From assembly GCA_900317835.1 (NCBI GenBank), contig ONIL01000029.1, forward strand, positions 1 through 51,691: DNA of 51,691 nt, given 5' to 3'. Within the stretch, counting starts at the first letter, position 1; each line of letters begins with the position of its first letter. This document shows positions 1 through 51,691 of the stretch, one piece after another. Source of the stretch: an uncultured Prevotellaceae bacterium (GTDB taxonomy: Bacteria > Bacteroidota > Bacteroidia > Bacteroidales > Muribaculaceae). Under the pieces are notes generated by a model. It had not been told where the DNA came from, did not search any database, and saw only the letters and a list, made by a program, of their open reading frames with translations. The position numbers were made by a program, and so were the translations under genes.

Positions 1-131
1 ATGTCGAGTTTGCGCTTGTTGGCGGGGTTGACGAGTTTTTGATGAGCCTTATAGTTGGTCCACTTCTCAGCGATGGGTCCCTCGGGAATCTTGGAATCGA
101 TGGGCTGAGCGTTCATTTTGTTTTCTTCCAT
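1..131 (-). CDS. sdhA: Succinate dehydrogenase/fumarate reductase flavoprotein subunit, N-terminus (cut by window edge)
   Basis: Only the first 43 codons are inside the window; the gene continues beyond base 1. The product begins [19 protein letters not shown] and continues [23 protein letters not shown], which is the conserved start of the Bacteroidales FrdA/SdhA flavoprotein just before its FAD-binding segment. This subunit carries covalent FAD and interconverts succinate and fumarate at the inner face of the cytoplasmic membrane; in gut Bacteroidales it mainly reduces fumarate to succinate. The start was set at 129-131; a second in-frame ATG lies five codons later. It follows the cytochrome b gene by 36 bases on the same strand, the usual order cytochrome b, flavoprotein, iron-sulfur subunit. 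Confidence 0.9.
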
Positions 132-167
132 TTGTGTTACAAATTTTAAAAGGTTAATACTCAGCGA

Positions 168-824
168 TTAGAGGGCAAAGAACCAGGTAAAGTAGCAAGC
201 CTCTACAGCAAACAGGATAAACACGATAGTGGCCCACCACTTGGAGATGCACTGCCAGCGGGGAATCCACTTGTCGTTGGCGGTACCCAGGGTCTGGAAA
301 GCGCTCCAGAAACCGTGGCTGATGTGGAACCACAAGGCGGCAAAACCAATGAGATAAACGGGCAGTACCCACAACTGGCTAAAGGTAGCCTGCAGGTAGT
401 GAGTACCGTTCATCACATGGTCACCCATCATTTCGGGCAACTGCATTTTGGCCCAGAACTGCACGAGGTGCAGAATCAAGAAGCAGCAAACGATAAGACC
501 CAGAACGAGCATGTTCTGAGAAGCCCACTCGACATCTTTGGGCTTGGAGGTCACAGCATAGCGGTTATTGCCACGTGCCTTGCGGTTCTGGAACGTGAGA
601 ATGAACGCGAAGATGATGTGAATTGCAAAGCCGCCTGCCAGGATCAATGTACCCAGCAGAGCATACCAATTGGCACCGAGGAATTCGCAGATGGCATCAT
701 AAGCCTCGAAGGAAATGAGGGCCACCGCGTTCATCAGTGCATGAAATGTTACAAATAGGACAAGGAAAAGACCGGTGACTGACATCACAATCTTTCGTCC
801 TACAGATGAATTAGTTAACCACAT
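168..824 (-). CDS. sdhC: Succinate dehydrogenase/fumarate reductase cytochrome b subunit
   Basis: A 218-residue integral membrane protein with five hydrophobic segments, of the di-haem cytochrome b558 type that anchors the flavoprotein and iron-sulfur subunits and exchanges electrons with menaquinone. The N-terminus (MWLTNSSVGRKIVMSVTG) is typical of the family. Candidate haem-ligand histidines sit in membrane segments: His28 (FHALMN), His69 (AIHIIFAF), and further His in LILHLVQFW and the WFHISHGFWSAFQTLG stretch. It is the first gene of the operon with the flavoprotein gene downstream. A promoter element lies 63 bases upstream. Nothing looks damaged. Confidence 0.93.
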   Translation of the reverse strand: MWLTNSSVGRKIVMSVTGLFLVLFVTFHALMNAVALISFEAYDAICEFLGANWYALLGTLILAGGFAIHIIFAFILTFQNRKARGNNRYAVTSKPKDVEWASQNMLVLGLIVCCFLILHLVQFWAKMQLPEMMGDHVMNGTHYLQATFSQLWVLPVYLIGFAALWFHISHGFWSAFQTLGTANDKWIPRWQCISKWWATIVFILFAVEACYFTWFFAL

Positions 825-886
825 AAAATTGATGATTTTTTAGTTATTAATTGTATTGTTATTTAGTTAATTACAACATTATCCTG

Positions 887-894
887 CAAAGATA
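887..894 (-). promoter_or_regulatory. Promoter -7 element of the sdh/frd operon
   Basis: Read on the minus strand this is TATCTTTG, matching the Bacteroidota -7 consensus TAnnTTTG, 63 bases ahead of the sdhC start. A TTGA about 22 bases further upstream is a weak -33 candidate. Confidence 0.6.
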
Positions 895-1038
895 ATAAAA
901 ATTTTCAATTTTTCACTCAACCCCAACAAGTTTTCCCATTTAAGCACACCAAAATCATGTTCCAAGCAATAGTTTATACATTCAGTGGAACAAATTTGAT
1001 TTTTATTTGTATTATTTTATCTGTTTTGTGTGGGGATA

Positions 1039-1121
1039 TGCCCTAGCGGGCAAAAATTGAAACAAATCTTGAACTAATTAAGACAAATCAAATATGTTTG
1101 GATTTTTCGCCCGCAGGGCGA
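1039..1121. repeat. Imperfect long inverted repeat (possible small non-autonomous element)
   Basis: The left arm reads GCCCTAGCGGGCAAAAATTG and onwards; the right arm, reversed and complemented, reads GCCCTGCGGGCGAAAAATCC and onwards. The similarity runs for about 30 bases, so the 83-base stretch can fold into one long imperfect hairpin. Function unknown. Confidence 0.5.
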
Positions 1122-1196
1122 CTCTATTTCTTAGCGACTTAGCGAGAGGCATAGGGGGCCTCACGATGGGGGCATTGCAGTAACGATACACAATGG

Positions 1197-1218
1197 GAGA
1201 CGCAAAATTTTGCGTCTC
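1197..1218. repeat. Perfect 22-base palindrome
   Basis: GAGACGCAAAA is followed directly by its exact reverse complement TTTTGCGTCTC. There is no loop, so a DNA-level role (protein binding site or repeat element) is as likely as an RNA hairpin. It sits 77 bases from the long hairpin at 1039-1121, suggesting one composite intergenic element. Confidence 0.6.
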
Positions 1219-1245
1219 TACAATTTTTGGATGATTCCCGGATGT

Positions 1246-1297
1246 AAAAAAACTGAGGTCACAAAAGTTGCCATGAATGACAATTTTGTGACCTTAG
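1246..1297 (-). terminator. Terminator of the uppP-truB-queA operon
   Basis: An 11-bp perfect stem pairs 1256-1266 (AGGTCACAAAA) with 1284-1294, extended inward by TTG/CAA. On the minus strand it is followed by seven T (1246-1252 are A on the plus strand). It lies just after the queA stop codon. Confidence 0.8.
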
Positions 1298-1320
1298 TCG
1301 TTTGCTGCAGTTAGCTCTGT

Positions 1321-2376
1321 TTAGTCGTTGAGGATAAGCATGGCATCGCCATAGGCACCAAAGCGGTACTTCTCCTCGATGGCGACACGGTAAGCGTCCA
1401 TCGTCTGCTCGTAGCCACCAAACGCAGCCTGCGCCATGAGCATGATGGAATAAGGCATGTGGAAGTTTGTCACCAGCGCGTCACAGGTCGTGCACTCATA
1501 GGGCGGGAAGAGGAACTTGTTGGACCATCCCCCGAAGGGTTTGATATGCCCGTTCATGCCCACGCAGGTCTCGAAGGCGCGCAGTACCGACGTACCGATG
1601 GCGCACACCTTGTTGCCGCCGTCGCGCAAGGAGTTGACTTTCTCGGCAATCTCAGCGCTGACGTCCATCTCCTCACTGTCCATACGATGCTTGGAAAGGT
1701 CCTCGACATCAATATCGCGATAGCTGCCAAGGCTGATGTGCATCGTGATGAAATCATAGTCGATGTCACGTATTTCCATGCGACGCAGCAACTCTCGCGA
1801 GAAGTGCAGACCCGCTGCAGGAGCAACCACGGCACCCTCTTTGCTCGAGAAAATAGTCTGATAACGCTCGGCATCATCAGGCTCGGCTTCGCGCTGGATA
1901 TAATAGGGCAACGGCGTGTTACCCAAGTTGTAGAGATCCTTCTTGAACTGGTCGTGATCGCCGTCATAGAGGAAGCGCAGCGTGCGTCCGCGCGAGGTGG
2001 TGTTGTCGATGACCTCGGCCACCATCGAGTCGTCCAGGCCAAAGTAGAGCTTGTTGCCGATGCGGATCTTGCGGGCAGGCTCAACAAGCACGTCCCACAA
2101 CTTGTTGTTGGGATTCAATTCCCTGAGCAGGAACACCTCGATGCGTGCGCCGGTCTTCTCCTTGTTACCGAAAAGCTTGGCGGGGAACACCTGCGTATCG
2201 TTGAACACGAACATGTCATGCGGATTGAAGTATTCAAGGATTTCCTTGAACACGCGATGCTCAATCTGGTTGCTGCGCTTGTGCAACACCATCAGTCGCG
2301 ACTCATCACGCACGGGAACAGGATGCGAGGCAATCAGGTCCTCGGGCATCCGGGTATTGAATTCTGACAGTTTCAT
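1321..2376 (-). CDS. queA: S-adenosylmethionine:tRNA ribosyltransferase-isomerase
   Basis: A 351-residue protein beginning MKLSEFNTRMPEDLIASHPV, the standard QueA length. It transfers and isomerises the ribosyl part of S-adenosylmethionine onto 7-aminomethyl-7-deazaguanine in tRNA, giving epoxyqueuosine. Conserved stretches include FVFNDTQVFPAKLFG, the APAAGLHFS segment and the C-terminal DALVTNFHMPYSIMLMAQAAFGG. It is the last gene of an operon read leftwards (DUF3098, uppP, truB, queA), 117 bases after truB, and is followed by a strong terminator. This order recurs in Bacteroidales and may simply reflect shared tRNA-modification and housekeeping demand. Confidence 0.96.
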   Translation of the reverse strand: MKLSEFNTRMPEDLIASHPVPVRDESRLMVLHKRSNQIEHRVFKEILEYFNPHDMFVFNDTQVFPAKLFGNKEKTGARIEVFLLRELNPNNKLWDVLVEPARKIRIGNKLYFGLDDSMVAEVIDNTTSRGRTLRFLYDGDHDQFKKDLYNLGNTPLPYYIQREAEPDDAERYQTIFSSKEGAVVAPAAGLHFSRELLRRMEIRDIDYDFITMHISLGSYRDIDVEDLSKHRMDSEEMDVSAEIAEKVNSLRDGGNKVCAIGTSVLRAFETCVGMNGHIKPFGGWSNKFLFPPYECTTCDALVTNFHMPYSIMLMAQAAFGGYEQTMDAYRVAIEEKYRFGAYGDAMLILND

Positions 2377-2493
2377 ATCTCTAATCTGTTTTCAATTAGC
2401 TTTCTCTTTATTGGCCTCACGCTAAGCCACTAAAGCGCTAAATTATATTGTTAATTCTATTCTGTTTTCAGTTGTCACGAGCTGGTTATCAGC

Positions 2494-3354
2494 TCATTTG
2501 ATCTGCGAGGTGCGGCGCGGGGGAGCTTCACATTTCTTCGCCTGCTTGCGGGCCTGACGTTCGGCCTTCTGCCGGGCTGCCCGCTCACGGTTCTCCTGGC
2601 GCTCACGTTCCAGCCGCTCGGCGGCCGCTTGTTCGGGGGAGACATAGGTCTCGCTATCAAGTTTCTCGACCAAGCCGTCGAGGGTAAGGCAGTCATTAAT
2701 GGTGATGTCACCCACGCGAGTGCGTCGCAGTGCCGTCAGGTGGGCTCCGCTACCCAACGCCACACCGATGTCACGGGCCAGGGCGCGGATGTAGGTACCC
2801 TTGCTGCACACCACCCGCAACTGCAGGGTCGGCTCATCGGGCAGGCCACATTGCAGCACTTCGATCTCGTCGATGACGAGCGTCTTGGGACGGATTTCCA
2901 CGTCTTGTCCTTTTCGGGCCAGCTTGTAGGCGGGTTTACCGTCGATTTTACAGGCCGAAAACGAGGGGGGCACCTGCTCAATGCTACCTGTGAACTGCTC
3001 TTGCAGCACTCGGTCGATGAGGGCACGATCGATGTGGTGCCACTCGTAGGTGGCATCCACCTCGGTCTCCAGGTCATAGCTGGGTGTTGTGGCACCCAAC
3101 CTCAGGTCGGCGATATATTCCTTTACACCAGCCTGCAACTCGTCGATGCGCTTGGTGGCATGGCCCGTGCACAGCAGCAACACGCCGGTGGCCAGCGGGT
3201 CGAGCGTACCGGCATGACCCACCTTGACCTGCCGTGTGCCCAGATGGGTGCGCAACACGGCGCGCACCTTCTTGACAGCGGCAAAGGAGGTCATCCTCAA
3301 CGGCTTGTCGATGCAGAATATTTCGCCTTCTATCGGATTTAACATTTTAGACAA
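2494..3354 (-). CDS. truB: tRNA pseudouridine(55) synthase
   Basis: A 286-residue TruB. It makes pseudouridine 55 in the T-loop of most tRNAs. The catalytic Asp is in VGHAGTLDPLATGVLLL near residue 52, and the RALARDIGVALGSGAHLTALRRTRVG segment marks the family. After about residue 235 the protein has an Arg/Glu/Lys-rich low-complexity tail (ERLERERQENRERAARQKAE onwards) that is not part of the catalytic fold and may help bind RNA. It lies between uppP (29 bases upstream) and queA. Confidence 0.95.
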   Translation of the reverse strand: MSKMLNPIEGEIFCIDKPLRMTSFAAVKKVRAVLRTHLGTRQVKVGHAGTLDPLATGVLLLCTGHATKRIDELQAGVKEYIADLRLGATTPSYDLETEVDATYEWHHIDRALIDRVLQEQFTGSIEQVPPSFSACKIDGKPAYKLARKGQDVEIRPKTLVIDEIEVLQCGLPDEPTLQLRVVCSKGTYIRALARDIGVALGSGAHLTALRRTRVGDITINDCLTLDGLVEKLDSETYVSPEQAAAERLERERQENRERAARQKAERQARKQAKKCEAPPRRTSQIK

Positions 3355-3383
3355 TCGGTGCGTTAATCCCTTTAAATGCCCCT

Positions 3384-4241
3384 TTAGTCCACCATCTGTA
3401 ACGATTGACCGCTTAACAGCATGGCCAGAATGAGAGCACCCACAATGATGCGGTACCAGCCAAAGGCTTTAAAACCATACTTGGTCAAGAAATTCACAAA
3501 CCACTTCATGGCGAGCAGCGCCACGATAAAAGCGACCACACAGCCCACAATCAAGACAATGATATTGTGGGTGGTCGCCCAGTCGGCATTGTCCTGGAAC
3601 AAGTCCACAAGGTCCAGCAGGGTGGCGCCAGCCATAGTGGGCACAGCCAGGAAGAAGGAGAATTCAGCGGCCTTGCGCCGGGTGAGTTTCTGTGACATAC
3701 CGCCCACGATGGTAGCCATGCTGCGGCTCACGCCCGGAATAACCGATATACACTGGAACAAACCTATCTTGAATGCCTTGCGCTCATCCAGCTCCACGGC
3801 TTCACTTCCCTTATTGAAGATGCGGTCACAGAACAGCATGAACACGCCTCCCGCTACCAGCATGATGGCGACAACCAAGACGCTGTCGAGCAGCCAGTCG
3901 AGCAGCCCCGATTTCTTAGCCGCCAAACCGATAACAACTGCCGGCACCACCCCCACCAGCAACAGCCAGTAGAAGTACCACTTGTGCTTGAAGCGTTGCC
4001 ACGACGAGGCACCCTGGGGCGCCGGAGTGTGGTCAAGACGGAAAAACCGTTTCCAATAAAGCACCACTACCGACAGGATGGCTCCAAACTGGATGATGAA
4101 CGTGAACGCATGCACAAAAGCATCGCCCTGAGCAACGCCCAACAGGTGCTGGGTGATGATCATGTGGCCGGTTGACGAAACGGGAAGAAACTCGGTGAGT
4201 CCTTCCACAATGGCAATGATGATTGCTTGCAGCAGATCCAT
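3384..4241 (-). CDS. uppP: Undecaprenyl-diphosphate phosphatase
   Basis: A 285-residue polytopic membrane protein of the BacA/UppP family. It dephosphorylates undecaprenyl diphosphate to recycle the lipid carrier of peptidoglycan and surface polysaccharides. The family motifs are intact: EGLTEFLPVSSTGHMII near the N-terminus and PGVSRSMATIVGG in the middle, which carry the catalytic Glu, His and Arg residues. It starts 12 bases after the DUF3098 gene and is followed by truB, so the four genes are probably co-transcribed. Confidence 0.96.
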   Translation of the reverse strand: MDLLQAIIIAIVEGLTEFLPVSSTGHMIITQHLLGVAQGDAFVHAFTFIIQFGAILSVVVLYWKRFFRLDHTPAPQGASSWQRFKHKWYFYWLLLVGVVPAVVIGLAAKKSGLLDWLLDSVLVVAIMLVAGGVFMLFCDRIFNKGSEAVELDERKAFKIGLFQCISVIPGVSRSMATIVGGMSQKLTRRKAAEFSFFLAVPTMAGATLLDLVDLFQDNADWATTHNIIVLIVGCVVAFIVALLAMKWFVNFLTKYGFKAFGWYRIIVGALILAMLLSGQSLQMVD

Positions 4242-4253
4242 GCTGATTAGGGC

Positions 4254-4556
4254 TTATTCTTTTACGTCAATACTGTCGTCGGTGGGTTTAGCGTCTTTCT
4301 TGCGGTAGATGATGGCAAATGCCATGAGCACAAAGCCCAAGAAGGCAATGATGGGGCCTGTCGTGACGCGACTGGTCTCAAACAAGTCATTATTGAACTT
4401 GTCGCCAGTGTTGGCGCTACCTGCCATCAGCCAGAAGCCGATGATGATCAGCAACAGGCAGACAGCCATGAGGATGAAATTGATTTTCCCCAGCGGATAG
4501 GATACCTTGCCGCCAACCTTCTTCTCAACTTGAGATTTCTTTTCTTTAGTTGCCAT
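4254..4556 (-). CDS. DUF3098 family membrane protein
   Basis: A 100-residue protein with a charged N-terminus (MATKEKKSQVEKK), two predicted membrane helices (about 26-45 and 67-85) and an acidic C-terminus. It matches the DUF3098 family, a Bacteroidota protein often encoded between ftsX and uppP. Here no ftsX lies upstream; the gene heads the operon and has its own promoter. Molecular function is unknown; a link with cell-envelope synthesis is inferred only from the neighbours. Confidence 0.85.
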   Translation of the reverse strand: MATKEKKSQVEKKVGGKVSYPLGKINFILMAVCLLLIIIGFWLMAGSANTGDKFNNDLFETSRVTTGPIIAFLGFVLMAFAIIYRKKDAKPTDDSIDVKE

Positions 4557-4629
4557 TAATTACAATGCTTTGTTGTTAAATCTATATTGCGGGTAGGATA
4601 TGCACGGGGCATACTACCTCAATTTGGTG

Positions 4630-4661
4630 CAAAATTACAACATCAGTAGCCGTTTGTCAAT
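4630..4661 (-). promoter_or_regulatory. Promoter of the DUF3098-uppP-truB-queA operon
   Basis: On the minus strand ATTG (4658-4661) is followed after 20 bases by TAATTTTG (4630-4637), a good match to the Bacteroidota -33/-7 pair, 73 bases ahead of the DUF3098 start. The rest of the 308-base gap (4557-4864) shows no gene and no clear terminator. Confidence 0.65.
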
Positions 4662-4864
4662 ACTTTAAGCCCCGATTTTTCATCTTTTAACGTCAGAGGC
4701 CACCAACGGTCACTACCTAACCAAAATGCTTCACACAAAGGCTAAAAGATGATAAGGTACTATTTTAAAGTAGTTTAGTTCAATCGAGTAGTTACTCTTA
4801 GAACACATAGCCGTGTCCAACACTACTACGATTGAGACAATGACCCAAACGGGTATTACAGCCG

Positions 4865-5869
4865 TTATTGGAACTCGGGGCGGTGGGCGTAGTGGTTGCG
4901 CTGGGATTCGAAGGTGGCGGGAGCGGCTTTGAGCCGGGCGGTGTCGTCCGCAATATCGTAGCTGGCAGCTATCCCAGCAAGCGACACCAGTTGGGCACCC
5001 GTGGCCGGGGCTTCAATCACGGGGATTGGGATATTCCAGCCGTAAAAGTCATTCAGGGCAGCGAGCATCATGGCGGTGCCGCGTTGCTTGCCCTCGGCAC
5101 TATAGCCAGCGATGTGGGGCGTCGCGACGATGGTTTTGTCGAGCAGGTCGAGGGAAATGTCGGGCTCATTCTCCCAACAGTCAAGCGCTACATCACCCGG
5201 CCAGCGCAATAGGGCGGCATTATCGGCAATGGGGCCACGTGCGGCATTAATAATCAAGCGGCATCGCTGCAAGCCGCTGAGAAACTCCTGGTCGCACAGG
5301 TGCCACGTGGGCCACTGGCCGCCGCGGGTGATGGGCGTGTGGAACGTGACAATGTCGCAGCAACGCTGCAACTCGTCGAGTGGGGAGAAAATGACATCAA
5401 AAGAACCGCCCCCATTTTCCCTGGGTGGATCGTTAAGCAGGACGTTGAAGCCGAGTTGACGAGCCCAACGGGCGACGATGGAGCCGATGTGCCCGACGCC
5501 AACGATGCCCAGGGTGAGACCATCGGCACTGGCGATGTTGCGGGCACGCATCCAGGCAGCAATGGCGGCAAATACCCATTGGGCGACGGCTGGGGCATTG
5601 CAACCCGGAGCATTGCGCACCGTGATGCCACGGTCAGCACAATAGTCAAGGTCGATATGGTCGGTGCCAATGGTTGCCGAGCCGATGAAACGCACACGGC
5701 TGCCGTCAAGCAACGAGGCGTTGCAACGGGTGCGCGTGCGGATGATGAGCGCATCGGCATCCTTGACTGCGGCGCTGGTGATTTCCTCAGGCCCAAGGTA
5801 CACGACTGTTGCCCGCGGTTCAATCAGGCCCCGGATATTCGGTATGTGGCTATCAACAACGATTTTCAT
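4865..5869 (-). CDS. pdxB: Erythronate-4-phosphate dehydrogenase
   Basis: A 334-residue D-2-hydroxyacid dehydrogenase of the PdxB type, which oxidises 4-phosphoerythronate in the DXP-dependent pyridoxal phosphate pathway. Seen in the sequence: the substrate loop GSATIGTDHIDLDYC, the NAD-binding LGIVGVGHIGSIVARWARQLG, the catalytic Arg in INAARGPI, Glu in ENEPDI and His in TPHIAGYS. The C-terminal dimerisation region is present but short (YDIADDTARLKAAPATFE onwards), as in Bacteroidota homologues. Its ATG overlaps the stop of the preceding membrane-protein gene by four bases, so the two are translationally coupled. Confidence 0.92.
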   Translation of the reverse strand: MKIVVDSHIPNIRGLIEPRATVVYLGPEEITSAAVKDADALIIRTRTRCNASLLDGSRVRFIGSATIGTDHIDLDYCADRGITVRNAPGCNAPAVAQWVFAAIAAWMRARNIASADGLTLGIVGVGHIGSIVARWARQLGFNVLLNDPPRENGGGSFDVIFSPLDELQRCCDIVTFHTPITRGGQWPTWHLCDQEFLSGLQRCRLIINAARGPIADNAALLRWPGDVALDCWENEPDISLDLLDKTIVATPHIAGYSAEGKQRGTAMMLAALNDFYGWNIPIPVIEAPATGAQLVSLAGIAASYDIADDTARLKAAPATFESQRNHYAHRPEFQ

Positions 5870-6855
5870 GACATCAACACATTAGCGGTACCCATCGCAA
5901 TGCATCCAGCGATGAGAAGAAGGATGAACAAGTAGCGGTAGGGCATGGTGGGGCGCAGCGTGTGGGTCAGCGCCAACTGAACAGCCATCATCAGCCCCAA
6001 CAAGGGGAGGAATATTGCCACGTCATGATAGTTGATGATCATGGCAAGAACAACCATAATGAGCATGAAAACAAAGAAAGCGTTATACACGCGGGTCTGC
6101 ATCCTATAGTTCATGATCGTTGTCAGATTCATCATGGCCAGCACAAAGCCCAACACAGCAATGACGGCCGCCAAGACAAGCAGCAGATTGACCACGCCAC
6201 CAAGGTTGAAATGCCACAGACCCATGAAGGCGGGGGCATGGAAATCGGCCACAGACACAATGCCCAAGCCCAAGACAATCCAAAACGGCGTCACCAGGCC
6301 AAAAAGCATCGCTAAGACTCCCTTCAGGTTAAAAACACCCATATTAAGGAAGCCCAGCAAAAATGCGGGGATGAGTACCAGAAAGCCGTAATGAAACATA
6401 CAGCCCGCTGCGGCCAATGCAAATATCAGGAAAATGCTGCGCTGGGAGTGACGGTCCTGGAATGACGCGAACAGCGGCAATGTGGCCACAGCCGTCACGA
6501 GGCACAGCAAGGTGCCGGCATTCAATGCCACAAGCCCCTGTGGGTGTGCCGTCTGCAGCCAGAAGAACGCCGAGGCAAACAAGTGGGTTGTCGAGCGCAC
6601 AAAGGTAAACACCTTGTTCAATGCCAACATGACGCCACCCGTCGCCAGCAGGCATAGCACATTGATAGCCGCCGACATGGGACCGGGCTCGAGGAGTTTG
6701 CCGTTAAACGAGAAGAAAATGCTGCTACCGTCAACCGAGACAGGCACAACACCCATCACCAAGGCCACAGCCGTCACGATAACGAGTGCTAAGGCACTCA
6801 AAATCATAAACGCCCGGCTGTTAAAAAACTCATTGATGCTTTCCCTTCTCGTCAT
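5866..6855 (-). CDS. Polytopic membrane protein of unknown function
   Basis: A 329-residue protein made almost entirely of hydrophobic segments (about ten), starting MTRRESINEFFNSRAFMILS. I do not recognise a catalytic motif. Its size and layout resemble the DUF6427 family of Bacteroidota membrane proteins, but this is only a similarity in pattern. It ends with a four-base overlap into pdxB and starts 78 bases after the rRNA methyltransferase gene, so it may be part of a three-gene transcript. Confidence 0.7.
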   Translation of the reverse strand: MTRRESINEFFNSRAFMILSALALVIVTAVALVMGVVPVSVDGSSIFFSFNGKLLEPGPMSAAINVLCLLATGGVMLALNKVFTFVRSTTHLFASAFFWLQTAHPQGLVALNAGTLLCLVTAVATLPLFASFQDRHSQRSIFLIFALAAAGCMFHYGFLVLIPAFLLGFLNMGVFNLKGVLAMLFGLVTPFWIVLGLGIVSVADFHAPAFMGLWHFNLGGVVNLLLVLAAVIAVLGFVLAMMNLTTIMNYRMQTRVYNAFFVFMLIMVVLAMIINYHDVAIFLPLLGLMMAVQLALTHTLRPTMPYRYLFILLLIAGCIAMGTANVLMS

Positions 6856-6933
6856 CAGTTTTGGGTCAAGAAGACAAGAAGGACAATTAATAATCCGATT
6901 TGATTGTCTTTTTTGTCTTTTGTCTTCTACGTG

Positions 6934-8541
6934 TTATTTGTTGTCAGGAGTGTCGTTGGACTCGTCCAGGTCGCGACGTTTCCAGCTCTTGCGGCGGCCG
7001 TGGATGATGGGGACTTCCTTGTCGGCACTCAGTGTGGGCTTGCGGTCACGCAGGATGCGCTTGGCAAACGTCTCGGTGTGACGGAATTCCTGGTCAAAGT
7101 CATCGTCGTAGCGGCCAGTCTTGTCGCGGTTATCGACATCAGACATCATGCGGCGGTTGCGGGCGATTGTGGAGCGACGCTGGCGCTCTTCCTCACTGAT
7201 TTCAGGGTCACGTGGTGCAGCCCCACGGCTCGGGCCTGGCTTTGGACGTTCCCGATTATCACGACGGCGGTCTGGACGCTTGTCAGATGAGCCCAATCGG
7301 GTTGCAGAAGACGAGGGGCGGTTGGGCCGCACAATTCCCTGACTGCGTTCACTGGCGCGGAAGTCCTCGTTGTGGATATTCTCACCGCGACCTCGCATGT
7401 CGTTATAGGAGCCGTCAAAGATCACAAACTGCAGCAGCTCGCAATCAAGGCCGCCATTATTGAGTGAATAACGCAACGAGGGCTTCAGTCCTATCTTGAA
7501 GGACTGTTCCTTATCGCTGCAGATGAGCCATGCATTATAGCCCATGAAGGTGTGTTTTAATTTGGTACCCAGGTCGCGGTAGAACTGGTCGATGTCATCC
7601 ATGTTCAGGCGCTCGCCATAGGGCGGGTTTGTAATGAGCGTACCCTTGGGAGGCACAATGGTTATCTCGCGCAAGTCACGGCGCTCAAGCTCGATATACT
7701 TGTTCAAGCCCGCATTCTTGACATTGGCGCGGGCAATAGCGATGGCCTTGCCCTCAATGTCACTGCCATAGATCTTGTGATTGAATTCACGCTCAGCGCT
7801 GTCGTCATTATATATCTTGTTGAACAGTTCCTCGTCATAGTCGGGCCACTGCTGGAAGGCATAGCTGTCGCGATAAACTCCAGGAGCGATGTTGGCGCCG
7901 ATGAGTGCCGCCTCGATCAAGAATGTGCCCGAACCGCACATGGGGTCAACCAAGTCGGTCTTGCCGTCCCAACCGCTGAGCAGGATGATTCCGGCAGCCA
8001 GCACCTCGTTGATGGGAGCGTCGGTCTGTGCCACGCGCCAGCCGCGCTTGAACAGCGGATCACCACTGCTGTCGAGCGACAGGGTCACGTCACGGCCCGA
8101 GATGTGGACATCAAAACGAATTTCGGGATTGGACACGCGAATGCTGGGACGCTGGCCATATTTCTCATTAAAGAAGTCGGCAATGGCATCCTTGACACGA
8201 TAGGTGACAAAACGCGAATTGTTGAAGTTTTCACTATAGACCGTGGCATCAATGGCAAATGTCGTCTTGACCGTCATCAGTTGTTCCCAGTCAAATGTCT
8301 TGAGCTGCTCATAAAGATCATCGGCGCTTGTTGACTTCAAGGTGAGGAACGGCTTGAGCACGCGCACCGCTGTGCGGCAGGCGAAGTTCGTCTTATAGAG
8401 CATTTCCTTGTCACCCTTGAACGAAACTACACGGTTTCCCTCTGTCACATCTTCGGCGCCCAGAGCCCGTAACTCGTCGGCAAGCACCCCTTCCAGTCCG
8501 AGGAAGGTCTTCGCTACCATGTCAAATTTATCGGTCATCAT
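6934..8541 (-). CDS. THUMP-domain 23S rRNA (guanine-N2)-methyltransferase, RlmL-type
   Basis: A 535-residue protein. The N-terminus (MVAKTFLGLEGVLADELRAL) and THUMP region are followed by a class I methyltransferase with the SAM-binding LVDPMCGSGTFLIEAAL and the amino-methylating motif TNPPYGERL. This matches the N-terminal half of E. coli RlmL (m2G2445 of 23S rRNA); the RlmK half is absent. From about residue 395 a long Arg/Asp/Ser-rich disordered tail follows (e.g. SDKRPDRRRDNRERPKPGPS), likely an RNA-binding extension. The start has two adjacent ATGs. The promoter lies 25 bases upstream and is arranged divergently with that of the SlyD gene. Confidence 0.88.
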   Translation of the reverse strand: MMTDKFDMVAKTFLGLEGVLADELRALGAEDVTEGNRVVSFKGDKEMLYKTNFACRTAVRVLKPFLTLKSTSADDLYEQLKTFDWEQLMTVKTTFAIDATVYSENFNNSRFVTYRVKDAIADFFNEKYGQRPSIRVSNPEIRFDVHISGRDVTLSLDSSGDPLFKRGWRVAQTDAPINEVLAAGIILLSGWDGKTDLVDPMCGSGTFLIEAALIGANIAPGVYRDSYAFQQWPDYDEELFNKIYNDDSAEREFNHKIYGSDIEGKAIAIARANVKNAGLNKYIELERRDLREITIVPPKGTLITNPPYGERLNMDDIDQFYRDLGTKLKHTFMGYNAWLICSDKEQSFKIGLKPSLRYSLNNGGLDCELLQFVIFDGSYNDMRGRGENIHNEDFRASERSQGIVRPNRPSSSATRLGSSDKRPDRRRDNRERPKPGPSRGAAPRDPEISEEERQRRSTIARNRRMMSDVDNRDKTGRYDDDFDQEFRHTETFAKRILRDRKPTLSADKEVPIIHGRRKSWKRRDLDESNDTPDNK

Positions 8542-8565
8542 GTTCTAGAAATCTATTGGATGGTG

Positions 8566-8573
8566 CAAAGTTA
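8566..8573 (-). promoter_or_regulatory. Promoter -7 element of the RlmL-type gene
   Basis: TAACTTTG on the minus strand, 25 bases before the start. It is only 34 bases from the opposing promoter of the SlyD gene, so the two transcription start regions are close together. Confidence 0.65.
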
Positions 8574-8606
8574 CGCTAAAAACTCGAGATATAACGAAAT
8601 TTGCAC

Positions 8607-8614
8607 TATCTTTG
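8607..8614 (+). promoter_or_regulatory. Promoter -7 element of the SlyD-like gene
   Basis: TATCTTTG on the plus strand followed by C, 39 bases ahead of the ATG at 8653. No clear -33 TTTG is present. Confidence 0.65.
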
Positions 8615-8652
8615 CACCAAAATATTCACCAACTAATTCAAAATTCAATTTA

Positions 8653-9225
8653 ATGGAGAAAATTCAAGCAGGTAAATACGTAGAACTCGTGTACGAAATC
8701 TTCGTGGTCAATGGCGAGGAACAAGTGAGCGTGTTCAAGTTCAAGAAAGAGCACCCCGATGCATTTGTTTTTGGCCGTGACTTGTCGCTCATCGAGGGAT
8801 TCCAGAACCACATCATCAATCTGGAGCAAGGCCAGGAATTTGATTTCACCTTGAAGCCCGAGGAGGCCTTCGGCGTGAAGAATCCCGACCTGATCTATGA
8901 GTTGGAGAAGGAAATCTTCCATGTTGACGGTAAATTTGATGAAGAGCACATCCGTGTGGGAGCCATTGTTCCCATGATGACCCAGGAAGGGATGCGCGTC
9001 GAGGGTATCGTCACTGCGGTGACCGACGACAAGGTTACCATGGACTTCAATCACCAGCTGGCTGGCGAGACCGTTCGCTACGCTGGAGTCGTTCAACTCG
9101 TGCGCGATGCTACCCCTAAGGAACTCAACCCCAAACACCACCATGGATGCGGTTGTGGTTGCGAGGAATGCGGTGACGGATGCGGCCACGATCACGGTGA
9201 CGGTTGCAACTGCGGCAGCTGCTAA
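8653..9225 (+). CDS. slyD: FKBP-type peptidyl-prolyl cis-trans isomerase, SlyD-like
   Basis: A 190-residue protein if translation starts at the ATG at 8653 (MEKIQAGKYVELVYEI); the frame is open further upstream but the promoter falls inside that extension. The FKBP domain contains an inserted-in-flap chaperone region and the motifs EAFGVKNPDLIYEL and GAIVPMM. The last 30 residues are a His/Cys/Gly-rich metal-binding tail (HHHGCGCGCEECGDGCGHDH) as in SlyD, which binds nickel and other metals. It acts in the cytoplasm on prolyl bonds. It stands alone, divergent from the rRNA methyltransferase gene. Confidence 0.92.
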   Translation: MEKIQAGKYVELVYEIFVVNGEEQVSVFKFKKEHPDAFVFGRDLSLIEGFQNHIINLEQGQEFDFTLKPEEAFGVKNPDLIYELEKEIFHVDGKFDEEHIRVGAIVPMMTQEGMRVEGIVTAVTDDKVTMDFNHQLAGETVRYAGVVQLVRDATPKELNPKHHHGCGCGCEECGDGCGHDHGDGCNCGSC

Positions 9226-9271
9226 AAAAATTTAATTGGGCTGAATTAAGGAAATTTTTCTTTAATTAGTG

Positions 9272-9301
9272 TTGCTCGTTATAATTATTTGAGTAATTTT
9301 G
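9272..9301 (+). promoter_or_regulatory. Promoter of pckA
   Basis: TTG (9272-9274), 19 bases, then TAATTTTG (9294-9301) followed by C. The leader to the ATG at 9356 is about 50 bases. Confidence 0.65.
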
Positions 9302-9355
9302 CGGCGTAAATTCAAAAACGGCAATTTCTAAATCATTAATAACTAAATATTTATT

Positions 9356-10880
9356 ATGGCAAGATTTGATAAGGCTATCTTAGCAGAGAAGTACGGTATC
9401 ACTGGCGTTACCGAGGTTCTTTACAACCCCAGCTATGAGGTGTTGTTCAACGAGGAGATGAAACCCGAGCTGGAAGGCTTCGACAAGGGCCAGGAAACCG
9501 AACTGGGTGCCATCAACGTGATGACAGGTATCTACACCGGCCGTTCGCCCAAGGACAAATTCATTGTTGACGACGCTAACAGCCACGACAAGGTGTGGTG
9601 GACTACCCCTGGCTACCCCAACGACAATAAGCCCGTGACCGAGGCTACCTGGGCTGCATTGAAGGATCTCGCAGTGAAGCAGCTGAGCGGCAAGCGCCTG
9701 TTTGTTGTTGACGGCTTCTGCGGTGCCAATAAGGACACCCGCATGAAGGTGCGCTTCATCATGGAGGTGGCTTGGCAGGCCCACTTCGTGACCAACATGT
9801 TCATCCGTCCCCAGAACGAGGAGGAGTTTGACCAGGAGCCCGACTTCACCGTTTACTGCGCCAGCAAGGCCAAGGTGGACAACTACAAGGAACTGGGTCT
9901 GAACAGCGACACCGCTGTCGTGTTCAACGTGACCAGCAACGAGCAGGTCATCCTCAACACCTGGTACGGTGGTGAGATGAAGAAGGGTATGTTCTCGATG
10001 ATGAACTACTTCCTGCCGTTGAAGGGCATTGCTGCCATGCACTGCTCGACTTATCGGCGACGACGAGCACGGCTGGGACGACAACGGTATCTTCAACTTT
10101 GAGGGCGGCTGCTACGCCAAGGTTATCAACCTGGACAAGGATGCTGAGCCTGACATCTACAACGCCATCCACCGCGACGCGCTGCTCGAGAACGTCACCG
10201 TTGACGCCGAGGGCAATATCGACTTCGCCGACAAGAGCGTTACCGAGAACACCCGCGTGAGCTATCCCATCTACCACATCAAGAACATCGTGCGCCCCAT
10301 CAGCCACGCTCCCGCTGCCAAGCAGGTGATCTTCTTGAGTGCTGACGCATTTGGTGTACTGCCTCCCGTGTCGATTCTCGACTCTGAGCAGACCAAGTAC
10401 TACTTCCTGAGCGGCTTCACCGCTAAGCTCGCCGGTACCGAGCGCGGCATCACCGAGCCCACCCCCACCTTCAGTGCTTGCTTCGGCCAGGCCTTCCTGG
10501 AGCTGCATCCCACGAAGTATGCCGAGGAGCTCGTTAAGCGCATGGAGATGAGCGGTGCCAAGGCTTATTTGGTAAACACCGGTTGGAACGGCACTGGCAA
10601 GCGCATCTCGATCCGCGACACCCGCGGTATCATCGATGCCATCCTCAACCACAGCATCGACAAGGCTCCCACCAAGGTGATTCCTTACTTCAACCTGACT
10701 GTTCCCACCCAACTCGAAGGTGTTGACACCGGCATCCTCGATCCGCGCGACACCTATGCCGACGCTGCCCAGTGGGAAGAGAAGGCCAAGGATCTGGCAA
10801 GCCGCTTCATCAAGAACTTCGTCAAGTACGAGGACAACGAGGCAGGCAAGGCTCTCGTAGCCGCTGGTCCCCAGCTCTGA
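9356..10880 (+). pseudogene. pckA: Phosphoenolpyruvate carboxykinase (ATP), broken by an internal deletion
   Basis: Two reading frames encode the two ends of an ATP-type PEP carboxykinase, which interconverts oxaloacetate and PEP; in Bacteroidales it works mainly in the CO2-fixing direction. Frame one runs from 9356 through [13 protein letters not shown] and frame two resumes at [14 protein letters not shown] and continues to the normal C-terminus ([13 protein letters not shown]). Compared with the family, roughly 29 residues are missing at about 10046-10050, including the ATP-binding P-loop GLSGTGKTTLS, and the frame shifts. Everything on both sides is highly conserved with no other damage. 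As written no active enzyme could be made. The otherwise pristine sequence makes an assembly error as likely as a recent real deletion. Confidence 0.9.
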
Positions 10881-10920
10881 TGCCCTGGCAATAATAAAAC
10901 AAATTCTATAACACTGTGAT

Positions 10921-10955
10921 AAGGGTGTTTCCCTCGAGGAAGCACCCTTATTTTT
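10921..10955 (+). terminator. Terminator of pckA
   Basis: A 12-bp stem (10921-10932 AAGGGTGTTTCC with 10938-10949, one G-U pair), five-base loop, then a T-rich run. Confidence 0.85.
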
Positions 10956-11008
10956 CACGTTTCTCAAAAAAGTCACATCGATGTAACCCATATTCATGCA
11001 ACTTTTAT

Positions 11009-11016
11009 TACCTTTG
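11009..11016 (+). promoter_or_regulatory. Promoter -7 element of the glycosyltransferase gene
   Basis: TACCTTTG followed by C ends only eight bases before the ATG at 11025. If used, the transcript would have almost no leader. No good -33 element is visible. Confidence 0.5.
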
Positions 11017-11024
11017 CTCATAGT

Positions 11025-12281
11025 ATGCGGGTATTGATTGTAAATACTTCAGAGAGGACGGGCGGGGCTGCCATTGCAGCCAACCGTCTGATGCATGCGC
11101 TAAACAACAACGGCGCCGAGGCGCGCATGCTCGTGCGTGACCGCAAGACCGACGACGCCGAGGTGGTCAATATCCCGCAGTCCTGGCGGCTCAAAGCCAA
11201 CTTCCTGTGGGAGCGTGGCGTCATCTGGTTGGCCAACAATCTGAGCAAACAGAATCTTTTCCAGGTCGATATCGCCAACTGCGGCACCGACATCACAGGC
11301 ATGGACGCATTCCACTGGGCCGACGTGATTCACCTGCACTGGGTGAACCAGGGTTTCCTGTCATTGAGTGACCTTAACCGCATCATGGCCTCGGGTAAGC
11401 CTGTGGTCATTACTCTGCATGACCAATGGTATTTCACGGGCATATGCCACTATTCGGGCGATTGCGACAAATACCAGACTCAGTGCGAGAAATGCCCGAT
11501 GCTCAAGGGCTCATACTTGGACTTGGCGCAGCGGGTGTTTGACAGCAAAAGAACGATTTACAAGGACAGAAACATCACGTTTGTGGGCTGCAGCCGCTGG
11601 ATGGCCGACCTGGCACGCCTGAGTGCTCTGACCGGTGGCCACAGGGTCACCAACGTGCCCAATGCAATCGATACCGACCTGTTCACCCCGATGGACAAAA
11701 CGGCTGCCCGCCAAAAGTTCAACCTGCCCCAAGACATGCGGCTCCTGTTGTTCGGCGCCCAAAAGATTACCGATAAGCGCAAGGGGTTCCGCTTCCTGGT
11801 CGAGGCCTGTGAACACATCAGCTTGCACCACCCCACCCTGCAGGGCCACCTTGGGGTTGTCGTGCTGGGCGGTGACGCCGCGAGCGTCAAAGAAGCCCTG
11901 CCGCTACCCGTCTATACGGTCAACTACTTGAGTAATGAAGCCGAAATCGCCCAGCTGTATAACGCTGCCGACCTGTTTGTCACACCCTCGCTGCAGGACA
12001 ACCTGCCCAACACCATTGTTGAGGCGATGTCATGCGGCGTGCCCTGCGTGGGATTTAACATTGGCGGCATCCCCGAGATGATCACTCACAAGCAGGACGG
12101 CTATGTGGCCGATTATTGCGACAGCATCGATTTCGCGCAAGGCATCTCATGGTGCCTGAATGAGGCACGGCTTCCTGCCCTGAGCGCAGCGGCACGCTCC
12201 GCCGCTCTAGCCACCTACAGCGAAGCCGTTGCAGCCCAACGCTACCAGGCGATCTACCAGCAGGCCCTCACAAATCACTAA
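11025..12281 (+). CDS. Family 4 glycosyltransferase
   Basis: A 418-residue GT-B glycosyltransferase. The N-terminal nucleotide-fold half starts MRVLIVNTSERTGGAAIAANRL and contains DVIHLHWVNQGFLSL and ITLHDQWYFTGIC followed by a Cys cluster (CHYSGDC, CEKCPM), typical of Bacteroidales GT4 enzymes. The C-terminal half has VPNAIDTDLF and the donor-binding signature TPSLQDNLPNTIVEAMSCGVPCVGF with the catalytic Glu. Donor and acceptor are unknown; a role in surface polysaccharide or glycoprotein synthesis is inferred. It is a single-gene unit between two terminators. Confidence 0.9.
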   Translation: MRVLIVNTSERTGGAAIAANRLMHALNNNGAEARMLVRDRKTDDAEVVNIPQSWRLKANFLWERGVIWLANNLSKQNLFQVDIANCGTDITGMDAFHWADVIHLHWVNQGFLSLSDLNRIMASGKPVVITLHDQWYFTGICHYSGDCDKYQTQCEKCPMLKGSYLDLAQRVFDSKRTIYKDRNITFVGCSRWMADLARLSALTGGHRVTNVPNAIDTDLFTPMDKTAARQKFNLPQDMRLLLFGAQKITDKRKGFRFLVEACEHISLHHPTLQGHLGVVVLGGDAASVKEALPLPVYTVNYLSNEAEIAQLYNAADLFVTPSLQDNLPNTIVEAMSCGVPCVGFNIGGIPEMITHKQDGYVADYCDSIDFAQGISWCLNEARLPALSAAARSAALATYSEAVAAQRYQAIYQQALTNH

Positions 12282-12294
12282 TCTCTACTCTAAT

Positions 12295-12325
12295 AAAAAA
12301 TGCCGCGGTGGCGGCACTTTTTTTT
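12295..12325. terminator. Bidirectional terminator between glycosyltransferase and histidine phosphatase
   Basis: Perfect stem TGCCGC/GCGGCA (12301-12306 and 12311-12316) with a four-base loop. It is preceded by six A and followed by a run of T, so it can stop transcription from both converging genes. Confidence 0.85.
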
Positions 12326-13647
12326 CACTTCACACTCCAGTCGATGACGGTGGCGAGCTTCCTGTCGTAGTAGCGGCGAAGGTCGGTCCAGCGGTAGTAG
12401 GGGCCGTTGACGGGGGCTACAGGCAACTGGGCCTCATGCTCGTTGAGCAGGACTTTCACCAGAATGTCATCGGGGGGGTTGCCCGTGGTGCCCACAGGGC
12501 GGTAGAACACCATCTGGATGTTGCAGGCCTTGGGAATGGTGTTGTAGTCCTGCCAGTGCTCGTGCAGGGTCTCGAGGTCGTCACAGCTGTAGTTCACGCT
12601 GTCCAACTCCATGAGGCACGCTAGCGGCAGCACGCACGTCTCGTGGCCGAAGCGCAACGACGCGCCGCGCTCACCGGTCTGGATGGCCTCATCGGCCTTC
12701 TCAATCATGTCGCGCAGCAGGGCACGCTCGATAAATGGCATGCGGTTGCCGTTCTGGGGCGCGTTGGCCCAATGGATATACCAGTAGATGTTTTTCAGTC
12801 GCCACAGCTCAAAAATCTCGCTGTTGCTGAAGTAGTGGTACAGGTTCACGTCGTCAAAGAACTGATGTCCCTGCAGCGACCCCGCCACGTCGAACACGTC
12901 ACGCATCAACTGACGCCCGTTCAGGTTGGCGGCTGCCCAGGCGGTGTCGTTCACCAGTTGGGCGATGAAGCGCTTGGGGTCCAGGTGCTTATTGTACATG
13001 TCGTTGGAAATGGGGTCCACGCTCTTGCGCAGGTCGTTGGCTAGGGTGTCCTCGCCGTATCCCCACCCCATGTAATACATGTCGTGGTAGCTGGCATCGG
13101 TGGTGATGCGCAGGTTGGGATTGAGTGTGCGTAGGCGCATGGTCTCGTTCTGCATCGACAGGATGCAGCGGATGATGACGGTCGAGCGGGCATCCACGCG
13201 AGCATCGCCGGCAAACACCTCGGGGAAGTTGTCAAACATGCGTTGGGCAATTTCCTGATGCTGCAGGGCTCCCTCGTCGCTCAAGTCGCCTGCGCGGTTG
13301 CGTGAGGTCTCGTACACCATACTCAGTTGTCGCCGCAACAATTCACCCTGCAGGTTGAGCATGCCAGCCTCCTTAGCCTTGGCGAGTTCCTTGCAGGGGC
13401 GCTCATAATAGCGGGCATTGGTCAGCCAGCGGCTGCCGTGACGGCCATAGTGGTCGATATAGAACGGCTCATAACCTACCGGAGCTGCGCTGATCTCAGG
13501 CACCTTTAGGTCGGTGCCGTAGGGATAGGCATAATGATTGCTCGCCGAGCGGTCAAAGTTGCCGATAACCTGCTTCTTGGGAGTTTGGGCGCCCATGGTC
13601 ATGCCGACCAGCGCTACCATAATCAAATATAAGGTGATGCGTTTCAT
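12325..13647 (-). CDS. Exported histidine-type phosphatase (MINPP/phytase-like), second copy
   Basis: A 440-residue protein with a signal peptide (MKRITLYLIMVALVGMTMGAQ). It has the branch 2 histidine phosphatase signature: RHGSR at residues 69-73 (nucleophilic His70) and, near residue 402, NEHEA in place of the usual HD/HAE proton-donor motif. Members include multiple inositol polyphosphate phosphatases and phytases, so a periplasmic or surface role in releasing phosphate from organic phosphates is likely; the substrate cannot be read from sequence. Its ATG overlaps the stop of the upstream paralogue by four bases, so the pair is co-translated. Confidence 0.85.
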   Translation of the reverse strand: MKRITLYLIMVALVGMTMGAQTPKKQVIGNFDRSASNHYAYPYGTDLKVPEISAAPVGYEPFYIDHYGRHGSRWLTNARYYERPCKELAKAKEAGMLNLQGELLRRQLSMVYETSRNRAGDLSDEGALQHQEIAQRMFDNFPEVFAGDARVDARSTVIIRCILSMQNETMRLRTLNPNLRITTDASYHDMYYMGWGYGEDTLANDLRKSVDPISNDMYNKHLDPKRFIAQLVNDTAWAAANLNGRQLMRDVFDVAGSLQGHQFFDDVNLYHYFSNSEIFELWRLKNIYWYIHWANAPQNGNRMPFIERALLRDMIEKADEAIQTGERGASLRFGHETCVLPLACLMELDSVNYSCDDLETLHEHWQDYNTIPKACNIQMVFYRPVGTTGNPPDDILVKVLLNEHEAQLPVAPVNGPYYRWTDLRRYYDRKLATVIDWSVK

Positions 13648-14945
13648 TTCGTGGTTGTGATGATGGGTTGACGGGAAAGTTTGTCGATAAAGTAGTCGCG
13701 CACGTCGCTCCAGTGGTAATAGGGAGCGACATCGGTTGCAACGGGAAGTGTGGCCTCGTGCTCGTTGAGCAACGGCAGCATCAGGATGTCGTCACTGCCG
13801 GCCTTGCGGAAGTACACGAACTGGATGTTAGCGGCCATCGGGAAGACTTTGTAGGTCTGCCAGTATTTATCCAGATTCCCGAGGTCGGTCGTGCGGTAGT
13901 CCGTGCCGTTGAGACCCATCAGGCAGCACAGCGGCAACACCACGCTCTCGTGGCCGAAGCGCAACGACGCTCCAGGAGTGCGATCGTCATCGGTGGTGGC
14001 TTTGTCGGCATCCTCGATGAAGTTGCGCAACAGGTTGGCCTCCATGTAGTCCACACGGCACTGCGTCAAGGGCGTCTCGCCTGAGTTGATGTACCAGAAG
14101 GCGTTATTGTAGCGCCACACGCTGTAGATGTCGTCGGCGCTGAACAGATCATACAGGTTCACCTTTTCAAACTGGTGGTGGCTCTGCATGTTGCCCGTCA
14201 CCTCCATCAGGTAAACCATCATCTTGCGGGCGTCGTCGATGCTGTCACGAGCGAACTTCTGGTCGTTAAACAGTTTCTTTAACATCCCCTTGGGATTAAT
14301 CCATTTCTTCATGCAACTGTCGACCAAGCCCATTTTGCTGGCACGCAGGTGCCTGGCCACGCTGTCTCTGTAGTTCATGTAGTACATCGTCGCCTCGCTG
14401 GCATCGGTAGTGATCTTCAGCCGCGGATTGAGTGATGCGAGCACGTCCACCTCGTTCTGCATCGACAGGATGCATCGAATCACGACTGTCGATCGGGCCA
14501 CAACGGGCGCACCGTCCTTAAACACCTGCGGGAAGTTCTGGTACATCCTGCGCGCGATGCCCTGGTGCTGCTCGGCACCGATGTCGCTGAGTTCGCCCAG
14601 GCGGCCGCGGCTGGCCTCATGCACCTGGCGCAACACGTCCAGCACCTCCTGGCCGCGGCGCGTGAGCTTGCCGTTGCGCTCACCTTTCTCCAGCATCCGC
14701 AGGGGATAAGTGTATTTCGTCTCTTGGATGAGCCAGCGGCTGCCGTGGCGGCCATAGTGGTTGATGAAAAACGGCTCATAGCCCGCTGGGGCCGCCGTTA
14801 TTGCGGGCAGCACCGTGTCAGGATAAGCCTGGTAGTTGTTGGCGCTCATCTTGGGATGGGCCTTGAAGTCGTCGCGCACCCCCGCCGTCAGGGCAATCGT
14901 GCCCGACAGCAATACCGCTGTGATACAGATAATTATTCGTTTCAT
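13644..14945 (-). CDS. Exported histidine-type phosphatase (MINPP/phytase-like), first copy
   Basis: A 433-residue paralogue of the following gene with a signal peptide (MKRIIICITAVLLSGTIALTAG). RHGSR is at residues 66-70 and NEHEA near residue 396. The two proteins share the framework AAPxGYEPFxIxHYGRHGSRWL and SLRFGHExxVLPL but have diverged elsewhere, so this is an old tandem duplication with probable difference in substrate. It is the first gene of the pair and has a promoter 56 bases upstream. Confidence 0.85.
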   Translation of the reverse strand: MKRIIICITAVLLSGTIALTAGVRDDFKAHPKMSANNYQAYPDTVLPAITAAPAGYEPFFINHYGRHGSRWLIQETKYTYPLRMLEKGERNGKLTRRGQEVLDVLRQVHEASRGRLGELSDIGAEQHQGIARRMYQNFPQVFKDGAPVVARSTVVIRCILSMQNEVDVLASLNPRLKITTDASEATMYYMNYRDSVARHLRASKMGLVDSCMKKWINPKGMLKKLFNDQKFARDSIDDARKMMVYLMEVTGNMQSHHQFEKVNLYDLFSADDIYSVWRYNNAFWYINSGETPLTQCRVDYMEANLLRNFIEDADKATTDDDRTPGASLRFGHESVVLPLCCLMGLNGTDYRTTDLGNLDKYWQTYKVFPMAANIQFVYFRKAGSDDILMLPLLNEHEATLPVATDVAPYYHWSDVRDYFIDKLSRQPIITTTK

Positions 14946-15000
14946 GCTGATGTGCTATAAGTTACTTTCATTCTTGTCTGTTTCAATATCTTTCATGACG

Positions 15001-15008
15001 CAAAGGTA
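15001..15008 (-). promoter_or_regulatory. Promoter -7 element of the histidine phosphatase pair
   Basis: TACCTTTG on the minus strand, 56 bases before the start at 14945. Confidence 0.6.
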
Positions 15009-15168
15009 ATAAATTTCCGGAGATAGAGGTGGTGATTGGGGCGAAAAAACGGCTCTCCAGGGGCCGTTTGGCATGACGACACAGGTTACATTTGTAACTC
15101 ACTGATAATCAGGCGCTATTTGAGAAAGATGTTACACCCTAAAATATGGTGGTTTCATTTCATGGCAG

Positions 15169-15202
15169 TAACTTTGCAACGAGAACTACATGGGTCATGT
15201 AG
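15169..15202 (+). promoter_or_regulatory. Promoter -7 element and leader hairpin of the 161-residue exported protein gene
   Basis: TAACTTTG (15169-15176) is followed by a perfect hairpin CTACATG-GGT-CATGTAG (15186-15202) at the very start of a leader of about 100 bases. The remainder of the 337-base gap (14946-15282) holds only the opposing promoter and a weak hairpin at 15047-15069. Confidence 0.5.
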
Positions 15203-15282
15203 CCCAAAATGTACCCGCATGGATATCTCTCGAAGTCATCGCTTCATCCATTGAATCTTCATCTAATTATTGATATATCATT

Positions 15283-15768
15283 ATGAAAAAAATCATTATT
15301 TACTCGCTACTGCTCACCTTGTCTGCATCAGCTCAACTGTTCGCCAGGGATGATGGGAAAACCGAAGTTATCCTTAATCGGCCTCATCAGCACACCGAGT
15401 ATTACGCTCCTGCCGACATGCCCGAGGTGTATTACGACAGTAATACCCAGGAAATTATCATTGTGGCCGATGGTTTTACCAGCCGCGACATGGGCGACCT
15501 GCTCACGCCGTACACCCGCAAGCCAGACCCTAACGCCGACTATCAGGAGTACTGGGGGCTGAGCCACATCATCAAGGATGGCAAGATTATCTACAAGGGC
15601 ATGCGCTACAACGAGGATCACCTGAGCGGTGTGGATGAGGTGGTTGCCTACCAGCACCGCGCGGCGAACAGCAACTACTACAACCTGACGGGCCTGCCCG
15701 TGGGCAAGGACGTGCCCACCACGCCTGGCATCTACATCCACCGGGGCAAGAAAATCCTCGTGAAGTAA
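15283..15768 (+). CDS. Small exported protein of unknown function
   Basis: A 161-residue protein with a signal peptide (MKKIIIYSLLLTLSASAQLFA). I recognise no enzymatic motif. The middle (YYDSNTQEIIIVADG) looks like a beta-strand pair, and the end (LTGLPVGKDVPTTPGIYIHR, then GKKILVK) resembles the short C-terminal strand module found on many Bacteroidales exported proteins. It is a single-gene unit with its own promoter, a roughly 100-base leader and a terminator. Confidence 0.7.
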   Translation: MKKIIIYSLLLTLSASAQLFARDDGKTEVILNRPHQHTEYYAPADMPEVYYDSNTQEIIIVADGFTSRDMGDLLTPYTRKPDPNADYQEYWGLSHIIKDGKIIYKGMRYNEDHLSGVDEVVAYQHRAANSNYYNLTGLPVGKDVPTTPGIYIHRGKKILVK

Positions 15769-15808
15769 ACACCCCCAAGAAACAATCCCTCCCACTACAG
15801 ACTCAATG

Positions 15809-15845
15809 CTGCCCGCCGGATGTAAAATCCGGCAGGCAGTTTGTT
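15809..15845. terminator. Terminator between two convergent genes
   Basis: A 13-bp stem (15809-15821 with 15827-15839, one C-A mismatch) and a five-base loop, followed by TTTGTTTG. It lies between the convergent genes ending at 15768 and 15851. Confidence 0.75.
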
Positions 15846-15850
15846 TGTCC

Positions 15851-16267
15851 CTAGTTAGCTTTCTTGAGGTGGTAGCTGTAGGCTGTGCCGTCTGTGGCCG
15901 TCTTGGTGAAGGTGACGTCACGCGACGAGGAGGTGGTGACCGTGAAGTCGTTGTGGGCTTCTAATCCAGGCATCTCTATATAGAAGACCGACTCATCGGG
16001 GAAACTGATGGTCATCTTGTCACCGTCTTCGTCCCAAGTGCCGAAGCTCTCGACAAGATGTTCATGACCATAGACCTGCGACACCCTGAAGACCTTGTTC
16101 TGGAACTGGAAGAAGTAGTCGCCCTCGACGTTGACGGGCGTGCCGCCGGCGGTAATCCGCTCGACGTGCCAGGTGCCGAACCAGATGCCGATGTCGCCGT
16201 GGTTGCGGGTGCAAGAGCCCAGCACCAGCACCGACAGGATGGATATGATCAATAATGCCTTTTTCAT
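15851..16267 (-). CDS. Lipoprotein with lipocalin-like fold
   Basis: A 138-residue lipoprotein: MKKALLIISILSVLVLGSC with the lipobox LGSC. The body (GIWFGTWHVERITAGGTPVN, FFQFQNKVFRVSQVYGH, ESFGTWDEDGDKMTISFPD) follows the pattern of lipocalin-like small beta-barrels common in Bacteroidales. Function unknown. Its ATG overlaps the wzi stop by four bases, making it the last gene of the glsA-glsB-wzi operon. Confidence 0.75.
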   Translation of the reverse strand: MKKALLIISILSVLVLGSCTRNHGDIGIWFGTWHVERITAGGTPVNVEGDYFFQFQNKVFRVSQVYGHEHLVESFGTWDEDGDKMTISFPDESVFYIEMPGLEAHNDFTVTTSSSRDVTFTKTATDGTAYSYHLKKAN

Positions 16268-17859
16268 CGTTTGTTGAAGTTAAAGTCGCCACTATAGGTG
16301 ATGCCCAACTGGGCTCCCCAGTTGTTGCCGTAGAGCTTGCCGCGGTCCATGGCGAATTGGGCCTTGAATGCCCAGCCGTTATGGGTGTGATAGTTGGCTT
16401 CGAGCAACATTGAGAAGTCATCGACGCTGCCCACGCGCGGGATGATGGGCGTGCCCCACACCTTGCGGTAGGAGGCCTTCAGGCGGTAAGACCACTCGTC
16501 GGAGAACCAACCGTTGACAGCGGCGTGGAAACCGCGCAACACGTTGTCGCGGTAGCGCATGTAGCCGTCCTGGTTGTAAAGCGGCGACTTGACAAAGGGT
16601 GAGCCGATGGACATGCCGCGGCTCTGGTAGCCGTTGTAAATGTAGTTGTTGTAGTAATCGTCGGCACCCGATGAGTGGCTGGTGATGGGCGTGCCCTCGT
16701 GGTCGTTGGGCGTCCAGTGGATGGGCCCGCTCTGGTTGGTGAAGTCGATGTACTCAATAACTGCACCCGAAACCAGATAATGGCCAAACTGGCGGAACTC
16801 AATGCCCCACAGGCCGTCAAAGCCGTTCATCTTGCCGATGCCCGATCCGTCTTCCCACAGCCACTGGGTGTAAGCGCGCAAATGTTGATATTCGCTCAGG
16901 CTGTACTGCAGAGCAATATCCCATGTGCCCAGGTGGTTACCCTCGACAAAGGAGTCGCCCGCGCTGTTGCCGCCACTGCCTGCGATAAAAGTGCGGAAAA
17001 AGGCCTTGGCGTCAGCATCCATTTTGACGGTGCGCGTCACCTGGCCGTCCTCGTAATACTTGGCTGTGCCGCCGAACTGGCAAGCCGCTTGGGCGCCTAT
17101 GGTGAGCACGACGGGCTGGTCGGGCTTGGTACGGAAGTGCAGGCTCTTGTAATGGAGCCAAAAGTCAGTGGTAATGAAGTGGTTGTAGTAGTTGTAGTGG
17201 TTCTCGAGCCACTTGTCGTCCAGTTGGCGGAAGTAGCCAAATTCACCTTGGATCTGCACCCATCCCTTGGTGAACGGTATGTTCTGGAAATCGATGAAAC
17301 CGGCACGCAGTCCCACTGGCGGGCGGGCATTGTTGCTCCACACGAGGTCGCCGCTGCTCAGCGAGCCATCGACGATGGGTGAAGCCTTGCGGGCCTGACC
17401 AGCCACGGCAAAGATGCTGCGGTAATTGGCAGCGAGATAGGCTTCTTGAATCCATACCCGTGCGGGATGTTGCTTTTGCACCTCAAACTGCCCATTGCCC
17501 GCATAGCGCTGATAGCCGGCATCAGACGCATAACCGCCCCAGACTTCAAGCCCTGCACCCCACGAGAAGCGCTTGTGCAGGGAGCCGTTCCATAGCTTGG
17601 CAGTGGCATAAACAAGGGCTGAGTACTGCTGGGTGGTGGTGCCACCGCAGTTAGAACCGATGTAGTAGGGCGCCAACTCGCTGTTGCCGGCGTTAGCAAT
17701 CATGCCTACCGAGAAATGTGTTCTGGAAATACGAGTCACAGCAGGGTCGAATGTGGGATAATTAGTGCTATCGGACTGAAGACTGTCCACGGGAGCCTGA
17801 CCCACCACACACAGGGCAGCAGTGAGCATGATGAGTAATGATAAAGTGTATTTTATCAT
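16264..17859 (-). CDS. Capsule assembly Wzi family outer-membrane protein
   Basis: A 531-residue protein with a signal peptide (MIKYTLSLLIMLTAALCVVGQ) and a long run of amphipathic, aromatic-rich strands ending in a typical barrel C-terminus (LGITYSGDFNFNKR). Features such as NAGNSELAPYYIGSN, the GGxTTQQYSAL stretch and AVAGQARKASPIVDGSLSSG match the Wzi family (capsule assembly, 18-stranded barrel anchoring capsular polysaccharide). It lies 14 bases after glsB and overlaps the small lipoprotein gene, linking capsule attachment with membrane-lipid synthesis in one transcript. Confidence 0.85.
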   Translation of the reverse strand: MIKYTLSLLIMLTAALCVVGQAPVDSLQSDSTNYPTFDPAVTRISRTHFSVGMIANAGNSELAPYYIGSNCGGTTTQQYSALVYATAKLWNGSLHKRFSWGAGLEVWGGYASDAGYQRYAGNGQFEVQKQHPARVWIQEAYLAANYRSIFAVAGQARKASPIVDGSLSSGDLVWSNNARPPVGLRAGFIDFQNIPFTKGWVQIQGEFGYFRQLDDKWLENHYNYYNHFITTDFWLHYKSLHFRTKPDQPVVLTIGAQAACQFGGTAKYYEDGQVTRTVKMDADAKAFFRTFIAGSGGNSAGDSFVEGNHLGTWDIALQYSLSEYQHLRAYTQWLWEDGSGIGKMNGFDGLWGIEFRQFGHYLVSGAVIEYIDFTNQSGPIHWTPNDHEGTPITSHSSGADDYYNNYIYNGYQSRGMSIGSPFVKSPLYNQDGYMRYRDNVLRGFHAAVNGWFSDEWSYRLKASYRKVWGTPIIPRVGSVDDFSMLLEANYHTHNGWAFKAQFAMDRGKLYGNNWGAQLGITYSGDFNFNKR

Positions 17860-17873
17860 GATGTATTTGAGTG

Positions 17874-18812
17874 TTACCGTTCGATGTTCGCCAGGTAGGA
17901 GTCGATGTGGCGTCGCTTCTTCTCGTCGGCGATTTCGTCGAGGTTGATGAGAATGCCCGTTTCCTCGACATTGCCGAATTCACGATTGATGGCCGTGCCC
18001 AGCAGCAGCATCTTGGGAGACAGGCCCATATAGGCGTTGACCAGCGGCGGGATGTTGATGCCATGATTACGGATGAAGGCGTTCAGGCGCTTGTAGTCCT
18101 CGCGGAAGTCGTTGCCGACAAAATGTGACATCAGTTCGGGGTCGTCGTTGCGGGTGTCGGGCAAGGGGTCGATGGGCACCACCAGCCCTTCCTTGTCCTC
18201 AAAGTAGAGGTTGAGGAAGCAGAGCAGCATATCGCGACAGTCGCGCACGTAGCTTGGATACATCGTCATCTTGCCGAACATGTACTTGACTTGGGGATAG
18301 ATGATGGTCAATGCTCCCAGTCCGTCCCACAGGTTGTCAAGGGCGAAAAGCGCTCTGGCCCCCTCACGCGTTGACTGGTACTCTGGACGAACGAACGAAC
18401 GCCCCAACTCAATGGTCACGGGCAGGATCTCATTCAAGAACCTGTCACTGAAGTTGAACAGGTGCCCAGTAGCGATGCGAGGCACAGCATTCTCCACCTT
18501 CACGTCCCAGCCGCCGATGAAGCGGTAGGCTCCGATGATTTCCCGCTTATCGGGGTTCCACACCAGCAATTGCTGGCAGGGTGGGTCCATCAGGTCAAAC
18601 TCGTCAATGTCGCACACCTTACCCGTGCCGCCTCCCGCAGCGCGGAATGTGATTTCGCGCAAACGCCCAATTTCATGCATGGTATTGGGGGCGTTGTGGG
18701 CAGTGACGACATAAATGTCGTTGTCGGCCTTGTTGGTGTGCCGCAACAGGCGCTCGCTGGTGAGCTCCTGCTCGATAAGTTGGATGGGGATAGGATCGAT
18801 AATGGGTTCCAT
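17874..18812 (-). CDS. glsB: Glycine-lipid synthase N-acyltransferase (GNAT/hemolysin-type)
   Basis: A 312-residue acyltransferase of the OlsB/GNAT type: the segment IGRLREITFRAAGGGTGK and later IELGRSFVRPEYQ mark the acyl-ACP-dependent N-acyltransferases that make ornithine or glycine lipids. In Bacteroides thetaiotaomicron the glsB-glsA pair makes glycine lipids: GlsB adds a 3-hydroxy fatty acid to the amino group of glycine. The adjacent PlsC-type gene fits GlsA exactly, four bases upstream. The assignment rests on family likeness and the gene pair. Confidence 0.82.
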   Translation of the reverse strand: MEPIIDPIPIQLIEQELTSERLLRHTNKADNDIYVVTAHNAPNTMHEIGRLREITFRAAGGGTGKVCDIDEFDLMDPPCQQLLVWNPDKREIIGAYRFIGGWDVKVENAVPRIATGHLFNFSDRFLNEILPVTIELGRSFVRPEYQSTREGARALFALDNLWDGLGALTIIYPQVKYMFGKMTMYPSYVRDCRDMLLCFLNLYFEDKEGLVVPIDPLPDTRNDDPELMSHFVGNDFREDYKRLNAFIRNHGINIPPLVNAYMGLSPKMLLLGTAINREFGNVEETGILINLDEIADEKKRRHIDSYLANIER

Positions 18813-18816
18813 AGGG

Positions 18817-19641
18817 CTAATCTTTCGGCTTGATGTTATATACTATTTCTCTCAGGCGGGCGGCTTCTTGCTTGGGATGGGTACCGTCGAGCGTGTCCCA
18901 GCGAATGGGTTCGCCAATGACGGCATGCAACGTGCTGCCGCACTTCTTGATCATCTCTTTAGGCAGGAAGACGAGTTCAATATTGAATTTGATGCCCAAC
19001 CGCTTGCGCCACTTGGCAAAGCGGTAAAAGAAGCGCGAATTGACGGCATCAAAATAGATAGGCACGATGTCACGCTGATAGTTCACGGCATGAACGACAA
19101 CAGACTTCTGCCACGGCAGGTCAGCGATACTGCCGTCAGGTTGCATGCGCGAGCACAAGCCAGCAGGGAAGGTAATGAACTGGTCATCACTGGCTAATGC
19201 CTCTTCGATTTGTGAGGCGGCAGCACGCGACTGGCTACCATATTTGTTCACAGGCAAGAACACTCCCCGCAAGGGTTCCACGGCCATGAGCAAGTCATTG
19301 ACCAGGAACTTGATCTTGCGGTCATAACGGTTGCCCAACAACGAAATGAGGGCCAAACCGTCGAGGCCACCCAACGGATGATTGGACACAAACATGAAGC
19401 GGCCGTCGGGTAAACGTTCCAGCCCAGTGGATTGCACGGTGATGTCCATCTCGTCAAGTGCAGCCGTTGCAGCATCAACACTATTCTTGTCCGCCATCTT
19501 CACGAGGATGGCATTAAGCTGGTCTTGGCAGATGGTACGCTCCAGCCAACGCACTGCAAAGCGCGGAATAAACTTGTAGTACTTGGGGAGACGATCCCTG
19601 AGCACTTTATCCACGTCTATTTTCATCGGTTGGCCGTTCAT
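18817..19641 (-). CDS. glsA: Glycine-lipid O-acyltransferase (PlsC-like)
   Basis: A 274-residue acyltransferase with the PlsC-type motif SNHPLGGLDGLAL (catalytic His and Asp), then FLPVNKYGSQSRAAASQIEEAL and FPAGLCSRMQPDG as the substrate-binding blocks. By analogy with B. thetaiotaomicron GlsA it adds the second fatty acid to the hydroxyl of N-acyl glycine. It is the first gene of the operon glsA-glsB-wzi-lipoprotein. The start may be 19641 or the ATG at 19626 (MKIDVDKVLRD), five codons in. Confidence 0.82.
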   Translation of the reverse strand: MNGQPMKIDVDKVLRDRLPKYYKFIPRFAVRWLERTICQDQLNAILVKMADKNSVDAATAALDEMDITVQSTGLERLPDGRFMFVSNHPLGGLDGLALISLLGNRYDRKIKFLVNDLLMAVEPLRGVFLPVNKYGSQSRAAASQIEEALASDDQFITFPAGLCSRMQPDGSIADLPWQKSVVVHAVNYQRDIVPIYFDAVNSRFFYRFAKWRKRLGIKFNIELVFLPKEMIKKCGSTLHAVIGEPIRWDTLDGTHPKQEAARLREIVYNIKPKD

Positions 19642-19671
19642 GTATCACCTATTGAGATTGATTTAAACATA

Positions 19672-19679
19672 CAAAGTTA
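19672..19679 (-). promoter_or_regulatory. Promoter -7 element of the glsA operon
   Basis: TAACTTTG on the minus strand, 30 bases before the 19641 start. Confidence 0.6.
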
Positions 19680-19717
19680 TATAATTTCACCGAAAATGTA
19701 ACGTCTGGAAGAAAAAA

Positions 19718-19749
19718 TTTGTCAATAACGGCTAATTGTTCTAATTTTG
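19718..19749 (+). promoter_or_regulatory. Promoter of the polytopic membrane protein gene
   Basis: TTTG (19718-19721), 20 bases, TAATTTTG (19742-19749): a full consensus Bacteroidota promoter, divergent from that of glsA. Confidence 0.75.
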
Positions 19750-19800
19750 CAGTGACGATAACAAGTAAAACAGACCAGAGGATTGTTTGAAACTGATAGC

Positions 19801-21294
19801 ATGAAACAAGGTATCACCATGCCTAAACTGCTGTTGATGCTTGCCGAGGTAATTGCGTTTGCCTTGCTTGCCGTCGTATCTTCAAGTCATTTCGGGCTAG
19901 CAGACGGCTTGCGCATCACGGTCGCCTATCTGATTGCCTATCTGGTCCCTCAAATTGTTCTATCACGCGCCAAGGCCACCTCAACCACCGCCCATGTCAT
20001 TCTGTTTGTGCTATCAGTGTTCCTGATGGCCGTCTCCTATATCAACTTGCTGGAATGGACCTCGGTTGAAGATTATTCGTTAGCAATTCCTAATTTACAA
20101 AATGATGCCCGCACTTACTACAAGTGGGCACTGCATTACTATGATGGACGGGTTGAGTACCAAAAGGTGGCTTTCCCTGGATTCCCGATGATTATATTGG
20201 GGATGTGGCGTCTGCTGGGACTGAGCGTCATCTGGCCTCAGGCGATGAACATCATGTTCACGCTCACCGCTGTGGTACTCACCGGTATGACCACGCGCCG
20301 ACTGCTGGTCAACAGGTGCTCCCTTGATGCGGGCACATTGCTCAACTGCGGCATGGCCATGACCCTGCTACTGAGCTATTACCTCATGTCAGGCATCTCC
20401 ATGTTGAAAGAGGGCTCGGTATTTCTGTCGGTCTCCCTGGCGGGTTTTTCACTAGCCTCGATGACGGCAGCCGATGAAGAAAGGCGGCACCTGTCACGTG
20501 ACATCGTGATCTTTGCCCTGGCTTGTGTCATCATGTCCTTTATCCGCACCACATTTATCTATTTTATCTTGTTGGGAGTCCTATTGATGGTGCTGCCTCA
20601 TTGGCGGCGGGACTGGGGCATGGCACTTGGCATGGTTGCTATTGCGCTCATCACCCTGTACCTTGGCAACTCATTGGCATTTTACTCATTTGACCAGCAC
20701 GCGCGCATCATCAAGGGCGGCTGGAGCATGCAGCAGGTCTATGTCGATGGCTCCATCAATCAGAATTTCCGCAAGGTCATCGGCTATTACTTCCTGTACT
20801 CACCGTGGCACAAGCTATTCATCCTTCCCGTCACAACGGGTCTGCAGTTCATCATTCCATTCCCCTGGCCCAACCTGCATGAGAGTGTTGATCTCTTTAA
20901 TTGGCTCTCCCGCTTCTCTTACGGCTGGTACCTTGTGGGTGGCATTACCCTGTTTTACTACCTGTTCATGATGTGGAAACGTCATTCCAACATGGGCATC
21001 TGGCCCTTGTGGCCAGCCATATCGTTCATCATCATAGCCTATATCGTGGCAGGTTCTGTCGTGAGATATACCTTGCCATTTGAACCCTTGATGATACCTG
21101 TAGCCCTATATGTCCTGTGCAAACTGCGCGAGGGTCTTTGGCGCAAGCCCTTCAAGCGATGGAGTATTTTCTACATCATCCTGCTGATGGTTACCCTGCT
21201 GACCTGTCTTGAAATTCAGAAGATGTCCATTTCCACCATGCTTCACACACTACCGCTGGCCCATTACCTGAAATACTACTTACCCTACATCTAG
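19801..21294 (+). CDS. Polytopic membrane protein, possibly a glycan polymerase or GT-C-type enzyme
   Basis: A 497-residue protein with about a dozen hydrophobic segments, taking the ATG at 19801 (MKQGITMPKLLLMLAE); an upstream in-frame TTG is less likely. Between the first helices lies a soluble loop NLQNDARTYYKWALHYYDGR, and a later loop carries QHARIIKGGWSMQQVYVDGS. The acidic/aromatic first loop recalls GT-C glycosyltransferases and O-antigen-processing proteins, but no decisive motif is seen. It stands alone with a strong promoter; a weak hairpin (21297-21316) follows the stop codon. Confidence 0.6.
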   Translation: MKQGITMPKLLLMLAEVIAFALLAVVSSSHFGLADGLRITVAYLIAYLVPQIVLSRAKATSTTAHVILFVLSVFLMAVSYINLLEWTSVEDYSLAIPNLQNDARTYYKWALHYYDGRVEYQKVAFPGFPMIILGMWRLLGLSVIWPQAMNIMFTLTAVVLTGMTTRRLLVNRCSLDAGTLLNCGMAMTLLLSYYLMSGISMLKEGSVFLSVSLAGFSLASMTAADEERRHLSRDIVIFALACVIMSFIRTTFIYFILLGVLLMVLPHWRRDWGMALGMVAIALITLYLGNSLAFYSFDQHARIIKGGWSMQQVYVDGSINQNFRKVIGYYFLYSPWHKLFILPVTTGLQFIIPFPWPNLHESVDLFNWLSRFSYGWYLVGGITLFYYLFMMWKRHSNMGIWPLWPAISFIIIAYIVAGSVVRYTLPFEPLMIPVALYVLCKLREGLWRKPFKRWSIFYIILLMVTLLTCLEIQKMSISTMLHTLPLAHYLKYYLPYI

Positions 21295-21437
21295 CCCTGA
21301 TGCCACTGGTCATCAGATTTTGCCATTTTGTCGTCATTAATTTGGGAGTTTATCGGTTTTGGGAATTATCCGAATAAACCTCTCTTAGCACAATCGGTCT
21401 AAAAGTCAACAAATGACAATTCTAAAACTGACTGATT

Positions 21438-22115
21438 ATGAAAAAGACAATTATCTTCACCCTGATGTGCGTCATGATCGCACTGCCTGCGATGGCTCAA
21501 CGAGGCTATGGTTATGGTCCTGGCCCGCGGATTCAGACGGTGAGCCGCCATGGCAACGAGTATATCGGGTGGCATCGCTACTACTTCGGCCTTAGAGTGG
21601 GCATGAACGCGTCACACGTCAGCAGCGAGAGCGCGCTACTTGACGGCAGCAGCATCAAGACTGGCCTGAATATCGGCGTCGCCGCTGGCACCCAACTGTC
21701 CTACCGTGCCCCTGTTTTCCTGGAAACAGGATTGTATTACACTCAAAAGGGCGGCAAGAGCGGGTCTGGACACGAGAAGTTCACCTATGACTTGAACTAT
21801 CTGGAATTGCCTCTGCTCATCAAGTACAAGCATTTTGTAGGCAACCATACCAGCATCCAGCCTTATGCGGGCGGTTATTTGGCCCTCGGCACCGATGGAG
21901 ACATCAAGAACTACGGTACGCGGACAGCCTTCAGCTCCTTTGACAACGGCTACTTCAACCGCTTTGACGGCGGACTGAAAATTGGATGCGGTGTGGGTTA
22001 CAATATGCTCTACCTTGACGCCAGCTATGACATCGGCCTGTCAAACATCGGCCAAGACAACTTTGACGATACGCACAACGGGTGCTTCACGATAAACTTA
22101 GGTGTGAACTTTTAG
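21438..22115 (+). CDS. Outer-membrane beta-barrel protein (PorT-like family)
   Basis: A 225-residue protein with a signal peptide (MKKTIIFTLMCVMIALPAMAQ) and alternating hydrophobic strands: YYFGLRVGMNASHVS, LNIGVAAGTQLSYRAPVFLE, TGLYYTQKGGKSGSG, YLELPLLIKYKH, IQPYAGGYLALG, FTINLGVNF. This is the pattern of eight-stranded porin-family barrels (outer membrane protein beta-barrel domain). No specific substrate can be inferred. It is a single-gene unit with a strong terminator. Confidence 0.82.
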   Translation: MKKTIIFTLMCVMIALPAMAQRGYGYGPGPRIQTVSRHGNEYIGWHRYYFGLRVGMNASHVSSESALLDGSSIKTGLNIGVAAGTQLSYRAPVFLETGLYYTQKGGKSGSGHEKFTYDLNYLELPLLIKYKHFVGNHTSIQPYAGGYLALGTDGDIKNYGTRTAFSSFDNGYFNRFDGGLKIGCGVGYNMLYLDASYDIGLSNIGQDNFDDTHNGCFTINLGVNF

Positions 22116-22148
22116 GTGCTTTTAGCCCGTAACGTTAATTTCTGGGTG

Positions 22149-22186
22149 GCGCGTGCCACTTCACACCGGTGGCACGCGCATTTTTT
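22149..22186 (+). terminator. Terminator of the outer-membrane barrel gene
   Basis: Perfect 11-bp stem GCGCGTGCCAC/GTGGCACGCGC (22149-22159 with 22169-22179) followed by A and six T. Confidence 0.9.
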
Positions 22187-22219
22187 CACTCGAATGTTAC
22201 GCGATTAACTTATTTTTCT

Positions 22220-22227
22220 TACTTTTG
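22220..22227 (+). promoter_or_regulatory. Promoter -7 element of the Tyr-rich lipoprotein gene
   Basis: TACTTTTG followed by C, 35 bases before the ATG at 22262. Confidence 0.55.
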
Positions 22228-22261
22228 CACATCTATAAACTATTCTAAACTCATTTGCGCT

Positions 22262-22771
22262 ATGAAAAAGTTATACTACATCATGCTGTTGGCAGTCATG
22301 TCATTTGCAATGACCTCATGCGACGGATGGGATTCACCCTACTATGTGGATGACATCGTCGGCAGTTGGGAGTCTTATTACGGACATGACGGCTATCGCG
22401 AATATGACATCATGGGCTATGACGTGGTCCGCTATGATTTCTACGCCAATCACACTGGTCGTTACACGTATTATTCCTACTATGGTTTGAGCTACGTGGA
22501 CTTTGACTGGGAGACCTACGGCAACCGTCTGTACATCAGGTATGATGGTGGCGACAGCGAGTACCTCTATTATGGATATGACCGAGCCGGTTACCTGATT
22601 ATGGCTCTTGACAGTCACTTCTACCGCTACACGGTCTATCGTCCCTCAGGGTACTGGGCTCCTGCCAAAGAAGCCACAGCCGACGATAAAAAGCTGACGA
22701 CCAACAAGGACATGGACACGAGCTCTTCAAGAGCTGTCATCTCCAAATCGGAGGGTACCCAGTACAAGTAA
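22262..22771 (+). CDS. Tyrosine-rich lipoprotein, lipocalin-like
   Basis: A 169-residue lipoprotein: MKKLYYIMLLAVMSFAMTSC with lipobox at Cys20. The mature protein is exceptionally rich in tyrosine (30 Tyr in the whole protein), concentrated in a beta-rich core (YYVDDIVGSWESYYGHDG, FYANHTGRYTYYSYYGLS, NRLYIRYDGGDSEYLYYG). The core resembles small lipocalin-like barrels; the last 40 residues are polar and probably disordered. The start at 22262 is set by the promoter and the signal peptide. Function unknown. Confidence 0.75.
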   Translation: MKKLYYIMLLAVMSFAMTSCDGWDSPYYVDDIVGSWESYYGHDGYREYDIMGYDVVRYDFYANHTGRYTYYSYYGLSYVDFDWETYGNRLYIRYDGGDSEYLYYGYDRAGYLIMALDSHFYRYTVYRPSGYWAPAKEATADDKKLTTNKDMDTSSSRAVISKSEGTQYK

Positions 22772-22788
22772 AAGACTGGACAGGAACA

Positions 22789-22821
22789 AAAACGGCCGAG
22801 GCATTGCGCTTCGGCCGTTTT
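22789..22821. terminator. Bidirectional terminator overlapping the tatD stop codon
   Basis: Perfect 11-bp stem AAAACGGCCGA/TCGGCCGTTTT (22789-22799 with 22811-22821). It serves the lipoprotein gene on the plus strand and the hemD-tatD operon on the minus strand, whose stop codon (22820-22822) is inside the stem. Confidence 0.88.
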
Positions 22822-23455
22822 ATTTTGTGTTAAGGCATTGGGACAAATTACTTGAAGCAATATCTTCTATCGCCGACGGCGGCAGTCCCAGGACATCAGC
22901 CACCCGCAGGGCCACCTCACCGATGCCAACATCGGCTTCATCGGTTTCGATAAGCAATCGGTCATGTGGTGTTACAGTAATAGCATTGGTGTTAAAAAGA
23001 TGGCCGAATGACAGGTAACATCCCGCCCCAAGCAGCATTCGAGCCACATGCTCGTTTCCTCTCATGCCATGGATAATCATGGTGACGCCTGCCAACCCCG
23101 CCCGTTGACGCAAGGTGAGGATTTCCTGAACGGCACGCACACAGTGCACAACCACAGGCATGTCAAGGATGGCTGCCAATTGTAAATGACGCACGAACAC
23201 CTGACCCTGAATATCGATGGCCGCCCCACGCAACCGGTCTAAACCCGTTTCACCTATAGCCAGCACTTGAGGATGCCGTGCGCATTGCTCCAATAAATCA
23301 AAGTCGGCATCGGTGAGCCGGTCCACATCATGCCATGGATGAAAACCCACAGTGTACCACAATCCCGGTTGCGGATCAAATTCACGCGGGTTCACGGCAA
23401 TGAGCGCCTGGGCCGCATCAAGCCTATGGGTATGGCAATCAATAATCGACGTCAT
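22820..23455 (-). CDS. tatD: TatD family metal-dependent hydrolase
   Basis: A 211-residue TatD-type amidohydrolase/DNase, slightly short for the family (about 255). Metal-binding residues are all recognisable: DCHTH at the start, GETGLD, VVHCVR, IIHGMRG and the final Asp in IETDEAD. TatD proteins act as 3'-5' exonucleases in the cytoplasm and in DNA repair. Its ATG overlaps the yidD stop by four bases; it is the last gene of the operon. Confidence 0.88.
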
Positions 23456-23715
23456 GGAACGGGATCATAACCGCTGCCGCCCCAAGGATTACAACGCAGA
23501 ATGCGCCAAATGGCCAAATACAATCCCTTGAAGGGGCCATGCTTGCGGATGGCCTCAACGGCATATTGGCTGCATGATGGGGTAAAACGGCATGTGGCGG
23601 GCTTGAGCGGTGAAATATACTTCTGGTAAAAACGAATGGGCAATATCAGCAGCCATCCGATGAAACGCAACACCTCACGCCATGCACACGTGATCTTATG
23701 GATTATTCTGCTCAT
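23452..23715 (-). CDS. yidD: Membrane protein insertion efficiency factor
   Basis: An 87-residue YidD (DUF37). It contains the diagnostic [20 protein letters not shown] and [19 protein letters not shown], with the conserved Cys residues, after a short membrane-associating segment ([15 protein letters not shown]). It assists YidC in inserting inner-membrane proteins. It overlaps the end of rnpA by 20 bases and tatD by four, as is typical of the rnpA-yidD module. Confidence 0.95.
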
Positions 23716-24124
23716 GTTGCTCGGCGGGTTGCGATGTTGGTTGATCGGCGGCAGCCTGTGCTATGCGCTGCAACAGTGATGCCATTTTCTCGTCAATGAC
23801 ACTATAGGGCGCTGGGCTGTTGTCAAGATACACAAAAGCGATATCTACACCCCACCCCGCCTGCTCAAGCGGTGCCTGCAGCAGCACATGGCGGTTAAGA
23901 CGATAGGATTCCCTGACGCGACGACGCAGGGTGACGCGGTTAACGGCCTTGCGGATGCGCTTCTTGGGAATAGAGATGAGGAATTGCACAGGATTATCGC
24001 CACGGGGGCGCAACCTGAATGCGGCGCGCAACGGGAATGCCATCAACGACTTTCCTTCGTCAAAGAGGCGGTTCACTGCTGTGCGGCTGCACAATTTCTC
24101 GTCTTTATTTAACTTGTAATCCAT
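23696..24124 (-). CDS. rnpA: Ribonuclease P protein component
   Basis: A 142-residue RnpA, the protein subunit of RNase P that matures tRNA 5' ends. It begins [20 protein letters not shown] and has the RNA-binding segment [20 protein letters not shown]. The tail after residue 125 ([17 protein letters not shown]) is low-complexity and overlaps yidD. In this lineage rnpA is not next to rpmH but follows hemD, an arrangement seen across Bacteroidales. Confidence 0.95.
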
Positions 24125-24196
24125 TCAAGATGCGAAATTACACAAAAATGAGGTACACTCTACGCATACCTCATTAAAATATTCCTCTAAGTGGGG

Positions 24197-25090
24197 TTAT
24201 TTCTTTGGAGCCTTTGCGGCGGCCTCGGCTTTGGCCTTGCGGGTTGCGGCTGCCTTCTTGGCGGCTGCCGAGCGCTTTGCGGCCTCAAGTTGACGCGCCT
24301 TTTCTATTTTGGCGGCCTCACGTGCGGCTTTGCGTTCTTCCTTTTCCTCTTCGGCACGCATCTTCTTGAGGTATTGCTCTATGGCACCAGCCATCGACGG
24401 CGTTTCATGTGAAACGGTGACGTCCACCCTGATGCCAGCCTGGGCTGCAGCCTCGAGCGTGGTCTGCCCCATGGCAGCAATCACCACATTGCGCTCCTTG
24501 TAGTCAGGGAAATTGGTCGTGTAGGACTTAATACCTGCAGGAGTGAAAAATACCAGCATGTCATAGTCCAAGGTCTCACCTGGCTTAAAGTCGTTGCTCA
24601 CCGTGCGGTACATGACTGCTTTGACATACTTGACCTTGTTGTTGTCGAGTACTACCGCCTTGTCGTTGTGCACATCACTGACGGGCATGAGGTAAGTCTC
24701 CTTGTGGTGCTTGGCAATGATAGGAATCAGGTCTTCCATCAAGCCTGTCTCGCTATAGAAAATCTTGCGTTTGCGATAAATGACATACTTTTGCAGATAA
24801 TGAGCAATGGTCTCGCTGACGCAGAAGTACTTCAACGTGTCAGGGACATTGTAACGCAATTCTTTGCAAAGACGGAAGAAGTGATCAATAGCAGTGCGCG
24901 CGGTCAAGATGATGGCCGAATAGTCGGGCACATTAATCTTGGACTGCCTGAACTCTTTGGACGAGAGTCCTTCTACCTTGATAAAAGGTCGGAATACTAT
25001 CTCCACACCATATTTTTTCTCCAAGTCAAAATAAGGAGACTTCTCGGACGTTGGTCTGGGTTGTGAAACCAGAATTTTCTTAATACTCAT
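24197..25090 (-). CDS. hemD: Uroporphyrinogen-III synthase with Lys/Ala-rich tail
   Basis: A 297-residue protein. Residues 1-245 match the Bacteroidales HemD-type fold (MSIKKILVSQPRPTSEKSPY, ILTARTAIDHFFRL, MLVFFTPAGIKSYTTNFPD, VIAAMGQTTLEAAAQAG), which cyclises hydroxymethylbilane to uroporphyrinogen III. The last 50 residues are almost only Lys, Ala, Glu and Arg, a tail not needed for catalysis. The gene begins directly at the stop of the DUF4271 gene and is followed by rnpA. Confidence 0.88.
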   Translation of the reverse strand: MSIKKILVSQPRPTSEKSPYFDLEKKYGVEIVFRPFIKVEGLSSKEFRQSKINVPDYSAIILTARTAIDHFFRLCKELRYNVPDTLKYFCVSETIAHYLQKYVIYRKRKIFYSETGLMEDLIPIIAKHHKETYLMPVSDVHNDKAVVLDNNKVKYVKAVMYRTVSNDFKPGETLDYDMLVFFTPAGIKSYTTNFPDYKERNVVIAAMGQTTLEAAAQAGIRVDVTVSHETPSMAGAIEQYLKKMRAEEEKEERKAAREAAKIEKARQLEAAKRSAAAKKAAATRKAKAEAAAKAPKK

Positions 25091-25954
25091 TTAGCTATTA
25101 AAACTCTGTAAAATACCACTAATCCAAAACGTTACGCTCGTCAAAATGACTAAAGGAACGATTTCGACGGCGCAAAGGTACAAAATAAAATACACAATCG
25201 ATGACAAATTGCCATAAAAAATTCTGAATCCCTTATAAATAAATATTAAACGAGCTACTGAATAAAGTGCTATAGCAGTGGTTAATAGCAATTTGCCATG
25301 GGCCGGATAGAGCATCAACAGCACCAATACTGGCAACAGCACGAGGCCCAGAAATGCCTGCGTCGCCTTGAAGCCGTCAAGCCACAACTTGGACCCCACC
25401 TTGTCACTGAAGGTGTAGCCCAATACCTTATACACCAACCACTGCACTGCATAAAATCCCAATGCCAGCACGCAATAGACCCCGACATGCAAGAACACAT
25501 TGCTCTGTAACGAAGCCGCCATGGATGGCCGCAACAATTGCACAGCAAAGTAAATCAGAAAGCCCTCAATAATACATGTATTGGCAATCAGGGCCGCCAA
25601 AATCTTTGTCTCGTTGACGGTGTGGTCCTCGAAAAGATTCTCGCGACGTCTCGTCGAGAACATGTGGTGAAAAAAGTTCTCAATATACTTATAACCCGTG
25701 TGGTAACTCAAGGCTACCGACAGCAATCCCACGAGCAACAGCAGCATCGACGGCGTGTCGTGCAGCGGCGAATGCACAAACGGCTTCACAACACCGCCTG
25801 CAGGCACCTGCATCACCGTCAGCGTATCCAGCGAGCCCAAGGCCGAATCGCCCGCCTCAACACTGGGGAAACCATCCATGTACTGCGGTGCATAATACTG
25901 CTCCACAGTATCGGTGTGCAGGACGGTGTCGGCAGTATGGGCACTCACTGGCAT
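25091..25954 (-). CDS. DUF4271 domain membrane protein
   Basis: A 287-residue protein with an N-terminal soluble stretch (to about residue 65) and six to eight membrane segments. It matches the DUF4271 family that precedes the uroporphyrinogen-III synthase gene in Bacteroidota. Function unknown. It lies eight bases after the LOG gene and abuts hemD, so translation is likely coupled. Confidence 0.82.
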   Translation of the reverse strand: MPVSAHTADTVLHTDTVEQYYAPQYMDGFPSVEAGDSALGSLDTLTVMQVPAGGVVKPFVHSPLHDTPSMLLLLVGLLSVALSYHTGYKYIENFFHHMFSTRRRENLFEDHTVNETKILAALIANTCIIEGFLIYFAVQLLRPSMAASLQSNVFLHVGVYCVLALGFYAVQWLVYKVLGYTFSDKVGSKLWLDGFKATQAFLGLVLLPVLVLLMLYPAHGKLLLTTAIALYSVARLIFIYKGFRIFYGNLSSIVYFILYLCAVEIVPLVILTSVTFWISGILQSFNS

Positions 25955-25962
25955 GGTTTAAA

Positions 25963-26544
25963 TCAATATTTAGATTCGAATTCCACGGGATGAGTATCCT
26001 CAAGTAAGGCAACCACCTCGCTGGGAGTAGTCGCAACCCGCCACAACTGGTCATGTGAGGGCTTCATGAAACCCTCGTCGATAGCGTGACGCAACATCGC
26101 TAACAACGAGTCATAGTAACCCAGTGTGTTCAGGATGATGACCGGCATTTTAATCAGGCCCAGTTGACGCCATGTGAGCGTCTCGAGCAGTTCCTCGAGC
26201 GTGCCCACACCACCAGGCATTGCGACAACGGCATCGGCCATCTCGCTCATCATGTGCTTGCGTTGGTGCATGTCGGCAGTGATGATGACATCCTCCAACC
26301 GATTGTAGCACCACCCGTTATCGACCATGAACTTGGGTATGACACCGGTAACCTCGCCGCCAGCATCCATAGCCCCGTCAGTCACAGCACCCATCAGGCC
26401 GACAGCCCCGCCACCATTGACACAGCGCCAGCCATTCACAGCAAGCAACCGGCCCAACTCACGGGCAGCCGACAGATATTGATCGTCTATGCACGCACTC
26501 GAGGCGCAAAACACACAGACGTTTCCTCGCATTTCATTTTTCAT
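25963..26544 (-). CDS. LOG family protein (TIGR00730 Rossmann fold, nucleotide 5'-monophosphate phosphoribohydrolase)
   Basis: A 193-residue protein with the signature PGGVGTLEELLETLTWRQLG and an N-terminal VCVFCASSACIDDQY. LOG proteins split nucleoside 5'-monophosphates (cytokinin ribotides in plants, AMP and others in bacteria) into base and ribose 5-phosphate. It heads the operon with DUF4271, hemD, rnpA, yidD and tatD. The start may be 26544 or the ATG at 26532 (MRGNVCVFCASS), which better matches the family and leaves a short leader after the promoter. Confidence 0.88.
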   Translation of the reverse strand: MKNEMRGNVCVFCASSACIDDQYLSAARELGRLLAVNGWRCVNGGGAVGLMGAVTDGAMDAGGEVTGVIPKFMVDNGWCYNRLEDVIITADMHQRKHMMSEMADAVVAMPGGVGTLEELLETLTWRQLGLIKMPVIILNTLGYYDSLLAMLRHAIDEGFMKPSHDQLWRVATTPSEVVALLEDTHPVEFESKY

Positions 26545-26549
26545 GGCCG

Positions 26550-26557
26550 CAAAATTA
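26550..26557 (-). promoter_or_regulatory. Promoter -7 element of the LOG-hemD-tatD operon
   Basis: TAATTTTG followed by C on the minus strand, only five bases before the first ATG (26544), so translation probably begins at 26532 or on a nearly leaderless mRNA. Confidence 0.5.
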
Positions 26558-26603
26558 CTAAAAAAAGCGGCACACCCTGCTTTTTCAACAAGTAATTGCC
26601 CTT

Positions 26604-27626
26604 TTACAGCGCCTCTACCTCCTGCAGCACTGTAGTATTCAACTGGTCAATCTGAGACATGCTGATGGAATGCAGATAGATTTGGGTTGTCTTGGTGGAC
26701 GCGTGACCCATGCCGTAGCTGATGAGTTCCAAGGGCTGGTTCAGGCTGTCGGCGGCATGAGCCCATGAGTGGCGGGCTACATACATCGTGAGGTTGACGT
26801 CAAGTCCACATTGCGCTGCAACATTCTTGAGGGAGCGGTTCACCTTATTTTGGATACCTCGATACTGGTTGCGCTCCTTACCGTTTGCCGTGTGAATGAT
26901 CGGCAACAGGTAATTCGAACCCGACTCACTGTAGCGGTCAACTATCTCCTGCATGCATTTCTCCCACTTCACGGCAATGCTCTGCCCTGTCTTGTGGCGT
27001 CTGTAGTACAGGCATCCATTCCTGATATTATCGCGCTTGAGATATGCCATATCAACAAACGACATCCCGCGGGTGAAAAAGCTGAACATGAACATGTCGC
27101 GTGCAAATCGCTCATCCTGATTGGCTGGCTCAGCACGCTTAATGGCCTTAATAGTCTCAATGTCGAGGGCACGCTTATCAGTCTTTTCAATACCAGTGAA
27201 AACATGCTTGAACGGTTGCCTGTCGGTGAGGTGGAACTTATGAATTCCCCTGTTATAGCAAGAACGCAACACACGCATGTTAAACGAGATCGTGTTGAGA
27301 GACAAGTTGCGGGATTGGAGATAGGTCTCAAAGTGCTTAATCACATCGGCGGTCACATCATCAAAGGCAAGATCAGCTTCTTCACGATATTGCTTGAATT
27401 GATGCAGGACAGACTTGTGAATCTCAGCAGACCTAGGTCGATTAATGGACAAAAAACGCTGGATTTCATCCTGGATAAATGAGATAAACGACTCCTGCCA
27501 GCGAAGCGGTATTACAGGAGCGTCATCGGGTTCGTTATTGACGGTGCAACCATTGATTTTTAGTACAAATTCATGATTGGACACGTCTATGCCATTGATT
27601 TTCAAATCTAATACAATTCTAGACAT
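26604..27626 (-). CDS. Tyrosine site-specific recombinase, candidate DNA invertase
   Basis: A 340-residue tyrosine recombinase. Residues about 45-140 form the SAM-like core-binding domain; the catalytic domain follows with Arg186 (FFTRGMSFVDMAYL), Lys212 (RRHKTGQ), Arg285 in MYVARHSWAH (Tyr282 where many family members have His, as usual in Bacteroidales), His308 (GMGHASTKTT) and the nucleophile Tyr317 (QIYLHS). No tRNA, excisionase or mobile cargo adjoins it, so it is not obviously an integrase. It lies 3.6 kb from a pair of inverted crossover-like sites (31238-31939). Related Bacteroides enzymes of this type invert promoters of surface-protein genes. That it acts on these sites is inference. 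Confidence 0.9.
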   Translation of the reverse strand: MSRIVLDLKINGIDVSNHEFVLKINGCTVNNEPDDAPVIPLRWQESFISFIQDEIQRFLSINRPRSAEIHKSVLHQFKQYREEADLAFDDVTADVIKHFETYLQSRNLSLNTISFNMRVLRSCYNRGIHKFHLTDRQPFKHVFTGIEKTDKRALDIETIKAIKRAEPANQDERFARDMFMFSFFTRGMSFVDMAYLKRDNIRNGCLYYRRHKTGQSIAVKWEKCMQEIVDRYSESGSNYLLPIIHTANGKERNQYRGIQNKVNRSLKNVAAQCGLDVNLTMYVARHSWAHAADSLNQPLELISYGMGHASTKTTQIYLHSISMSQIDQLNTTVLQEVEAL

Positions 27627-27790
27627 AACACTTATACATTAGATAACGGTGTTATTATAAGCAAGTTTAATGACTATTTCAATCATGTCATTACACCTAT
27701 AATAACGTATTTTTTGTTAAATATTGCCCACTTGAAGCAATAAAAATTAACACAGCGACAGTCTAGCCACCACGGCTTAACTCATCAACT

Positions 27791-27828
27791 AAAAAAGGGG
27801 GCATGTCAAAACATTGACATCCCCCCTT
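27791..27828 (-). terminator. Terminator of the small lipoprotein gene
   Basis: A 14-bp stem with one mismatch (27795-27808 with 27815-27828) followed on the minus strand by six T. Confidence 0.8.
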
Positions 27829-27874
27829 ATTTTATGGCATGGAAAAATTTATCATCCTAACTTCGATAATCAAT

Positions 27875-28216
27875 TCAGCGGCGCTCCAGATTAATAGCCG
27901 GATGGCCTTCTTTCATATCTTCGAGCCGACGATAAAGTTTGCCGTGACTCATGTAGAAATAGGTGGTATCACCATTATACTCAATTGTCACAAATGAAGT
28001 GTCATTGTTGGCTCCATCATGCCAATAGGTTTCATTGATCTTGTCCTGACCGTCAAACTGGATAGTGGCGGTGTGGTCCTCGCGCAACTCAAACTCGTTG
28101 CCGAACTCATCAACATATTTTCCCGTTACAGGTCCCTCGGCGGCACTCTTGCCACATGAGATGACCACAACAGCAAGGCCAGCGATCATTAATGTCTGAA
28201 AAAATCTTTTTGCCAT
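27875..28216 (-). CDS. Small lipoprotein of unknown function
   Basis: A 113-residue lipoprotein starting MAKRFFQTLMIAGLAVVVISC (lipobox VISC), then GKSAAEGPVTGKYVDEFGNE and a beta-rich core TATIQFDGQDKINETYWHDG. The open frame extends 21 codons upstream but through the terminator hairpin of the neighbouring gene, so the internal ATG at 28216 is preferred. It sits between the recombinase and the large surface lipoprotein. No separate promoter is visible, so it may depend on read-through from the phase-variable gene upstream. Confidence 0.65.
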   Translation of the reverse strand: MAKRFFQTLMIAGLAVVVISCGKSAAEGPVTGKYVDEFGNEFELREDHTATIQFDGQDKINETYWHDGANNDTSFVTIEYNGDTTYFYMSHGKLYRRLEDMKEGHPAINLERR

Positions 28217-28230
28217 TTGGTCTTTGGAAT

Positions 28231-28282
28231 AAAAAGGATTAGCACCGCACACATCTTGATGTGAGAGCGACGGTGCCAATCC
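28231..28282 (-). terminator. Terminator of the large surface lipoprotein gene
   Basis: Outer stem 28236-28247 with 28271-28282 (one mismatch) and an inner CACATC/GATGTG stem, followed on the minus strand by CTTTTTATT. Confidence 0.7.
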
Positions 28283-28327
28283 AAAAAAGAACTATTGTGC
28301 TATAATGCTATGAAAAAACTGTTTGGT

Positions 28328-31168
28328 TTAGTTTCTCTTTGCACCAGCGGGAGTGATGGTCTTGGTTACAGGGATCGTGATCTTATCGGTCCAGAATGTA
28401 CCCCAACCATAGTTAACCTTAACCTTAACAAAGATATTGAAGTCCTTGTTGACAACAGTACCGTTGTTCTTGTAGGTAATCAGGTCGTAGGGAGAACCAG
28501 CAACCTGGTTGAGCTCGATGGTCGAGGGAACGGGCTTCTCGGCAGTTGAGCCATTAACCTCAAGGTCACAGGTGGCGTTAGCCAGGTCGGCCTCGAAGGA
28601 GAACGGACCATAGTATCCCCAGTAGTTAGGATACTGCGAGAAGTAGCGGGTGCGCCAGTCGTGCAGCACAACCAACTTATCCATTGAGATGTAAGAGCCC
28701 TTCTCACCGAAGTCCACACCGTCGATGAAGCCTTCGCTAGCCAGCGTCTCGGCCTCGATAGGACGGATGTACTTAGCAACATAGTGGTCCTCACCATTGA
28801 AGGTGATGTTCACGGTCTTGGTGTTTGCGCCACCCTTGTTACCGCAGATGTAACCAATAGCCTGGATGTAAACCATGAGATTCTTGGTGTTGAGCATCTC
28901 CTTAGCGATATCGCTCTGCTTGTTCAGGACAATGTGGTTAGCCACGGGCGAATCATTGTTGATGATCGTAGCGATGAGCTCGTTGCCAACATACATCTGG
29001 AGACCATTGCTGGAAATGGTAACGGTCCTGCCGGCAATGCTCTTGTTGTTCATGTGGCTCTTGCAGAAGAAGTACTCAATCTGAGTGATCTTGCTGTCAA
29101 CCTCGATAACGCCCAGATTATTAGTAACGAACGGTGAGTTCAGGTCGTTATCATAAACGCAGTGGTTAGGATTGTTGTCATTGGTTGACTGCGGAACTGC
29201 AACGTTGAAGCGTGCATAGGTCTTAGCAGCATCCCAGTAGTTGCTGATGTACTGAGCGGTAGTCACGTCATAGGACTTCTGAACGGGCTTGATAGTAGCC
29301 TTGAGAACGATCTCAAAGTAGTGCTTGCGATCGCTGGTGTAGTAACGGAACTTGTTGGTAACGGTCTGGCCAGCCAGGTTCCACAGGTCATCGTTCGAGA
29401 TGGTCCACTCGAGCACGTTGGTACCCTCCTCAGTGATACCAGGACCCTCGGCAACGGTACCGACGTCGGTGGGATCAACATAGTCAACGGGGATGGGATA
29501 GAATGAATGGAACTCATCCTTGCTGTAGCCATAAGGAGCGAGAATGTAAAGACTCATGGTCTTGTAGTCATAACCACGAACGCCATTCTTGCCGCACTCA
29601 AATGCGAAGTCGTCAACGGTGATGGTCACTTGAGGATCGTCAATCAGGACACCCTTGCGGGCAATCTTAATCTTAATGTAGGCCACCTTCACAACCTTGT
29701 TGCCGTGCATGAGCAGTACGCGAACGATGGGTGTGCGGTCGATTGCAGACGTGCTGTATTTATCCTTAACCTTGAGGATGGTGTGGTTGTCGTTAACCCA
29801 CTCAACATACTCGGCCTGATCGGTTCCATTGGGGTCACCAACGGTATAGCCGTTCACGAGTTCATACTTGAATTCCATGCCCAGAGCCTGGAGGTCAGCA
29901 ATCTTGTGCGGGCTGAGGAGCTCATGAGCCTCAACATACTTCTCAACGTCGAAAGTCTCATCATAGAGCATCACCAGGTCACAGGTATTGTTGCTCTCAT
30001 CTTTCTCGATAACGGTGTGGTCGTTGATACCAGCCTCGTTGTCGAGCTGAGCCAGGAAGCGACGATAGTGGTAGTCAGTGCCACGGGCAAAGCGATCCTT
30101 GTCGGCAATGCGCAGGTCAACCATGTTCTTCTTGATCACGGTTGCATAGTCACTGGTCACGTTCTCGCCATTCTCCTTGGTGGTCTGCAGGGCAACTACC
30201 GAGATCTTCTCATTGGTAGCGGGCTTGCCAGTCACGTTAACCTCGACCTTGAGGATACCGTCCTTGAAGTCAGCAAACTTAGCGGTAACATTGAAGTCGT
30301 TGCTAGCGGGAGCACGACGGGTTACCATAAAGTCATCGTTGGCTTGAACGACAAAGGTCAAGTTCTTCAGGTCCTCAACGTTGGCGTTGGTGGGGTTAAC
30401 ATGATAGTAAGCATACACCTTGGGTGAGATGAAGATGCTGTCACCGGCCTCGTTATACTTCTCTGAACTGGGCTTATCCTTGTTGCTGACAGTCAGCGCA
30501 CGATAGCCGTAAGAGGCAACGCGGATAGCGGGAACACCATCAACATACAGCTCAGGCTTGAAGACAAAACCACGCAGCGCATTGCTCAAGGCAACGGTAA
30601 CATCGGTATAACCCTCGCCCATCATCACATTGTAGAGCTTGAGGTCACTACCGTCCATCACTGCAGTGATCATGTTGCTGGACGCAGCCTTCCAGGAGAT
30701 GGTCGTGTGCTCCTTGAGAGTGCCGTCACCATTGTAGATGTCCCAGCAACCAGTCTCGGTATTGGGCACATAATAAACACCATTGGTACCATTGGTACCA
30801 TCGGTGCCGTTGATACCGTTTGCACCATCCTTACCAATAGCATAGAACTCGGTCTTCTTGCCGTCCTGATACCAGTAACCATCATCACCGATGGTCCATA
30901 CTACTGCATCTGTACCATTGGTAATGGTGTAAGTGTTACCGTTACTCATCACAACCTCGATGCCATTGGCAACCTTTCTCACTTCCTTGATTACGCTACC
31001 GTCGGTAATCAGATTGTTGAGCTGGTCAATAGCCTTGGCGTTCTTGTCAATCTGCTCTTGCAAGCGTTCGATGTCGTCATCATAGTCCTTGCAAGATGTA
31101 AACATGCTTGTGGCCCCTGCAAAAAGCAAAAGACCCGCAAACAATGAGCTCAAAAAACGTTTACGCAT
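28328..31168 (-). CDS. Large surface lipoprotein with coiled-coil and collagen-like stretch, probably phase variable
   Basis: A 946-residue lipoprotein. The signal peptide ends at Cys26 (SMFTSC), followed by KDYDDDIERL, an acidic export-type sequence that places Bacteroidales lipoproteins on the cell surface. Residues 30-56 form a short coiled coil of the PL29 N-terminal/DUF4988 type; residues 112-130 are seven Gly-X-Y triplets (GKDGANGINGTDGTNGTNG). The remaining 800 residues are beta-rich repeats without enzyme motifs. The organisation recalls the phase-variable S-layer lipoprotein BT1927 of B. thetaiotaomicron, but homology was not tested. Its promoter lies inside the invertible segment immediately upstream, currently facing this gene. 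Confidence 0.8.
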   Translation of the reverse strand: MRKRFLSSLFAGLLLFAGATSMFTSCKDYDDDIERLQEQIDKNAKAIDQLNNLITDGSVIKEVRKVANGIEVVMSNGNTYTITNGTDAVVWTIGDDGYWYQDGKKTEFYAIGKDGANGINGTDGTNGTNGVYYVPNTETGCWDIYNGDGTLKEHTTISWKAASSNMITAVMDGSDLKLYNVMMGEGYTDVTVALSNALRGFVFKPELYVDGVPAIRVASYGYRALTVSNKDKPSSEKYNEAGDSIFISPKVYAYYHVNPTNANVEDLKNLTFVVQANDDFMVTRRAPASNDFNVTAKFADFKDGILKVEVNVTGKPATNEKISVVALQTTKENGENVTSDYATVIKKNMVDLRIADKDRFARGTDYHYRRFLAQLDNEAGINDHTVIEKDESNNTCDLVMLYDETFDVEKYVEAHELLSPHKIADLQALGMEFKYELVNGYTVGDPNGTDQAEYVEWVNDNHTILKVKDKYSTSAIDRTPIVRVLLMHGNKVVKVAYIKIKIARKGVLIDDPQVTITVDDFAFECGKNGVRGYDYKTMSLYILAPYGYSKDEFHSFYPIPVDYVDPTDVGTVAEGPGITEEGTNVLEWTISNDDLWNLAGQTVTNKFRYYTSDRKHYFEIVLKATIKPVQKSYDVTTAQYISNYWDAAKTYARFNVAVPQSTNDNNPNHCVYDNDLNSPFVTNNLGVIEVDSKITQIEYFFCKSHMNNKSIAGRTVTISSNGLQMYVGNELIATIINNDSPVANHIVLNKQSDIAKEMLNTKNLMVYIQAIGYICGNKGGANTKTVNITFNGEDHYVAKYIRPIEAETLASEGFIDGVDFGEKGSYISMDKLVVLHDWRTRYFSQYPNYWGYYGPFSFEADLANATCDLEVNGSTAEKPVPSTIELNQVAGSPYDLITYKNNGTVVNKDFNIFVKVKVNYGWGTFWTDKITIPVTKTITPAGAKRN

Positions 31169-31237
31169 AATTGAATAAAATTTAAAAGTTAGTTAATATA
31201 CATTATTAATTAATAGTAATAGTCTTATACGTGTTTT

Positions 31238-31262
31238 TGTAACTCTTGCGGAGAGTTACAAA
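31238..31262. repeat. Left inverted repeat (IR1) of invertible segment
   Basis: 25 bases whose exact reverse complement occurs at 31915-31939. The site is TGTAACTCT, spacer TGCGG, AGAGTTACA, then AA: two perfect 9-bp inverted arms around an asymmetric 5-bp spacer, the layout of a recombinase crossover site. In the lipoprotein mRNA it would form a hairpin in the leader. Confidence 0.9.
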
Positions 31263-31269
31263 TTGCGTG

Positions 31270-31301
31270 CAAATGTACATATAATAAAATTAACAAGCAA
31301 A
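31270..31301 (-). promoter_or_regulatory. Invertible promoter reading into the large surface lipoprotein gene
   Basis: On the minus strand TTTG (31298-31301), exactly 20 bases, TACATTTG (31270-31277) followed by C: a full match to the Bacteroidota consensus. The -7 element ends eight bases from the left inverted repeat, so the transcript begins at or next to the repeat and the leader is about 95 bases. Confidence 0.8.
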
Positions 31302-31368
31302 TAAAAAAGCCAAATTTTGAAAATATAGATAAAAATTCGAAACTTCATTTTATTATGCTTTTTACATG

Positions 31369-31785
31369 TTATGAATTTGATCGACCAATGACATTCCCTT
31401 TCACATAGACTCGAATGAACTGATAGGGACAAGCATTGGTTTTGAGCACAGCTGCCTGGCTGAATTGTCCAAGATTAAGATGTGGATCGTAGGTAACAGT
31501 CATCGTCAGCGTGTCACCCGGCTGCACGACATCTTGTGAATAGGTCACCTGAGTGCAGGGACACGTCGTTGATCCTGTGAGAATTAACAGCGGAATGTCG
31601 CCCTCGCTTTTAATGGCAAAAGTGCACTTTGCCGCTCCTGCGTCTTGCTCGATATCTCCAAAATCAAAAACCGCTTCACCGATAATCTCATATCTGGCAC
31701 ATGAGTCAGCAGTGTAATGACCATCATCGGCCATCACACTGCACCATGTAGTAAATAAGATGACGATAAAACAGATAAATCTCAT
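31369..31785 (-). CDS. DUF1573 domain exported protein inside the invertible segment
   Basis: A 138-residue protein with a signal peptide (MRFICFIVILFTTWCSVMA). The body is a single DUF1573 domain: FDFGDIEQDAGAAKCTFAIK, PLLILTGSTTCPCTQVTYSQ, QPGDTLTMTVTYDPHLNLGQ, AVLKTNACPYQFIRVYVKGN. DUF1573 is an immunoglobulin-like (ASH-related) fold common in secreted Bacteroidota proteins; its role is unknown. It lies wholly between the inverted repeats, so inversion would turn the whole gene round. No terminator separates it from the outward promoter, so in the present orientation it could be co-transcribed with the surface lipoprotein. Confidence 0.85.
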   Translation of the reverse strand: MRFICFIVILFTTWCSVMADDGHYTADSCARYEIIGEAVFDFGDIEQDAGAAKCTFAIKSEGDIPLLILTGSTTCPCTQVTYSQDVVQPGDTLTMTVTYDPHLNLGQFSQAAVLKTNACPYQFIRVYVKGNVIGRSNS

Positions 31786-31819
31786 AAAATTATGATTCGC
31801 TATTGTGCTTAGTTTAGTG

Positions 31820-31827
31820 CAAAATTA
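31820..31827 (-). promoter_or_regulatory. Promoter -7 element of the DUF1573 gene
   Basis: TAATTTTG followed by C on the minus strand, 34 bases before the start at 31785; no good -33 element. It is inside the invertible segment and would turn with its gene. Confidence 0.5.
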
Positions 31828-31914
31828 ATAAAAATAATGAATTGATTAGCGTACCTTTTTCATATTCAAGAACGGCATAATCATGTAAACTTCTGATAAT
31901 TAATCAAATACCGT

Positions 31915-31939
31915 TTTGTAACTCTCCGCAAGAGTTACA
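31915..31939. repeat. Right inverted repeat (IR2) of invertible segment
   Basis: Exact reverse complement of 31238-31262, with the spacer reading CCGCA between arms TGTAACTCT and AGAGTTACA. The spacer orientation is what makes recombination between the two sites an inversion and not a deletion. Confidence 0.9.
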
Positions 31940-32090
31940 TTTTTTATAATCATTTAACGATAGTATCGATTTTTTAACGCTTTTTCTTCACGTATTATTT
32001 TCCCAAAAAAGCATCATTTATACGCTTTAGTGGCTCACTGATCCTGTGAAAAACGTCATGGTCATCAATGCTCGTTGCAGAAATTAATTG

Positions 32091-32098
32091 TAATTTTG
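32091..32098 (+). promoter_or_regulatory. Promoter -7 element of the DUF554 gene
   Basis: TAATTTTG, 30 bases before the ATG at 32129, outside the invertible segment; no clear -33 element. The rest of 31940-32090 is AT-rich with no gene. Confidence 0.5.
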
Positions 32099-32128
32099 TG
32101 ACTTGAATTTTTAATATTGATCCTGAAC

Positions 32129-32830
32129 ATGATTGGAACGATTGTCAATACCTGCACCATAGTGGTGGGGACGCTGGTGGGCGTCGCACTCAACAAGGGC
32201 ATCAAGACCCGCTACAAGACGATACTGAATAATGCGCTGGGACTGGCATGCTTTGGCATCGGCCTCAATGCGGTGGTGACCAACCTGCCCAAGAGCCAGT
32301 ATCCCGTGCTGTTTGTCGCGGCAATGGCAATAGGCAGCGTGGTTGGGGTAGCCCTCGACATCAATGGACGCATCAAGCGCTACATCAACGACAAGAGCAA
32401 CACGATGAAAAAAGGGCAGTCCCACAACCTTGCCGACGGTGTGACCACCGCCAGTCTGGTCTATTGCATCGGGCCGCTGTCGATGCTCGGGCCTGTCATC
32501 AGTGCACTGCAGGGCGACAACACCTTCCTATTCACCAATGCGACCCTCGACTTGGTCACCGCAACCATCTTTGGCTCGACCTACGGCATCGGCATGCTTC
32601 TGGCGGCGCCTGTATTGTTCCTGTGGCAAGGCATGTTTTACTGCATCGCCTTGATGTCGAGCGCCGCAGTAAGCGAGGCCTTGATGGCCGAACTGCTCAT
32701 TGTCGGCGGCTTGCTCATCACAGCCTCGGGCTTGTCGCTCCTTCGCATCCGCGACTGCCAGGTGCTCAACATGTTGCCGGCATTGCTCGTGCCACCGCTG
32801 TGGTTCCTGTTGATGTGGCTGATTGGCTAA
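32129..32830 (+). CDS. DUF554 family membrane protein
   Basis: A 233-residue polytopic protein starting at the ATG at 32129 (MIGTIVNTCTIVVGTLVG); an in-frame TTG four codons upstream is less likely. Repeated glycine-rich helices (LGLACFGIGLNAVV, AAMAIGSVVGVALDINGRI, VTTASLVYCIGPLSMLGPVI, TATIFGSTYGIGMLLAAPVL) identify the DUF554/YdfK family, thought to be transporters but of unknown substrate. It is the first gene to the right of the invertible segment, reading away from it. Confidence 0.9.
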   Translation: MIGTIVNTCTIVVGTLVGVALNKGIKTRYKTILNNALGLACFGIGLNAVVTNLPKSQYPVLFVAAMAIGSVVGVALDINGRIKRYINDKSNTMKKGQSHNLADGVTTASLVYCIGPLSMLGPVISALQGDNTFLFTNATLDLVTATIFGSTYGIGMLLAAPVLFLWQGMFYCIALMSSAAVSEALMAELLIVGGLLITASGLSLLRIRDCQVLNMLPALLVPPLWFLLMWLIG

Positions 32831-32877
32831 TCTGCGCCATTGCACCCGTTATTCGAGGTGTTTTAAATCTTTTTGAG

Positions 32878-32885
32878 TAATTTTG
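32878..32885 (+). promoter_or_regulatory. Promoter -7 element of the phospholipase gene
   Basis: TAATTTTG, 26 bases before the ATG at 32912. Confidence 0.5.
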
Positions 32886-32911
32886 TAGTCTGTAACAATA
32901 CCATTAAATTG

Positions 32912-33760
32912 ATGAGCATGATTCACCGTCTTTTGATATTCTTGATTCTGCTGGCAGGGATCAACATTCATGCAGTAGGACAAATTGTTAACAATGAGAA
33001 GGCTGACCGGCAATTTGCCGACAGCATCCGTGCCGAACTCGACAACAGGCCTTACTTCAGCCTCTACAAGGACACTTACTTTATTGGCGGCACCGTGCTA
33101 GGTGGCACCCCTGACGCTTATAACAGTGACGTGAAATTTCAGATCAGCTTCCAGCAGCGCCTGACCAAGAGTGTGCTCCCCGGACACACCTACCTGTACC
33201 TGTTCTATACACAAAAAGCCATCTGGCACGTCTTCAGGAACTCGTTGCCTTTTCATGACCTGAACTTCAATCCAGGTATCGGTCTGTCCAAGTACATCAT
33301 CATGAAAAACAAACTGGTGAGCAAGGCCACATTGATGCTGGAGCACGAGTCCAACGGCAAGGACGGCATCATGTCACGCAGTTGGAACAAAATCTCGATT
33401 GCTGGTGAGGCCTACATCTCCCCCAATCTCATGGCACATGCCAAGTACTGGATACCCATCGTTGACGGGAAATACAATAAGGACATCCTGGATTACAGTG
33501 GCATTTATCAGGCTGGCTTCCAGGCCGTCAGCAACGACAACAAGTGGGTGCTCGACATGACACTGGTCAAGCGCCAAGGCTGGAAACTCAACTTCAACAC
33601 CATTGTGCAACTGGGCTACCGCATCAACCACAATTCCAACCAATTCATCATGCTGCAGTATTACAACGGATATGGTGAGTGCATGATGGACTACAAGCAG
33701 TACCACTCGCGCCTGCGCATCGGACTGCTTATCCGTCCACGCTTCTTCAGCGACTTTTAG
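32912..33760 (+). CDS. pldA: Outer-membrane phospholipase A
   Basis: A 282-residue protein with a signal peptide (MSMIHRLLIFLILLAGINIHAVG). The catalytic triad of OMPLA is readable with the E. coli spacing: His145 and Ser147 in LEHESNG and Asn159 in SRSWNKI. The rest alternates as a 12-stranded barrel and ends in Phe (RPRFFSDF). It hydrolyses phospholipids that reach the outer leaflet of the outer membrane. The start could also be the ATG at 32918. It follows the DUF554 gene by 81 bases and has its own promoter. Confidence 0.92.
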   Translation: MSMIHRLLIFLILLAGINIHAVGQIVNNEKADRQFADSIRAELDNRPYFSLYKDTYFIGGTVLGGTPDAYNSDVKFQISFQQRLTKSVLPGHTYLYLFYTQKAIWHVFRNSLPFHDLNFNPGIGLSKYIIMKNKLVSKATLMLEHESNGKDGIMSRSWNKISIAGEAYISPNLMAHAKYWIPIVDGKYNKDILDYSGIYQAGFQAVSNDNKWVLDMTLVKRQGWKLNFNTIVQLGYRINHNSNQFIMLQYYNGYGECMMDYKQYHSRLRIGLLIRPRFFSDF

Positions 33761-33811
33761 CAAATCACAATATAGCATCGGCCAAATGGTCAGGGTTTGA
33801 GAAAAAAATAC

Positions 33812-33819
33812 TATCTTTG
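33812..33819 (+). promoter_or_regulatory. Promoter -7 element of the GYF/CD225 gene
   Basis: TATCTTTG followed by C, 30 bases before the ATG at 33849. Confidence 0.6.
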
Positions 33820-33848
33820 CGACAATCGTGAATTTAACTTCTAGAATT

Positions 33849-34382
33849 ATGCATTACTGGATTAACCATAATGGAGTGCAGTCGGGTCCGGTGGACCTCG
33901 ACGGCATCAAGGAATTGCACCTCACATCGGCTGCCTATGTGTGGCATGAGGGACTACCCGATTGGGTAAAAATTACCCAACTGCCCGAGTTGCAGGGAAC
34001 ATATGAAGTGGTCGGCGAGCCTATCGTCGCTGCATCCAAGCCACAAGGCGGCGCCGTGACGGGGCAACCCTACCAGCAACAGCCATCCATGCCCCAGCAG
34101 CAGTATGCCAATGACCTGGAGCCGGCTCAAACCGAGCCGTGCCCTCCCACCAACTTGGTATGGGCCATCATCTCGACCGTGTTGTGCTGCCTGCCCGTCG
34201 GCATCGTGGCCATCATCTACGCCCTCAAGGTGACCAACAAGTACCGCGAGGGTGATATCGAGGGCGCCAAGCGTGCCAGCGAGACAGGTGCCTGGTGGTG
34301 CATCGCATCGATTGTACTGGGCATCATCTTCTGCCAGCCCATGCTGTCGATGCTTCCCGAGCTCATGGGATCGGGTATGTGA
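33849..34382 (+). CDS. GYF_2 and CD225/dispanin domain membrane protein
   Basis: A 177-residue protein. Residues 1-50 are a GYF_2 (DUF4339) domain (MHYWINHNGVQSGPVDLDGI, YVWHEGLPDWVKI), then a Gln/Pro linker, then a CD225/dispanin module with two membrane helices (NLVWAIISTVLCCLPVGIVA and WWCIASIVLGIIF) around YALKVTNKYREGDIEGAKRA. Such proteins are widespread in Bacteroidota with unknown function. It is followed after 12 bases by a DUF2752 gene, a common pairing. Confidence 0.88.
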   Translation: MHYWINHNGVQSGPVDLDGIKELHLTSAAYVWHEGLPDWVKITQLPELQGTYEVVGEPIVAASKPQGGAVTGQPYQQQPSMPQQQYANDLEPAQTEPCPPTNLVWAIISTVLCCLPVGIVAIIYALKVTNKYREGDIEGAKRASETGAWWCIASIVLGIIFCQPMLSMLPELMGSGM

Positions 34383-34394
34383 CCTTGAGGCGAG

Positions 34395-34769
34395 ATGCGC
34401 CGCACCATGATCATCATCCTAGTTGTAGCCGCACTGTTGGTGTTCGGTTTCATTTATTATGCGCTGGACCCATCAGCATCGTCGGCATTTCCCCAGTGCA
34501 CCTTCTTGACGCTCACGGGTTACAAATGCCCTGGATGCGGCAGCCAGCGTGCCATCCATGCCCTGCTGCATGGTGATGTGGTCGATGCTTTCAAATACAA
34601 TGCGATGCTGTTCATCGCTATTCCATGGATTGGCCTTTGTGTTTACGCCGAGAGCCGCCGCACGCGCAACCCGCGCCAGTATGCACGCCTCAATGCGCCA
34701 TTGCTTATCTGGCTCTTCCTTGCGATGGTGCTCATCTGGTGGGTGTTACGCAATATCTTCGGCTGGTGA
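34395..34769 (+). CDS. DUF2752 family membrane protein
   Basis: A 124-residue protein with three hydrophobic segments and the DUF2752 signature CPGCGSQRAIHALLHGD, preceded by CTFLTLTGYKC. The Cys-rich loop suggests metal or redox chemistry but none has been shown. It is co-transcribed with the CD225 gene just upstream. Confidence 0.88.
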   Translation: MRRTMIIILVVAALLVFGFIYYALDPSASSAFPQCTFLTLTGYKCPGCGSQRAIHALLHGDVVDAFKYNAMLFIAIPWIGLCVYAESRRTRNPRQYARLNAPLLIWLFLAMVLIWWVLRNIFGW

Positions 34770-34798
34770 CCTCCTATCGACGCGACGTTTTTAATTGA

Positions 34799-35755
34799 AT
34801 GGAAAAAATGAAAGATAGAATATATTGGCTTGATTGGCTAAAAGTATTTGGCATGTGCTTGGTGGTGTATGCCCACATTGACACGCAAAGTCTCATGAAC
34901 CGATTCATTTTTTCTTTTCACATGGCTTTGTTTTTCATGATTTCAGGCTTTTTGAACAAACGGCGTGATTTCAAGGATGAATGTAAAGTTGTGTTCCGAT
35001 CGCTTTTCATTCCCTATTTTATTTTTTCCTCATTATTGATTCTATTGTGTTCAGGTCCTTTTGTGAAATACTTTTTCCATATTTCCATCGGTTCCCTGGA
35101 GGAAGTCCCCTTGCTGATCAGACCACTGTGGTTTGTTTACTCTCTTGCCATTATAAGGCTCATTTCGAGTCTGCTTGGCTCATCATCCCTAAGAAGTATT
35201 ATCGCTGCAGTCGTCTGCATTTGTGCTTTCATCGCATTATTGCGCTTTAATCTTATTCCTGAAGATACTGACTTGTTCCAGATAAACACGACGTTAATGG
35301 CATTCCCGTTCTTTATATTTGGCGTTTTCTTGAAAAAATACTTCAAGTTCATTACCAAATATAAAGTATATATCATGCTGCTTTCCTTGCCATTCTTCTA
35401 TTTTGCAATAAAGAATGGGGACGTGAACATGTTCAGATGTGCACCAGGCAATAACCTGGTACTGTTCTACCTGAATGCTGCTTTTATATCAGTCTTTTTT
35501 ATTCTACTATTCGAAACATTCTTCAATAAGATGTCTAATGAGGTGATCAAAACCACCTCAATGGGATTAATCATAGTTCTTGCTTCTCACTTATTTATCA
35601 CCGAAATTATTGATAAATACACATTCCATACATTGCATCCCGCCATATTGACTATTCTTGTCATGGTTGTTGGATTTGTCTTGAGCTGGATAACGCTGAG
35701 GTATTTTCCTTTTATCTTGGGCAAACCATTAAAACTAAAAGGGCGGAAGGAATAA
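34799..35755 (+). CDS. Acyltransferase 3 family membrane protein
   Basis: A 318-residue polytopic protein starting MEKMKDRIYWLDWLKVFGMC, with the acyltransferase 3 features LVVYAHID (catalytic-type His), FSFHMALFFMISGF and RSLFIPYFIFSS. Members transfer O-acetyl or other acyl groups to surface glycans or export small molecules. The gene is visibly more AT-rich than its neighbours and uses codons such as ATA and TTA more, suggesting acquisition by transfer. It lies 29 bases after the DUF2752 gene with no promoter of its own in sight. Confidence 0.85.
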   Translation: MEKMKDRIYWLDWLKVFGMCLVVYAHIDTQSLMNRFIFSFHMALFFMISGFLNKRRDFKDECKVVFRSLFIPYFIFSSLLILLCSGPFVKYFFHISIGSLEEVPLLIRPLWFVYSLAIIRLISSLLGSSSLRSIIAAVVCICAFIALLRFNLIPEDTDLFQINTTLMAFPFFIFGVFLKKYFKFITKYKVYIMLLSLPFFYFAIKNGDVNMFRCAPGNNLVLFYLNAAFISVFFILLFETFFNKMSNEVIKTTSMGLIIVLASHLFITEIIDKYTFHTLHPAILTILVMVVGFVLSWITLRYFPFILGKPLKLKGRKE

Positions 35756-35761
35756 TGGGCT

Positions 35762-35851
35762 GAGGTTCAGACCTCCACAGGTGCTTCCCACTGTGATGGG
35801 AGCAGGAAACAAGAAAGGAGACCGACGATAATGTCAATCTCCTTTTCTTGT
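35762..35851. other. Cluster of three hairpins between acyltransferase gene and tRNA-Gln
   Basis: GAGGT-TCAG-ACCTC (35762-35775), CACAG/CTGTG (35776-35780 with 35791-35795) and a longer stem with one bulge (35809-35821 with 35838-35851) follow each other. The last may end transcription on either strand, though T runs are poor. Confidence 0.4.
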
Positions 35852-35924
35852 GGTTGCCTTGCCCGGACTCGAACCAGGAAATGCGGCACCAAAAACCGTT
35901 GTGTTACCATTACACTACAAGGCA
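35851..35924 (-). tRNA. tRNA-Gln (TTG anticodon)
   Basis: Minus-strand cloverleaf: acceptor TGCCTTG/CAAGGCA, D stem GTGT/ACAC, anticodon loop TTTTGGT with anticodon TTG, T arm CCTGG-TTCGAGT-CCGGG, and an encoded CCA. The top anticodon-stem pair is mismatched (A-C), otherwise complete. Confidence 0.92.
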
Positions 35925-35966
35925 ATCCTTATGTCACCAGAGCGGCATGCCGCCCTAAATGCGGTG

Positions 35967-35974
35967 CAAAATTA
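35967..35974 (-). promoter_or_regulatory. Promoter -7 element of tRNA-Gln
   Basis: TAATTTTG followed by C on the minus strand, 43 bases before the tRNA 5' end. A 12-base palindrome GCGGCATGCCGC (35942-35953) lies between. Confidence 0.5.
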
Positions 35975-36032
35975 CTGCTTTTTTTTGAAATGCAATCTTT
36001 TTTACCGCATTTTTTGCCAATTAAGGCTCAAA

Positions 36033-37325
36033 TCATTTGACGATGAGCAAGTAGTAGTTCTTCTTGCCCTTCTGTGCAAGGATATACTTGCCATTGAGCA
36101 ACATGTCGGCGCTGGCGGGCATGTTGGGGTCGGCGAGCTTCTCCTTGTTGATGCTCACACCGCCGCCCTGGGTCAGCTTGCGCATTTCGCCCTTGCTGGG
36201 GAAGACGGCAGCCGCGTCGGTTAACAGCGAGATCATCGGAGTCCCCTCGTCGATGGCACTGCGGGGCACCTCAAAGGTGGGAACACCCTCAAACACGCTC
36301 AGCAACGTGTCCTCGTCAATCTTGTGCAGGGTATCCTTGGCCTTGTTTGAGAACAGAATCTGCGATGCCTCGACAGCATTCTCATATTCCTCAGCACTGT
36401 GCACCATGGTGGTGATTTCCTTGGCCAGGCGCTTCTGCAGCGGGCGCAGGCCGGGATCCTTCTCCTGCTCGGCAATCAGCTCTTCAATTTCGTCCTGGGG
36501 CAGAGCTGTGAAGATTTTGATGTATTTCTTAGCGTCCTCGTCGCTCACGTTAATCCAGAACTGGTAGAACTTGTAGGGTGAGGTGCGCTTGGGGTCGAGC
36601 CACACGTTGCCACCCTCGGTCTTGCCGAACTTGGTGCCGTCGCTCTTGGTGATGAGCGGGCAGGTGATGGCATAGGCCTCGCCGCCGTTGATGCGGCGGA
36701 TGAGCTCGGTACCCGTGGTGATGTTGCCCCACTGGTCGCTGCCACCCATCTGCAGCTTGCAGCCCTCGTGCTCATAGAGGTACAGGAAATCGTATCCCTG
36801 GAGCAGCTGGTAGGAGAACTCGGTGAACGACATTCCGTGGTCGGCGTTGGCAGCCAGGCGCTTTTTAACGCTGTCCTTCGCCATCATGTAGTTGACGGTG
36901 ATGTGCTTGCCGATGTCGCGGATGAAGCTCAGGAAGGTGAAGTCCTTCATCCAGTCATAGTTGTTCACCACGATGGCGTGGTTGGGGGCATCGCTGTCAA
37001 AGTCCAGGAACTTGGCCAGCTGCTGACGGATGCACTCCTGGTTGTGGCGCAGCGTCTCCTCATCGATGAGCTTGCGCTCCTGCGACTTCATCGAGGGGTC
37101 GCCAATCATGCCCGTTGCACCGCCAATCAGCGCGATGGGACGGTGTCCCGCACGCTGCAGGTGCTTGAGCATCATCACGCCCACCAGGTGGCCGATGTGC
37201 AGTGAGTCGGCGGTGGGGTCGATGCCCACATAACCGCTGGTCATTTCCTTGTTGAGTTGCTCCTCGGCACCAGGCATGATGTCGTTAATCATCCCGCGCC
37301 ATTTCAGTTCTTCTACAAAATTCAT
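36033..37325 (-). CDS. tyrS: Tyrosyl-tRNA synthetase
   Basis: A 430-residue class I synthetase that charges tRNA-Tyr. The HIGH motif is HIGHLVG near residue 43 and the KMSKS-type loop is KFGKTEGG, as in other bacterial Tyr[14 protein letters not shown] holds tyrosine-binding residues. The C-terminal S4-like RNA-binding domain ([14 protein letters not shown]) is present. In many Bacteroidales tyrS follows the hemD-rnpA-yidD-tatD cluster; here it is 13 kb away. It forms a single-gene unit. Confidence 0.97.
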
Positions 37326-37369
37326 TGTTTTTATTATCGTTTTTAGTTGGTTATTTCACTATTGAAGGG

Positions 37370-37377
37370 CAAAGGTA
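37370..37377 (-). promoter_or_regulatory. Promoter -7 element of tyrS
   Basis: TACCTTTG followed by G-less spacer on the minus strand, 44 bases before the start. No -33 match. Confidence 0.55.
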
Positions 37378-37454
37378 CAATAAATTTATAAATCAGCCCT
37401 CTTTTTCATCCCGATTTCCTGTTCTGGCCATTTTGAGAGTCCACCGTGAAACAA

Positions 37455-37486
37455 GCCGGGCAGCCCGTGATTGACGGCTGTCCGGC
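37455..37486 (-). terminator. Terminator after the GYF-domain gene
   Basis: An 11-bp stem with one G-U pair (37455-37465 with 37476-37486), with a weak T tract on the minus strand. Confidence 0.55.
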
Positions 37487-37513
37487 GTGTTGAGTGCTGG
37501 GTGTCGTGATTCT

Positions 37514-38458
37514 TTAATTGCCCAGTTTGTCGATTTGCTGCTTGGCCCACTCCTTGGCCATGCGGATGGCCTCGTTGGCCATCTGGTTGACCATGCTGTC
37601 CATGCCCTCGGGGATCTCAACACCCATGATGCTGTCGGGCAGCACACCGGGATCGGGCATGTCGTCCTCCTCGGCCATCGGGTCGTCACTGTCATTTTGG
37701 GGAGCGGGAGCTGGTGCTGGCGGCATAATGCGGGGATGGCTGGCCTCGTAGTCGTCCATCGCCTTGGTCCATGCCTTCTCGATATCCTCCTTTCCAAAGG
37801 TGAACACATGGCCAAACACGCCCAACGACACCATCTTGTCTTTGTTGTCGCCCACATTGACCGTGCCCACCGAGCAGACAACGTAGTTCTTGACGTCAAG
37901 ATAATTCGAGACAATCTTTTCGGTACCAAAGCCCGTAAGCTCCTTGAGAGCTTTATTGATCAAGTCGCCGAAGGCTCCGCCAATACCAGTGATACCACCG
38001 ATGTTCTCGTCCACCTTGTCATCCACCCAGGCCTTGGTTACCTCCTGGATAGCGGATTCATGATCTTGACGATCGGGGCAAGTGAATACCATCGTGGCAA
38101 ACAAGATGGCTAAAACCAGGGCAGCAATAAGCCATGGTGTGCAACCGCTCTTCTTTTTGGGCTCCTCGACGGGCATGCGGGGCGGTACCTGAGGGGGTGG
38201 TACCTGACTCGGTGCGGTTGCGGGCTCATAGGGAGCCCCTGTCGTCACCTGGTTCTCGGCAATGCGAGCGGCCTGCTGAGCGGCCTCAAACTCGGCACGC
38301 TGCAGCACGGCGGTCAACTCAGGCACATCGCCTGCCTGCATCCAGTCGGCCATGCCTGGTGCCCACACTTCACTCTCGGGGTTAATGCCCCGCTGTGACA
38401 ATTCCTCGATGGAAAACGGGCCTTCCTGTTTTCCATTGACAATCAGATGAAATTCCAT
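37514..38458 (-). CDS. GYF_2 (DUF4339) domain membrane protein
   Basis: A 314-residue protein. Residues 1-50 form a GYF_2 domain (MEFHLIVNGKQEGPFSIEEL, EVWAPGMADWMQAGDVPEL). A Pro/Gln linker and one membrane helix (CTPWLIAALVLAILFATMVF) follow, then a periplasmic domain containing YVVCSVGTVNVGDNKDKMVS and LGVFGHVFTF, which resembles the DUF4359 pattern. A Pro/Asp-rich stretch and an amphipathic C-terminus end the protein. Function unknown. It is separated from the LytTR operon by 166 bases and has its own promoter. Confidence 0.8.
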   Translation of the reverse strand: MEFHLIVNGKQEGPFSIEELSQRGINPESEVWAPGMADWMQAGDVPELTAVLQRAEFEAAQQAARIAENQVTTGAPYEPATAPSQVPPPQVPPRMPVEEPKKKSGCTPWLIAALVLAILFATMVFTCPDRQDHESAIQEVTKAWVDDKVDENIGGITGIGGAFGDLINKALKELTGFGTEKIVSNYLDVKNYVVCSVGTVNVGDNKDKMVSLGVFGHVFTFGKEDIEKAWTKAMDDYEASHPRIMPPAPAPAPQNDSDDPMAEEDDMPDPGVLPDSIMGVEIPEGMDSMVNQMANEAIRMAKEWAKQQIDKLGN

Positions 38459-38486
38459 ATTCGTTTATTATTACTAATCTGTTATA

Positions 38487-38519
38487 CAAAGGTATTATTA
38501 TCGTTGTACTGAATACAAT
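38487..38519 (-). promoter_or_regulatory. Promoter of the GYF-domain gene
   Basis: ATTG (38516-38519), 21 bases, TACCTTTG (38487-38494) on the minus strand. Confidence 0.6.
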
Positions 38520-38624
38520 TATCATGCCAATTTTTCGAGCCAAGAACTGATAATGATGATGCAAGAAAAAGACAGAATAATTGATTGTTCAGGATACTGC
38601 AATCAGTCTTTTATTGCGAGTCAG

Positions 38625-39341
38625 TTACTTGGCACTGATGAAGTCTTGGAAGGCCTGCTTATAGCTGTCCCCGATGGGAATATACACGTCGCCAAAGACG
38701 ATGCGGTTGCGCTCAATCTCACGGATTTTGCTCTTTTGCACGATAAACGAGCGGTGCACCCTGATGAAGCGTGATGCGGGCAACATCTGCTCGATGGCTT
38801 TCATGTTCATCAGCGACAGGATGGGATGAGGCGATTGCTCGGTGTAAATCTTCACGTAGTCCTTCAGTCCCTCGATGTAACGGATGTCGTCAAGATTAAT
38901 CTGCAACAGCTTGTACTCGCTCTTGACAAAGATACTCTTGATTTCTTCATTCCCACTGGCGGGTGTCTCGGGTTGTTGCACGAGCTGGAACCACTGCATC
39001 GCCTTGTTGCATGCCTCAAGGAAGTCGCCATAGCTGATGGGCTTCAACAGGTAGTCGAGCGCATTCACACGAAAGCCGTCAACGGCATATTGATTAAAGG
39101 CCGTTGTGAACACGACGCGGGTGTTCTCGGGCACCATGCGGCTAAATTCCAGGCCATCGAGCTCGGGCATCTGGATATCCAGGAAAAGCAGGTCAACGGG
39201 GTTCTCCACGATGCCGTGTAGGGCATCGGTAGCGTTACTGTACTTGCCGCACAGCTCCAGGAACGGAATCTTCTGCACATAGCTTGCCAGCAGCTCTACC
39301 GCCAGCGGCTCGTCGTCAACAATGGCACACTTGATGATCAT
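38625..39341 (-). CDS. LytTR-family response regulator
   Basis: A 238-residue regulator. The receiver domain (IIKCAIVDDEPLAVELLASY) has the phosphoacceptor Asp55 in LLFLDIQMPELDGLEF and the conserved Lys in YLLKPI. The C-terminal LytTR DNA-binding domain contains IRYIEGLKDYVKIYTEQSPH and FIRVHRSFIVQKSKI. Its ATG overlaps the stop of the sensor kinase by four bases, so the two form a two-component system of the LytS/LytR type. Target genes are unknown. Confidence 0.93.
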   Translation of the reverse strand: MIIKCAIVDDEPLAVELLASYVQKIPFLELCGKYSNATDALHGIVENPVDLLFLDIQMPELDGLEFSRMVPENTRVVFTTAFNQYAVDGFRVNALDYLLKPISYGDFLEACNKAMQWFQLVQQPETPASGNEEIKSIFVKSEYKLLQINLDDIRYIEGLKDYVKIYTEQSPHPILSLMNMKAIEQMLPASRFIRVHRSFIVQKSKIREIERNRIVFGDVYIPIGDSYKQAFQDFISAK

Positions 39342-40414
39342 GATTTCTCTTTCTTGATAGTGATTTTAGAATAGTATTCCTTGCCGTCGGCAGTCTTGCC
39401 CTGCTCCCAGGTGTAACGGTCGGGGTACATGAGTTCCAGGCGACGGCTCACCTGCTCCAGCCCAATGCCCGATCCACTCTTGTCGTTACCACGCTTGGGA
39501 TAGCAGGTGTTGTGAGTCTCGCAGGTGATATCACCATCGACCTGCGACAGGCTGATGTCTATCTCACCCGACCCCTGTGGCGAGATGCCGTGCTTGAAGG
39601 CATTCTCGATGAGTGAGATGAAGATGAGCGGCGCAACAGGCGTGGTGTCGTTAGGGCTCACGCTGATATCGGTCGTGATTTTCACGTGGTCGGTGACCCT
39701 GATTTTCATCAATTCGATATAGTTGCGCATGAAATCGGCTTCCTTGTAGAGCGGCACAAAATCCTGCTGGTTCTCGTAGAGCATGTGCCGCAGCAGCTTG
39801 CTCAACTCGCTGACAGCCGTTTGGGCCTTCTCCTGATCAAAGGCAATGAGGGCATAGATGTTATTCAGCGTGTTCAGCAAGAAGTGAGGGTTCAACTGAT
39901 TGCGCATGTTGCTCAATTCGGCTTCGGTGCGGGCCGCCTCGGCCTCTCGGCGCGCATTCTCGATATGCTGCCACCGCTGTATCATGCGCACTGCCACAGC
40001 AAGAGCGATAATCAGGATAAAGATCAATGTGGCCCAAAAGTAACGGGGCGCTCGATTCGGACGAGGCTTGCGCATGACATTGCCCAGGTCAGGCAGCAAC
40101 TGCACGGCTACCCAGTGCCACAGGTCTATGGCCAGCAGGCCAAAAATTATGGCAAACAAATTGGCCAGCAGGAACATTTTCCAGTCGTTCTTTTTGAGCA
40201 AGAAGCGGGGCACAATCCACAGGTAGTTCAGGTAGAACACCAGGATATAGGCCAAGGGGTTGCCCAACCATCGGCAATACCAATGCCATGTGGCGGTCCA
40301 GGCGTCACCGGAATTATGGAACAACAAGGGTGCCACAATCAGCACAGCCCAGCACAGCATGTGCAGGATCAGGTAGCGTGACTTGGGTTTGGTATCTTGC
40401 AAAGTAGTAGCCAT
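39338..40414 (-). CDS. LytS-type sensor histidine kinase
   Basis: A 358-residue kinase with four membrane helices in the first 145 residues, a short coiled coil, and the His_kinase domain with the phosphoacceptor His177 in RNQLNPHFLLNTLNNIYALI. The ATP-binding parts are IFISLIENAFKHGISPQGSG and SGIGLEQVSRRLELMYPDRY. No extracellular sensing domain is present, so the membrane region itself must sense the signal. It is the first gene of the operon and has a strong promoter. Confidence 0.93.
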   Translation of the reverse strand: MATTLQDTKPKSRYLILHMLCWAVLIVAPLLFHNSGDAWTATWHWYCRWLGNPLAYILVFYLNYLWIVPRFLLKKNDWKMFLLANLFAIIFGLLAIDLWHWVAVQLLPDLGNVMRKPRPNRAPRYFWATLIFILIIALAVAVRMIQRWQHIENARREAEAARTEAELSNMRNQLNPHFLLNTLNNIYALIAFDQEKAQTAVSELSKLLRHMLYENQQDFVPLYKEADFMRNYIELMKIRVTDHVKITTDISVSPNDTTPVAPLIFISLIENAFKHGISPQGSGEIDISLSQVDGDITCETHNTCYPKRGNDKSGSGIGLEQVSRRLELMYPDRYTWEQGKTADGKEYYSKITIKKEKS

Positions 40415-40451
40415 TTCCGTTAATCAAATTTTTGGGTTCGTTTCTCTATCG

Positions 40452-40483
40452 CAAAGATAGTCAACACTTCCCGCTCTTACAAA
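40452..40483 (-). promoter_or_regulatory. Promoter of the LytS/LytTR operon
   Basis: TTTG (40480-40483), exactly 20 bases, TATCTTTG (40452-40459) on the minus strand: a full consensus promoter. The remaining gap up to the tRNA-Leu promoter (40484-40750) shows no gene. Confidence 0.75.
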
Positions 40484-40753
40484 TATTATCGACAAAAATA
40501 CACTTCCCCTCGACAAAACAATTCATTGCCGAATGAAAGCCCACATCTCTTTTCATGGCCATTGTCCCCGTTGAGGCTACTGTCCTACTCACTGGTCTTG
40601 ATGCTAACAACTGCGATAGCGCTGATGAAAACTGATGCCGGCAATTCCGTTCATTCAATCAATTGATGGCACAATCGTGAGATTGAAGTCAACTGATGGA
40701 AAAGATTTTCGGGATTTTTTTTGGCAAATTGCTTGCGTATTAAAAAAAAGTGT

Positions 40754-40761
40754 TACCTTTG
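40754..40761 (+). promoter_or_regulatory. Promoter -7 element of tRNA-Leu
   Basis: TACCTTTG followed by C, 20 bases before the tRNA, with TTG 18 bases upstream (40733-40735). Confidence 0.65.
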
Positions 40762-40780
40762 CAGTCGCAAAACCAAAAAT

Positions 40781-40865
40781 GCCCAGGTGGCGGAATTGGT
40801 AGACGCGCACGTTTCAGGTGCGTGTGCCGCGAGGTGTGCGGGTTCGAGTCCCGCCCTGGGCACCA
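40781..40865 (+). tRNA. tRNA-Leu (CAG anticodon)
   Basis: An 85-base class II tRNA: acceptor GCCCAGG/CCTGGGC, D arm GGCGGAATTGGTAGACGC, anticodon loop TTCAGGT with anticodon CAG, a long variable arm, T loop TTCGAGT and an encoded CCA. Confidence 0.95.
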
Positions 40866-40868
40866 CCA

Positions 40869-40904
40869 AAAATCCCTGATAATCGGTTGATTATCAGGGA
40901 TTTT
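40869..40904. terminator. Bidirectional terminator between tRNA-Leu and the EEP genes
   Basis: A perfect 16-bp stem (40869-40884 with 40889-40904) closed by GGTT; the outer A/T pairs give a T run on either strand. It ends tRNA-Leu on the plus strand and the TonB-EEP operon on the minus strand. Confidence 0.9.
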
Positions 40905-40924
40905 ATTTTGTATCTACCCGAAGA

Positions 40925-41822
40925 TCACTTGATTTCCTTCACCAGGTAGATCATTGTGGGGAAATGGTCACTATAACCGTTCAAGAAGATGCCACCCGAA
41001 TAGGTGCGCAGGGGATAACCCTGGCGGTCGCCCTCGCTGCCGCGCAAGAACTTGCGGTTGAGCACCTCGGCACGTGAGAACGTCAACGTGGGCTTATCCT
41101 TGCTGTCGTAGTTTCTCAAAAAGTAGTCGGTGAAGATAATCTGGTCAAACAGGTTCCAGTTGCCCTTGTAGCCCAGCGTGCCGATGCCCTTGTTGAGGAT
41201 GTTCCACCACGGGTTGAAGCATGTGCCGTCGCCCGGGGTTGACGATGACCGACACCTTTTCACCCGCCAGCATTCCCGTAACACAAAGCTGATCACGAGT
41301 TTTGAAGTCGGGCTCTTCAGGAAGATACTTATTGATGCGCTGTGTCGTGACATTCGTCACCTTGAAGAAACGCGGGTTATAGAGCAGTGCCACGTCAATG
41401 CCTCGGGGATCAGGGCCGTCGTGATGGACAATCTGGTAGCGGCGGTCCTTGAGTTCAGGCTGACGAACGAGATCCTGCAACACGGTGATGTTCTCGACCT
41501 CGCTCACACCCACAATGACGGGACCCTCGGCCGGAGAACCCTTGACCTCCATCTGGCTGATGGCATAGGCCATGTTGTGCTGCTTGTGCCAGTACTTGGC
41601 TGCATCCCACTGGTAAGCGCCCATCGGGGTGAATTCATAGTCTTGACGACCATTATTGTTAATGGTGTCGAACAGGTTCTCGAGGTTGTAGAACATCACG
41701 CCATACATGGCGTAGCGGCGCCCCTGCTCTTCCTGCAGCTCCTGCGGCTTCACCTGTTGGCTAAAAGCTAGCGCTGGCAGCAAAGCAACCAGCGCTAGAA
41801 TCATATACAATAATTTTTTCAT
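40925..41822 (-). pseudogene. Endonuclease/exonuclease/phosphatase family protein, copy 1, broken by internal deletion
   Basis: The 5' part (from 41822) encodes a signal peptide and an EEP (DNase I-like) domain: MYGVMFYNLENLFDTINNNG, VIVGVSEVENITVL with the catalytic Glu, and IDVALLYNPRFFKV. After GEKVSVIVN the frame changes at about 41238; the 3' part continues in another frame as PGDGTCFNPWWNILNKGIGT to GYSDHFPTMIYLVKEIK with the catalytic DH. The segment that should hold NHWPSR and the GDMND active-site motif is missing. It is adjacent to a recent duplicate (next gene), and both break at the same right-hand junction. Assembly error or real pseudogene cannot be decided here. Confidence 0.8.
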
Positions 41823-41823
41823 A

Positions 41824-42782
41824 TCACTTGATTTCCTTCACCAGGTAGATCATCGTGGGGAAGTGGTCACTATAACCGTTCAAGAAGATACCAGACGAAT
41901 AGGTGCGCAGGGGATAGCCCTGGCGGTCACCCTCGCTGCCGCGCAAGAACTTGCGATTGAGCACCTCGGCACGTGAGAACGTCAACGTGGGCTTATCCTT
42001 GCTGTCGTAGTTTCTCAAGAAGTAGTCGGTGAAGATGATCTGGTCAAACAGGTTCCAGTTGCCCTTGTAGCCCAGCGTGCCGATGCCCTTGTTGAGGATG
42101 TTCCACCACGGGTTGAAGCATGTGCCGTCGCCCGGGGAGCCATGCGGCCGGCAGCCTCGCGCAGGTAGCTTGAGGCCTCCTCACCGCCCAAGCGAGAGGG
42201 CCAGTGGTTGACAATGACCGATACCTTTTCACCCGCCAGCATTCCTGTAACGCAAAGTTGGTCGCGAGAGCGGAACTCGGGATAATCAGGCAGATACTTG
42301 TTGATGCGCTGGTTAGTCACGTTGAGCACCTTGAAGAAGCGCGGGTTATAGAGCAAACCCACGTCCACGCCGCGGCGGTCAGGGCTGTCGTGATGGACAA
42401 TCTGGTAGCGGCGGTCCTTGAGTTCAGGCTGACGAACGAGATCCTGCAACACGGTGATGTTCTCGATCTCGCTCACACCGATGATGACGGGACCCTCGGC
42501 AGGAGAACCCTTGACCTCCATCTGGCTGATGGCATAGGCCATATTGTGTTGCTTCTGCCAGTACTTGGTGCCGTTCCACTGGCGTGCGCCCTGAGGTGAG
42601 AACTCAAAGTCATACTGCCCGTTGTTATTGATCGTGTCGAACAGGTTCTCAAGGTTGTAGAACATCACACCATACATCGTGTAGCGGCGTTCCTGCTCGG
42701 GCACTTGCTCCTGACAAAAAGCCCTTGCTGGCAGCAGAACTGCCAGCGCAAGGGCCATATACACTAACTTTTTCATGATCAA
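41824..42782 (-). pseudogene. Endonuclease/exonuclease/phosphatase family protein, copy 2, broken by internal deletion
   Basis: Same family as the next gene, and about 97% identical in the last 310 bases (ten or so differences). The 5' frame from 42782 (or the ATG at 42776) runs through VIIGVSEIENITVL, GVDVGLLYNPRFFK and VNHWPSRLGGEEASSYLREA to a junction near 42137, then the 3' part resumes in another frame at PGDGTCFNPWW. Only the stretch with the GDMND motif is missing here, less than in copy 1. The gene lies 16 bases after the DUF5689 gene in the TonB operon. The product would be secreted and would cut nucleic acids or phosphoesters outside the inner membrane. Confidence 0.8.
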
Positions 42783-42798
42783 AAGGATTTAATCGGAA

Positions 42799-45054
42799 TC
42801 ACTCGGCTGAATCCCAGTTGACGTTCCAGATGGAGACGCGGTCACGGGTATTACCCGTGGCGTTAGAGGGACACAGGTTGGTGAATTCGATGGTGAATTC
42901 GCCATTCACAGAGCAGCTCTCCTCAAAGGCGTAAGCGTTCTTCTGGGTCACATTATTGTTAGTGATGGTCCAGGTCTTCACCACGTTGCCGTTCTGCTTC
43001 ACGTCAACGCGGAAGGAGAGCACCTTGCCCGAGTAAGCGCAGCCATAGTTGAAGCGCAGCTTCTTCATGCCACCCTTCAACGTCGGGGAGACGATGGTAC
43101 CCACGGTAGTAGTGCCGCCACACATGGTGGGAGCCTTGGCAAACGTGGTTCCATCGAGCGACTTGCCAATGAAGGCGAAGACGGGGTTGCTGTCGGAGTC
43201 ACCACCCTTGAGGATGGTGCAGTTGTTGGCTGCCCAACCAGCAGCTGAGGTGTAATTGCCCAGCGTGGTCGTGTAGTCCATTTCCTGTCCTTGAAGAATC
43301 GTCTCAAAGTCGGATGAAGTAGCCAACTTGGGAGCCTGGCCGAACTTCACATTGTTAATGCACCATGTGGTGTAGTTTGAACCAGCAGGGGCATTGAACC
43401 TGAAGCCGATGTAATAGACGCCGTCGGCCCATTGACTCAGGTCAATGTCGCCCGATGAAGTCCAGGCACTGTAGGTGCCACTGGTGGGCTTATTGGGCAG
43501 GATGGGATTCAGTTTCTGCTTGACGGTGGCAGACTCGGGATCATTGGAATTGAGGATATAAACTTCAATGACATTATTACCGACATTATTCACCTCGGAA
43601 GAGAAGCTGAAGTTCTTGCCCCTAGCGTTCATGATGTCAAGACCAGGAGTGATCAGCCAAGCATCAATAGGAGTGGAGCTGGCGTTGGTCAGTCTGAACT
43701 GAGCGCAGAAAGTCGTGGGCGCAGCTGCAGGATAAGCATAGGTTGACCACTTGGCGGAACCACTCACGGCTAAATTGGTCCATGAGTCGGGAATACCATT
43801 CACGAAGCCCTCATCCAATTCGGTGACGGGACGTGAGAACGGCAGAACAAATTCATCGTTGGAACCGGTATTGCCGGTGATGCCTGCCATGCCCATATAA
43901 CTGGATAATACACCTTTAATCTTAATGGGATACTTGTAATAGACAGCATTGTCCTTGAGGTTAGCCATCAGGCGGAAAGGAGAGCCTTGGGGCAACGGAA
44001 CGATAATGCACTTGGTGTAGTCCTTGCAATTGGGATCATCGGCGATCACGAGAGTGTTGTCGAGGGTAGTCGGAGCCTTCCACTCGATGTCGGCGTTACT
44101 GCTGACTGAAGTCACCTCGGGAGCTGCGGCACCCACAATAAAGCCGTTTACCCAGCCCTTGGCACCAGTACCCTGGGCGGTAATTGCATCGGCAACAGTG
44201 AAAGGATTGGACAGGGTGCCCATTTTACCACCGCCAATCACGTCCTCGGCGCTGCGCAGGACGAGCTGCCATGTGGTACCGTAGGAACCAAGAAGACCAA
44301 CAATGTCAACTTCGCCCTCAGGCAGGACATCGGCACGGAAGTCGGCATAGTTGCTGTTGCGTACCGTCAGTGACTGGCCGCTGGCATCCGAAATCATGCG
44401 GTTGGTCGATGCATCAGGCAAGGAATAAGTGTTCACGCCATCGGCATCGTCAAAGGTTACGCCATTGATACGCACCAGGCGGCCCTGATACTTCATCAGC
44501 GTCTCGGCATCGGTCTTACCCTGGAAGTCGCCAATCTCTACCTCGAGGGTATCCACCTTGCTCACGTCGGGAAGACCGTTGAGTTCAACGATGGATTCCC
44601 ACATCGCCTGAGGCAGGAAAGTGGCTTCCCAAGCGCTACCGGCTGCATACCACTGGGGATAACCCAGCTGCTGCTGGCCATTGTACTTACCCACGTAGTA
44701 GCCCTTCAACGGCAACACGATTTCCTGACCGATGCGGTAGTTGTTGTACAGACTGTTCTGGTTGATGGAGATAGACAGGCCATAGCCAGACTCGTCCATG
44801 ATGTAAAGGCTCTTGTAGACGTTACCCGACTCGTCGCTGCTGGTCACCCAACCGTGGATGATCTCATCTTCCTTAACAGTGTCGATGTAGTTTCGAGCTT
44901 CCTGCCAGTGCTTGGCCTTAAATTCAGCGATGGTCATGTTGGCCTTGTGCTGGGCCGTAGGAATCACCATGGGCGGCTGATCAAACTCATCACTGCAAGC
45001 AGCGGTAAGGACCAACAGGAGCATCAGGCTGAGATAATAATTAAAACGTTTCAT
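42799..45054 (-). CDS. DUF5689 domain surface lipoprotein
   Basis: A 751-residue lipoprotein (MKRFNYYLSLMLLLVLTAAC, then SDEFDQPP). The N-terminal half holds DUF5689/OB-fold-like repeats (IIHGWVTSSDESGNVYKSLY, GQEIVLPLKGYYVGKYNGQQ, GRLVRINGVTFDD). The second half has choice-of-anchor-type beta-sandwich domains (FVNGIPDSWTNLAVSGSAKW, AWLITPGLDIMNARGKNFSF). These proteins accompany TonB receptors and EEP nucleases in Bacteroidales. It probably binds the ligand at the cell surface for the receptor encoded upstream. The operon runs receptor, this protein, EEP copy 2, EEP copy 1. Confidence 0.85.
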   Translation of the reverse strand: MKRFNYYLSLMLLLVLTAACSDEFDQPPMVIPTAQHKANMTIAEFKAKHWQEARNYIDTVKEDEIIHGWVTSSDESGNVYKSLYIMDESGYGLSISINQNSLYNNYRIGQEIVLPLKGYYVGKYNGQQQLGYPQWYAAGSAWEATFLPQAMWESIVELNGLPDVSKVDTLEVEIGDFQGKTDAETLMKYQGRLVRINGVTFDDADGVNTYSLPDASTNRMISDASGQSLTVRNSNYADFRADVLPEGEVDIVGLLGSYGTTWQLVLRSAEDVIGGGKMGTLSNPFTVADAITAQGTGAKGWVNGFIVGAAAPEVTSVSSNADIEWKAPTTLDNTLVIADDPNCKDYTKCIIVPLPQGSPFRLMANLKDNAVYYKYPIKIKGVLSSYMGMAGITGNTGSNDEFVLPFSRPVTELDEGFVNGIPDSWTNLAVSGSAKWSTYAYPAAAPTTFCAQFRLTNASSTPIDAWLITPGLDIMNARGKNFSFSSEVNNVGNNVIEVYILNSNDPESATVKQKLNPILPNKPTSGTYSAWTSSGDIDLSQWADGVYYIGFRFNAPAGSNYTTWCINNVKFGQAPKLATSSDFETILQGQEMDYTTTLGNYTSAAGWAANNCTILKGGDSDSNPVFAFIGKSLDGTTFAKAPTMCGGTTTVGTIVSPTLKGGMKKLRFNYGCAYSGKVLSFRVDVKQNGNVVKTWTITNNNVTQKNAYAFEESCSVNGEFTIEFTNLCPSNATGNTRDRVSIWNVNWDSAE

Positions 45055-45112
45055 AGTGGTTGTATTGTTTGTTTTATTAATATCTTGATTGTGAATTAGT
45101 TGTGATGATTGG

Positions 45113-47878
45113 TTAGAACTTCAGACCCAAGTTCAAGAACATCTTGAATCCCTGTCCATAGTAGTACTTGTTGGGGAACTTGTTGGCCGTGTTGGTGATA
45201 TCCTTGGTGTCGATACGACCCTGCTGGTAACCACCCGTCTGGATGTTCTTGTTGTCAAGAATGTTGTTCAGGTTCAAGTTGATGTTGAATGATGCAGTAC
45301 GGTTGATGTAAATCACATGACCGATGCTGGCATTAATCACCAGAGCCTCGTTGAGCTTCTCCTGCTGGCTGATATCCTTGATTATCTGCAGGAGCTGCTC
45401 CTCGCTATCGGCCATCGTGTACAGGTTAGGCATTTCCTCGTGTCGCACAGGCGAGAGGTTCACATAGGAGCGGTTCATCCAAGCACCGTTCAATTCAACG
45501 AACCACTGCTTGGGACCGGCCCAGTTGAAGGCCAGCATGTAGCACTCCTGGGGAGTACCACCCACATAGAAGTTCTTCAAATAAACCACCGAAGACACAT
45601 CGGGGCTGGTACCGTTTTCATAACTGAGGGTACCAGTGGGACGGTTCTTGTACTGGTAGCGGGCGATATTGGCAGCCGCACTCATGGTGAGCGAGGGTGA
45701 AAGCTTGTAGCTAAGACCCACCTCAACGCCCTTGTACTGCTTGTGGATGCCTGTAAGGGCATAGTTCATGAAAGTGCTGTGACGATCGTCATAGTAGGCG
45801 GTTCGCTCCACATTGTCACGCTGGTCGGTGTAGAACACGGTGACAATGCTTTTGAAATTGCGGAAGCTCATCGCATAGCTCAAATCGGCCGAGAAAATCT
45901 TCTCCACCTTGAGGCTGATGACGTCGTCCTTGGTGCGCGACGAGATATATGCGTCATAAGGGCGGGGAGCCTCGGTGCCATAGAAAACATGGCCCGTGAA
46001 ACTATTGCGGCCGTCGAGTTTAAAGGTAGCACCCGCTTTAGCGCCATAAGTCAAGAAGCGGTGGGTATCGCCCTTGCCGTAGGAGTTCTCGGGAGCACGT
46101 CCGTTGCGCATCTTACCATCACGTTGGAACTGGAAGTACTCACCCTTGACACTGGCAAACATTTCCCACTTGGCCAGGTTCAGCACCCACTGATGCCACA
46201 ATTGTGTCTTGAAGGTGAGGATGTCGTAATCGTAACCGAAACGGTCGCCCTTGCCCACCTTGGCGTTGGGGTTGTCCAGGTCGTTCTGGGCCATGGCGGG
46301 ATTGTCGGGGAAGTCGCGCTCGCTGAAGTTGTCGATGTCAAGCCAGTAATTTCCGCCCAGCAGGTCCTTGATGGTCTTGTAGTAGGACGACAGGGTGTAG
46401 TTGGCGTTGGCACCTGTCTGCATAGTCAACTGATTGGAGAGACGCATGTTGAGCACCGAAGACAGCGTGAAACTCGACTGGTTGCTGTGGCGCTTCTCGA
46501 GGATGTAGGTCGAACCCTTCTCCACACCCGTCTCTTCGGCCTGAAGGTTGTTCAGGTAGTTGGTCTGATAGAGGTCGTCCCAACGGATCTGGGTATAGTC
46601 GCTCTCACTGCGCCAGCGGTCGAAATAGATGTCAAATGCTTCAGTATTCACATCAAAATAGGACGGCAGGTAACGATAGTAGTCGGGACGCGGGTCGGCA
46701 GCCTTGTGCCAGTTGAGCGCGGCCTTGCTGTAGAACGACTTGTGATAGGCGAAACCTGTATTCAATGAGGTGTGGTCGTTGGGTTTCCACAGCCAGTTCA
46801 GGATAGCGGTGGGGTCAAAGGATTCAACCACCTTGGAGTTGCGTTTCTTGCCATCCTGCCAGCCCCAGTCAGGACTGTACATGTTGCTGCCAACCAGTAA
46901 GCCACACTCCTCATAGATTGCCGAGTTGGCTGCGCGCTTGGTGGGAGCACCAAAGGTCGTCAGCGACAACGAGTGCTGCGGGTTGAAAACCTTCTCCAAC
47001 GCGAGGAAATAACCCACGCTGTTGTAGAACGAACCGGGATACACACCCTCGTCGGCATAACGGGCCACTGCCGAAACGGTCATTGCCCAGCCGTGCTTGT
47101 TCAAGCCCGTGGCATGAGTCACCATGCCACGCCAGCGGTAGTTACCGTTAGTATAGGCAAGACTCAAACGTGTGCCAGGAGCATAATCGGCAGCAAACGT
47201 CTTGATGTTATTGGCACCGCCAATGCCACCAAAACCGTAAGCGTTTTCCTCCAGGCCCAGGCCAATCGTCTTGTTCCTGAAAGCCTGGTTCATACCACCC
47301 GTCATCGAGTAGTTGAAAGAGAAGCGGATTGCATCATTAAACGGCACGCCGTTGATGTAGGTCTCGGTCTTCTGGTTCTCATAACCACGAATGCGGAAAC
47401 GAGCAGTGCTGAATGTGTAGCTCGATGCCTGATAGAAGGGGTTGTCGGTCGCACCACTCAACAGGGCGACTTCCTGTGTGTTGCCTTCCTCGTCCTCAAG
47501 CTGCGACTCCGACAGCGCCATGTCGGCCATGGCATTGCGGAACTCCAGCGCCTGAGCGCTTTCAAAGGATACAGGCTCAATCTGAATTGCGCCCAAGTTC
47601 TCCACCACTCCTTTGACAATGGTGATGTCAAGTGACCAGTCCTTGTAGCCATAAGCGAGAACAAGCAGCTGGTCGGGACCGGGGGTGGCATCATCGATGA
47701 TGAATAAACCCTCTGAGTCTGTCGTAGCTGCATTGCCCTGATTGTCAAGAATTACGGTCGCCCCTACAACAGGTTGTCCGGTCTTGGCATCAATCACCGT
47801 GCCTTGCACACCTTCTCGTTGCGCCAGCATCGGCAAGGTGGCAAAGAGTGCTAATAGCAAAAACAGTTTAAGTCTCAT
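45113..47878 (-). CDS. TonB-dependent outer-membrane receptor with carboxypeptidase-like regulatory domain
   Basis: A 921-residue receptor. After the signal peptide (MRLKLFLLLALFATLPMLAQ) comes a carboxypeptidase-like domain (VQGTVIDAKTGQPVVGATVI), a plug-like region (RIRGYENQKTETYINGVPFN) and a 22-stranded barrel ending in Phe (FKMFLNLGLKF). It is not of the SusC type and has no SusD partner. It imports a substrate in an energy-dependent way; the downstream DUF5689 lipoprotein and EEP nucleases suggest nucleic acid or organic phosphate uptake (inference). No clean promoter is seen in the 218-base gap upstream. Confidence 0.9.
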   Translation of the reverse strand: MRLKLFLLLALFATLPMLAQREGVQGTVIDAKTGQPVVGATVILDNQGNAATTDSEGLFIIDDATPGPDQLLVLAYGYKDWSLDITIVKGVVENLGAIQIEPVSFESAQALEFRNAMADMALSESQLEDEEGNTQEVALLSGATDNPFYQASSYTFSTARFRIRGYENQKTETYINGVPFNDAIRFSFNYSMTGGMNQAFRNKTIGLGLEENAYGFGGIGGANNIKTFAADYAPGTRLSLAYTNGNYRWRGMVTHATGLNKHGWAMTVSAVARYADEGVYPGSFYNSVGYFLALEKVFNPQHSLSLTTFGAPTKRAANSAIYEECGLLVGSNMYSPDWGWQDGKKRNSKVVESFDPTAILNWLWKPNDHTSLNTGFAYHKSFYSKAALNWHKAADPRPDYYRYLPSYFDVNTEAFDIYFDRWRSESDYTQIRWDDLYQTNYLNNLQAEETGVEKGSTYILEKRHSNQSSFTLSSVLNMRLSNQLTMQTGANANYTLSSYYKTIKDLLGGNYWLDIDNFSERDFPDNPAMAQNDLDNPNAKVGKGDRFGYDYDILTFKTQLWHQWVLNLAKWEMFASVKGEYFQFQRDGKMRNGRAPENSYGKGDTHRFLTYGAKAGATFKLDGRNSFTGHVFYGTEAPRPYDAYISSRTKDDVISLKVEKIFSADLSYAMSFRNFKSIVTVFYTDQRDNVERTAYYDDRHSTFMNYALTGIHKQYKGVEVGLSYKLSPSLTMSAAANIARYQYKNRPTGTLSYENGTSPDVSSVVYLKNFYVGGTPQECYMLAFNWAGPKQWFVELNGAWMNRSYVNLSPVRHEEMPNLYTMADSEEQLLQIIKDISQQEKLNEALVINASIGHVIYINRTASFNINLNLNNILDNKNIQTGGYQQGRIDTKDITNTANKFPNKYYYGQGFKMFLNLGLKF

Positions 47879-48096
47879 AAGTTCACAAAAAATATTTTAA
47901 AGTTATAGATATTGGCTTAGAGAATAGCGGTTGCTTTTAAGTTAATTTAATTTAAAGTCTAGCGAGACAATCACTTGACTGTGGTAAAATTTTTCAAAAG
48001 TACAGTATATTTTCCACTTGTCAAAAAAAATTAACCGCTTTTTAAAAAAAGCACCACTATGGAAACCAAGAGCGGCGATTTATCTTCTCAAATCAT

Positions 48097-48393
48097 CTAT
48101 TGTTTCTTGTCTTTCTTGAAGTAGTCATTGTACATCTTGATACCAAACACAATGCCGCTCGACGTCGTAGTGATGACATTGGTGATGAACAGCGGCCAGT
48201 TCTTGAGTAACAGACCTTGGATGGCGAAGAAGATACTGCCCAAACCCATCATCAGGAATGTGGGCACGGCGATGCCATCGGTGTCATGGGTGCGAATCGT
48301 GTAGATCGCCTGGGGCATATAACCCAGAATCATACAAATGGAGGCCGCGTAACCGATAATGTCGGTCAGGTTGTTTGTGATAAAATCCATCAT
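48097..48393 (-). CDS. SemiSWEET family sugar transporter
   Basis: A 98-residue protein with three membrane helices, starting at the ATG at 48393 (MMDFITNNLTDIIGYAASIC); the open frame upstream runs through a hairpin and is rejected. The PQ-loop motif is GYMPQAIYTIRTHDTDGIAV. SemiSWEETs dimerise to carry mono- or disaccharides through the inner membrane. It lies between the tricorn-type protease gene and the TonB operon, on the same strand. Confidence 0.9.
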   Translation of the reverse strand: MMDFITNNLTDIIGYAASICMILGYMPQAIYTIRTHDTDGIAVPTFLMMGLGSIFFAIQGLLLKNWPLFITNVITTTSSGIVFGIKMYNDYFKKDKKQ

Positions 48394-48414
48394 GATGCTA
48401 TTTGATTTAAAGAA

Positions 48415-48436
48415 GTGGGACCCCAAGGGGCCCCAC
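48415..48436 (-). terminator. Hairpin after the tricorn-type protease gene
   Basis: GTGGGACCCC (48415-48424) pairs with GGGGCCCCAC (48427-48436), one mismatch, two-base loop, with a poor T tract on the minus strand. It lies between the stop codon at 48451 and the SemiSWEET start. Confidence 0.5.
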
Positions 48437-48450
48437 ACAAGTTAATTCTG

Positions 48451-51400
48451 TTATCTCAATCCACACTCACGCATCAATTCCTCAACTGCCGCCTTGAGCT
48501 GCAAGTCCTCTCCATTGATGACGGTCTCAGGGTTATTCGCCACCTTGATGTCGGGCTCGAGTTGCGTGTTCTCGAGGTAATTGCCCTCGGGCAACAAGTA
48601 ACCGATGATGGGGATACCGAAGATGAGCGACGAGTCTTGCAACCGCTCCCACGACACACTGGTCATCGTGCCAGGAACAGGCATACCCACGAGTTTGCCC
48701 AACTTGTCATGGCTATAGACCCAGGGAGTGCCATGGGCGTTACTGTAGTTGGCCTCGCACTGCAGCATGATGCTGGGCTTGTTCCAGCGGCGGCTGGGCA
48801 TATCACAAGCCTCACGGCCGCGAACGACCTGGGTGAAATATTTCTGTCCGCTGAAGAGGATCTCGATATCCTCGTGCAGTCGGCCTCCACCGTTGAAGCG
48901 GGTGTCGATGACGATACCGTCACGCTTGTTGTATTTACCCAGCACATCACTGTAGATGTCGCGGTAGCTGGCGTCGTTCATCGACTCCAGGTGCACATAG
49001 CCCAGGCGACCACCTGAAAGGCTGTCGACGATGTGGGCGTTGCGCTTTACCCAGCGCTTGTAGAGCAGGTCGCTCAAAGCGCCCTTGCTGATGGGTTTCA
49101 CCACCTCTTCCCAGCGCTTGCCGGTATTGGGGTCGAACAGCGAGAGCAACACCTTCTTGCCGGCCTGCCCGTTGAGCAGCTCGGTATAGTCGTTCTCCAG
49201 GTTAATGTAGGTTCCGTTGATCTGCTCAAGAACAACACCGCGCTTGATTTTGCTCTTGGCCTTAGCCAGGGGGCCTCCCTCGATGACCTCGTCAACCTTG
49301 AGTCCGTTGCCGGTGTAGCTCCAGTCGTAGATGAGGCCCAAATCGCTTGTTGCCTCGCCACTGGTGGGATAATAGCGGCCACCGGTGTGTGATGCGTTCA
49401 ACTCGCCCAGTAGTTCACTCAGCAAGTCGGCAAAGTCATAGTTGTTGTTGATGTGAGGCAAGAACTTGCGGTAGGTCTCCACGTTGGCCTTCCAGTCACA
49501 GCCGTGGTAATTCAGATTGTAGAAACGCTTCTCAATCTGCTTATCAACGTGGTTGAGCATGTACTCACGCTCGGCAAACAGGTTCATCTTCATGTCGGCC
49601 CTGTAGTCGATGCCCGTGAGCTTGTCGCCAGCTACGGTGAGCTTCTGCATCTTGCTGCCTCCCAGCACATACAGGGTCTTGCCGTCCTTGCTGGCCTGGA
49701 TGTCGGCACCACCGCCACCCATCTTGTTGAGGAGCTTGGTCTCATGCTTGCGCAAGTCCATCTTCCACAGGTCGTAACCCTTCTCGAATGCAGACAGGTA
49801 ATATAGCGACTCGCCGTCGGGGGTAATCATGCAACCCGAGATGTTGCTCGAGTTGGGTGTGACGCGCACGATGCGGTCCTCGATGCCCTCGAGTTCCACC
49901 TTCACGCCCTTGTCATCGGCCTTAGCGGCAGTATTATCTTTCCCTTTTTTCTTGGTATTCTTTTTGGCTTCCTCAGCTTTCTTCTCCTCGGCCTTCTTGG
50001 CCTCCTTCTCGGCCTCGGTCAGCAGTTCATAGTCCTCCTTGTTGAGGTTGTAGCGGTCAAGCGCTTCCTGGTTGACAAAGACCAGGAAAACGTCGTCCTG
50101 AGAGCCCCACGATGCATGGCTGCGCATGCCGTAACGGTTGCTGCGGAACATGATGGCGTTACCCTCCATCACCCAACGGGGATCCTCGCTGATGTAGGCG
50201 CTGCCGGTAATGTTGGTGATGGGTCCGCCGTTGGCCGACACGATACCGATGTCGGTATAGGGGTCTCGCTGGTTGCCGATGAACTCGAGGGCGAACCACT
50301 TGCCGTCGGGTGACCACGAGTAATTGAACTCGCCGTTGGTCTCATACCACGTCGAGCCGTCGGTCACCTGAGTCACCTGTTTGGTCTTGAGATCCAGCAC
50401 CTTGAGGCAGAAACGGTCCTCGATAAAGGCCAGCTTCTTACCGTCGGGCGACAGGCAGGGACGGGTGCGCTCAACGGTAGTTGAGGGCAGCAGGATTTCC
50501 TCCTTGATGAGGGTGGCGTTGGCAAAGTTGGGATCATCCTTGCGCTCGATGGTGGCGAGCACCAGTTCCCAGTTGCCGTTGCGCTCGGTGGCATAGGCCA
50601 GGGTGCGGTTGTCACTACCCCACGATACCCAATTCTCGGCAGCGGGGGTGCTGGTGATGCGCTTGGTGGTGCTGTATTCCACCGAGGTCACGAAGACCTC
50701 GCCTCGCACTACAAAGGCGACCATCTTGCCGTCGGGCGACACGGCAGCATCTGTGGCGCCGCGCGTGAACGACAAGTTCTGGATCTGATCGCTGTCGTCA
50801 TGCCACAGGCTGATGTTCACCTTGCTGGGCTGGCCGCCCTGACTCATGGTGTATAGCTCTCCGTCCTGGGTGAAGCACAGGGTGCCGTTGCCGGCGATAG
50901 AGAGGAAACGCACGGGATTGACCGTAAAATTGGTCAATGCAGTGAGTTGGCTGGGACGGTCGATGGGCATCGAATACACGTTCATCGAGCCACCATTGCG
51001 CTCGCTCAGGAAATAGACAGTCTTGCCATCAGGGCTGAGCACCGGGTTGCGGTCCTCTCCGCCGATGTCGGTCAGGTTGGTGTGATGACCCGTCTTGGCA
51101 TCATAGCACCAGATGTCGCGCGTAATCGACGAGGTGTGGTGCTTGCGGTACTCATCCTCACCGCCCTTGCGGTCCTGATAGACGAAATATCTGCCATCAG
51201 CACTCCAGCAGATGTACTCGGCAGGGGTGCCCAGTTCACGGGTGGAACGGCCACCCTCAACGGGCACCTTATAGACCTCGGTCAAGCGACCGCTGGGGAA
51301 CAGCATGCTGCTCGCGGGATCCTGGATCGAGGCGCTGTAATAGATGTACTTACCATCGGGGCTGAAGGTCCACGGCGTCTCACCGGAGCTGTTGCGCGTG

Positions 51401-51691
51401 AGCTGCTTGGGTTGTCCGCCGGTGGAGGGCATCACATAGATGTCATTGTTACCCTTACGGTCGCTGGCAAAGGCCAACATCGTGCCGTCGGGCGACCACA
51501 CGGGCATGGTTTCATAACTCGACTGTGAGGTCAACTGCACAGCCTGTCCGCCAGCCGAGGGCACCACATAGATGTCGCCCTTGTAGCAGAACGCGATTTT
51601 GTTGCCGTCAGGCGAAATGCTCGCATAACGCATCCACAATGGCGTGTCGGCCATCGCTGTCATCGCAGTCACCGCGACGAGGGAAAGCAAA
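48451..51691 (-). CDS. Tricorn-type S41 peptidase with WD40-like propellers and PDZ domain (N-terminus cut by window edge)
   Basis: About 1079 residues are inside the window; the start of the signal peptide lies beyond the edge (the visible part begins LSLVAVTAMTAMADTPLWMR). The first 600 residues are repeats of the PD40/TolB-propeller kind (SPDGNKIAFCYKGDIYVVPS, WSPDGTMLAFASDRKGNNDI). A Lys/Glu/Ala-rich insert follows, then the C1 region with the charge-relay His in NASHTGG, a PDZ domain (GLKVDEVIEGGPLAKAKSKI) and the S41 core DGIVIDTRFNGGGRLHEDIE with the probable nucleophile Ser in ANYSNAHG and Glu in ENTQLEPDI. It is an exported protease that degrades peptides, perhaps in the periplasm. 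Confidence 0.92.
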   Translation of the reverse strand, partial: LLSLVAVTAMTAMADTPLWMRYASISPDGNKIAFCYKGDIYVVPSAGGQAVQLTSQSSYETMPVWSPDGTMLAFASDRKGNNDIYVMPSTGGQPKQLTRNSSGETPWTFSPDGKYIYYSASIQDPASSMLFPSGRLTEVYKVPVEGGRSTRELGTPAEYICWSADGRYFVYQDRKGGEDEYRKHHTSSITRDIWCYDAKTGHHTNLTDIGGEDRNPVLSPDGKTVYFLSERNGGSMNVYSMPIDRPSQLTALTNFTVNPVRFLSIAGNGTLCFTQDGELYTMSQGGQPSKVNISLWHDDSDQIQNLSFTRGATDAAVSPDGKMVAFVVRGEVFVTSVEYSTTKRITSTPAAENWVSWGSDNRTLAYATERNGNWELVLATIERKDDPNFANATLIKEEILLPSTTVERTRPCLSPDGKKLAFIEDRFCLKVLDLKTKQVTQVTDGSTWYETNGEFNYSWSPDGKWFALEFIGNQRDPYTDIGIVSANGGPITNITGSAYISEDPRWVMEGNAIMFRSNRYGMRSHASWGSQDDVFLVFVNQEALDRYNLNKEDYELLTEAEKEAKKAEEKKAEEAKKNTKKKGKDNTAAKADDKGVKVELEGIEDRIVRVTPNSSNISGCMITPDGESLYYLSAFEKGYDLWKMDLRKHETKLLNKMGGGGADIQASKDGKTLYVLGGSKMQKLTVAGDKLTGIDYRADMKMNLFAEREYMLNHVDKQIEKRFYNLNYHGCDWKANVETYRKFLPHINNNYDFADLLSELLGELNASHTGGRYYPTSGEATSDLGLIYDWSYTGNGLKVDEVIEGGPLAKAKSKIKRGVVLEQINGTYINLENDYTELLNGQAGKKVLLSLFDPNTGKRWEEVVKPISKGALSDLLYKRWVKRNAHIVDSLSGGRLGYVHLESMNDASYRDIYSDVLGKYNKRDGIVIDTRFNGGGRLHEDIEILFSGQKYFTQVVRGREACDMPSRRWNKPSIMLQCEANYSNAHGTPWVYSHDKLGKLVGMPVPGTMTSVSWERLQDSSLIFGIPIIGYLLPEGNYLENTQLEPDIKVANNPETVINGEDLQLKAAVEELMRECGLR

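Follow-up and report, generated by a model that had tools for sequence, protein, structure and literature searches.

A probable phase-variation switch in uncultured Bacteroidales: a gene-carrying invertible promoter segment upstream of a lipoprotein gene

What is the role of two perfect inverted repeats that lie just upstream of a large lipoprotein gene in an uncultured member of the Bacteroidales? The repeats are found in a stretch of 51,691 nucleotides (contig ONIL01000029.1 of assembly GCA_900317835.1), here called the window, and an earlier note made from its letters had taken them for the borders of an invertible segment. Our answer, to which we assign a probability of roughly 0.93, is that the locus is a phase-variation switch, in which a recombinase inverts the segment and so turns a promoter ON or OFF for the lipoprotein gene. 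The features are collected in Table 1, and include several that the earlier note had not mentioned: the recombinase gene, the outward promoter, the DUF1573 gene inside the segment and the site's possible function as a terminator.

Table 1 Features of the switch locus, given as positions in the window.
Feature	Position	Strand	Remarks
Tyrosine recombinase gene	26604..27626	-	340 aa; PF13102 and PF00589; R186, K212, R285, H308, Y317
Strong hairpin with T-run, probable terminator	27788..27836	-	Separates the lipoprotein unit from the recombinase gene; -25.4 kcal/mol, z -6.6
Small lipoprotein gene downstream	27875..28216	-	Likely ATG at 28216; listed open reading frame starts at 28279 with TTG
Switched gene, 946-aa lipoprotein	28328..31168	-	SCKDYDDD, coiled coil, DUF4988 (PF16378), collagen-like stretch, beta-rich remainder
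Left (gene-proximal) recombination site	31238..31262	+	23-bp palindromic core 31238-31260, spacer TGCGG
Invertible segment	31263..31914		Aligns inverted relative to both flanks in L049
Predicted promoter TTTG-N20-TACATTTG	31270..31301	-	Points out at the lipoprotein gene (putative ON state)
DUF1573 (PF07610) gene inside the segment	31369..31785	-	138 aa, signal-peptide-like N terminus
Right (distal) recombination site	31915..31939	+	Core 31917-31939, spacer CCGCA
T-run directly after the right site	31940..31945	+	With the site palindrome, a possible terminator for the promoter in the OFF orientation

The description of the repeats in the earlier note proved accurate, as the two 25-nt arms are 100% complementary with 652 nt between them, and both have the internal form TGTAACTCT-N5-AGAGTTACA around the asymmetric 5-bp spacers TGCGG and CCGCA. 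Its judgement that chance is a very unlikely source was also borne out. With up to three mismatches allowed, the palindrome pattern was found twice in the window against 0.01 expected from shuffled windows, and the longest perfect inverted repeat within 10 kb reached at most 18 nt in 20 dinucleotide shuffles of the window; the next-longest in the real window after the 25-nt pair is 15 nt at the same range. Throughout the 3.07-Mb assembly the exact pattern occurs only at the two window sites, and a tolerance of up to three mismatches adds one extra place. The repeats are real and far beyond chance, and they are most probably the sites of an invertible promoter.

An exact scan of an 84,980-species genome collection returned 13 stretches, of which 11 are on nine Bacteroidales contigs (five with titles that name the ruminant stomach) and two are unpaired matches in other phyla (L005 and L007), which were left out of the counts. 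The exact pattern is present in 8 of the 101 genomes of the window's genus. A looser pattern was run over 397 genomes of the family, which include part of the genus only, and matched 16 genomes, with new pairs in G080 and G084. These 16 comprise the 10 genus genomes counted in the following and six of other genera that were left out, namely five with a single match (G129, G210, G256, G357 and G402) and G212 (L048), where a GTAACTC-like palindrome pair about 164 bp apart (6871-7055) was observed but no recombinase match. In each of the 10 genus genomes, the window's own included, the site pair adjoins the same lipoprotein gene, and two nearly identical, hence not independent, Prevotella loci (L071 and L072) and one genome of family f59 bring the number of pairs to 13. 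The 7-bp centres of the two sites are mutually reverse complementary in each of the 13 pairs, though seven different centres occur across the loci. Since the strand-exchange regions of recombination partners must match, matched centres are what site-specific recombination predicts. The arms can change as well: in G798 those of both sites have changed together to TGTATCTCT, and one site has diverged in two of the 10 genus genomes, by two arm bases in G063 and by one in G018.

Comparison of the locus elsewhere, a check that the earlier note had proposed, revealed the segment in both orientations. The DUF1573 gene is on the lipoprotein strand in five of the 10 genus genomes and on the opposite strand in the other five, corresponding to five ON and five OFF arrangements, all of them read from draft assemblies in which misjoins could hide. 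The nearest relative, L049, has a 94% identical lipoprotein, and its two flanks are collinear with those of the window while the segment between them is inverted (bases 2-583 of 652, i.e. 582 query bases, aligned at 76.7% identity). On the lipoprotein tree the orientation needs five changes, the maximum possible for five plus five, and the sister pairs window/L049, L047/L050 and L051/L054 each differ in orientation. The proposal of an invertible segment upstream of the lipoprotein gene is therefore supported by both orientations between species, and we infer that flipping continues within a population.

The promoter consensus of Bacteroidales is given as TTTG/TAnnTTTG in the accessible parts of PMC7366714 and PMC8748976. 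Motifs of this form occur four times in the 51.7 kb of the window, counting both strands, and the one inside the segment lies 9 bp from the 23-bp core of the left site (10 bp if a 21-bp core is used). All 10 genus loci have TTTG-N19/20-TAnnTTTG at one segment end only and pointing outward; the distance to the site is 10-11 bp in nine of these promoter-flip loci, the exception being L046 with 19 bp and N19. Inverted repeats around an outward-facing promoter of the Bacteroidales type, with a gene beside it, place the locus among the invertible promoters (invertons) of this order, and the presence of both orientations between species agrees with that assignment. Read along the minus strand, the DUF1573 gene is followed by the promoter, the left site, 69 nt and the ATG of the large lipoprotein gene, and beyond that gene by the small lipoprotein gene, the T-run hairpin and the recombinase gene. 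The window would accordingly be in the ON state, with the predicted promoter, some 10 bp inward of the left site, facing the lipoprotein gene across that site. The DUF1573 reading frame is intact in all 10 segments and is preceded by a -7-like box in seven of them, in L053 just 13 nt ahead of the ATG. Literature searches for DUF1573 with inversion and for DUF4988 with phase variation each returned the same single paper, a work on iron response.

The gene for the putative inverting enzyme is found 3.6 kb from the segment. The product matches the PF00589 profile and has R186, K212, R285, H308 and Y317, which we take to be the catalytic residues of a tyrosine recombinase, the usual position of the HxxR histidine being Y282. 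Among 53 homologues (13 of the genus, two of Prevotella and 38 further matches of a search over the order, in which 28 of 393 genomes had a match), K212, R285, H308 and Y317 are invariant and R186 is present in 50. Matches with E up to 1e-50 were obtained in 13 of the 101 genus genomes, in 10/10 with a site pair as against 3/91 without (Fisher p 1.5e-11, with kinship ignored). A recombinase search of 13 genomes gave 12 with a match, 10 of them on the site contig; in G017 and G036 the match is on a different contig from the sites. A site of the form [AT]CTCT-N5-AGAG[AT] follows the stop codon within 300 bp in 20 of the 53 homologues, against a shuffled rate of 0.00075 per locus; this includes 5 of 13 homologues in lipoprotein cassettes and 15 of 40 outside them, and the remaining 33 have no site of the tested form within that distance. 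Pairs with complementary spacers occur within 600 bp of 10 of the 53. The recombinase encoded 3.6 kb away is presumably the enzyme that acts on the two sites of the window.

The recombinase tree has a branch (SH-aLRT 96) with all the cassette enzymes on the same side, along with those of G738 and G034; the G034 match (L068) has one internal stop, and neither lipoprotein nor site pair was found in the 18 kb fetched there. G040 and G099 are genus genomes in which a recombinase match was obtained but no site pair. Their contigs stop precisely at the outer base of a 23-bp site next to the recombinase gene, as would be expected of an assembler that meets both orientations. This is circumstantial, and because the two recombinases are outside the cassette branch, the contig ends bear on the enzyme family and not on this cassette. 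Contig ends exactly at, or within one base of, a site-like palindrome beside the recombinase gene were noted in L069 (at its end) and in L070 and L079 (at their start), as expected with both orientations in the sampled population. Separately, short pairs resembling invertible promoters, with 141-163 bp between the sites, were seen shortly after recombinase homologues in several Bacteroidales families (L082, L083, L089, L090, L094, L095, L101, L103, L105 and L107).

In the mechanism that we propose, the tyrosine recombinase would recognise both palindromic sites and invert the DNA between them, carrying the DUF1573 gene along. In the orientation of the window (ON), the promoter at the left end of the segment would drive transcription over the left site and on into the large lipoprotein gene. 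After inversion (OFF) the promoter would face away, the remaining 69 nt between site and gene contain no -7 box, and lipoprotein expression would be expected to follow the orientation of the segment. The OFF transcript would begin just before the distal site, where the palindrome and the six T could form a short intrinsic terminator and silence the promoter at once. With a transcription start placed a few bases before the site on account of the -7 box, such a transcript would amount to a stub of some 30 nt.

Could the flipped promoter instead be meant for a second target, the DUF554 gene (32117-32830) beyond the distal site? In the window, L046 and L049 this gene is close to the distal site and points away from it, but in L047, L050 and L052 the distance is 1.2 to 2.1 kb, and no copy was found in the DNA fetched for L045, L051, L053 and L054. 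Moreover, a T-run right at the distal site in eight of the 10 promoter-flip loci would stop transcripts heading for it, and we regard a switch with two targets as unlikely.

The T-run also touches on the claim of the earlier note that the repeats have the form of a recombination site and not of a terminator. The first half of that claim stands, but the second holds only in part, since the right palindrome is directly followed by TTTTTT on the plus strand. At least five T within 10 nt after the 23-bp palindrome were found in the OFF direction in 11 of the 13 loci (the exceptions being L051 and L054) and in the ON direction in none, and further out in the OFF-side flanks 54 of 2900 ten-base windows have a comparable T-run. 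The 9-bp stem of the site folds at -9.3 kcal/mol. A terminator pattern scan of the region also called the right site; it found five terminator-like sites against 4.9 expected, so that this call proves nothing alone, and the hairpin at 27788..27836 was absent from its list. In the 10 short recombinase-adjacent pairs described above, from which the cassette locus L053 was left out, at least five T within 10 nt were seen on the recombinase side in four and on the other side in none, and in none of those four does the run start at the first base; the tight pattern therefore looks specific to the lipoprotein cassette. From these sequence patterns the site palindrome may have a second function in the OFF state, as the stem of a terminator. 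The fuller proposal is that the palindrome bound by the recombinase is at the same time the stem of a promoter-proximal intrinsic terminator with a U-tract at one junction only, that inversion would exchange promoter-to-gene for promoter-to-terminator and give a tight OFF state, and that this logic is kept in two mirror topologies (see below) and in the window's genus, Prevotella and a third family; we consider the odds on it to be even. If true, a single element combines two ways of switching, promoter inversion and terminator formation, and there is a suggestion of how read-through into adjacent genes is avoided in OFF cells.

The same T-run and the same stem might be taken to mean that both palindromes are merely terminators or hairpins that bracket the DUF1573 gene in an immobile segment, and the pattern scan did list the right one. 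A terminator, however, needs no match between centres, and these are complementary in 13 of 13 loci though they differ from locus to locus; the gene side has no run of at least five T within 10 nt in any of the 13; and the segment occurs both ways round between fixed flanks, making an immobile segment very improbable. Least probable of all is a mobile element bounded by terminal inverted repeats (MITE-like, or with DUF1573 as passenger) inserted beside the lipoprotein gene, where exact repeats around a cargo gene would fit but are internally palindromic with locus-specific matched centres, where neither several copies (it is single in the assembly) nor varied insertion places (it is beside the same gene in 10 genomes) were found, where promoter and recombinase accompany the segment, and where sites of this kind have other DNA between them in the Prevotella loci.

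Returning to the recombinase-driven switch, two topologies can be distinguished. In the first, seen in the 10 genus genomes, the promoter inside the segment turns and the lipoprotein gene is fixed. The second is that of the Prevotella genomes G414 and G415 and of G798. The sites enclose the lipoprotein and recombinase genes, with distances of 5.1, 5.7 and 6.9 kb between the starts of their cores, and a TTTG-N20-TAnnTTTG promoter faces inward from a position 10-11 bp beyond the far site. Here the gene would turn while the promoter is fixed. All three genomes are in the OFF arrangement; this may not hold for the two Prevotella loci (L071 and L072), because both have another promoter-like motif between site and gene. 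It was also observed that the lipoprotein of L071 and L072 groups with that of G063 (L045) of the window's genus with support 98/98, which hints at cassette transfer between the groups.

The switched protein is probably located at the cell surface, judging from the acidic residues after its lipidated cysteine (...SCKDYDDD). These resemble the K-(D/E)2 signal for surface export reported in the accessible part of PMC12632263. The predicted model shows a coiled coil and, after it, beta-rich parts (mean pLDDT 74, pTM 0.46) and is usable for the general shape alone. A fold search gave generic matches to tandem beta-domains (cadherins, an S-layer protein) with a TM-score of at most 0.19 relative to the query among the 50 matches listed, and comparison of the sequence with solved structures gave no match up to E 0.1. 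The small lipoprotein gene is present in 11 of the 13 loci; it is absent in L078, and the contig of L054 ends inside the large gene. A feedback by co-transcription from the promoter through the lipoprotein genes into the recombinase gene was considered and set aside, as the T-run hairpin separates the small lipoprotein gene from the recombinase gene.

How does the cassette compare with known switches? The Salmonella Hin segment is also invertible, contains a gene and has at one end a promoter that points outward, but Hin is a serine recombinase and is itself that gene, whereas the gene inside the present segment is DUF1573. Invertible promoters served by tyrosine recombinases are reportedly the subject of work by Weinacht from 2004. 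The cassette belongs among the known Bacteroidales invertible promoters, and what may be new is the gene-carrying segment, the two topologies and a site that may serve as OFF terminator. Tsr19/BF2766 of Bacteroides fragilis, as far as the accessible text of PMC4747536 goes, is a tyrosine-recombinase invertible promoter, and in that species transcription is reported to be inversely related to how many repeats lie between promoter and genes. That type shares with the present one the nearby tyrosine recombinase, the inverted repeats, the Bacteroidales -7 promoter and the control of surface molecules. It differs, on the same partial text, in that a whole gene rides in the present segment, whose OFF exit is marked by a T-run, and in that the recombinase gene here is behind the switched gene in most loci. 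The invertible promoters of PMC8748976 likewise have a TTTG/TAnnTTTG promoter between inverted repeats and an adjacent invertase; according to the accessible part of that survey, regions containing or overlapping coding sequences were removed, so a gene-carrying segment of this kind would have been dropped. In cwpV of Clostridioides difficile an intrinsic terminator in the OFF orientation has been proposed at the junction of repeat and inverted region (PMC2784873, accessible portion), similar to the terminator proposed here from sequence. The cwpV promoter, by the same portion, is outside and does not turn, as is also the case in L071, L072 and L078 but not in the window and nine others; that system is from another phylum, and in the present one promoter inversion and terminator would act together. 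No description of a cassette of this kind was found in the titles and abstract openings of the literature searched, in which few subscription journals were within reach. For uncultured Bacteroidales the locus contributes a complete and testable phase-variation cassette of recombinase, sites, promoter and lipoprotein, of a kind that at least one published invertible-promoter filter removes because a gene lies in the segment.

Two observations lie outside the switch itself. In G738 (C1:1955334-1990619; L077, L115 and L116), a recombinase of the same branch is near 15 palindromic sites, eight in one orientation and seven in the other, and each about 21 bp before a lipoprotein gene. Two of these genes that were scanned match fimbrillin-like and ALK/LTK glycine-rich domains, and FimA- and Mfa2-like genes are close by; the locus is probably a large array for shuffling tip pilins. 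With a recombinase of the same clade beside a 15-site fimbrial array in another family, a single type of enzyme may work on simple switches as well as on large shuffling arrays. Finally, in the window itself, positions 33828-34382 encode a GYF_2 and CD225-like membrane protein, adjoining a phospholipase A1-like gene (32873-33760).
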